From Verrucomicrobiota bacterium (GTDB lineage Bacteria > Verrucomicrobiota > Verrucomicrobiia > Limisphaerales > UBA9464), in contig JANYDN010000184.1 in NCBI GenBank assembly GCA_025363585.1, positions 1-39,828 on the forward strand: a DNA stretch of 39,828 nt, given 5' to 3'. The first letter of the stretch is position 1; every line of letters starts with the position of its first letter. Below are positions 1-39,828 of this stretch, piece by piece. The translations under genes and the position numbers were made by a program. The notes under the pieces were generated by a model. The model saw nothing but the letters and a program-made list of their open reading frames with translations. It ran no database searches and was not told the DNA's origin.

Positions 1-2
1 AC

Positions 3-857
3 AAGAACCAGCAGAAGGAGATCCAGGCGCTGCAGGAATTCGCCGACCGGTTCCGCGCCGTCCCGTCCAAGTCCTCGCAGGCGATGTCCAAACTCAAGCA
101 GATCGAGCGGCTGGAACTGATCGAGAAGCCGTTGGCGCCGCGCAAGCCGTTCCGCTTCCAGATCCCGCCCCCGCCCCGCGGCGGACAACGGGCCGTGGCG
201 TTGGAAGGCATCCACATGGCGTACGGCACCCACCAGGTTTATTCCGGCCTCGACCTCACCATCGAACGGGGGGAACGGACGGTATTGGTGGGACCCAATG
301 GCGCGGGCAAATCCACGCTGCTCAAGATCATGGCCGGGGTCGTCGAGTTCCAGCAGGGTGAACGCAAGCTCGGGCACAACGCCAAGCTGGGTTACTTCAG
401 CCAGCACCGGGCCGACACCCTGGACGTGAACAAGACCGTTCTGGAAGAGGTGCTGGCCAGTGCCTCGGCCCTGCGCGAGGACGAAGCCCGGGGGATTCTG
501 GGATCCTTCATGTTCCGCAAGGAGGATATCTTCAAACTGGTCGGCGTGCTCAGTGGCGGTGAGAAAAGCCGGCTGAACCTGGTCAAGTTCCTGGTCGATC
601 CGCCCAACCTGCTCTTGATGGACGAGCCGACCACGCATCTCGACATCATGACGGTGGAATCGCTGACGCTCGCCTTGGAACGTTACGAAGGCACGCTGGT
701 GTTCATTTCCCATGACGTGCATTTCATCCGGCATCTGGCCACCAAGGTCCTGCACGTCAATGCCGGCCAGGTGGTGGCGTATCCCGGAGGCTACGATTAT
801 TACCTCGGGAAACGCGGCGCCACCGACGACGCCCGGGCCGCGCTGACCGCGAACTGA
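3..857 (+). CDS. ABC-F family ATP-binding protein, C-terminal part (5' end outside window)
   Basis: Frame is open from position 3 (KNQQKEIQALQEFADRF...). Walker A GPNGAGKST, signature LSGGEKSRL, Walker B LLLMDEPTTHLD. Confidence 0.93.
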   Translation, partial: KNQQKEIQALQEFADRFRAVPSKSSQAMSKLKQIERLELIEKPLAPRKPFRFQIPPPPRGGQRAVALEGIHMAYGTHQVYSGLDLTIERGERTVLVGPNGAGKSTLLKIMAGVVEFQQGERKLGHNAKLGYFSQHRADTLDVNKTVLEEVLASASALREDEARGILGSFMFRKEDIFKLVGVLSGGEKSRLNLVKFLVDPPNLLLMDEPTTHLDIMTVESLTLALERYEGTLVFISHDVHFIRHLATKVLHVNAGQVVAYPGGYDYYLGKRGATDDARAALTAN

Positions 858-865
858 TCGGGGGG

Positions 866-1066
866 GGGGAAATCGGAGATCGGAGATCGGGGTTCGAAGA
901 TCGGCGACGGGAAACAGGAGATAGATGGGGGATCCGGTTGACATCCCCCCTTCGATCTCCGATCTCCCATGCCCGTTGTCCGATCATTGATTTTCCATCT
1001 CTGTCTGCTGCCCTCCCATCTCCCATCTCCGATCTCCCATCTCCCATTTCCGATCTCCGCCCCCTG
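866..1066. repeat. Low-complexity intergenic repeat of GATCTCC/CCCATCT units, left part inverted relative to right part
   Basis: GGAGATCGGAGATCGG near 872-890 versus GATCTCCGATCTCCCAT near 950-970 and CCCATCTCCCATCTCCGATCTCCCATCTCCC near 1015-1050. Confidence 0.8.
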
Positions 1067-1070
1067 CCCC

Positions 1071-1763
1071 ATGAAATCCAAAGGAATGAACGACGCCCAG
1101 TTTCTCGAGTTGCTCCAGAAGGTCCTGCCGAAAGCCACGGCGGATCCGCACCTGGCCTCGGCCATCTATGAGCACGTGGCCCAGGAGGTCCGGCTCCTCA
1201 ATAATCTGAAGTCTTTCGCGAAGTTTTGCGCGGAAGGTTCCCTGCCCAACCTCGAACCCGCCACGGTCGCGGAATTCCAAAGCCAGCTCGCCAGCAATTT
1301 CAAATCCGGCACGGTCGAGGTCACCCCCGCCGAGGAAGGCAATTCCGTGGCGGTCGAGATCGTCCTGCCCGACCGCACCGTGAGCAATCGGCTGAAGGTG
1401 ATCCCGCCGGGTTCCGAGGAAGCCGAGGAGATCAAGCCGCGCTTCGTCCCCTATCCCGTGACCTTGCCCGAGGATCCCGACCTGATCTGGGTGCTGGCGC
1501 GACGCGAGGACTTCGGACCCGACGAGGCCAACCGGGCGCTGGAGAAGATCGAGGAGGAATTCTGGGGGACCAAAGCCGGGCAGAAGGCGCAGCGGGACCG
1601 GGTCGAGAAAACCTTCGCGGAGTTCATCTCCCGGGTTCCGGCCGCCGCCCTCGCCGACAGCGGCCTGAAGCGGCATTACAAGGAACCCGAGATGCGACGG
1701 ACGCTCCATCGTTCGGTGCCGGCCCTCGGAGGGACGGGCTCCGAGAGTCCCACTCCCACCTGA
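1071..1763 (+). CDS. Hypothetical protein
   Basis: ORF MKSKGMNDAQFLELLQKVLPKATADPHLASAIYEHV...; ATG at 1071 follows the low-complexity repeat. The longer ORF start at 969 lies inside the repeat. Confidence 0.65.
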   Translation: MKSKGMNDAQFLELLQKVLPKATADPHLASAIYEHVAQEVRLLNNLKSFAKFCAEGSLPNLEPATVAEFQSQLASNFKSGTVEVTPAEEGNSVAVEIVLPDRTVSNRLKVIPPGSEEAEEIKPRFVPYPVTLPEDPDLIWVLARREDFGPDEANRALEKIEEEFWGTKAGQKAQRDRVEKTFAEFISRVPAAALADSGLKRHYKEPEMRRTLHRSVPALGGTGSESPTPT

Positions 1764-1840
1764 GCCGAACGGGGGACTCGTTGTAACTCGTCCCTCCGAA
1801 AAGACACCCTCGGAGGGACGAGCTCCGAGAGTCCCACTCC
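1723..1840. repeat. 34-bp direct repeat (1723-1756 and 1807-1840) with an internal 13-bp perfect inverted repeat (1787-1799 / 1810-1822)
   Basis: CCCTCGGAGGGACG(G/A)GCTCCGAGAGTCCCACTCC occurs twice (33/34 identical); CTCGTCCCTCCGA pairs with TCGGAGGGACGAG around a 10-nt loop. Confidence 0.85.
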
Positions 1841-1887
1841 CTCCGGTCGGGTCTTCCCTTCACCCTTGGTCTCCGTAGAATCGCCGC

Positions 1888-3318
1888 ATGGAATTGCCCA
1901 CCGGCCTGTTCATCGACGGAGCCTCTCGTGCCGCCCACGGCGGGGGTCGCACCGTCCTCATCAACCCGGCCGACGAACAACCGTTCGCCGAGGTCGCCGC
2001 CGCCGATGAGTCCGATATTGCCGCCGCCGTCGAATCCGCCCACCGCGCCTGGGAAGGCGGTTGGCGTGACCTGGCGCCCGGCAAACGGACCGAGATCCTC
2101 TTCAATGTCGCCCGCAAATTGCGCGAACAGGTGGACGAGATCGGACGGATTGAGTGCCTCAACATTGGCAAACCGATCGCCGATGCCCGGGACGAAGCCG
2201 GGCTCGGGGCGCGCGTGTTCGAATACTACGCCGGCGCCGTCACCAAGTTCTTCGGCCAGACCATCCCGGTGTCGCGGGGCGGCTTCGATTTCACACTGCG
2301 GGAATCCATGGGGGTCGTGGCCGCCATCGTGCCATGGAACTTCCCGTTCCCGATCGCCTGCTGGAAAGCTGCGCCCGCCTTGGCTGCGGGGAATTGCGTC
2401 ATCCTCAAACCGGCGTCCCTGTCGCCACTCACCGCGCTCAAGCTCGGCGAAATCGCCCACGCCGCCGGACTCCCCCCCGGCGTCCTCCAAGTGCTGCCCG
2501 GCAGTGGTTCGGCCATCGGGGATGCCCTGGTCACGCATCCGCTGATCCGCAAGATCTCCTTCACCGGATCCACGGAAATCGGGCGTCACATCATGGGCCT
2601 GGCAGCGCGCAATCTCTCGCGGGTCTCGCTCGAACTGGGCGGCAAATCGCCGAACATCGTGTTCGCCGACGCCGATTGGCAACGCGCCGCGGATTCCTCC
2701 CCGATGAGCGTCTTCGCCAACACCGGCCAGGATTGCTGTGCGCGCAGCCGCATGTTCGTCGAGCGCTCCGTGTTCGAACCCTTCGTCGAGCGCTTCATCG
2801 CCGCCACCCGCCGCATCCGTGTCGGCGATCCCACGGACGACAAGACCGAGCTCGGCCCCATGGTCAGCGCGGGCCAGCGCGCCTCGGTGGAGGAATTTAT
2901 CGCCGACGCGCGGAAACAAGGCTCGGTGGTCGCGTCGGGCGGCGGACGGACCCACGCCAAGGGCTGGTATCTCGACCCCACGGTGCTGCTCGGCGTCGGC
3001 AAGGGCGACCGATGCTGGCGGGAGGAGGTTTTCGGGCCGGTGGTGGCCATCGTGCCGTTCGACGACGAGGCGGAGATGTTGCGCGAGGTGAACGATTCGC
3101 CGTACGGGCTCAGCGGCTCGATCTGGACCAGCAACCTATCGCGCGCGTTGCGCGTGAGCCGCGCGGTGCAGAGCGGCGTGCTGAGCGTGAACTGCCACAA
3201 CAGCGTCCACGTCGAGGCGCCGTTCGGCGGCTTCAAGACGAGCGGTCTCGGACGCGATCTCGGGATGGCCGCGATGGAAGGCTACACCGAGTTGAAAAAC
3301 GTTTACGTCGCGGATTAG
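1888..3318 (+). CDS. Aldehyde dehydrogenase family protein
   Basis: ALDH motifs: PWNFPF, SFTGSTEIG, LELGGKSPNIVFADAD, GQDCCARSR (catalytic Cys), EEVFGPVVAIVPF. Confidence 0.95.
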   Translation: MELPTGLFIDGASRAAHGGGRTVLINPADEQPFAEVAAADESDIAAAVESAHRAWEGGWRDLAPGKRTEILFNVARKLREQVDEIGRIECLNIGKPIADARDEAGLGARVFEYYAGAVTKFFGQTIPVSRGGFDFTLRESMGVVAAIVPWNFPFPIACWKAAPALAAGNCVILKPASLSPLTALKLGEIAHAAGLPPGVLQVLPGSGSAIGDALVTHPLIRKISFTGSTEIGRHIMGLAARNLSRVSLELGGKSPNIVFADADWQRAADSSPMSVFANTGQDCCARSRMFVERSVFEPFVERFIAATRRIRVGDPTDDKTELGPMVSAGQRASVEEFIADARKQGSVVASGGGRTHAKGWYLDPTVLLGVGKGDRCWREEVFGPVVAIVPFDDEAEMLREVNDSPYGLSGSIWTSNLSRALRVSRAVQSGVLSVNCHNSVHVEAPFGGFKTSGLGRDLGMAAMEGYTELKNVYVAD

Positions 3319-3330
3319 CCGCGGATGGCG

Positions 3331-3386
3331 GCGATCATCACGGGCGGCAGCGATCATCACGGGCGGCAGCGACATCACCGGTGGCA
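3331..3386. repeat. Short tandem repeat, 19-bp unit (about 3 copies)
   Basis: GCGATCATCACGGGCGGCA at 3331-3349 and 3350-3368, degenerate third copy 3369-3386. Confidence 0.85.
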
Positions 3387-3452
3387 GCGATCGTGAGATC
3401 GCTGATGAAACCTTCCATTAACTTCGAGGGAGAAACGCCACGGTTCAACGTC

Positions 3453-5297
3453 TCACGAAGTCGGCCACGTCGCATCCGACTTCTCCAGATACCACGCCGT
3501 CAGCGGGGGCAACGGCGGCAGCTCGAGACCGGAGGCGCGCAGCGTCGACGCCTTGCCCCGCGCGGTCGACGGGTGGTCGTCCGCCAGCAGGTCCCGGAAC
3601 TGGATCTCCCGTTCGCCATCGCCCTCGAGCGCGCCCAACGCCGCCAGCGCCCCGGGCGTGAAACGCACGCGAATACCCGACATCGTTTCGCGCGGATTCA
3701 GATTCACGACCACGAGGATCGTCTGCCCGCCGTTGGCATCGTGTCTGAAGTAGGTATAGAGCCAATGACCGCCCGCCGTTTCCCCGGGCAGCCGGCCATA
3801 CGCCGGGTTGCCCACGTTCGCGCCGTTCAACGGCAGGAATTCGCCGGATGCGAACGCGGGCTCGCCCGACATCTTCGTCAGCCGCCCGTACCAAGCCCGC
3901 AAACCCCTTTGAGCCTCCGACAAGCGCCCGCCGTCGTATCGAAGTCCGTTCACCCACTTGGCGAACTCGGGCATCGAGCCATAGTCGAAAATACTCGTCC
4001 GTCCCCCGCCGCCGCCGAACCCCGACGGCTCCGCCGCGGGTTCGCCGACTTCCTGCCCGTTGTATAGAAGCGCCGGACCGCGCCCGATGCCGAACAGCAA
4101 CGCGGTCACCGGGCATCCGACCCTCGCGCCGGCCCCGCCCCAGTGTCCCGCGGACGCGAGACGCACCTCGTCGTGGTTCTCCGAGTACCGCACCGACCCG
4201 TGAAGCGGCGCGACCGCACCCAGCACGGCGTCGAGATCGTTCGCCCATTTCGGTCCGTCATAGATGCCTTTCAACACTTGGTAACTCTGGTGGTCGTAGA
4301 CCGCGTCGAAACCCGCGGCCACCAAGGCGACGAGCACGTTGCCCTCGACGAGTTTGTTCGGATCGTCGTCGTAGGCCTCGCCCACGAACATCGCGTCGGC
4401 CCCGCGCGAGCGCGCCCGGTCGATGGCCCACTTCCAGAATTCGACCGGGATCCAGTGCGCCATGTCGCAGCGGAAACCATCCACGCCGAGCGCCTGCCAA
4501 TGGGCGAGCACCGCGTCCATTTTGTTCCAGGTGTCCGGGATCGGCTTGGCGGGATGTTCCGCGGTCGGGAACTCGCGGGGGCCATCGCGGCCGCCCGTGA
4601 AGTCGTGGCCGTAATTCAATTTCACGGTCTCGTACCAATCGCCCGCTCCCGGCGTCCACGACACCACGTTGTTCCCGGTCACCCGCCCGTGCACGCGCTC
4701 CGGCTCGAACAGTCCGTCGCATCGGGGCCCGCTCGGCACGCCGTCGCGAAACGTCGGCAGTCGCAGCGGTCCCGTGCCCGGCAAATAATAGAAATTGTTG
4801 TCGGGCGCGAAAAAGCGCGAGGGATCGTCGTGGTCCCCAAACGACATCCCGGGTCGCACCACGGACCGATGGCTTCGCGCGACGTGGTTCGGGACGAAAT
4901 CCACGAGGACGCGCATGCCGTGCGCGTGGACGCGCGCCACCAGGGACCGGAATTCGTCGAGGCGCCGCGCCGGATCGACCGCGAGATCGGGACAGACGTC
5001 GAAACAATCGCGGACGGCATAGGGCGAACCCGCGAGGCCTTTCAGCAGATCGGGATCATCGGGCGGCAGGCCGATGAAACTCCAATCCGTGGCCGTCGCC
5101 TGGCGGAGAACGCCATGGAGCCAGACATGCGTGAAGCCCAGCCCGCGCAACGATCCGAGCGCACGGTCATCGATGTCGGCGAACCGGCCGGCCCCGTTTT
5201 CGGCCAGCGTCCCATGGGGTTTGCGCGTCTCGTGGGTGTTGCCGAAAAGGCGCACGAACAACTGGTAGATGCGCGGTCGCTGGCAGGAAGCACTCAT
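3453..5297 (-). CDS. Alpha-amylase family (GH13) glycosyl hydrolase
   Basis: GH13 regions: VDFVPNH, GVDGFRCDMAHW, MFVGEAYDD, YSENHDEV. Start MSASCQRPRIYQLFVRLFGNTHE, ATG ending at 5297. Confidence 0.93.
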   Translation of the reverse strand: MSASCQRPRIYQLFVRLFGNTHETRKPHGTLAENGAGRFADIDDRALGSLRGLGFTHVWLHGVLRQATATDWSFIGLPPDDPDLLKGLAGSPYAVRDCFDVCPDLAVDPARRLDEFRSLVARVHAHGMRVLVDFVPNHVARSHRSVVRPGMSFGDHDDPSRFFAPDNNFYYLPGTGPLRLPTFRDGVPSGPRCDGLFEPERVHGRVTGNNVVSWTPGAGDWYETVKLNYGHDFTGGRDGPREFPTAEHPAKPIPDTWNKMDAVLAHWQALGVDGFRCDMAHWIPVEFWKWAIDRARSRGADAMFVGEAYDDDPNKLVEGNVLVALVAAGFDAVYDHQSYQVLKGIYDGPKWANDLDAVLGAVAPLHGSVRYSENHDEVRLASAGHWGGAGARVGCPVTALLFGIGRGPALLYNGQEVGEPAAEPSGFGGGGGRTSIFDYGSMPEFAKWVNGLRYDGGRLSEAQRGLRAWYGRLTKMSGEPAFASGEFLPLNGANVGNPAYGRLPGETAGGHWLYTYFRHDANGGQTILVVVNLNPRETMSGIRVRFTPGALAALGALEGDGEREIQFRDLLADDHPSTARGKASTLRASGLELPPLPPLTAWYLEKSDATWPTS

Positions 5298-5309
5298 GGG
5301 CGATGACTT

Positions 5310-5570
5310 CGTGGGACCCCTCCACGCTATGGCCGGGTCCCACGGAAGCGATCCCGAAAAAGGCGGCGCATCCGTCCCGCTGCGATTCCGCGTGGCCGGA
5401 AAGACCTCGCTTGAGTGGGTGACGGCGGCCCAGCCGTCACTACTGCGGCCGCGAGCCGAGGTGATCTGAGTTTGTTCGGCTTCAGAACCTTCTACCGAAA
5501 GGTGAATCCCGCACCGATGCCAGCCAGCCATGGGCAGCCCGTGAACGGTGGCGGCAGGGCCGCCGCCACC
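5310..5570. repeat. Cluster of three different palindromes in the divergent intergenic region
   Basis: CGTGGGACCC/GGGTCCCACG (5310-5344), GTGACGGCGGCCCAGCCGTCAC (5419-5440), GGTGGCGGCAGGGCCGCCGCCACC (5547-5570). Confidence 0.8.
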
Positions 5571-5644
5571 CACGCAGGCCACATTGCGGGCACTCCCGAT
5601 CGGGGCTTGAGTGGACGGACTTCCGGCCGTCTGCTTGGCGCCTT

Positions 5645-7363
5645 GTGAGTGCCCCTCCGTGCTCGGCCGATCTGGCCCACGTGCACCGCCCGCGTTGGGT
5701 GTTGCCCGCGGTGGCGCTGGCATTGGTCGGGATGGTGTTGGCCACGATTCTGGTGGTGCCGCGCGTCTATCGCTCGCACAAGCGGAAGCGCGGCGAGAAG
5801 ACCGCGTTGGTCGCCCGCGCGGCCATCGATCGGGGCGACTGGCAGGCCGCAGGCCAAAGCGTCTTGATGGCGACCCGTCTCGCCCCGGAAAGCCCGGTCG
5901 TGCTGCGCGAGGCGGCCCGCCTGACCACGATCATGGGGCATCCCAGCGCCGGCCAGTACTGGGGGCTCTTGTTCGAACGCACCGAGCCGACCCGGGCCGA
6001 CCGCGTGATGTTCTCGGGACTGATGCTGCGAATCCGGCGCACCGATCTCATCCGGCCGCACTTGGTCGCGCTCCTGAAGAAGGACCCGCGCGATGCCGAG
6101 GCGATGGAACTGGCGCTGGTGATGTTCATGGAGGAAGGGCGGGCCAAGGAATCGCTGCTGGCGGCACGGACCATCGCCGACGAATTCCCCGAACGGCCCG
6201 GCGCGGAACTCCATTTGGCGCGGACACTCCTCGCCGTCGGGCGCAAGGACCGGCGCGACGAGGCCCGCCACCTGCTCTGGAGCCGGGCGTTCCGTCCCAA
6301 GCCCGATGCCTTCGCCGCGATCGCCGAGCTTTCCCGGATGCCCGAGGTTTCGACCGACGAACTCCGCATGCTTCTGCGTCGGGTTCCCGAGACCGAAACC
6401 AACGCGCTTTACCGTCTCCTCGTCGAAAGCAACATCCGCTTCCGCCTCGATCCCAACGCCGAGCGTTCCGAGGCCGGGCAAGCGGTGGTGGACGCCGTCG
6501 GGCGAAAAAGCCCCGCGGCGGAACGGATCGTGGCCATCGACTGGCTTATCGCGAACGACCGGCCTTCCGACGCGCTCCGGATTGCCACGCAACCCTGGAT
6601 CCGTACCAACGCCGTGATCCTCCAGCGACGGCTCCAGGCGCTCGCGGTCCTGGATCGATGGGACGAGATCCGGCAACGGGTCGAGGACCGGGCAACCATC
6701 CTCGACCCGGTGACCCAACGACTGTACCGCGCCGTCATCGCCAACCACGGCAAGCACCCCACCGAAGCCGTGATGCACTTGTCGGCGGCGTTGGCCATTC
6801 CCGGGTCCGGCCCCGACGAACTCCAGTCGATTGCCGCCTATGCCGAGGCCCTCGACCAACCAAAGATCGCCGCCCTCGCCCTCCAGCCCCTGTTGTCGAA
6901 TCCCACCCTCGCCCCGATCACCGGCCCACGGATCCTCGGGCTCCTGAGCCGGGTCGACACCGTCCCGCCGATGTTGCAGGCCATCGAGCGCTTGCTGGCG
7001 ATCGATCCGGCGAACGACGCGCTGCGCAACGACCAATCCTGGTTGCGATTGCTCGTCGAGGACCGGACGCAGGAAACCCTGGAAGCCGCCGTCCAAATGT
7101 CCCGAAAACATCCGGAAGACGCCCGTTTCCTCGCCACCGAGGCTTTGGGCTGGCTCAAGTCGAACCATCCCGAAAAGGCCTACGAACTCCTGGATGCCCA
7201 TGCATTCGGCGGCACCAACAGTCCCGTTCGCGCCCGCTTGGTCCACTGCGCGGCGATGGGTGCGGTCGGGCGTCGCGACGGGGCGCGCCGGCTGGCCCGG
7301 GAGATCGAGCCAAACAAACTTCGCTCGGAAGAGCGCGTCTTGGTCCAGGAATGGCTAGATTGA
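5645..7363 (+). CDS. Membrane-anchored TPR-like hypothetical protein
   Basis: N-terminal TM WVLPAVALALVGMVLATILVV, then an alpha-helical region with TPR-like periodicity. Confidence 0.75.
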   Translation: MSAPPCSADLAHVHRPRWVLPAVALALVGMVLATILVVPRVYRSHKRKRGEKTALVARAAIDRGDWQAAGQSVLMATRLAPESPVVLREAARLTTIMGHPSAGQYWGLLFERTEPTRADRVMFSGLMLRIRRTDLIRPHLVALLKKDPRDAEAMELALVMFMEEGRAKESLLAARTIADEFPERPGAELHLARTLLAVGRKDRRDEARHLLWSRAFRPKPDAFAAIAELSRMPEVSTDELRMLLRRVPETETNALYRLLVESNIRFRLDPNAERSEAGQAVVDAVGRKSPAAERIVAIDWLIANDRPSDALRIATQPWIRTNAVILQRRLQALAVLDRWDEIRQRVEDRATILDPVTQRLYRAVIANHGKHPTEAVMHLSAALAIPGSGPDELQSIAAYAEALDQPKIAALALQPLLSNPTLAPITGPRILGLLSRVDTVPPMLQAIERLLAIDPANDALRNDQSWLRLLVEDRTQETLEAAVQMSRKHPEDARFLATEALGWLKSNHPEKAYELLDAHAFGGTNSPVRARLVHCAAMGAVGRRDGARRLAREIEPNKLRSEERVLVQEWLD

Positions 7364-7475
7364 ACGTCTTCCCGGAAAACGCCCACGGAGCGCCTGTCCG
7401 ACCGGAATCAGCGGTGGCGGTTGACCGACTACTTTCCGTCTGTATGCTTACCGCCACACAGTTCCCGAAACAAGG

Positions 7476-8435
7476 ATGCGACAACTCGTCACCATCGCGC
7501 TGAATGCGTTCATGGAATTGGTCCGGCAGCCGATCTATCTGCTGCTGATGTCCTTTTCCGGCGGGTTCATCGTCTTCCTCGCGGCGATTCCCTACTTCGG
7601 CCTCGGCGAGGACCCGAAGCTCGTGAAGGACATGAGCCTCGCCGTCATGCTGCTCAGCGGTTTGCTGGGCGCGGTGCTGTGCGCGTCGTCGTCGGTCGCG
7701 CAGGAAATCCGCCTCGGCACCGCGTTGACGGTGCTGGCGAAGCCGGTGAGCCGGACGACCTTTCTCCTGGGAAAATACCTCGGGTTGGCGGCGACGTTGA
7801 CCCTGCTGACGGCGACGAACCTCGTCGCGGGCCTGCATGCGAGCCGGATGGCATTCGATGCCTACGGGTCGGCGGACATCGGGGCGCTGTCGGCCTACTT
7901 CGGGGCCGGATTCGCGGCGTATGCGTTCGCCGGATTCCTGAATTTCTTTTTGCGCCGGACGTTCGTGGCGGACGCGGTGTTCTCGGTGGCGGCGCTCACC
8001 ACGGTGGCGTTTGTCTACATCACGCAATTCACGGAGAAACGCATGCCGTTCGGCGAGTTGGCTACGGTGGACTGGCGGTTGGTGGCGGCGGCGGTGCTGA
8101 TCCTGTTCGCGTTGTTCGTCCTCGCGGCGCTGGCATTGGCGTGCTCGACGCGACTCGACACCATCCCGACCCTCGCCATCTGCACGGCGTTCTTCATGGT
8201 GGGATTGATGTCCGACTACATTTTCGGGCGGCCCGCGAAAGGCGGCGCCCTTTGGGCGGAGATCCTGTACACGTTGACGCCGAACTGGCAGCAGTTCTGG
8301 CTCGCCGACGCCCTCGAGGACAAAAAGTCCATCCCGTGGGCGTACGTTGGCAGGGCCGCGGGTTACATGGCCTCGTATGTCGTCGCCGCGATGGCGGCGG
8401 CGTTGATGTTGTTCGAGGACCGAGAATTGAATTGA
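7476..8435 (+). CDS. ABC-2-type transporter permease-like membrane protein
   Basis: Multiple TM segments; N-terminus MRQLVTIALNAFMELVRQPIYLLLMSFSG and SSVAQEIRLGTALTVLAKPVSRTTFLLGKYLG are typical of ABC-2 permeases. Confidence 0.85.
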   Translation: MRQLVTIALNAFMELVRQPIYLLLMSFSGGFIVFLAAIPYFGLGEDPKLVKDMSLAVMLLSGLLGAVLCASSSVAQEIRLGTALTVLAKPVSRTTFLLGKYLGLAATLTLLTATNLVAGLHASRMAFDAYGSADIGALSAYFGAGFAAYAFAGFLNFFLRRTFVADAVFSVAALTTVAFVYITQFTEKRMPFGELATVDWRLVAAAVLILFALFVLAALALACSTRLDTIPTLAICTAFFMVGLMSDYIFGRPAKGGALWAEILYTLTPNWQQFWLADALEDKKSIPWAYVGRAAGYMASYVVAAMAAALMLFEDRELN

Positions 8436-8466
8436 ACCGCGCACCACGCACCGAACCGAACCGAGA

Positions 8467-10356
8467 ATGGATCGTTCCTACAGCCGCATCGGCCTGACCA
8501 ATTGGATCGTCATCACGCTCGCGGCCATTGCCGTCGAGCTGCTGGCCCGTCTGGCGAGTTCTTCCGCCGTCGAAGCCGCCGCCATCTTCCTGGCGTTGGG
8601 CAGTCCCATCGCCTTCCTGGGCTGGTTCCAGATGCGCCTCGCCGCCCGCGAGGCCGACGAACAGGCCGAGATGGAGGAGCTTTCCCTGCGCCGCGCCGAT
8701 TCTTCCCTCTTCGCCGAGTCCGCGGCCGACGCCTTTCCCGCCCGGCGCGCCCGGATGTCGTTCGAACGTTGGATTGTCCCGACCGTCACGATCCTCGTGT
8801 TCATCGGCCAAGTCTTCGGCACTTGGTGGATCTACAAGGAATTCCAGGCGTGGGACGGGACGAAGGTCGAGCAAGCGTCGCTCGTCGCCGCCTCGCTCGC
8901 GGGCATCGGGCTCATCCTGCTGCTCCTGGGATTGTACTCGTCCAAACTCGCGCGTTACGCCGGGGTCGGGATGCTGCGGCCCAGTTCGGCTTTCCTGGTG
9001 CTCGGCGCGCTGTTGGTCCTCGCGGCGTCGGGCACCTCGATCGGTGCCTACGCCACCTACCAGTCGTGGGACAAGTACCTCACCATCCTCTGCGCCGGCA
9101 TCCTCGCGCTGATCGCGGCCGAGACGTTGTTTTCGCTTGTGTTCGAGGCGTACAGACCGCGCGTGAAGGGCCGGGAGCAACGGCTGATCTACGAGAGCCG
9201 CTTGGTCGGTTTGCTCGGCCAACCCGCGGGCTTGTTCAGCACCGCGGCGCAGGCGCTCGACTACCAGTTTGGATTCAAGGTCAGCAACACGTGGTTCTAC
9301 CGGTTCCTCGAACGCGCGTTTGCCTGGATCGTCGCCGCCCAACTCGCGGTGCTCGCGCTCTCCACGACGGTCGTCATCGTCGAGCCCGGCGAACAGGGCC
9401 TGCTCGAGCGTTTCGGTGCCCGCGTGGCCGTGCTCGAGCCGGGGTTCCATTTCAAGCTTCCCTGGCCGATCCACACCCTCCGCCGCTTCGATACCCGCGC
9501 GATCCAGAGCTTCAACATCGGGTTTGAAAACGATCCCGAGTCCGAGAAGCAGAACACGATCCTCTGGACCCGGCCGCACATGAAGGAGTTCAACCTCCTC
9601 GTCGCTTCCCGCGAGCAGGGCACCAACGCCGCCGATGCCAATCAAACCGTTCCCGTGAATCTCCTCACGGTGAACGTCCCGGTGCAGTTCAAGGTGACCA
9701 ATGTCCTCGAATGGGCCTACGGCCACACCACCCCGGCGCGACTCCTCGAACAGATCGCCAACCGCGAGGTCGTCCGCTACCTGGCCTCCGTCGACATCGA
9801 CAAGATCATGTCGGTCGGACGCCTCGAGGCCTCGCAGGAACTCCGTCACCGCATCCAGGAACGCGCCGTCGCCACCAAACTCGGCACCGAGATCGTTTTC
9901 ATCGGCCTCCAGGACATTCATCCGCCCCTCGGCAACAAGGACCAGAAGGTCGCCGCCGCCTTCGAACAGGTGATCGGCGCGGAACAGGAAAGCCGTTCGA
10001 AAATCCTCGAGGCCGAGGGCCTGGCCAACGAGATCATCCCCGCCGCCGAGGCCGCCGCGGCCAAGATCGTCTTCGACGCCCGTGCCGCCGCCGCCAGCAA
10101 GGTGGGCGACGCCGCCGGCCGTGCCGCCCGGTTCGAAAGCCAGTTGGTCGCCCACCGCGCCGCGCCCGATGTCTATGCCGCCCGCAATTATTTCGAGACG
10201 CTTCGCGTCGCCGCCGGCGCCTCGCGCAAATACGTGATCGTTCCCACCAACGCCCACGAAACCCTGATTTTCAACCTCGAGGACAGGCTGCGGAAGGATA
10301 TCCTGGATCTTCCCCTCGACCCCACCAAACCCGCCTCGGCGGCCGACAAGAAGTAG
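8467..10356 (+). CDS. SPFH/band-7 (HflK-like) protein with polytopic N-terminus
   Basis: About 6-7 hydrophobic segments, then VVIVEPGEQGLLERFGARVAVLEPGFHFKLPWPIHTLRRFDTRAIQ and an Ala/Glu-rich coiled coil (ESRSKILEAEGLANEIIPAAEAAAAKI). Confidence 0.85.
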   Translation: MDRSYSRIGLTNWIVITLAAIAVELLARLASSSAVEAAAIFLALGSPIAFLGWFQMRLAAREADEQAEMEELSLRRADSSLFAESAADAFPARRARMSFERWIVPTVTILVFIGQVFGTWWIYKEFQAWDGTKVEQASLVAASLAGIGLILLLLGLYSSKLARYAGVGMLRPSSAFLVLGALLVLAASGTSIGAYATYQSWDKYLTILCAGILALIAAETLFSLVFEAYRPRVKGREQRLIYESRLVGLLGQPAGLFSTAAQALDYQFGFKVSNTWFYRFLERAFAWIVAAQLAVLALSTTVVIVEPGEQGLLERFGARVAVLEPGFHFKLPWPIHTLRRFDTRAIQSFNIGFENDPESEKQNTILWTRPHMKEFNLLVASREQGTNAADANQTVPVNLLTVNVPVQFKVTNVLEWAYGHTTPARLLEQIANREVVRYLASVDIDKIMSVGRLEASQELRHRIQERAVATKLGTEIVFIGLQDIHPPLGNKDQKVAAAFEQVIGAEQESRSKILEAEGLANEIIPAAEAAAAKIVFDARAAAASKVGDAAGRAARFESQLVAHRAAPDVYAARNYFETLRVAAGASRKYVIVPTNAHETLIFNLEDRLRKDILDLPLDPTKPASAADKK

Positions 10357-10397
10357 ACGACGCCTCCCGGCACCCCTTTCCACACCGTTCATTCCCG

Positions 10398-11315
10398 ATG
10401 AAGAAGAACCCGTTGACGCTCCTGATCGGCGCCTTGTTGCTGCTGGTCTTCCTTGCACTCCAGCTTTGCTTCCAGGTCCGAAGCACGGAGGTCGCCGTGA
10501 TCACGACCTTCGGCAAGTTCAGCCGCGCCGAATCCGAGCCCGGCCTGTACTTCAAAATGCCGCTGGGAATCCAGAAGGTGCAGAAGTTCGACCAACGCCT
10601 CCAGACCTTCGAACGCAAGTACGAGCAGCAGGTCACCCGCGACCAAAAGTCGCCGATCCTCTCGGTCTTCGTCGGATGGCGCATCCAGGACCCGCGCGTG
10701 TTCCTCGAGTCCGTCGCCGGCGATTCCACCCGCGCCGAGGGTTTCCTCGAGAACGTGGTCCGCGACGCCAAGAACTCGGTGATCGGCCGCCATGACTTCT
10801 CGGAGTTGATCTCTCCCGATCCTTCCAAGGTGAAGTTCGAGGAGATCGAGAAGGAGATGGCCGTCGCGATGGAGGAGAACGCCAAAAAATACGGCATCCA
10901 CGTCGAATTCGTCGGCATCAAGGAACTCGGCCTTCCCGAGGCGCTCACCGCGAAGGTCTTCGAGCGCATGCGCACCGAGCGCGAGCGTCTGGTGAAGAAG
11001 TATCTCGCCGAGGGAACCTCCGAGGCGCTGCGCATCCGCTCCGAGGCCGAACTCAGGCGCACCGAGCTCATTTCCGCCGCGGAAAGCCAGGCCCAGAAAA
11101 TCCTCGGTGGCGCCGAGGCCGAGGCCACCAAGTCCTACCAGATCCTCCAGCAGGATCCCGAGTTCGCGGTGTTCCTCCTTTCCTTGCGCTCGCTCGAGGG
11201 ATCGCTCAAGGAACGCTCCACGCTGATCCTTGATCCCTCGACCCCGCCCTTCTCGCTCCTGCGCGGCGACAAGCTCGGCACGATCCCCGGCACCCGGGCT
11301 CCGGACCACAAGTAA
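10398..11315 (+). CDS. SPFH/band-7 (HflC-like) protein
   Basis: MKKNPLTLLIGALLLLVFLALQLCFQVRSTEVAVITTFGKFSRAESEPGLYFKMPLGIQKVQKFDQRLQTFE. Confidence 0.88.
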   Translation: MKKNPLTLLIGALLLLVFLALQLCFQVRSTEVAVITTFGKFSRAESEPGLYFKMPLGIQKVQKFDQRLQTFERKYEQQVTRDQKSPILSVFVGWRIQDPRVFLESVAGDSTRAEGFLENVVRDAKNSVIGRHDFSELISPDPSKVKFEEIEKEMAVAMEENAKKYGIHVEFVGIKELGLPEALTAKVFERMRTERERLVKKYLAEGTSEALRIRSEAELRRTELISAAESQAQKILGGAEAEATKSYQILQQDPEFAVFLLSLRSLEGSLKERSTLILDPSTPPFSLLRGDKLGTIPGTRAPDHK

Positions 11316-11321
11316 CCCGCC

Positions 11322-12401
11322 ATGGCCACCCCTTCCTCCGGAGATCTCCGCCCCGTGCGCTCACACGCCACGGGTGACGACGCATCGAGCCAGGCGCTCA
11401 GCGAGGCGTTGGGCAGCAGCCTCCTGCTCGTGCGACTCCTCGCGGTCGTGCTCGCCGTGGCGTTCGTCTTCTCGTGCGTCTTCACGGTCAATCCCAGCGA
11501 GGTCGCCGTCGTCCTCCGCTTCGGCAAACCGGTCGGCCAAGGCCCGGACCAGATCCTCAAACAAGGCCTCCACTGGGCCTTTCCCTATCCGATCGACGAG
11601 ATCGTCCGCATCCCCATCGGCGAATCCAAGGTGATCAAGGCCACCAACGAATGGTACGCCGTCACCGCCGAGGAGGAACGCGATGGCATCACGCCGCAGG
11701 GCGGACCCCAACTTTCCCCGGGCATCGACGGACACGTCATCACGTCCGACGGCAACATCCTCCACGTCCGCGCCACGCTGCGTTACAAGATCACCAAGCC
11801 GGTGGACTACGCGTTCAAGTTCAGCAACGCCACGAACCTGCTCCGCAGTTGCCTCGACAACTCGATCCACTGGGCCAGCGTGCGGTTCACCGCCGACGCC
11901 GCGCTCCGCAACGAACGCATCGCCTACCGCGACGCCATCCGCACCCACCTCGCGTCGCTCGTCGAAACCCTCGGTCTCGGCGTTTCCATCGACACCCTCG
12001 ACGTCGAGGTCGCCGCGCCGTTGTACGTGAAGACGTATTTCGACCAGGTCATCGCCGCGGAACAGGACAAGAATTCCCGGCACACGGCGGCACAGGGCGA
12101 GTACGACCGCATCACCCGCGAGGCCATCGGCGAGGCACAGCGCACGCTGGCGATCGGCCAGTCGATCAGCAACTCGCTGGTCCTCGCCGTCGCCGCCGAC
12201 GCCCAGTCGTTTTCACAGCAACGCGAGGATTACCGGAAGAACCCGTCGTTGTTCCGCGACCGCCTCCGCATCGCCACCATCGGCCGCATCCTCACCAACG
12301 CGCAGGACAAGTTTTTCCAGCCGCTTTCCGTGGACGAGATCCGCGTGAACCTGAGCGCCGAGCCCCAGACGCCCCGCAAACCGGACCCGAACGTTCGCTG
12401 A
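11322..12401 (+). CDS. SPFH/band-7 (HflK-like) protein
   Basis: TM, then VNPSEVAVVLRFGKPVGQGPDQILKQGLHWAFPYPIDEIVRIPIGESKVI, coiled-coil C-terminal region. Confidence 0.87.
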   Translation: MATPSSGDLRPVRSHATGDDASSQALSEALGSSLLLVRLLAVVLAVAFVFSCVFTVNPSEVAVVLRFGKPVGQGPDQILKQGLHWAFPYPIDEIVRIPIGESKVIKATNEWYAVTAEEERDGITPQGGPQLSPGIDGHVITSDGNILHVRATLRYKITKPVDYAFKFSNATNLLRSCLDNSIHWASVRFTADAALRNERIAYRDAIRTHLASLVETLGLGVSIDTLDVEVAAPLYVKTYFDQVIAAEQDKNSRHTAAQGEYDRITREAIGEAQRTLAIGQSISNSLVLAVAADAQSFSQQREDYRKNPSLFRDRLRIATIGRILTNAQDKFFQPLSVDEIRVNLSAEPQTPRKPDPNVR

Positions 12402-12430
12402 CCGCCTTTTACCGCCCTACATTTCCGCCC

Positions 12431-14458
12431 ATGCAAGTCACGAGCCTCCTTTCCGACACCGATCCGCAGAAGCATCCCGACGGATGCGACTGCGGCCATG
12501 ACCACGGTGGACTCGAGCATTCGCACACCAACGTCCGCCTGTGGCAAACGATGTTGGGCGCGGTGTTCGTGGCGAACTCGTTCGCCGTCGACTGGATCTT
12601 CGACAATGCCGGAACCGTCCGCGATCTCAGCGCGCTCATCGGCACCGTCATCCTCGGCACGCCCATCCTCATCGTCGCGTTCAAGGATCTCCGCCTCGGC
12701 CGTCTCTCGATCAACGAACTCGTCGCGCTCGGCGTCCTTGCGTCGGCCGCCACGGGCGACTTCCGCACCGCCGGCATCGTCGCGTTCTTCATGTTGCTCG
12801 GCGAGCTGATCGAGACCCGCACGGCCGCCGGCGCACGCGCCTCGATCCAGGCCCTCGTCCACCTCACGCCGACGAAAGCCCGCCGCATCGTGGGCACCCG
12901 CGAGGAGGAAGTCCCCGCCTCCGAACTCAAGGTCGGCGACTCCATCCGCATCCGACCCGGCGACAACATCGCGGCCGACGGCGTGATCCTCTCGGGCCAA
13001 GGCTCGGTGAACCAGGCCAACATCACCGGCGAATCGTTGCCCGTGGACAAGGGCCCGGGCGAACAGGTGTTCGCGGGAACCATCAATCTCAACGGCGCGC
13101 TCGAGGTCAAGGTCACCAAGGCCGGCGAGGACACCACCATCGGCCGCGTCCGCGAACTGATCCTCGCCGCCGAGAAGACCAAGCTCCCGTTCATGCGGAT
13201 CATCGACCAGTACATGGGCTATTACACGCCCCTGACCCTGGTCATCGCCGCGTTGGTCTGGGCCTTCACGCACGATCTCAACCGCGTGATCGCCGTCCTC
13301 GTCGTCGCGTGCCCGTGCGCGTTCATCCTCGCCACGCCCACCGCGATGGTCGCCGCGCTGAGCGCCGCCGCCCGACTGGGAATCCTGGTGAAGAACATCG
13401 CCGACCTCGAGGCCGCCGCGCGCATCTCCGCGTTCGTCTTCGACAAAACCGGGACTCTCACCACCGGCAAACTCGTCGTCAGCCGCCTCAACCCCCTCGG
13501 CGACGTCACCGCGGCCGACTTGCTCCGCGCCGCCGCCAGCGCCGAACGCTTTTCCAACCATCCCACCGCCCGTGCCGTGGTCCAGCTCGCCACCGAGGCC
13601 GGCGTCCCGCTCGCCGAGGTCCGCGACTTCCGCGAGACCGCCGGCAAGGGCGTCGGCGCCACCATCGAAGGAACGCGCGTCGTCATCGGACGCGCCGCGT
13701 TCCTCCGCGACCAAGGCATCGAGGGCGACTTCGCGGGGAGCGTCGATCTCGACGAGACCGCCGGCTTCTCGCTGCTTTACGTCGCGCGCGACGGCAAATA
13801 CATCGGCTGGGTCGGCCTCCAGGACCAGACGCGCGCCGAGGCCGCCGAGGCGCTCCGCGAACTCACCGCCGCCGGCATCCGCCGCGTGGCGATGGTGTCG
13901 GGCGACCGCCGCCAGGTGGCCGAACGCGTCGCGAAGGAGATCGGGATCACCGAGGTCGTGGCCGAATGCCTGCCGCAGGACAAGGTGGAATTCGTGAAGG
14001 CGATGAAGGCCAAGGGGCATCGGGTCGCGGTGATCGGCGACGGCGTGAACGACGCGCCGGCGTTGGCCGCGGGCGACATCAGCATCGCGATGGGCGCGGC
14101 CGGATCCGAGGTCGCGATCAACTCCGCGACGATCGCGCTGATGAACAGCGATCTCCGTCGGTTGCCGTTCCTGGTGAAGCTGAGCCGCATGTCGCGCGCG
14201 GTCATCAACCAGAACTTCATGTTCGGCGTGCTCTTCATCATCGGCGGCCTGACGGCGGCCGCGATGGGCTACCTGAACCCGATCGTCGCGGCGATCATGC
14301 ACAACGCGGGATCGTTGATCGTGGTGTTCAACAGCGCGCGACTGGTGCGAATGGGCGAGGAACTCGAGCCGTTCCTGGCCGCTGCGCCCGCCGCCGAGCC
14401 GCCCGCAACCCAACCGCCGGCGCCCTCCGCGCCGACCCTGATCCCGGCCAACGCGTGA
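12431..14458 (+). CDS. Cation-translocating P-type ATPase (P1B-like)
   Basis: His/Cys-rich N-terminus CDCGHDHGGLEHSHTN, ITGESLPVDKGPG, VVACPCAFILATPTAM, FDKTGTLTTGK, GDGVNDAPALAAGDISIAMG. ATG at 12431. Confidence 0.93.
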   Translation: MQVTSLLSDTDPQKHPDGCDCGHDHGGLEHSHTNVRLWQTMLGAVFVANSFAVDWIFDNAGTVRDLSALIGTVILGTPILIVAFKDLRLGRLSINELVALGVLASAATGDFRTAGIVAFFMLLGELIETRTAAGARASIQALVHLTPTKARRIVGTREEEVPASELKVGDSIRIRPGDNIAADGVILSGQGSVNQANITGESLPVDKGPGEQVFAGTINLNGALEVKVTKAGEDTTIGRVRELILAAEKTKLPFMRIIDQYMGYYTPLTLVIAALVWAFTHDLNRVIAVLVVACPCAFILATPTAMVAALSAAARLGILVKNIADLEAAARISAFVFDKTGTLTTGKLVVSRLNPLGDVTAADLLRAAASAERFSNHPTARAVVQLATEAGVPLAEVRDFRETAGKGVGATIEGTRVVIGRAAFLRDQGIEGDFAGSVDLDETAGFSLLYVARDGKYIGWVGLQDQTRAEAAEALRELTAAGIRRVAMVSGDRRQVAERVAKEIGITEVVAECLPQDKVEFVKAMKAKGHRVAVIGDGVNDAPALAAGDISIAMGAAGSEVAINSATIALMNSDLRRLPFLVKLSRMSRAVINQNFMFGVLFIIGGLTAAAMGYLNPIVAAIMHNAGSLIVVFNSARLVRMGEELEPFLAAAPAAEPPATQPPAPSAPTLIPANA

Positions 14459-14527
14459 AACGCATGACGCCTCGATTCCGAATGCCACATTGACGCCGGC
14501 TTCCGGCAAGGATTTCCTTTGAATGCC

Positions 14528-14716
14528 ATGAAAACCGTGAACAAGCCGGCCGACGCAACGGCCTCCCGCAACCTTCTCGAAGAGGTGCTTCCCGAAGGAC
14601 GTCGCGCGGTGCCCATGACGGCCGTTCAGGAAGCCGATCGTCGCCGCCGATTCGAGGCGGCAATGAACCGAGTGTTCACGGAGCACCGGGAACTGTTCCG
14701 CCGTCTCGCACAGTGA
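14528..14716 (+). CDS. Small hypothetical protein, candidate antitoxin partner of the downstream Doc-like gene
   Basis: MKTVNKPADATASRNLLEEVLPEGRRAVPMTAVQEADRRRRFEAAMNRVFTEHRELFRRLAQ; stop TGA overlaps the GTG start of the next ORF. Function inferred from position only. Confidence 0.55.
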   Translation: MKTVNKPADATASRNLLEEVLPEGRRAVPMTAVQEADRRRRFEAAMNRVFTEHRELFRRLAQ

Positions 14717-15714
14717 CCCACCCGACGCCACTGTTCATCGAGCGATCGCATGTCATGCAGCTACATGACAGGGCGCTCGTGGAACATGGCGGGGCCTCGG
14801 GAGTAAGGGACGAGGGGTTGCTGGAATCCGCGATCGCCGCGGCTCGCAACACTCACCTGTATGGTGCGGGCGACGTCTTCGACGTGGCCGCGGCCTACGC
14901 GTTCCACATCGCGCAAGCGCAGGCATTCATTGACGGAAACAAGCGGGCGGCCATGGCGACGGCCCTCACTTTCCTTCATCTCAACGGTGTCGAGGATCTT
15001 CCGTCCGACGAATGCCTTTATCGAGCGATGATCGAGGTCGCGGAGCACACCTGCGACAAGCGGCAATTGGCCGCACTCTTCCGTGAAGCGGATGGACGAC
15101 CGTCGGGATTGAGCGAAACCCCTCTCGGATCCGATGACTCAGTGAACGCGCGACGCTTGACGAAGCGCGATCCGGCGTCCGGACCCATCGACCTCTCCAC
15201 GCTCTCCGTTCCACAGGGGCTGACGGGAGTGCTTCCCGTAACGGTGATGAGCCCGTCGGTGATCGGCTTCGAAGTCGTCCTAGTTTGGATGGTCCCGGAC
15301 GACATCGCGGCGGAACTCAAATCGGTCCGGAATCTGGGACTGTCCTTGAACACCGGCATATTTGGCTCGCGATCCGGCCTTCTCATGTGGATGGCGTTCT
15401 CCGCGACGGAGGGCACCGATGCGGAGGCAGTCCGTTACGCGTCCGAAAGCTTGGTCGCCCCAGACCAACCTCGTGCCACCGAGGTCCTGCGCGATCTGTC
15501 GCGCCAAACCCATTGGCATGTGGAAATCCGCGACACGCACGGCAACTCCATCCGTCAACTGGAATTCGAGAACCATTACGACCTCGAAGCGAGCCTTCAC
15601 CTGTTCGCGGAACTTTCGGCCTCCGTTCCCCCGTTTGATTTCGCCGAACTCAAACGCGATTTCCAACGCCTCAACCCGATCACCGCGCTGATCGCGACCC
15701 CCGTCGCGGCCTAG
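14713..15714 (+). CDS. Fic/Doc (death-on-curing) family protein with about 200-aa C-terminal extension
   Basis: Doc-like AYAFHIAQAQAFIDGNKRAAMATALTFLHLNGV; GTG start at 14713; extension without recognised motifs. Confidence 0.8.
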   Translation: MTHPTPLFIERSHVMQLHDRALVEHGGASGVRDEGLLESAIAAARNTHLYGAGDVFDVAAAYAFHIAQAQAFIDGNKRAAMATALTFLHLNGVEDLPSDECLYRAMIEVAEHTCDKRQLAALFREADGRPSGLSETPLGSDDSVNARRLTKRDPASGPIDLSTLSVPQGLTGVLPVTVMSPSVIGFEVVLVWMVPDDIAAELKSVRNLGLSLNTGIFGSRSGLLMWMAFSATEGTDAEAVRYASESLVAPDQPRATEVLRDLSRQTHWHVEIRDTHGNSIRQLEFENHYDLEASLHLFAELSASVPPFDFAELKRDFQRLNPITALIATPVAA

Positions 15715-15717
15715 ACC

Positions 15718-16977
15718 ATGGCCACCATGCAAACCCATCCCGGCACCGAGCAGTCCCAGCCCGCTCGGGACACCGCCCGCCCGCCAATCTCCGACGAAAT
15801 CGTCGTCCGTGTCGCCGGCCTCACCAAGACCTTCAAGGATTTCTGGGGACGCCCCAAGGCGCGCGCCGTCGACAACGTCGATTTCGAGATCCGCCGCGGC
15901 GAGATCTTCGGCCTGCTCGGGCCCAATGGCTCCGGCAAATCGACCACCATCAAGGTGCTGCTCGGCCTCCTGTATCCCACCAAGGGTCACGTCACCGTCT
16001 TCGGCCAGTCCCCGCGCGACGTCAAAACCAAGGCCCGCATCGGTTTCCTTCCCGAGGAAAGCTACCTCTACAAATACCTGAACCCGGGCGAGACCCTCGA
16101 CTTCTTCGGCTCGATCTTCCAACTCGACGGCAACGAACGACGCAAACGCACCGAGCAACTCATCGAGATGGTCGGCCTCAACCAGGCCCGATCGCGTACC
16201 GTCGGCGAGTTCTCAAAAGGCATGCAGCGCCGCATCGGGATTGCCCAGGCGCTCATCAACGATCCCGACCTCGTCATCCTCGACGAACCCACCGCGGGAC
16301 TCGATCCCATCGGTTGTCGCGAGGTGAAGGACCTCATCCTCGCGCTCGCCCGTCGCGGCAAGACGGTCATCCTTTCCAGCCACCTGCTCGCCGACGTCGA
16401 GGACGTCTGCGATCGCGTGGTCATCTATTACGGCGGACGCATCCAAGCCCAGGGCACGCTCCGCGAATTGCTCGCGGCACCCGACCAAATCCGGATCACC
16501 GCGCCGGTCCTTTCGCGCGAAGTCACCGAGAAGGCCCTTGCCATCCTCCGCAGCGAGGGCGGCGACAAGGTGCGTCTCGACAATCCCACCCAGAATCTCG
16601 AGGGCTATTTCCTTGGCGTCGTCGAACGCGCGCGCGCGCAGGCCAAGACCAGCGGTGCCACCAGCGGCAACCGCGTCGCCGAATTCATCCGCGGCGGCGC
16701 GGTCGACGCCACGTCGTCGCAGGCCGACAACGTCCTAGAGCGCCTCACCAAACCCCAGGCCGCTCCCGGCGAGGTCGCCGTCCAGTCGCCCGTGGCCGCG
16801 CCGTCGGTGGACCTCTCCCGACTCGACGCGCTCAAGCGTCAGGAACCCGCCGTTCCGTCGACGCCGACCCCCGCTCCCGACGCGCCCGCGCCCGCGTCCG
16901 CAGCGCCCACGCCGGCCGACCTTTCGAAGGCGAACGACAAACTCTCCGGCCTCCTCGGCGGCAAAAAATCTTCCTGA
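15718..16977 (+). CDS. ABC transporter ATP-binding protein with Ala/Pro-rich C-terminal extension
   Basis: GPNGSGKSTT, signature-region FSKGMQRRIGIAQALI, LVILDEPTAGLDP; C-terminal PSTPTPAPDAPAPASAAPTPADL. Confidence 0.93.
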   Translation: MATMQTHPGTEQSQPARDTARPPISDEIVVRVAGLTKTFKDFWGRPKARAVDNVDFEIRRGEIFGLLGPNGSGKSTTIKVLLGLLYPTKGHVTVFGQSPRDVKTKARIGFLPEESYLYKYLNPGETLDFFGSIFQLDGNERRKRTEQLIEMVGLNQARSRTVGEFSKGMQRRIGIAQALINDPDLVILDEPTAGLDPIGCREVKDLILALARRGKTVILSSHLLADVEDVCDRVVIYYGGRIQAQGTLRELLAAPDQIRITAPVLSREVTEKALAILRSEGGDKVRLDNPTQNLEGYFLGVVERARAQAKTSGATSGNRVAEFIRGGAVDATSSQADNVLERLTKPQAAPGEVAVQSPVAAPSVDLSRLDALKRQEPAVPSTPTPAPDAPAPASAAPTPADLSKANDKLSGLLGGKKSS

Positions 16978-16983
16978 GCCCCG

Positions 16984-18783
16984 ATGAAGCGCCGCTTTGA
17001 GATCTACGCGGACGAAGTGGGGAACCGCATTGCCCTGCCGGTCGGCTTCTCGCCGTTGGCCGCCGTCGGCACGTGGGCTTGGGCTTTTGCCAAAAAGCTT
17101 TGGGTCGAAGCCACCACGATGCTCGCGGTGAACGCCATCGCGTTCGGCGTGCTCCACGCCAACCAGCTTCCCGTCTCGTTCTACGTCGCCTTCCAAGTGT
17201 TGCTTGGAATCGTGGTCGGCTTCAACGCCCGGCGCCTTCGGGAACTCGCCGCCGAACGCGCCGGGTTCGCGTACACCGCCACCATTCCCGCCGCGAACGG
17301 TGCGACCGCCCTCGCGATGCTCCTCCAGGTCGGCGGCGAACCGTTGCCCGAATGGCGGCCCCGCTCCAGTGGCGGCGTCCCGGACATCACGCCAAAGTGC
17401 ATCCGCGGATGGGTCGCCGTCACCCTCCTCACTCTCAAGGCCGCCTTCCGGTACCGACTCGTCGTCGTCCTCCTCGGGCTTTTGGTCGCCGTCGTTTTCG
17501 CCCTTCCCGGCATCATCAAGCACGACGGCACCGCGACCGGCTTCTCCCAGATCCTGCTCGCCTACACGCTGACCGCGATCACCGCCCTTCTCGGCTTCAG
17601 CACGCTCTGGCTCGCCTGCGGCACGCTCGCCCGGGACATCGAGGAAATGCAGCTCTTCCTCGTCGTCGTGAAACCCATCCCGCGCTGGCAAATCTGGCTC
17701 GGCAAATGGACGGGCATCATGATCCTCAACGCCGGCATGGTCGCCCTCGCCGGCACCATTGTCTTCGGCCTCCTTCAGGTCCAGTCCCGCCAGTTGGGTC
17801 CGGAGGAATACCGCCGGTTGAAGGAAGAGGTCCTCGTCGCCCGCGAATCCCGCCTCCCGCACGCGCCGAATCTCGATGCCGAGGTCGAGCGCATCTACCA
17901 GGCGCGCAAGACCGATCCCAACATCGCCGCCCTCAATCCCGCCGACGTCCACCGGCAAATCCGCGGCCAGCTCGGCGGTCGCCTCCAGGTGGTGCCGCCG
18001 GGCGAGTTCCGCCCGCTTCCGTTCGTCGTCGACCTCGGACCCGGTGCCCGCGAGCGCTACAAAGGCAAGTCCCTCTACGTCCGCATGCGGTTCATCTCGC
18101 CCGAGTACGTGCCCGAGGGAATGGCTTTCAACCACGGATGGGAACTCGGCGGATCCAAGGCCCGCAAACCCGAGCGCTTCGGCAATAGCTTCGGTCCCGA
18201 CACGCCCACCGAGTTCGCCATCTCCGCCGACCAGGTCGAGGACGACGGCAAGTTGTCGATCCGCTACGCGAACCTCAGCTCGTTGCCCGTCGTGTTTCCC
18301 ACCGAGCAAGGCATCGAGGTTCTCATCCCCGAGGCCAGCTTCGCCGTGAACTACGCCCGCGGCCTCGCCGTGATCGTCTGCTGGCTCGCGCTCATCGCCG
18401 CCCTCGGCCTGTTCTCCGCCAGCTTCCTTTCGTTTCCCGTCGCGTCCTTCGTCTCGCTCGCCCTCCTCGTCGTCGGACTCTCCGGCGGCACCCTCAAGCA
18501 GGTCGTCGAACAAGGCGGCATCATCGACGTCGAGTCCGAATCCGGCGTGGCCAAACAGGGCTCCACGATCAATGCCATCGCTGTGAAAGTGTACGGCGGC
18601 GCCTATTGGGTGCTCAACCAGGTCTCCAGCTTCTCGCCCGTCGATAGCCTCGCCACCGGCCACAGCGTCACGTGGTGGGACGTCACCCGCGCCTTCCTCG
18701 TCGTCGTCGGGATCGCCGGCGGATTGATCGCGGCCACCGGCATCACGATCCTCAACCGACGCGAACTCGCGCTCCCGACATGA
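16984..18783 (+). CDS. DUF2628-like N-terminus fused to ABC-2-type permease-like membrane protein
   Basis: N-terminal MKRRFEIYADEVGNRIALPVGFSPLAAVGTWAWAFAKKLWVEA...VGFNARRLRELAAERAGF resembles DUF2628; the remainder is ABC permease-like (IEEMQLFLVVVKPIPRWQIWLGKWTGIMILNA). Confidence 0.78.
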   Translation: MKRRFEIYADEVGNRIALPVGFSPLAAVGTWAWAFAKKLWVEATTMLAVNAIAFGVLHANQLPVSFYVAFQVLLGIVVGFNARRLRELAAERAGFAYTATIPAANGATALAMLLQVGGEPLPEWRPRSSGGVPDITPKCIRGWVAVTLLTLKAAFRYRLVVVLLGLLVAVVFALPGIIKHDGTATGFSQILLAYTLTAITALLGFSTLWLACGTLARDIEEMQLFLVVVKPIPRWQIWLGKWTGIMILNAGMVALAGTIVFGLLQVQSRQLGPEEYRRLKEEVLVARESRLPHAPNLDAEVERIYQARKTDPNIAALNPADVHRQIRGQLGGRLQVVPPGEFRPLPFVVDLGPGARERYKGKSLYVRMRFISPEYVPEGMAFNHGWELGGSKARKPERFGNSFGPDTPTEFAISADQVEDDGKLSIRYANLSSLPVVFPTEQGIEVLIPEASFAVNYARGLAVIVCWLALIAALGLFSASFLSFPVASFVSLALLVVGLSGGTLKQVVEQGGIIDVESESGVAKQGSTINAIAVKVYGGAYWVLNQVSSFSPVDSLATGHSVTWWDVTRAFLVVVGIAGGLIAATGITILNRRELALPT

Positions 18784-20255
18784 ACCCGCGCAAGGTCATC
18801 CTCTCGCTCCTCGCGGTCGTCGCGCTGGTCGGGGTCCATTTCTCGCAGGCACGGCTCAACCGCGACCGCGATACACTCGGACTCACCCAGGCCAGCGTTC
18901 TTTCCAACGCCCCGCCCGTCCTCGCCTTCACCACCGTCGCCCTCGGCGGTTTCCGCGGCATCATCGCCAACGCCCTCTGGATCCGCTCCGCGGAACTCCA
19001 GGAGGACGGCAAGCACTTCGAGGCGGTGCAGCTCGCCGACTGGATCACCAAGCTCCAGCCGCATTTCTCCGCCGTCTGGGTCCACCTCGCCTGGAACCTT
19101 TCCTACAACATCTCCGTCAAGTTTCCCGATCCCGAGGACCGCTGGCTTTGGGTGCAGCGCGGCATCGAGCTGCTGCGCGACGAGGGGCTCAAGTACAACC
19201 CGCACGCCATCGACATCTATGCCGAGCTCGCGCGCCAGTTCCACCACAAGATGGGCGCGAACCTCGACGACGCCCATCTCACTTACAAGGCGCACTGGGC
19301 CGACGAGATGCACCGCGCGCTCGGCGGCGGGCATCCCGACTTCGCGGAGTTGCTGAATCCCACCACGCCCGAGATGAAGGCCCGGGTCGAGACGCTCGTC
19401 TCGCGGTACAAGCTTGATCCCGCGTTGATGAAAAAGGTCGACGACACCTACGGCCCCCTCGAGTGGCGGCTGCCCGAGACCCACGCGATCTATTGGGCCA
19501 CGCGCGGCATCGCCGAGGGACGCGGCGCCGGCGACCTGCGGATGCTCCGCCGGAATATTTTCCAGCCGATGCAGATGGCGTTCCATCGGGGCCGCCTCGT
19601 CACGAACCAGTTCACCCACAAGATCGAGTTCGCGCCGAACCTCGCGATGATCGACAACGCCTCAAAGGCGTACCTCGACCAGATCGCCGCGGAGGACGAC
19701 CCGGGCATGAAGGACAACTTCGGCACGGCCCACAAAAACTTCATCCGCGACGTCGTGTACTTCCTCTACACCTACAACCGTCAGGCCGAGGCGAAGAAGT
19801 GGTTCGCCTACGTCCAGAAAACCTATCCGCAGGATCCCAACGTCACCCAGTGGGCCAACGTCGAGGACTACGCGCTGAGCCGGCTCGTCGAGGACGTCAA
19901 CGAGACATCGCGCGACCGCGTGCGCGCCGTGCTGGAGGGCACGACCGAGACCGCGTACACCGCGCTCGTGGAAGGCGACAAGGACCAGTTCCAGGGACTG
20001 ATGCTCTTCGCCGAGAAAGTGCGCTCGAACTACGTCGACCGTACCCAGAACAAGAGCGCGCAATCGCGCGTGCAATTGCCGGAGATGGCCGACATCCGGC
20101 GCGAGGCGTTGGCCCGCATGCTCTCGCCACAGAGCCAGTTCCCGCCCGAGTTCCAGGCCGTGCTCCGCACCGAGCTGCGCCTTCCGGCCGACTGGGGCAA
20201 GGGTGTGACCACCAATGCCAGCCCCGTCAACATCGCGCCGAAGCCGAAGGGCTAG
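18780..20255 (+). CDS. Conserved hypothetical protein with N-terminal signal/TM segment
   Basis: MNPRKVILSLLAVVALVGVHFSQARLNRDRDTLGLTQASVLSN; ATGA overlap with the upstream stop codon suggests translational coupling. Confidence 0.8.
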   Translation: MNPRKVILSLLAVVALVGVHFSQARLNRDRDTLGLTQASVLSNAPPVLAFTTVALGGFRGIIANALWIRSAELQEDGKHFEAVQLADWITKLQPHFSAVWVHLAWNLSYNISVKFPDPEDRWLWVQRGIELLRDEGLKYNPHAIDIYAELARQFHHKMGANLDDAHLTYKAHWADEMHRALGGGHPDFAELLNPTTPEMKARVETLVSRYKLDPALMKKVDDTYGPLEWRLPETHAIYWATRGIAEGRGAGDLRMLRRNIFQPMQMAFHRGRLVTNQFTHKIEFAPNLAMIDNASKAYLDQIAAEDDPGMKDNFGTAHKNFIRDVVYFLYTYNRQAEAKKWFAYVQKTYPQDPNVTQWANVEDYALSRLVEDVNETSRDRVRAVLEGTTETAYTALVEGDKDQFQGLMLFAEKVRSNYVDRTQNKSAQSRVQLPEMADIRREALARMLSPQSQFPPEFQAVLRTELRLPADWGKGVTTNASPVNIAPKPKG

Positions 20256-20262
20256 GCCGGAG

Positions 20263-20526
20263 CCTCAACCTGCGTGGGTGACGGCGGCCCTGCCGTCACC
20301 GGAAGCATGCCAAGCCTGAAGGAGCCTCCACGTTCGGGCTTGCTTGAAAGTGGCACCGAGCCGGTGCCACCCACCCAGACATCGCCTCAACCTGCGTGGC
20401 TGACGGCGGCCCGCCGTCATAGGAGACATGGGAAGCGTGAGGAATGCACCCTCCAGCCTTGCTCGAAAGTGGCACCCGGGCCGGTGCCACCCACCTCGGC
20501 GTGGCCTCGACGTGCGTCGGTCACGG
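20263..20526. repeat. About 122-bp tandem repeat (two copies plus a degenerate third start), each with two palindromes
   Basis: CCTCAACCTGCGTGG at 20263 and 20385, degenerate CCTCGACGTGCGTCG at about 20505. Palindromes GTGACGGCGGCCCTGCCGTCAC (20278-20299), GTGGCACCGAGCCGGTGCCAC (20350-20370), TGACGGCGGCCCGCCGTCA (20401-20419), GTGGCACCCGGGCCGGTGCCAC (20469-20490). Confidence 0.88.
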
Positions 20527-22149
20527 CAACTGCTTCAGCAACGACGCCATCGCGTTGGCGTACCCGTCGTCCTTCGATTGCTGGAGCACCCGGTCGAGGA
20601 TTTGCCGCGCGCCCGCCGCATCGCCGCCCAACGCCACCGTCGCCGCGGCGGTGACGACGAAGTTGGCGTAGAGCATGCCCTTGGCCTCGCCATCGGGCAT
20701 CGCCTCGATCAACTTCCGAACCTTGTCCAAGTCCGGTCCCTCGCCGGGCGTGCCGGGCCATTGCCCCTGCTGGACACGAAGCGCCATGTGCGCGACTTCG
20801 ATCGGCGCGTTTCCCGGAAAGTCTTTCATCGCCGCATGGATCTCCGCCAACGCCGCGTCCGCGCGTCCCTGCTCTTCCATGATCTTCACCAACATCAGCC
20901 GCGTTCGCGCTTCCGGACGCGCCTTGAGCCGCTCGCGCGCGATTTCCTCCGCGAGTTTCCAGTCGATTTTCTCGTCCCGAAGCAGGGCATTCATCGCCAC
21001 CTCGAACGCCTCGTTGCGACGCGGGTCGAGTCGCAACGCGCGGCGTGCCAACTCGCCCGCGCCCCGCAGGTCGCCGTGCGCGATCAACCGCAGCATCGCC
21101 GTCTGCTCCAGCGCGATCGCCTTGATGGCCGGGTCGTTCTCCCGCGCGATCCGGTCGAGCCGCGCGAATCCTTCCTCGACCGCCGCGCGTTTCGCGGAAG
21201 GCAGACGGGCCAACGCGTCGGCCCCGCCCGATGCCGCGCCAGCCGTCAACAAATCCGCCAGCGAATCGCCCAATTGCGCCGTGACGATCTGCAAGACGAG
21301 CCGCGGCTCGTTCGGCAAGAGGCGCCGCGCCTCCTCGAGATCGGGAACCACCGACTCGGGAAACATCCATAGCGTCGTCTGTCGCAACCGATCGGCGTTC
21401 TCCTTTGGTGGGTTCCGCGCGAAGTCCATTACCGTCCGTTGCCAATGCAGTTGCGCGCGCAGGAGCCACACGCGGGGTTCGGATGACGTTGACGCGACCA
21501 GTGCGTCGGCCATGCGGATCGCCTCGTTCAACCGGACGCCGGATTCCTCCGCCACCGTCGAAGCCACCGCGGGCCCGCCGACGATCGGGCCGGGCGCGCC
21601 GTCGGCTCCCCGAAAAAACGGTTCGCTCGCGCGGTCGCCGAGCAACGACGCCAATTCGCGGCGCGTCTCCCACGGGGGGTCGCCCGCCGCGACCACGCGC
21701 CGCAACACGCGCTCGGCCTCGGCCGCGTCGCCGGCGGCACGCAGCGCTTTGGCGAATCCCAACTGCACCTTGCGGTCGTCGGGCACCGCTGTCGCCCATC
21801 GGCGCCACGCGGCCACCGACGCCTTGGCCGCGGCTTCGAAAGCCTTGGAATCGTCGAGTTGGATACTGACCCGGGAGATATCCGCGAGAATCTCGGCGTC
21901 CTTGGGCTCGTTTTTCAACAGACCGCGGAGCCGCGCGATCTCGGCTTTCGGATCGGCGACGGCCGGTCGGTCGAGCCACTCGAACGTCGTCGTGCCGCCG
22001 ATGTTGAAGGAAATGTTGACCCGCGGAAGGCGGACGGCCTTGCGGATGCGGTGGGCGATGGGTTCGTCCACCGCGCCGCGCGCCGCAAGCAAGCCGACGA
22101 GCGACGCGGCGAAAAGCGCGGCAACGATGCGGCGGATAGCGTGGTTCAC
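20521..22149 (-). CDS. Secreted or membrane-anchored TPR-like hypothetical protein
   Basis: N-terminal MNHAIRRIVAALFAASLVGLLAARGAV; helical-repeat composition with TPR-like stretches. Confidence 0.72.
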   Translation of the reverse strand: MNHAIRRIVAALFAASLVGLLAARGAVDEPIAHRIRKAVRLPRVNISFNIGGTTTFEWLDRPAVADPKAEIARLRGLLKNEPKDAEILADISRVSIQLDDSKAFEAAAKASVAAWRRWATAVPDDRKVQLGFAKALRAAGDAAEAERVLRRVVAAGDPPWETRRELASLLGDRASEPFFRGADGAPGPIVGGPAVASTVAEESGVRLNEAIRMADALVASTSSEPRVWLLRAQLHWQRTVMDFARNPPKENADRLRQTTLWMFPESVVPDLEEARRLLPNEPRLVLQIVTAQLGDSLADLLTAGAASGGADALARLPSAKRAAVEEGFARLDRIARENDPAIKAIALEQTAMLRLIAHGDLRGAGELARRALRLDPRRNEAFEVAMNALLRDEKIDWKLAEEIARERLKARPEARTRLMLVKIMEEQGRADAALAEIHAAMKDFPGNAPIEVAHMALRVQQGQWPGTPGEGPDLDKVRKLIEAMPDGEAKGMLYANFVVTAAATVALGGDAAGARQILDRVLQQSKDDGYANAMASLLKQLP

Positions 22150-22211
22150 TCGGGAGATTCGCGTCGCACGCGGACAAAATGTCGAGGCCGCAGAAACCGT
22201 GGCCGAATCGC

Positions 22212-22252
22212 GCCGTGGCCGACGTCGTGAGACGGTGGACCAAGACCGGCCC
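22212..22252. repeat. Left outer arm (R1) of a nested inverted repeat
   Basis: GCCGTGGCCGACGTCGTGAGACGGTGGACCAAGACCGGCCC matches the reverse complement of 27127-27167 at 35 of 41 positions by hand alignment. Confidence 0.85.
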
Positions 22253-22350
22253 CCCCGCGCGAAGCGCCTTGGAGTGCGGCGGGAAGTCGGACGCCACGCC
22301 GCTATGAAGCAACGAACGAGGCGGCACGGATAGGAACCGCGAGGAGGCGG

Positions 22351-22409
22351 GGCGGGGACGCCCGCTGTTTGTGCAACCGAGGACGGCCGCCCTACGGTTT
22401 CGCCCAGGC
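22351..22409. repeat. Left inner arm (R2) of a nested inverted repeat; dispersed GCGGGGACGCCCGC family
   Basis: GGCGGGGACGCCCGCTGTTTGTGCAACCGAGGACGGCCGCCCTACGGTTTCGCCCAGGC matches the reverse complement of 27031-27089 at 54 of 59 positions. Confidence 0.92.
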
Positions 22410-22466
22410 CAAACGTTCCACCGCGTCACCGCGGCGGCCACGAGGCTCCGTCGGCCACTCCACGCG

Positions 22467-24452
22467 CTACTTCCCCGCGACGGCGGGGACGGGCCTCGTC
22501 GGCAGCGTTCCCGCCTTCGCCTGCCCGCTCGTGCTGCGCCACGCGGACAACGGGAGCAGTCCGATCCCGATGAATGCCAGCATCGCGCCGGCGAACGACA
22601 GCAACCCGATGAACGCCGCGTCGGTGAATCCGTACGCGTGCAACCCCACGCCGAGCATGTTCGTCCCGAACCACGACCACGCGACCACGATGTTGCCGAA
22701 GATCGCCAACAGGTTCAGCCCGCGGTCACGGACCAATCCGCCCATCCGGCAGTGCAGCACGAGCGCGTTCCACAACACGATCATCAGCGCCCCGTTCTCC
22801 TTCGGATCCCATCCCCAGAAACGACCCCACGATTGGTCCGCCCAGATTCCGCCCAGCACCGTTCCCGTGAAGCTGAACAGGATCGAGAAACACAGGATGC
22901 CGTACACCATCCGCGTCAGGTTGCGCCCGTCCTTCTCCTGCAGAACCTTCGTGAACACGCCCAGGCCCACGTAGAACAGCCCGAGGAAACCCGCCACCAG
23001 CGTCGACGCGTAGCCCAACGTCACGATCGTCACGTGCGTCGCCAGCCAGAAGTTCGTGTCGAGCACCGCGCGCATCATCTCCATCGTGTCGCCCGCCAGC
23101 GACAGCATGTGCGCCACGATCAGGCTGGCGAACCCGAGCAGCGCGGCGACGGCGATGCCGATGGCATTCTTCCAATAGTGCTCCAGCAACAAGCCGAGAC
23201 CGACCGCTCCCCAGCCGATGAAGATCGCCGAGCTGTAGAGATTCGTCACCGGCGGTCGTCCGCCGATCAACATGCGCGACACCAATCCCGCGTTGTGCAC
23301 GAGGAACGCGACCACCACCAACCACCAGGCGGTGCGCAGGATCGTCGGCCAGAGCCCCACCCAGTACGCGCACGCCAACACGAACGCGAGGACGTACATC
23401 AACTGCGCGGAGTAAAACGGCTCGGTCCGGTAAAACGTCGTCTCCCACGCCACCTTCGAAAGTTCCGCCGCGAACGGCCGGTCCAAGGTCGCGCGATAGT
23501 CCGCCACCGCCGCGTTGAAACCCGCCGTGTCGTTCGCGCGGTACGCCGTCGAGATCGCCGCGAACCGCGCGATCGATCGGTGCATGGGCACCGTGCCCAC
23601 GGATTCGATCATCTGCTCCGCCTCTTCCTGCGGCAGCGGCTTCTTGCCCATGATGTGCGTGAACAGCGGTCCCGGAATCGATGCCTGCAACAACGCGTCG
23701 CCCATCCGCAGCCAGCCGTCGCCCTCTTTTTCCGCGTGGTCCGGCGGCAGGATCAAGGGCGCCCGCATCCCATCCATCGCAAGGTAACGCTCCGAATACT
23801 CGAGCATCGCGACGAGAGCGTTGGTCTGGAAATCCATGCCCTTCATCCGCGACTTGAATGCCAGGGTACCCGCCGGGATCGACGCCTGGTATGCCGCCAA
23901 CTCCGCGGCGAAATTCGTACCGCGCATCGGCTGGATCGTGTTCTGCAACCGCATGTAAAGCGTCGCCGCGTTGTGCAGTTTCAACACCGCCTGCTCGAAG
24001 GTCGTGCGCGTCGTCGCCGCCTTCTCCTCCGCGGGAGCCACTTGTTCGACCAGATTGCTGAACCTCGGTTGCAGCCGGTTCCACGAGTAATGCTTCCCGT
24101 CGTCGTCGCCCGAAGGATCCAGCGGCAGCCCGAACAACGCCTTCAGGTCGGGATGATCGATCCGGAAAACCCGACGTGCGTCCGCCGCCTCGGGTTTCAG
24201 CATCAGCTCGAGCATCCACGGCATGGCTTCCATCGTGCCGCCGGCCTTGTCGTCCGGAAGCGTCTGGCGATTCCGGATCTGCATCAGCGAATTGCGCGCC
24301 ACGGAATCGAAGGGCTGCACGCGGCCGTTGAAGACGACGGGCAACCGCCCGAACTCCGCGACGGCCATGCCCGGCTCTCTCTTCGGCACGATTCGCGACA
24401 CCGCGCAACCGAGCGCGACCAAGGCGACCAACCAGGGGATCCAGCGTTTCAT
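22467..24452 (-). CDS. ccsA: Cytochrome c biogenesis protein CcsA (with long N-terminal region)
   Basis: WGRFWGWDPKENGALMIVLWNALVLHCR and downstream VVAWSWFGTNMLGVGLHAYGF; polytopic C-terminal half. Confidence 0.92.
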   Translation of the reverse strand: MKRWIPWLVALVALGCAVSRIVPKREPGMAVAEFGRLPVVFNGRVQPFDSVARNSLMQIRNRQTLPDDKAGGTMEAMPWMLELMLKPEAADARRVFRIDHPDLKALFGLPLDPSGDDDGKHYSWNRLQPRFSNLVEQVAPAEEKAATTRTTFEQAVLKLHNAATLYMRLQNTIQPMRGTNFAAELAAYQASIPAGTLAFKSRMKGMDFQTNALVAMLEYSERYLAMDGMRAPLILPPDHAEKEGDGWLRMGDALLQASIPGPLFTHIMGKKPLPQEEAEQMIESVGTVPMHRSIARFAAISTAYRANDTAGFNAAVADYRATLDRPFAAELSKVAWETTFYRTEPFYSAQLMYVLAFVLACAYWVGLWPTILRTAWWLVVVAFLVHNAGLVSRMLIGGRPPVTNLYSSAIFIGWGAVGLGLLLEHYWKNAIGIAVAALLGFASLIVAHMLSLAGDTMEMMRAVLDTNFWLATHVTIVTLGYASTLVAGFLGLFYVGLGVFTKVLQEKDGRNLTRMVYGILCFSILFSFTGTVLGGIWADQSWGRFWGWDPKENGALMIVLWNALVLHCRMGGLVRDRGLNLLAIFGNIVVAWSWFGTNMLGVGLHAYGFTDAAFIGLLSFAGAMLAFIGIGLLPLSAWRSTSGQAKAGTLPTRPVPAVAGK

Positions 24453-24470
24453 CGGATTGTTTCCTTGGGT

Positions 24471-25757
24471 TCAACGGCCTCTCGCCGCGGCCGGGACGAC
24501 CGTCGGGGGGGTCTGCGTCGCGGCCGACTTCTTCTGCTTCCCGATGAAGCCAACCAACATGATTGCGAAATGGAGGAGCATCCCCCCGAAGATCATCGCC
24601 GTGGAAAGGTACGGCCCCAGCCACGACGGATTGCGCACGACCTGGAGACCGCTGAACTGGCCCAGCAACTCGCGGTTCATCTGTGATTGGTAAAACGTCA
24701 GGCCGCCGTAGCGCAGCGGGTTGTTCATGTAGATATCGACCTCGCGATGCTCGCCCGTACCCGGGTTGTCGATCCGCACCCGGCTCTGGAAGTTGCGCGG
24801 GATATCGGTACCCCGGTACACCTCGTGGTTGATCTTCAGGAGCGTGAAGCTGAACGGAAGGTAGAGCCGCTCCGGACGGAGTTCCGCGCGCCACGTCGCG
24901 CCATCCGCCTCGATCTCCTGGTTCGAGATCTGGCCCGACATCAACCACGTGCCCAGCGCGCCTTTCTCACCCGACAATTCGATGACCGCCGCCGGCATGT
25001 TGCGGTGGTCCATGTCGCGGACCGGCGGCAACCGGTCGACGATCGCCTTCCGTCCCACGCCCTCGCTCGCGGCGGGTTGGCGGTTGGTGTGGACCATCGG
25101 CGCGCGGGTCCGCGACGTGGAATTCTGGTACCAATCGCGGACCCGGACCACAAACGGCAGCGACGGGTGCCGGATTTCCGCGCCGTCCTTGAGCATCGAC
25201 GCGGGGATCGAGACCACGCTCTCGCGGTCGGTTCCCGGCACGTCCTTCGCGAACACGAGTTCCTGCCGGTCGACGTGTTCGCTGTAAGCCTTGGTCTCGC
25301 CCTCGAAGAAACTCAGGTTGCTCTCGGTCGACAAAAGGTCCGTGAACACTTGTCCGACGATCATCAGCACCACGCCGGCGTGGGTGAGCAGGATGCCCGT
25401 CTTGCGCCAGCTCAACTTGAGTTTGGCAATGTGCGCGCAGAGCAGGTTGACGAGCAGGAGCCCGCCGATCAGGTAGCCGCCCGGGAACACCGGGATGCGC
25501 GGGTGCGCCTCGTAGGCCTCGGGCGGAAGCGGGTCGAGATTGAGGAAGACCAGATGCGAGGCCTTGCGGACCGCGGCGTTGATCGAGATCTGGTCGACGA
25601 AGAACGCCTTGAAGAATCGTTCCTGCACCAGATAGAGACCCATCGGTTCCTGGGCCAGCGTGCCCAGGAAAACGAGCACGATCCCGCACGCCAATAGCGC
25701 CACCGCAAGGCGCACGGAGCTCAGGACTTTGACGAGTCGCGACAACATCGGGATCAT
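24471..25757 (-). CDS. resB: Cytochrome c biogenesis protein ResB-like
   Basis: MIPMLSRLVKVLSSVRLAVALLACGIVLVFLGTLAQ; ...YMNNPLRYGGLTFYQSQMN...; C-terminal TM; immediately upstream of ccsA. Confidence 0.9.
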   Translation of the reverse strand: MIPMLSRLVKVLSSVRLAVALLACGIVLVFLGTLAQEPMGLYLVQERFFKAFFVDQISINAAVRKASHLVFLNLDPLPPEAYEAHPRIPVFPGGYLIGGLLLVNLLCAHIAKLKLSWRKTGILLTHAGVVLMIVGQVFTDLLSTESNLSFFEGETKAYSEHVDRQELVFAKDVPGTDRESVVSIPASMLKDGAEIRHPSLPFVVRVRDWYQNSTSRTRAPMVHTNRQPAASEGVGRKAIVDRLPPVRDMDHRNMPAAVIELSGEKGALGTWLMSGQISNQEIEADGATWRAELRPERLYLPFSFTLLKINHEVYRGTDIPRNFQSRVRIDNPGTGEHREVDIYMNNPLRYGGLTFYQSQMNRELLGQFSGLQVVRNPSWLGPYLSTAMIFGGMLLHFAIMLVGFIGKQKKSAATQTPPTVVPAAARGR

Positions 25758-25818
25758 TCTAGACGCTTCTCGGACGCCGTGCATTCCATGATTTTCGCGG
25801 CCGTGAATCCACGGCGCG

Positions 25819-26910
25819 TCAGAGCTTCACCGATTCCACGAACTTCACGAAATTCGCGCGCTCCCTCGACACCAACGCGTCGTCGCCCTTCAGCTTGAAG
25901 AACCAAGTCTTGTCGCCCGACGGCACGATCGCCCCGAGGATGCGCTCCTTGCCGCCCGCAAGATCCACGAGCGTCCCGGAACCGCCGCCCGCCAACTTCA
26001 AGGGCTTCGAATCCTTCGCGAGGGTCGTTTCGTCGGTCGGCGCGATACCTATCTGCCCGCGCCAGCGATTCACGTTGGCGAGCAATCCGCCGGCGGCACC
26101 CGAGAACGAGGAGACCGAAACGTCGCCCGGAACGCCGCCGTCCGCCGCGATCTCGAAGCTCGCGAGGCGCATCGGCTTTTGCCCGGCCGTCTTCCAACCC
26201 GAGGGCACCTGCCATTCGGGCAGTCCGTCGGCTCCGGCGGGCGGCGCCGCGGACACGTCCGGCGCGGGCGAGGCGGGTGCCGGTCGCGCGGTCTCCTCTC
26301 CGTCGCCCGGGCCCGTCTTTACCGAAGCCACCCATCCGATGAACTTCGCCTTGTTCTCCGCCACCAGCGCGTCCTCGCCGAACGCCTTGAAGAAAACCGT
26401 CAGGTTGCCCACGGGCCACATCACCGCGAGGGTCCGGCCCCGGTACTTGTCGTCGATGACCTTCTCGTCGCTGGCCAGATCGTAGATCACGCCCTTCGAT
26501 TGCCCGATCTTCACCGGTGCCTGGAGCGCCGCCAAAGCGCCGGCCTCCACGGTCGACAGCTTCAGTTGCTGGCGCCAGCGATTGACGTTGTCCAATTCCG
26601 AGCCGGCCTTTTCGCCGAGCGCGACGACGGAAATGTCGACCGAACGCCCGTCCGGCGAGACCACCGCGTAGCTCGCCATCCGCATCCCGCTTTCGTTGGC
26701 TTTCTCCTTCCAGCCCGACGGGACCGTCCACGGCACGGTCGTGCGTTCCTCCCGCGGCGGGGCCTCGGGTTTCGCCTCGGGTTTCGCGGACGCGGTCGAC
26801 GGGATGTCTTTCGGGACCTCGATCACCCGCACTTCGTCCTTGTGACACCCCGACGCGGCGATCGCGGCGGAGGCAACGAGGACGACTATCAACAATCGGC
26901 TGGACTGCAT
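25819..26910 (-). CDS. Putative lipoprotein with two tandem copies of one domain
   Basis: MQSSRLLIVVLVASAAIAASGCHKDE (possible lipobox ASGC). VPSGWKEKANESGMRMASYAVV...NVNRWRQQL is repeated as VPSGWKTAGQKPMRLASFEIA...NVNRWRGQI. Confidence 0.82.
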   Translation of the reverse strand: MQSSRLLIVVLVASAAIAASGCHKDEVRVIEVPKDIPSTASAKPEAKPEAPPREERTTVPWTVPSGWKEKANESGMRMASYAVVSPDGRSVDISVVALGEKAGSELDNVNRWRQQLKLSTVEAGALAALQAPVKIGQSKGVIYDLASDEKVIDDKYRGRTLAVMWPVGNLTVFFKAFGEDALVAENKAKFIGWVASVKTGPGDGEETARPAPASPAPDVSAAPPAGADGLPEWQVPSGWKTAGQKPMRLASFEIAADGGVPGDVSVSSFSGAAGGLLANVNRWRGQIGIAPTDETTLAKDSKPLKLAGGGSGTLVDLAGGKERILGAIVPSGDKTWFFKLKGDDALVSRERANFVKFVESVKL

Positions 26911-26987
26911 CCCGCGACTCAACCGTCCCGTCGTCGCCCGCGCAAGGCATCGGTGCGGAACGCGACGCGCCACGCGCACCGCGGGCC

Positions 26988-27093
26988 ACGTAGCGCGGGC
27001 GTCCCCGCCTGCGGTATCCGCGGACGTCCCGCCTGCGCGAGACCGTAGGGCGGCCGTCCCCGGCTGCACACACAGCGGGCGTCCCCGCCCGCG
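26988..27093. repeat. Dispersed GC-rich repeat including right inner arm (R2') at 27031-27089
   Basis: ACGTAGCGCGGGCGTCCCCGCCTGCGG...; 27031-27089 is the reverse complement of 22351-22409 (54/59). Confidence 0.92.
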
Positions 27094-27126
27094 CGAGACG
27101 TCGGTGGGGCTCGTTGCGAATCACAA

Positions 27127-27167
27127 GGGCTGGGCTCGGTCCACCGTCTCACGACGGCCGCCACGCC
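27127..27167. repeat. Right outer arm (R1') of a nested inverted repeat
   Basis: GGGCTGGGCTCGGTCCACCGTCTCACGACGGCCGCCACGCC, reverse complement of 22212-22252 at 35/41. Confidence 0.85.
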
Positions 27168-27269
27168 GCCCCACTTCCACCGCCCACTCATCGTTCCCAT
27201 GAGCGGTTTCCGAAGCGATCTCCGGAACGCGTGCTTGTTTGCTGGGCCACGGCCGGTTAGCCCTTTCGC

Positions 27270-28709
27270 GTGCTTCAGGGCTATGATCCGAAAGGGTTCT
27301 ACGACGAGATGTTCGCGGCCGACTCCCAGCCGCGCCGGCACTACTCCAAATTTCGCCAACTCTTCGACGACATCGCGCCGACCGACTTCGGGCAGCGATG
27401 CGACGAGGTGGATCTCGCGTTCCTGCGGCAGGGCGTGACGTTCAACGTCTACGGCGACTCGAAGGGCACCGAACGCATCTTCCCCTTCGACCTCGTTCCC
27501 CGCGTCATTCCCAACAGCGAATGGGAACTCCTCGAGCGCGGGCTGATCCAGCGCATCACCGCCCTCAACCTTTTCCTCCACGACATCTACCACGAGCAGA
27601 AGATCGTGAAGGACGGCGTCATACCGCCGTATTATATCCTCTCGGCCCGCCACTTCCGCCGCGAGTTCGTCAACTTCCAGGTCCCGCGCGACATCTACAT
27701 CCACATCTGCGGCACCGACCTGATCCGCGGCGCCGACGGCCAATGGATGGTGCTCGAGGACAATGGCCGCACTCCGTCGGGCGTCAGCTATGTCCTGGAG
27801 AACCGCCAGGCCCTCAAGCGGACGTTCCCCACGATGTTCGAGGAGATCGGCGTCCGGCCCGTCGACCATTACCCGCAGGAACTCCTCAAGACCCTGCAGC
27901 ACGTCGCGCCCGCCAAGGCCGTCGATCCCACCGTCGTCCTCCTCACCCCCGGGCCCCATAACAGCGCCTATTTCGAGCACACCTACCTCGCCCGCCAGAT
28001 GGGCATACAGATCGTGGAGGGACGCGATCTCATCGTCCGCGACGCGCGGGTGTTCATGCGCACGACCAAGGGCCTGCAGCCGGTGCATGTGATCTACCGC
28101 CGCATCGACGACGATTTCCTCGACCCGACGGTGTTCCGTCGTGATTCAGCGCTCGGCGTGCCGGGACTGATCAGCGCCTACCGCGCCGGGAACGTGTCGC
28201 TCGCCAACTCGGTCGGCACCGGCCTCGCCGACGACAAGGTGATGTATTATTTCGTGCCGCGGATGATCAAATACTACCTCGACCAGGACCCGATCATCCC
28301 CAACGTCCCGACCTTCCTGGCCTCCGAGGACAGCGACCGGAAATACATGCTCGAGAACCTCGACAAGCTCGTGGTGAAGGCCGCCAACGAATCCGGTGGC
28401 TACGGCATGCTCATGGGCCCGCGGGCCTGCGCCGAGGAACGCGCGAAGTTCCACGCGGCGATCCAGGCGGATCCCCGGAATTATATAGGACAGCCGATGA
28501 TTTCCCTGTCGACGCACCCGACCCATGTCGGCGACGGCGCGTTCGAGGGCCGGCACGTCGATCTCAGGCCTTTCATCCTGTATGGGGAGAAGACCGTCAT
28601 CGTTCCCGGCGGACTCACCCGCGTCGCCCTCACCAAGGGATCCCTCGTCGTGAATTCCTCCCAGGGCGGCGGCAGCAAGGACACCTGGGTCCTCTTCGGC
28701 GACGAATGA
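27270..28709 (+). CDS. Circularly permuted type 2 ATP-grasp protein (DUF404/DUF407-like)
   Basis: [11 protein letters not shown]...[13 protein letters not shown]...[21 protein letters not shown]...[20 protein letters not shown] start at 27270. Confidence 0.93.
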
Positions 28710-28751
28710 CCGGCCGGCCGCATCCAAACCCACGACACCTTATAGAGCCCC

Positions 28752-29768
28752 ATGCTTTCCCGAGTCGCCAATAGCCTGTACTGGATGGCCCGCTACATCG
28801 AGCGCGCCGACAACATCGCGCGGATCGTCGACGCAAACCTCCAGTTGCTCATGGAGTCGCGCCGGGTCGGCCCGGAAGAGTCCGGCGCCCATTGGGCCCC
28901 CGTCGTCGAGAGCACCGGCGACGAGGAGGCATTTGCCGCGGTCCATGCCCTGGCCACCGGCACGAGCGTGACGGACTTCCTGATCTTCGACGTCCGCAAC
29001 GGCAACTCGCTGGTGTCGTCGGTGAACCAGGCCCGCGAGAACGCGCGCATGGTCCGCGACCAGGTGCCGGGGGAGATGTGGGAGGAACTCAACCGGCTGT
29101 ATCTCTACGTGCGTTCGGCGGAAGCGGCCTCGATCTGGGAGGACAATCCCTTCGCCTTCCTGCAGCAGATCCGCTCGAGCGCGCTGACGTTGCTCGGCAT
29201 TAGCTATGCCAGCACGCCTCACAACGAGGGCTGGCATTTCCTCCAGGCCGGCAAATTCCTCGAGCGGGCCGACAAGACCACGCGCATGCTCGACCTCCGC
29301 CACGCCTCGCTCCCGCGGACCGGCATGCCCGGTCCCATCAGCCAGGCCGACGCCCTCGGCTGGGCCGCCATCCTCCGCTCGTGTTCCGCGTGGGATGCCT
29401 ACAAGGCGATCCATGGGAGCGCCGTCCACCCGCGCTGGGTCGCGGAATACCTGCTGTTGAGCGACGAGTTCCCGCGCTCCCTGAAATTCTGCGTCGAGCG
29501 TCTGGACGCCTCGCTCCGCGCCGTCTCCGGCGTCGCGGCGCGGCGATTCAGCAACGATGCCGAGAAATTCAGCGGCCGTCTCCTCGCCGAGCTCCAGTTC
29601 GGCACCATCGAGGAAGTCTTCCAGACCGGCCTCCACGATTACATCGACCAGATCCAGACCCGGTTGAACCAGATCGGCGACGAATTGTTCCGGGCCTATA
29701 TCTTCCAGCCGTTCGTCAATCTCGAGGACGAGATCATGGTGCAGCAGGAATTCCAGCAGCAGCAGTGA
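28752..29768 (+). CDS. Alpha-E domain-containing protein (DUF403)
   Basis: MLSRVANSLYWMARYIERADNIARIVDANLQLLME; adjacent to circularly permuted ATP-grasp. Confidence 0.93.
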   Translation: MLSRVANSLYWMARYIERADNIARIVDANLQLLMESRRVGPEESGAHWAPVVESTGDEEAFAAVHALATGTSVTDFLIFDVRNGNSLVSSVNQARENARMVRDQVPGEMWEELNRLYLYVRSAEAASIWEDNPFAFLQQIRSSALTLLGISYASTPHNEGWHFLQAGKFLERADKTTRMLDLRHASLPRTGMPGPISQADALGWAAILRSCSAWDAYKAIHGSAVHPRWVAEYLLLSDEFPRSLKFCVERLDASLRAVSGVAARRFSNDAEKFSGRLLAELQFGTIEEVFQTGLHDYIDQIQTRLNQIGDELFRAYIFQPFVNLEDEIMVQQEFQQQQ

Positions 29769-29823
29769 AGGGAGGAAGTTTCAAGTTTCAGGGTTTCAAG
29801 TTTGAAGACGGGCTGGTCCCCGG

Positions 29824-30396
29824 ATGAACTGGCTCGCCCATCTCCATCTGGCGGGACCCGGTTCCGCCGACCGCGTCGGAAGCATCCTGCCCGATCTCCT
29901 CTCGGCCCGCGACTTGGCCGCGTTGCCCGGCCAATTCCGCGACGGCATCGATCGACATCGCCAGGTCGACTCCTATACCGACACCCATCCGGTATTCCTC
30001 CGTAGCAAGCGCCGCATCGATCCTCCCTTCCGCCGCTATGCCGGGATCCTGGTCGACGTCTTTTACGATCATATACTCGCCACCGATTGGGACTTATACG
30101 CCGAGACGCCGCTCCCCGTGTTCGCGGCCGATGTCTATAAATCCTTCGACCTCCACCTCCACGAGCTCCCGGTCGAAGCCCGGGCACGAATGGAGCGGAT
30201 GCGCGATGGCAACCTCTTCTGTGCCTACCGCGACATCGTCGTGATCCGGGAAGTCCTGCAAAGCATGTCCGCGCGGCTCCGGCGTCCGTTCCCGCTCGAC
30301 GACGCCGTCGCGATTTTGGAAGCCCGACGCGAGGACTTCCGGGCGGACTTCCGCGAATTCTTTCCCGACGTAGCGCGGGCGTCCCGCCTCCGGTAG
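29824..30396 (+). CDS. Acyl carrier protein phosphodiesterase (AcpH)-like, DUF479
   Basis: MNWLAHLHLAGPGSADRVGSILPDLL...DRHRQVDSYTDTHPVFLRSKRRI...GILVDVFYDHILA. Confidence 0.88.
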   Translation: MNWLAHLHLAGPGSADRVGSILPDLLSARDLAALPGQFRDGIDRHRQVDSYTDTHPVFLRSKRRIDPPFRRYAGILVDVFYDHILATDWDLYAETPLPVFAADVYKSFDLHLHELPVEARARMERMRDGNLFCAYRDIVVIREVLQSMSARLRRPFPLDDAVAILEARREDFRADFREFFPDVARASRLR

Positions 30397-30606
30397 CCGC
30401 GGCCATCTCGCCTGCGCCTGCTGGCGGCGGTTCGACGTAGAGCGGCCGTCCCCGGCTGCGCAATCAGAGCCGTCCCGGCTCGTTCCGCAGCCTTCCAAGC
30501 AAGAATCCCATCCCGCGACCCTCTCGGCGCGGGCGGGGACGCCCGCGATTTGTGCAGCCGGGATAGCCCGCCGGAGCCAGGCGAAGGCTGGGGCCGGCCG
30601 CCCTAC
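30368..30606. repeat. Two inverted copies of the dispersed GCGGGGACGCCCGC-type repeat (30368-30465 and 30529-30606)
   Basis: ACGTAGCGCGGGCGTCC...GCGGCCGTCCCCGGCTGCG is direct to 26988-27070; GCGGGCGGGGACGCCCGCGATTTGTGCAGCCGGG is direct to 22351-22409. Confidence 0.88.
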
Positions 30607-30656
30607 ACCGGTGACTCCGGCCTCGCCTCGATTCCGCGACGCGATACCCTCGCCCG

Positions 30657-32303
30657 ATGAATCGACGCGCCCTCCTCGTCGCCGCCCTCATGGCTTCGCC
30701 CCATGTCATGAACGCGGCCCCTCCTTCCGGAACTACGACCGCCCAGGGAATCTCCGCCGAACGAATCCTCGCCCACACACGTGTCCTCGCGTCCGATGAC
30801 TTCGAGGGACGCGGTCCCGGGACGCCCGGCGAGGAAAAGGCCGTCGCTTATATCGCCGGACAATTCCGTGCCATGGGCCTTCAACCGGGCGGGGCGGACG
30901 GCACTTGGACCCAGGACGTCCCCATTGTCGGCGTCTCCTCCGACGTGTCCCTCTCCCTCTCCGAGCCCGGTGCCAACGCCTCGCGCGCGTTGTCGTTCCC
31001 GCAGGAATTCGTCGCCTGGTCGCCGCGACTCGAGCCCACCGTCGCGGCCAACGACACCGAATTGGTCTTCGTCGGCCACGGCGTGGTCGCGCCCGAATAC
31101 CAATGGGACGATTTCAAGGGCGTCGATGTGCGCGGCAAAACCGTGCTGATACTCGTCAACGACCCACAGGTCCCGGATCCGAAGGACGCGTCCAAACTCG
31201 ATCCTCGGGTCTTCAAGGGGAACGCGATGACCTATTATGGCCGCTGGACCTACAAGTTCGAGGAAGCCGGCCGCCGCGGTGCCGCCGCGGCCATCATCAT
31301 CCACGAGACGAAGGCGGCCGCCTACCCGTGGTTCGTCGTCGTCAACTCGTGGGGACGCGAACGCTTCGATCTCGAGGGCGCGTCCGATCCCACCGTCAAA
31401 CTCGCGGGCTGGCTTCATCTCGACGCCGCCAAACGCCTTTTGGAATCCAATGGCCTTGCCTATGAAAAGGCGCTGGCCGCCGCGAGCCGCCGCGATTTCC
31501 ATCCCGTGGCATTGAAGCAACGGGTTTCGTTCACCAGCCGGCAGGAAATCCGCCAAGTGAAATCCAAGAACGTGCTCGCGGCCCTGCCGGGATCGGACCC
31601 GGCGTTGCGGGACCAGTGGCTGGTTTATACCGCGCATTGGGATCACCTGGGCCGCAACCCGAAGCTCGAGGGCGACCAGATATTCAACGGCGCGGCGGAC
31701 AACGCGATCGGCACTGCCGGGTTGCTGGAGATCGCGCGGTCATTTGCCGACGCGCCCAAAAGGCCGCGGCGTTCCGTCCTCTTCCTCTCCGTGACGGCCG
31801 AGGAACAGGGACTCTTGGGCGCCCGGTATTATGCCGCGAACCCGTTGCACGCGCTTTCAAAGACCGCCGCGAACATCAACATCGACGGCCTCAACCAATG
31901 GGGCCGGACGGCCGACCTTCGGCAGATCGGGCAAGGCAGCTCGACGTTGGACGAGGTATTGGCCGGGGTCGCAAAAGGCCATGGCCGCAAGGTGCTGCCC
32001 GACGCCCATCCCGAGCGCGGCGTCTTCTACCGGAGCGACCACTTCGAGTTCATGAAGAAGGGTGTTCCCGCGATCTATATCCATGCCGGCGACCAATACA
32101 TAGGGAAGCCCGCCGGATACGGGGAATCCAAGGTCACGGAATACATCGACCACGACTACCACAAGCCGAGCGACGAGGTGAAACCGGACTGGGATTTGTC
32201 GGGCGCGGTGGAGGACGCCACGGTCCTTCTGGAAACCGGACGACGGATCGCCGACACCCGGCGCCTGCCGGCATGGAAGCCGGGAAGCGAGTTTCACCGA
32301 TAG
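30657..32303 (+). CDS. M28 family metallopeptidase (probably secreted)
   Basis: Signal-like N-terminus; AHWDHLG, NGAADNAIGTAGLLEIAR, TAEEQGLLGARYYA; PA-like insert. Confidence 0.92.
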   Translation: MNRRALLVAALMASPHVMNAAPPSGTTTAQGISAERILAHTRVLASDDFEGRGPGTPGEEKAVAYIAGQFRAMGLQPGGADGTWTQDVPIVGVSSDVSLSLSEPGANASRALSFPQEFVAWSPRLEPTVAANDTELVFVGHGVVAPEYQWDDFKGVDVRGKTVLILVNDPQVPDPKDASKLDPRVFKGNAMTYYGRWTYKFEEAGRRGAAAAIIIHETKAAAYPWFVVVNSWGRERFDLEGASDPTVKLAGWLHLDAAKRLLESNGLAYEKALAAASRRDFHPVALKQRVSFTSRQEIRQVKSKNVLAALPGSDPALRDQWLVYTAHWDHLGRNPKLEGDQIFNGAADNAIGTAGLLEIARSFADAPKRPRRSVLFLSVTAEEQGLLGARYYAANPLHALSKTAANINIDGLNQWGRTADLRQIGQGSSTLDEVLAGVAKGHGRKVLPDAHPERGVFYRSDHFEFMKKGVPAIYIHAGDQYIGKPAGYGESKVTEYIDHDYHKPSDEVKPDWDLSGAVEDATVLLETGRRIADTRRLPAWKPGSEFHR

Positions 32304-32352
32304 GGGGCGATCCCGCGTCCGCGCATGCGCGTCACACAAAGCCGTCCCAGCC

Positions 32353-32455
32353 TGTAGGCCGCGTGCCCCCACGCGGCGATCGCGCTGGGATTCGTGCCCG
32401 ATGAATCCCTGTTTGTCGGTCCCCACAACGCCGGGTCAGGGGACCCGGCCTACAA
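32353..32455. repeat. Nested palindromic intergenic element
   Basis: TGTAGGCC (32353) pairs with GGCCTACA (ends 32454); internal hairpins GCCGCGTGCCCCCACGCGGC and GCCGGGTCAGGGGACCCGGC. Confidence 0.82.
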
Positions 32456-32507
32456 GCGGATCGACGCGCCCGAATAATTCCGGCTTGGCGCGGTTCCGGG
32501 GCGCGCA

Positions 32508-33419
32508 TTATTTCCCCGAGGGACTTCCCGCGACCGCCACCGCACCCGGCTTCGGGGTGCCGGGGGAACCGTTGAGGAGGGCGTATACCTTGGTGAATTC
32601 CGCCCCCAGAAACAGGATGATGGAGGAATAGTAGACCCAGAGGAGCATCGCCACGAGGGAGCCCGCCGCCCCATAGGCGGAAGTGGTCGCCTCCCGGCCA
32701 AGGTAATAGCTGATGACGGATTTGCCCGCCGTGAACAGGACGGCCGTCAGGAAGGCCCCCATCCAAACATCGCACCAGCGGGTTTGGACCAACGGCAGGA
32801 ACTTGAAGATCATCGCGAAGAGCAACACGGCCACGGCGAAACCGAGGACTTGGTTGACCAGAAGCTGCAGCGTGTCCGACATCGGGAGCATCGTGCCCAG
32901 GCGGCCGGCCAAAGCATGGATGGCGGCGGAAAAGACCATCGACACCAGGAGCAAAAACGCCACCACCAGCACCATGGCCATGGAAAGGACGCGTTCCTTG
33001 ACCAATCCCAGGATGTTTCTACCGGGCTTTGCCTGCATTCCCCAGATGGTGTTCAGCGCGGCCTGCAATTGGCCCACCAGGCCGGTGGCGCCGAACACCG
33101 GAATCCCGATCCCGATGATGGATGCGACCAGGCTGGAACCCCGATGCTGCACCGCGACCATCGACGAGACCGTCTTGGCCGCAACCGCGCCCATCAGGCC
33201 CTCGATCTGCTGGCTGATCTCCCCCTGCACCGCCTCGCGCCCGAAAAACAGGCCCGCAACCGCCATGACGATGATCAGGAACGGGGCGATGGAGAAGATG
33301 GCGTAGTAAGCCAAGGCGGCGCTGAGTCGCAACGCCTCGTCCGCGAAGAAGGCCTTGTAGGTCTCCATGCCAAGCCGCTTTGCGGACTTGCCGTTGAGAA
33401 CGAACTCATTGCCCGTCAT
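32508..33419 (-). CDS. YihY/BrkB family inner membrane protein
   Basis: DEALRLSAALAYYAIFSIAPFLIIVMAVAGLFFGREAVQGEI...GAAGSLVAMLLWVYYSSIILFLGAEFTKVYA. Confidence 0.93.
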   Translation of the reverse strand: MTGNEFVLNGKSAKRLGMETYKAFFADEALRLSAALAYYAIFSIAPFLIIVMAVAGLFFGREAVQGEISQQIEGLMGAVAAKTVSSMVAVQHRGSSLVASIIGIGIPVFGATGLVGQLQAALNTIWGMQAKPGRNILGLVKERVLSMAMVLVVAFLLLVSMVFSAAIHALAGRLGTMLPMSDTLQLLVNQVLGFAVAVLLFAMIFKFLPLVQTRWCDVWMGAFLTAVLFTAGKSVISYYLGREATTSAYGAAGSLVAMLLWVYYSSIILFLGAEFTKVYALLNGSPGTPKPGAVAVAGSPSGK

Positions 33420-33523
33420 ATAGCTATTTGGAAATCGCCGACCGAGATCTCAACAAGGCGCGCGTCCAAAACCAACGCCACCCTTTGGTCCGATGGAATG
33501 CCGCGCGGATGTGTCCGGAAGGT

Positions 33524-34156
33524 TCACGCGGGCGACAACCGGCAAAAGCAATGACGTCCGACGCGCGCCACCGGGCGATGGCCGACCGCCCAATAGGGAA
33601 GCTTGCCCATGATGGCATAGTGATCCGCGTTGTGGGCGTGGCGGGTGTGGGATGGTTGCGACGCGATCTGGAGGGCCAGCGCCCATTGGGATTCCTGTTT
33701 CATGCGGACGATCAATGCGGCCGGGGTCGTTCGGTTGAGGCACGAGAAGTGCGCGGGCCGCGTCAACACGGAGGCCAGGGTCTGGTTCTCCCCCGCCTTC
33801 CTGCGGCGCTCGCAAATGACTTCCCAAACGGCCTCCATTCCCTGCCGGCCCTCGCCCCTCGCCTCGCCGCAGAGCACCGCGGCGACCAATTCGAGCTCGG
33901 AGGCGACTTGTCGGGGAGGAAGGGAATTGGACGGGATCTGGACGTTCCTCGGGGCCGAAGAGACCCGAACGGGGCCACTCGGGACGGCCGGACTCTTCGG
34001 CAACCGGCTCGCTCGCGAATCCGGCGGAATCTGCCCAGTGCGCGTCTCGGGCGAAGCGGTCTGCCCGCGCGTCATGAGGACGCAGAATACAACAAACACC
34101 AGACCCCGGAGACCTCGTTCAATCGCCGGTTTCATCAGGCCCACCGGTCGCTTCAA
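33524..34156 (-). CDS. Cell wall hydrolase, SleB/Hydrolase_2-like
   Basis: LELVAAVLCGEARGEGRQGMEAVWEVICERRRKAGENQTLASVLTRPAHFSCLN; hydrophobic N-terminus. Exact start uncertain. Confidence 0.8.
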   Translation of the reverse strand: MKRPVGLMKPAIERGLRGLVFVVFCVLMTRGQTASPETRTGQIPPDSRASRLPKSPAVPSGPVRVSSAPRNVQIPSNSLPPRQVASELELVAAVLCGEARGEGRQGMEAVWEVICERRRKAGENQTLASVLTRPAHFSCLNRTTPAALIVRMKQESQWALALQIASQPSHTRHAHNADHYAIMGKLPYWAVGHRPVARVGRHCFCRLSPA

Positions 34157-34482
34157 GCATGCCGGCCGTGATCGGCAGTCGGCTGCGGCGTTGGGGCGAC
34201 GCCCGAATCCGCGCCGAACCCGCCTTTTACTATCCTCAAAACCAAGAATTCGTCAGTGTGTCCTCGGCGAAAGCCGCCCGAGGCGTCTCATTCATCCGGG
34301 TGATTTCGCATGGGCAAGCCGCCTTCCTCCACGCTACATATTGCATCGCTGGCTCGGAATGCATCGCAACGGGTCAACATCCGCGGACTTCAAATTGAAC
34401 CCACCTTGAGACGAACCGTGCATTATATACCATTCGAAGCCGGCTTGATCCCACTTGGCAACCCGCCTGCAAGGGCCCGCAC

Positions 34483-35541
34483 ATGTATCTGACCGGGCTC
34501 GGCACCGCCGTTCCAGTGCGGGGCTTCAGCCAAGCGGAATGTCTGGAGGCTTTGGAGGCAGCGCCCCAATTCCCGCAACTCAAACCCCGGTCCCGGGAAT
34601 TGCTCCGGAAGGTTTTGTCCGCCGACAACGGCATCGCGAAGCGGCACTTCGCCGTGACGGCCCTTGAGGAGGGTTTCGTCCTGACGCCGGATGCCTTGCA
34701 CGCGCGTTTCGTCCGTCATGCGCCCACCCTGGCCGCGCGGTCCGCCGAACAGGCCATGGCAAAGGCCCGGCTCCTTCCCAACGAGGTCGACGCCGTCATC
34801 GTCAGCACCTGCACCGGATACCTATGTCCCGGACTCTCCGGCCACGTGATCGAGGCGCTCGGCCTTCGTCCCGATATCCAGGCGTTGGATCTGGTGGGCC
34901 AAGGCTGTGGGGCGGCCCTGCCGAATTGCCGCGCGGCCTCGGCACTGCTTGCGGCAGGCCAAGCCCGGCACGTGCTGTCCGTCTGCGTCGAGGTCTGCAG
35001 CGCCGCCTTTTATATGGATGACGATCCGGGCGTCCTGATCAGCGCCTGTCTATTTGGTGACGGGGCGGCCGCGGCCCTGTGGTCCGCACGACCCTCCGCG
35101 CATGCGCGCCGGGTGGAATGGACGACGGCGAAGAGCGTCGTGAGTCCCGCGGAACGCGACAGCCTCCGTTTCGAACAGCGCGGTGGAATGCTGCGGAACA
35201 TCCTGAGCCTGGGCGTTCCCAAGCTTGCGGCACGGCATGCCGGGACCCTGCTCGACGAAATGCTGGACGGGGATTCGCCGACGCGCACGGAAGTCGTCGG
35301 CTGGATCCTGCACGCCGGCGGACGCGAGGTCCTGGCGGCATTGCAGAGGCGACTCGGACTGACGCCGGAGGATTTGAGGCCGAGCACCGAGACGCTGCGC
35401 GATTTCGGGAATCTCAGCAGTCCCTTCGTTTTCTTTGTCCTCGATCGCGCGCTCGCCCAAGGTGCCCCGGGCGGCTGGTGGTGGATGTGTTCCTTCGGCG
35501 CAGGATTCAGTTGCCACGGCGCGTTCCTGAAAGTGGATTGA
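34483..35541 (+). CDS. Type III polyketide synthase (chalcone/stilbene synthase family)
   Basis: Thiolase fold with Cys in DLVGQGCGAALPNCR (Cys142), His in GWILHAGGREVL, Asn in GNLSSPF. Confidence 0.93.
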   Translation: MYLTGLGTAVPVRGFSQAECLEALEAAPQFPQLKPRSRELLRKVLSADNGIAKRHFAVTALEEGFVLTPDALHARFVRHAPTLAARSAEQAMAKARLLPNEVDAVIVSTCTGYLCPGLSGHVIEALGLRPDIQALDLVGQGCGAALPNCRAASALLAAGQARHVLSVCVEVCSAAFYMDDDPGVLISACLFGDGAAAALWSARPSAHARRVEWTTAKSVVSPAERDSLRFEQRGGMLRNILSLGVPKLAARHAGTLLDEMLDGDSPTRTEVVGWILHAGGREVLAALQRRLGLTPEDLRPSTETLRDFGNLSSPFVFFVLDRALAQGAPGGWWWMCSFGAGFSCHGAFLKVD

Positions 35542-35544
35542 CCC

Positions 35545-36249
35545 GTGCGCCGCCGTGTCGAACCGGAATTGCTCGATGACCTCCCTGCCGACGATCCAAC
35601 GGCAGTGCGGTCGCGTTCGGATCTGCAGCGCCTCAATCCCATCATGAGGCACCCGCGCATCCTGGCGCGCCTGATCCGCGGTCATGTCGACGAGGCGATC
35701 GTGCGTCGCCGACCGATCCGGTTGGTGGAGCTCGGCGCGGGGGACGGAACATTGCTGCTGCGGTTGGCGCGCGAATGGTCGGCCCGCGGCGCGAGCGTCC
35801 AGGCCACGTTCCTGGACCGACAAGGGCTCGTGTCGGCCGAGACCGTTCGTTTGTTCGCCGCGTCCGATTGGACCGCGAGCAACGTGGTGGCCGACGCGTT
35901 CGAGTGGTTGAAGCAATCGGCTCCGGTCGCGGACGTCATGGTCTCCAACCTGTTCCTTCACCATTTTCCAGACGAAAGACTTCAAGAGCTCCTTTGCATG
36001 GCGGCCGCCAGGACCAATCTATTCGTCGCGTGCGAACCGTGCCGCGCGCCGTTGGCCATGGTCGCCTCCCGGTTGCTTTGGTTTGCCGGGTGCAATGCGG
36101 TCACGCGGCACGACGCGGTCGTCAGTGTCCGCGCCGGATTCGTCGGCCACGAACTGTCCGCCCTGTGGCCGTCGGGTTCCGGTTGGACCCTGGGCGAACG
36201 ACCCGTCGGATGGGTGAGCCACGGTTTCCTCGCAAGGCGAAATGCCTGA
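35545..36249 (+). CDS. Class I SAM-dependent methyltransferase
   Basis: LVELGAGDGTLLLRLAREW, then VADVMVSNLFLHHFPDERL; GTG start 3 bp after the T3PKS stop. Confidence 0.9.
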   Translation: MRRRVEPELLDDLPADDPTAVRSRSDLQRLNPIMRHPRILARLIRGHVDEAIVRRRPIRLVELGAGDGTLLLRLAREWSARGASVQATFLDRQGLVSAETVRLFAASDWTASNVVADAFEWLKQSAPVADVMVSNLFLHHFPDERLQELLCMAAARTNLFVACEPCRAPLAMVASRLLWFAGCNAVTRHDAVVSVRAGFVGHELSALWPSGSGWTLGERPVGWVSHGFLARRNA

Positions 36250-37276
36250 AGCCATCACCATCGTGGGCGGGGGCTTGGCGGGCCTGACGCTCGGCATCGG
36301 CCTGCGGCAACGCGACGTTCCCGTGACGCTCTGGGAGGCGGGACATTATCCGCGGCACCGGGTCTGCGGCGAATTCATCAGCGGCGCCGGGCTGGATTCC
36401 CTCTCCCGACTCGGCCTGCTCGGCGGCCTCAAGGAACTGGGAGCCATCCCCGCCGGCACCGCGGCGATGTTCTCCGACGGGAGGCCCACGGTCCTGCATG
36501 CCCTGCCCCGACCCGCGCTATGCGTTTCGCGCCTCGTGCTGGACGAATGGCTCGCACTGGAATTCCGGCGCCTCGGTGGCGAACTGCGGCTCGATGCCCG
36601 TTGGCTGGGCGACTGCGGCCCCGGGACGGTGCGTGCCAGTGGCCGGCATGCGGAGCCCACGGCGGATGGATGGCGCTGGTTCGGTTTGAAGGCCCATGCC
36701 AGCGGCGTGAAACCGGAGGCCGACGTCGAGTTATACCTCATGCCCTCGGGCTACGTGGGCCTTTGCCGCGTTGGACCGGACACCGTGAATGTCTGCGGAT
36801 TGTTCCGCGTGCGGAGCGCGGTGACCGATCTGGCGCGGCACTGGCGCGATTGGCTGGGAGGCGCGCCGGAATCGGCTCTGCACCGGCGCATGCTCGACGC
36901 AAACTTCGACGAGGATTCCTTCTCCTCCGTGGCTGGCCTTTGTCTAAGACCGGGTCGGGGAATTCTCTCCGCGGAATGTCGCGTGGGCGACGCACTCACC
37001 CTGATACCGCCCATGACTGGAAACGGGATGTCGATGGCGTTCGAATCCGCGGAATTGGCCGTGGAGCCGATCGCGAGGTTCCATCGTGGCGAACGAACCT
37101 GGGAAGAGACACGGCGGGAAATAGCAACCGCATGCGACCGGCGTTTCGCGCGAAGGCTTCGGTGGGCGGCCTGGCTGCAATGGGCCCTGTTCCAACCGGC
37201 GGCCCGTTCCGTGTTGTTGATGGCGGCCGCCCGCTCGAAATGGCTTTGGAACCATTCGTTCAACCAGACGCGCTGA
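36242..37276 (+). CDS. FAD-dependent oxidoreductase (geranylgeranyl reductase/monooxygenase-like)
   Basis: ITIVGGGLAGLTLGIGLRQRDVPVTLWEAGHYPRHRVCGEFISG; DALTLIPPMTGNGMSMAFESAELA; overlaps the methyltransferase by 8 bp. Confidence 0.92.
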   Translation: MPEAITIVGGGLAGLTLGIGLRQRDVPVTLWEAGHYPRHRVCGEFISGAGLDSLSRLGLLGGLKELGAIPAGTAAMFSDGRPTVLHALPRPALCVSRLVLDEWLALEFRRLGGELRLDARWLGDCGPGTVRASGRHAEPTADGWRWFGLKAHASGVKPEADVELYLMPSGYVGLCRVGPDTVNVCGLFRVRSAVTDLARHWRDWLGGAPESALHRRMLDANFDEDSFSSVAGLCLRPGRGILSAECRVGDALTLIPPMTGNGMSMAFESAELAVEPIARFHRGERTWEETRREIATACDRRFARRLRWAAWLQWALFQPAARSVLLMAAARSKWLWNHSFNQTR

Positions 37277-37365
37277 CATCAACGACGAGGCCACGACCCG
37301 GGCAATCGCTTTTACGGACGCGCCGGCCTCTTCCTTCCCCGCTTAATTGTCTGGGCCTTCCCGTC

Positions 37366-37914
37366 CTATACCGCGCGACGCTTTCGGCGAAGGGTCGTCG
37401 CGAGGTATTCGATCTTGGCGATCGCGGCCGGGAAGTCCGGCACCACGAAGTCATGGGGGTCGTCCCCCAGCCATGGCGACTCGATCATCACGCTCGTGCA
37501 ACCCAAGGCCTGGGCCGCCTTGGCGTCCTCCCATTTGTTGGAAATGACGAAGGACCACTCCATGTCGAGACGCCACCGGAAGGCGGCTTCGAGGAACATT
37601 CCCGGCTGCGGCTTGTGGCACGGATGCGTCTCGTCGTCGTGGGGACAGATCATCACGTCGTCCACCATCAATTCGCGGTGAAGCAGGTCGTGCATGAGGC
37701 GGAGCTCGTCGCGGGTCACCTCTCCCCGCGCGACCGCCGGCTGGTTGGTGGTCCCGATCAGGAGGAATCCCATCCGCTTGAGCCGGGCCAGCAACGGGGC
37801 GGCGGCCCGGTTGACGTGGAACTGGTCCAACCGGAGCGGCGACATGGGTCGACCTTGTTGGGTCTCGCAAAGGTTCAGGAGGCCGTCGCGTTCGAAAAAA
37901 ACCGCGGCTGTCAT
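37366..37914 (-). CDS. HAD-IIIA (GmhB-like) protein with altered catalytic motifs
   Basis: MTAAVFFERDGLLN (motif I), IGTTNQPAVARGEVT, CPHDDETHPCHKPQPGM, SFVISNKWEDAKAAQALG. Confidence 0.83.
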   Translation of the reverse strand: MTAAVFFERDGLLNLCETQQGRPMSPLRLDQFHVNRAAAPLLARLKRMGFLLIGTTNQPAVARGEVTRDELRLMHDLLHRELMVDDVMICPHDDETHPCHKPQPGMFLEAAFRWRLDMEWSFVISNKWEDAKAAQALGCTSVMIESPWLGDDPHDFVVPDFPAAIAKIEYLATTLRRKRRAV

Positions 37915-38567
37915 GGTGTGGGCACGGTATCGGAATGCATGTTGGACACTTGCGTGGAGAGTCGACCCACAAGAGCGAGCCGCGTGCCATCCGTCCCACG
38001 TTGGGGATTGGCCCAATTACATGGGGTTCCCGTATCCTTCCCGCCGCGCCGCCCCGCGGGGCGGTCATGGTTCGCAACGGTCACGACCCAATGTGCAAAG
38101 CAACTTGCATCAGGTGGACGTTGCCGGAACCAAGAAGAGCGCAAGAACGTCGGACCCTGTACCCTTGATTGGTTCCCTCACCGGATCCGGCAGCAGCCAG
38201 TCGGAACAAGATGGGGCGCCCATGCCCTTGAGCGCTCCGGGGAATACTACAATCCGATGGATCCGCACATCAGGATCCCCGTCGGCAGCACGTCCCCGCG
38301 CGTACGTCAGGGCGTGGATGTTGGTCGACCGCCGGCCATGTAAGCCCAACGAAGTCGCACCTGGAGATGAGATATCTCACGCCATTCCGGTCCGAGAGAA
38401 GCCATGCATGTGGGGCTGGCAAATACAGGTGAGTTTTCGGATGGCATGCATGTGTTGCCTCACGGCATTTCGCTTCCCCGGTCCCACCTGGCGTAAAAGC
38501 ATCCTCGGTCGGCATCTACGAAGGGTCGCATGCCGGCATCTTTCGGTTTGAGCCCGCGTCGCGATCA

Positions 38568-39569
38568 ATGCCAGTTTCGGCCGTGTCCTTTGAGCGCCAG
38601 GCGATGGTCCAACCTTTGCGCGAGCTCGCCGCGCGCGGCGCCTATGTCGGGACCTCGTCGTGGAAATACGAGGGCTGGCTGGGCCAGCTATACACCCCTG
38701 GCCGGTACCAATACCGGGGCAAGCTCGCGAGGACCCGCTTCGAACGCGGCTGCCTGGAGGAATACGCCGAGGTCTTCAAGACCGTCTGCGTCGACGCCGC
38801 CTATTATACTTTTCCCCGTCGCGACTATCTCGAAGGCTTGGCGGCCCAAGTGCCGGACGATTTCCGATTCGGGTTCAAGGTCACCGACGAAATCACCGTC
38901 CGAAACTACCCGAACATCGAGCGATTCGGCCTGCGCGCCGGGCACCCCAATCCCAATTTCCTGAATGCCCAACTGTTCGCGACGGCATTCCTCCTGCCGT
39001 GCGAGGCGATCCGCTCCAAGGTCGGCGTGCTCATCTTCGAATTCTCGCGCTTCGCGGCGAAGGACTACGCGAGGGGCGCGGATTTCGTGACGGATCTCGA
39101 CCGCTTCCTCGCCGCACTGCCGGGCGGCTGGCCCTATGCGATCGAACTAAGGAATCGCCATTGGCTTACCCCGGAATATTTCCAATGCCTCGCGCGCCAC
39201 GGCGTCGCCCACACCTTCAACTCCTGGACCGCGATGCCGCCGGTCGGCGAACAAATGTCGCTGCCCGGAAGCCGGCCGAATCCCGCGCTGGTGGCAGCCC
39301 GGATGCTTCTGAAACCGGGACGCTCTTATGAAGCCGCGGTCAAGGCGTTCGCGCCGTATGACCGCACGCGGGAAGCCGCCGAGGACGTCCGCGACGCCGC
39401 CGCCGACCTGATCAAGGAATCCCTACGGGCACGGCGCAACGGAACGTTCCTATACGTCAACAACCGCCTGGAAGGCTCGGCATTGAACATGATTGCCGCG
39501 ATCCTTGCCCGTGTGCTCAAACATCATCCCGAGCTGTGCCAGCCCCACGGCCCGGATGAAGCCGCTTGA
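38568..39569 (+). CDS. DUF72 domain-containing protein (YecE-like)
   Basis: YVGTSSWKYEGWLGQLYTPGRYQ, DAAYYTFPRRDYLEGLAAQVPDDFRFGFKVTDEIT, YAIELRNRHWL. Confidence 0.92.
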   Translation: MPVSAVSFERQAMVQPLRELAARGAYVGTSSWKYEGWLGQLYTPGRYQYRGKLARTRFERGCLEEYAEVFKTVCVDAAYYTFPRRDYLEGLAAQVPDDFRFGFKVTDEITVRNYPNIERFGLRAGHPNPNFLNAQLFATAFLLPCEAIRSKVGVLIFEFSRFAAKDYARGADFVTDLDRFLAALPGGWPYAIELRNRHWLTPEYFQCLARHGVAHTFNSWTAMPPVGEQMSLPGSRPNPALVAARMLLKPGRSYEAAVKAFAPYDRTREAAEDVRDAAADLIKESLRARRNGTFLYVNNRLEGSALNMIAAILARVLKHHPELCQPHGPDEAA

Positions 39570-39677
39570 AAGCACGGCGTCGGCGAGTTTTTCGGCCCCT
39601 CGAACCCGCGCGGAGGAGGAGTCTTCCAAAATGCCCCATCCCAAGCCGTATCCATGCAGTAAGAAATCAATTGGGTA

Positions 39678-39800
39678 TCACGCCAAGGCGCCAAGGCGCC
39701 AAGAATCCAAGCATTCCCGACCGAGCCGGGACGGAACCCTGCGGTCGCGGCATGGGAATTCTCTCACGCCAAGGGGGACCAAGGCCGGCCAAGAAGGCGG
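39678..39800. repeat. Low-complexity CACGCCAAGGCGCCAAGG-type intergenic repeat
   Basis: CACGCCAAGGCGCCAAGGCGCCAAGAATCCAAG, then CACGCCAAGGGGGACCAAGGCCGGCCAAGAAGG. Confidence 0.75.
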
Positions 39801-39828
39801 GAACGTGTATCGGGAACCAGAGATTGGA

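What the first reader, a model, noticed from the sequence alone, without database searches (positions are those of the whole stretch)
34483..37276. Compact type III PKS - methyltransferase - FAD oxidoreductase operon
T3PKS (34483-35541) with intact Cys/His/Asn is followed 3 bp later by a SAM methyltransferase, which overlaps a FAD oxidoreductase by 8 bp. The gene order parallels Streptomyces griseus srsABC (T3PKS, methyltransferase, flavin hydroxylase) that makes methylated phenolic lipids/quinones. In a PVC-like genome the product is unknown; a membrane phenolic lipid or alkylquinone is a reasonable hypothesis.
Basis: partly seen in the sequence, partly recalled or inferred. Interest (0 to 1): 0.66.

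Follow-up and report, generated by a model that had tools for sequence, protein, structure and literature searches.

The report
Verrucomicrobial type III PKS phenolic-lipid operon
Three adjoining genes in an uncultured Verrucomicrobiota bacterium form a widely conserved cassette that most likely builds an alkylresorcinol (a phenol ring with a fatty tail) and then methylates and oxidises it; similar cassettes are already known in planctomycetes and cyanobacteria, so this is a new, uncharacterised member of a known kind.

Summary
A type III PKS (34483-35541, Cys142/His277/Asn310), a class I SAM methyltransferase (35545-36249, 3-bp gap) and an FAD oxidoreductase (36242-37276, 8-bp overlap) form a compact three-gene unit. 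It is no chance neighbourhood: 78 of 80 related loci have the methyltransferase next, and 70 of 73 with enough sequence have both partners. The srsABC parallel is functional, not familial. SrsB is an isoprenylcysteine-methyltransferase-type enzyme whereas this one is class I, and the resorcinol-directing Trp of SrsA-type enzymes is an invariant Phe here. The closer known kind is hidABC (cyanobacterial hierridins) and the planctomycetal methyltransferase-oxidoreductase-PKS operon, whose PKSs make alkylresorcinols. Other Verrucomicrobiota carry the homologous cassette in exactly that order; the window's clade has the permuted order PKS-MT-FAD. The permuted clade also occurs in Burkholderiales, Xanthomonadales and Nitrospirota, including a complete Caballeronia plasmid, which implies transfer between phyla. 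The best reading is a ring-methylated, ring-oxidised long-chain alkylresorcinol or quinone. No product is shown, and HidABC or planctomycete sequences could not be compared directly. New member of a known kind; moderate interest.

The parts
34483..35541 (+). Type III polyketide synthase, 352 aa; catalytic Cys142, His277, Asn310; second active-site-region Cys110; Phe230 at the Pks11 Trp230 (ArsB Trp281) position
35545..36249 (+). Class I SAM-dependent methyltransferase, 234 aa, GTG start, PRK06202-like; probable ring C- or O-methyltransferase
36242..37276 (+). FAD-dependent oxidoreductase, 344 aa, geranylgeranyl-reductase / group A monooxygenase fold, RVCGE motif; probable ring oxidation

Best explanation
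A three-gene biosynthetic operon. The T3PKS loads a fatty acyl starter, extends it about three times with malonyl-CoA and closes the ring by aldol condensation to an alkylresorcinol. The class I methyltransferase then methylates the ring (carbon or oxygen) and the FAD enzyme oxidises it (hydroxylation, possibly to a hydroquinone/quinone), giving a membrane-soluble methylated phenolic lipid. Shown: the genes, intact catalytic residues, fold classes, strong co-conservation, and homology to verrucomicrobial cassettes in the hidABC/planctomycete order. Inferred: starter, ring closure, position of methylation, the FAD reaction and the biological role.
For: Co-conservation of all three genes. A sister cassette in other Verrucomicrobiota orders in the order MT-FAD-PKS: 14 of 20 sampled loci, PKS 40-50%, MT 30-39%, FAD 33-46% identity. 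This matches the hidABC and planctomycetal operons, whose PKSs make 5-alkylresorcinols, with C-methylation when the G. maris mtr+fdo genes are co-expressed (PMC10896814). [quoted passage not shown] An aromatic Phe (96/101, Tyr in 4) sits at the cyclisation-steering position (role of that Trp from PMC6274091 and PMC5916927). Two proteobacterial cassettes add an ACP and a FabF-type KS, and one has a phosphopantetheinyl transferase upstream, which fits a carrier-bound acyl starter. One betaproteobacterial cassette replaces the FAD gene with a second methyltransferase. In Deinococcus radiodurans the same slots hold a PRK06202 methyltransferase and a UbiH-like hydroxylase. The FAD model is closest to phenol/pyrrole halogenases, PqsL and hydroxylases.
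Against: No product is known for any member of this clade. The PKS is only about 30% identical to T3PKSs outside its family and its nearest named NCBIfam model is DpgA (sub-threshold). Phe is not the canonical Trp, and CylI, reported as an alkylresorcinol former, has Leu there, so the residue is not diagnostic. The FAD family lacks a clear 'DG' motif and could be a reductase. C- versus O-methylation cannot be told.
Confidence: 0.6

Rival explanations
1. The PKS lactonises its chain to long-chain alkylpyrones, which the MT O-methylates, as with BpsA/BpsB in Bacillus; the FAD enzyme acts on the alkyl chain or is a reductase.
For: The top PDB sequence match is Pks11, annotated as an alpha-pyrone synthase. 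The canonical resorcinol Trp is absent. The FAD protein's best NCBIfam model is the geranylgeranyl reductase family.
Against: The steering position is an invariant aromatic residue, not Gly as in ArsC. The same three-function operon in planctomycetes and cyanobacteria gives resorcinols.
Confidence: 0.18
2. A malonyl-only small aromatic (3,5-dihydroxyphenylacetate-like, DpgA-type) that is methylated and oxidised.
For: DpgA is the best NCBIfam hit (159 bits; 174 for a Burkholderiales member). DpgA joins nearest the family in the tree (91, long branch) and its aligned steering residue is also Phe.
Against: The score is far below the DpgA cut-off of 425. No dpgB/dpgC-like genes recur in the neighbourhoods, unlike a true dpgABC locus. 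Some relatives have ACP and KS genes instead.
Confidence: 0.1
3. A polyketide-quinone pathway (like pkqABC of mycobacteria and Streptomyces) whose product is an alternative respiratory electron carrier.
For: Same three functions and the same PKS-MT-oxidoreductase order as the PkQ operon (PMC9927152).
Against: The host keeps two MqnA/MqnD-type futalosine menaquinone genes and UbiA-type prenyltransferases, so it would be at most supplementary. PkqA-type PKSs have the Trp that is missing here. The cassette is patchy: 46 of 289 genomes of the phylum.
Confidence: 0.1

Closest known systems
Planctomycetal MT-oxidoreductase-T3PKS operon (Gimesia maris, Rhodopirellula baltica; PMC10896814)
   Same: Same three functions in a compact operon in the PVC superphylum; class of product tested there is 5-alkylresorcinol. 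Other Verrucomicrobiota show the identical gene order with proteins homologous to the window's.
   Different: Window order is PKS-MT-FAD, not MT-FAD-PKS. Direct sequence identity could not be measured.
hidABC of picocyanobacteria (hierridins; PMC8086630, PMC10896814)
   Same: Methyltransferase, oxidoreductase and T3PKS; the hidC>hidA>hidB order reported for some cyanobacteria equals the window's order.
   Different: Hierridin is di-O-methylated and some are chlorinated; nothing is known of the verrucomicrobial product. Sequence kinship not tested.
srsABC of Streptomyces griseus / pkqABC
   Same: Gene order and overall logic: T3PKS, methyltransferase, flavin enzyme.
   Different: SrsB is an ICMT-family enzyme, the MT here is class I; the T3PKS lies outside the group of ICMT-associated T3PKSs and lacks the Trp.
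Deinococcus radiodurans T3PKS-MT-FAD locus
   Same: Same order with 8-bp overlaps; MT is a PRK06202 member.
   Different: PKS 26-28% identical; FAD is a UbiH-like monooxygenase, not the GG-reductase type.

Membership tests
Type III polyketide synthases | Thiolase-fold Chal_sti_synt/FAE1_RppA domains above cut-off and Cys-His-Asn triad | tested here: met
srsABC-type operon | ICMT-family methyltransferase (SrsB) | tested here: not met
   MT is class I (PRK06202, Methyltransf_25/23; Rossmann-type model); SrsB is ICMT; ICMT genes do follow other T3PKSs
srsABC-type operon | Trp at the ArsB Trp281 / Pks11 Trp230 position | tested here: not met
   Phe230 in the window, Phe in 80/81 of its clade
srsABC-type operon | Flavin-dependent ring hydroxylase third gene | tested here: inconclusive
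   Group A monooxygenase/halogenase/GG-reductase fold; reaction not assignable
hidABC / planctomycetal alkylresorcinol operon | MT, FAD oxidoreductase and T3PKS in one compact operon | tested here: met
hidABC / planctomycetal alkylresorcinol operon | Usual order MT-oxidoreductase-PKS | tested here: not met
   Window is PKS-MT-FAD; the usual order is met in 14 of 20 sampled sister loci of the phylum. The alternative hidC-hidA-hidB order is reported in cyanobacteria
hidABC / planctomycetal alkylresorcinol operon | About 50% protein identity to HidA/B/C | not testable with these tools
   No HidABC or planctomycete genome sequence could be reached; the attempt via a planctomycete plasmid locus failed
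hidABC / planctomycetal alkylresorcinol operon | Alkylresorcinol product | not testable with these tools
   needs expression and LC-MS
DpgA (3,5-dihydroxyphenylacetyl-CoA synthase) | NCBIfam NF042429 above cut-off 425 bits, with dpgB/dpgC neighbours | tested here: not met
   159 bits; no such neighbours
Flavin-dependent halogenases | Conserved active-site Lys about 60-90 residues after the FAD motif | tested here: inconclusive
   No conserved Lys between residues 45 and 110 of the family alignment; invariant Lys is at 150; no residue-level alignment to a halogenase was made

The most novel reading that the evidence does not exclude
A T3PKS cassette, rearranged within the Verrucomicrobiota and passed between Verrucomicrobiota, Pseudomonadota and Nitrospirota, makes an undescribed methylated alkylresorcinol or quinone class from carrier-bound starters, with a non-canonical Phe-directed aldol cyclisation and possibly a role as a supplementary respiratory quinone.
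Probability: 0.12. Interest if true: 0.62.

Novelty: new member of a known kind. Interest (0 to 1): 0.36.

Why it matters
Verrucomicrobiota are abundant, little-cultured soil and freshwater bacteria whose lipids and secondary metabolites are barely known. The work shows a defined, uncharacterised T3PKS family with fixed tailoring partners, found in about one in six sampled genomes of the phylum and shared across phyla, and links it to the planctomycete/cyanobacterial alkylresorcinol operons. It makes a concrete chemical prediction that complete genomes of the phylum would allow to be tested.

Tried and rejected
Direct kinship with srsABC: rejected on MT family, PKS grouping and the missing Trp. 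DpgA: rejected by score and context. Flavin halogenase: the fold search ranks halogenases first, but no conserved Lys lies in the expected stretch; not pursued. Link with the acyl-carrier-protein phosphodiesterase at 29824-30396: 4 kb away, separated by genes on both strands and absent from the other loci, so taken as coincidence. ArsB/ArsC did not appear among the 60 best PDB matches shown in three searches, so the Trp281 site was located through Pks11 Trp230 and the text of PMC5916927. Proof of transfer direction: the Pseudomonadota/Nitrospirota group is one clade (97) and sits inside the verrucomicrobial group in the tree, but holding Verrucomicrobiota together is not rejected (AU p 0.30), so the direction is open.

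Full report
Observation. Pfam and NCBIfam identify a type III PKS, a class I SAM methyltransferase nearest to PRK06202, and an FAD oxidoreductase nearest to the geranylgeranyl-reductase family. The MT falls just under the Pfam gathering scores, but its AlphaFold model (pLDDT 95) matches SAM methyltransferases. The FAD model (pLDDT 88) matches flavin halogenases, PqsL, squalene epoxidase, a GG-reductase and hydroxylases. Flanking genes run on the opposite strand, so the unit is three genes long.

Host. The window is contig 293 of a 5.1-Mb, 90%-complete genome. A same-genus genome (G007) gives the same contig coordinates as UBA6176 (DITU01000111.1), labelled Verrucomicrobia. It holds one true T3PKS; the second Chal_sti_synt hit is the KAS III part of a fusion protein.

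Co-conservation. The PKS recalled 80 loci in genome contigs at 56-72% identity. The MT follows directly in 78 of 80, and MT plus FAD follow in 70 of the 73 loci with enough downstream sequence. In the window's nearest relatives the spacing is the same (MT 6 bases after the last PKS codon, FAD start overlapping the MT end), whereas the outer neighbours differ. Exceptions are informative: L073 carries a PRK06202-like MT plus a second, UbiE/CMAS-like methyltransferase and no FAD gene.

Two architectures. In a sample of the phylum, 46 of 289 genomes hold a relative at E<=1e-50. Of 20 such loci from other orders and classes, 14 have the order MT-FAD-PKS, with PKS 40-50%, MT 30-39% and FAD 33-46% identical to the window's proteins. 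That is the order of cyanobacterial hidABC and of 58 planctomycetal operons (PMC10896814). The window's clade therefore has a permuted version of the same cassette; a hidC>hidA>hidB order is also reported in cyanobacteria (PMC8086630). In the PKS tree the two architectures separate, and both lie in one group (99) apart from all reference T3PKSs.

Spread between phyla. Burkholderiales, Xanthomonadales and Nitrospirota sequences form one clade (97) inside the permuted group. A complete Caballeronia plasmid carries PKS-MT-FAD-ACP-KS, so this is not only mis-binning. A Lysobacteraceae locus has the same ACP and KS (KS 60% identical) and a phosphopantetheinyl transferase upstream. These cassettes, and a few verrucomicrobial ones (L087, L092, L099), carry a longer (about 400 aa) and strongly diverged FAD protein (about 26% identity to the window's). 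The tree does not settle the direction of transfer (AU p 0.30).

Mechanism. Cys142-His277-Asn310 are invariant, so decarboxylative condensation is expected. ArsB uses Trp281 as a steric wall for aldol closure while ArsC has Gly and lactonises (PMC6274091); the same Trp is reported in SrsA, FtpA and Pks11 (PMC5916927). In Pks11 it is Trp230 by the numbering of the alignment, and the aligned residue here is Phe230, Phe in 96 of 101 family members and Tyr in 4. An aromatic wall is kept but not the canonical one; CylI has Leu, so the residue suggests but does not prove resorcinol formation. The MT and FAD steps are inferred from the planctomycete result (mtr+fdo give a C-methylated alkylresorcinol) and from the FAD fold class. 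C- versus O-methylation and hydroxylation versus another oxidation remain open.

Comparison with srsABC. The order and logic agree, the parts do not: SrsB is an ICMT-family enzyme (PMC6669644), and the T3PKSs that sit next to ICMT genes in Nitrobacter and Azospirillum plasmids fall in a different group. It works like srsABC but is not shown to be a member.

Quinone idea. The host has two MqnA/MqnD-type futalosine menaquinone genes and UbiA-family prenyltransferases; the only MenD-like hit is far below cut-off. A polyketide quinone, as in mycobacteria and Streptomyces (PMC9927152), would be supplementary at most.

Verdict. A real, conserved, three-gene phenolic-lipid-type operon; an uncharacterised, rearranged and laterally spread member of a known kind. 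The main gap is that no HidABC or planctomycetal sequence could be placed in the tree.

Noticed in passing
Own genome, contig C372 (L150:1016-3919, minus; runs off the contig end): A fusion protein of at least 967 aa joining 2-oxoacid dehydrogenase E1-alpha, E1-beta, a lipoyl domain and a beta-ketoacyl-ACP synthase III. Weak PKS hits lie in similar open frames of about 1140-1230 aa in many relatives. It would couple acyl-CoA supply to fatty-acid chain initiation.
   Followed up: partly
L060, L065, L072, L075, L080, L081, L086, L091, L094, L096, L097, L103, L104, L109, L112, just downstream of the FAD gene: In 15 loci, mostly Limisphaerales/Pedosphaera, a conserved gene of about 215 aa that reads as thiamine-phosphate synthase (ThiE-like, by eye) follows the cassette.
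   Followed up: no
L113:9192-10708 and L100:11174-12660: A dedicated ACP and FabF-type ketosynthase follow the cassette in Caballeronia and a Lysobacteraceae bacterium, hinting at a carrier-bound starter.
   Followed up: partly
L120:3992-6951: Deinococcus radiodurans has a distant T3PKS / PRK06202 methyltransferase / UbiH-like monooxygenase operon with 8-bp overlaps, followed by a glycosyltransferase and a phospholipase D-like gene.
   Followed up: partly
L033-L112, FAD gene: The third gene diverges far more between the verrucomicrobial and proteobacterial cassettes (about 26% identity) than PKS or MT (50-60%), which suggests replacement or a change of reaction.
   Followed up: partly
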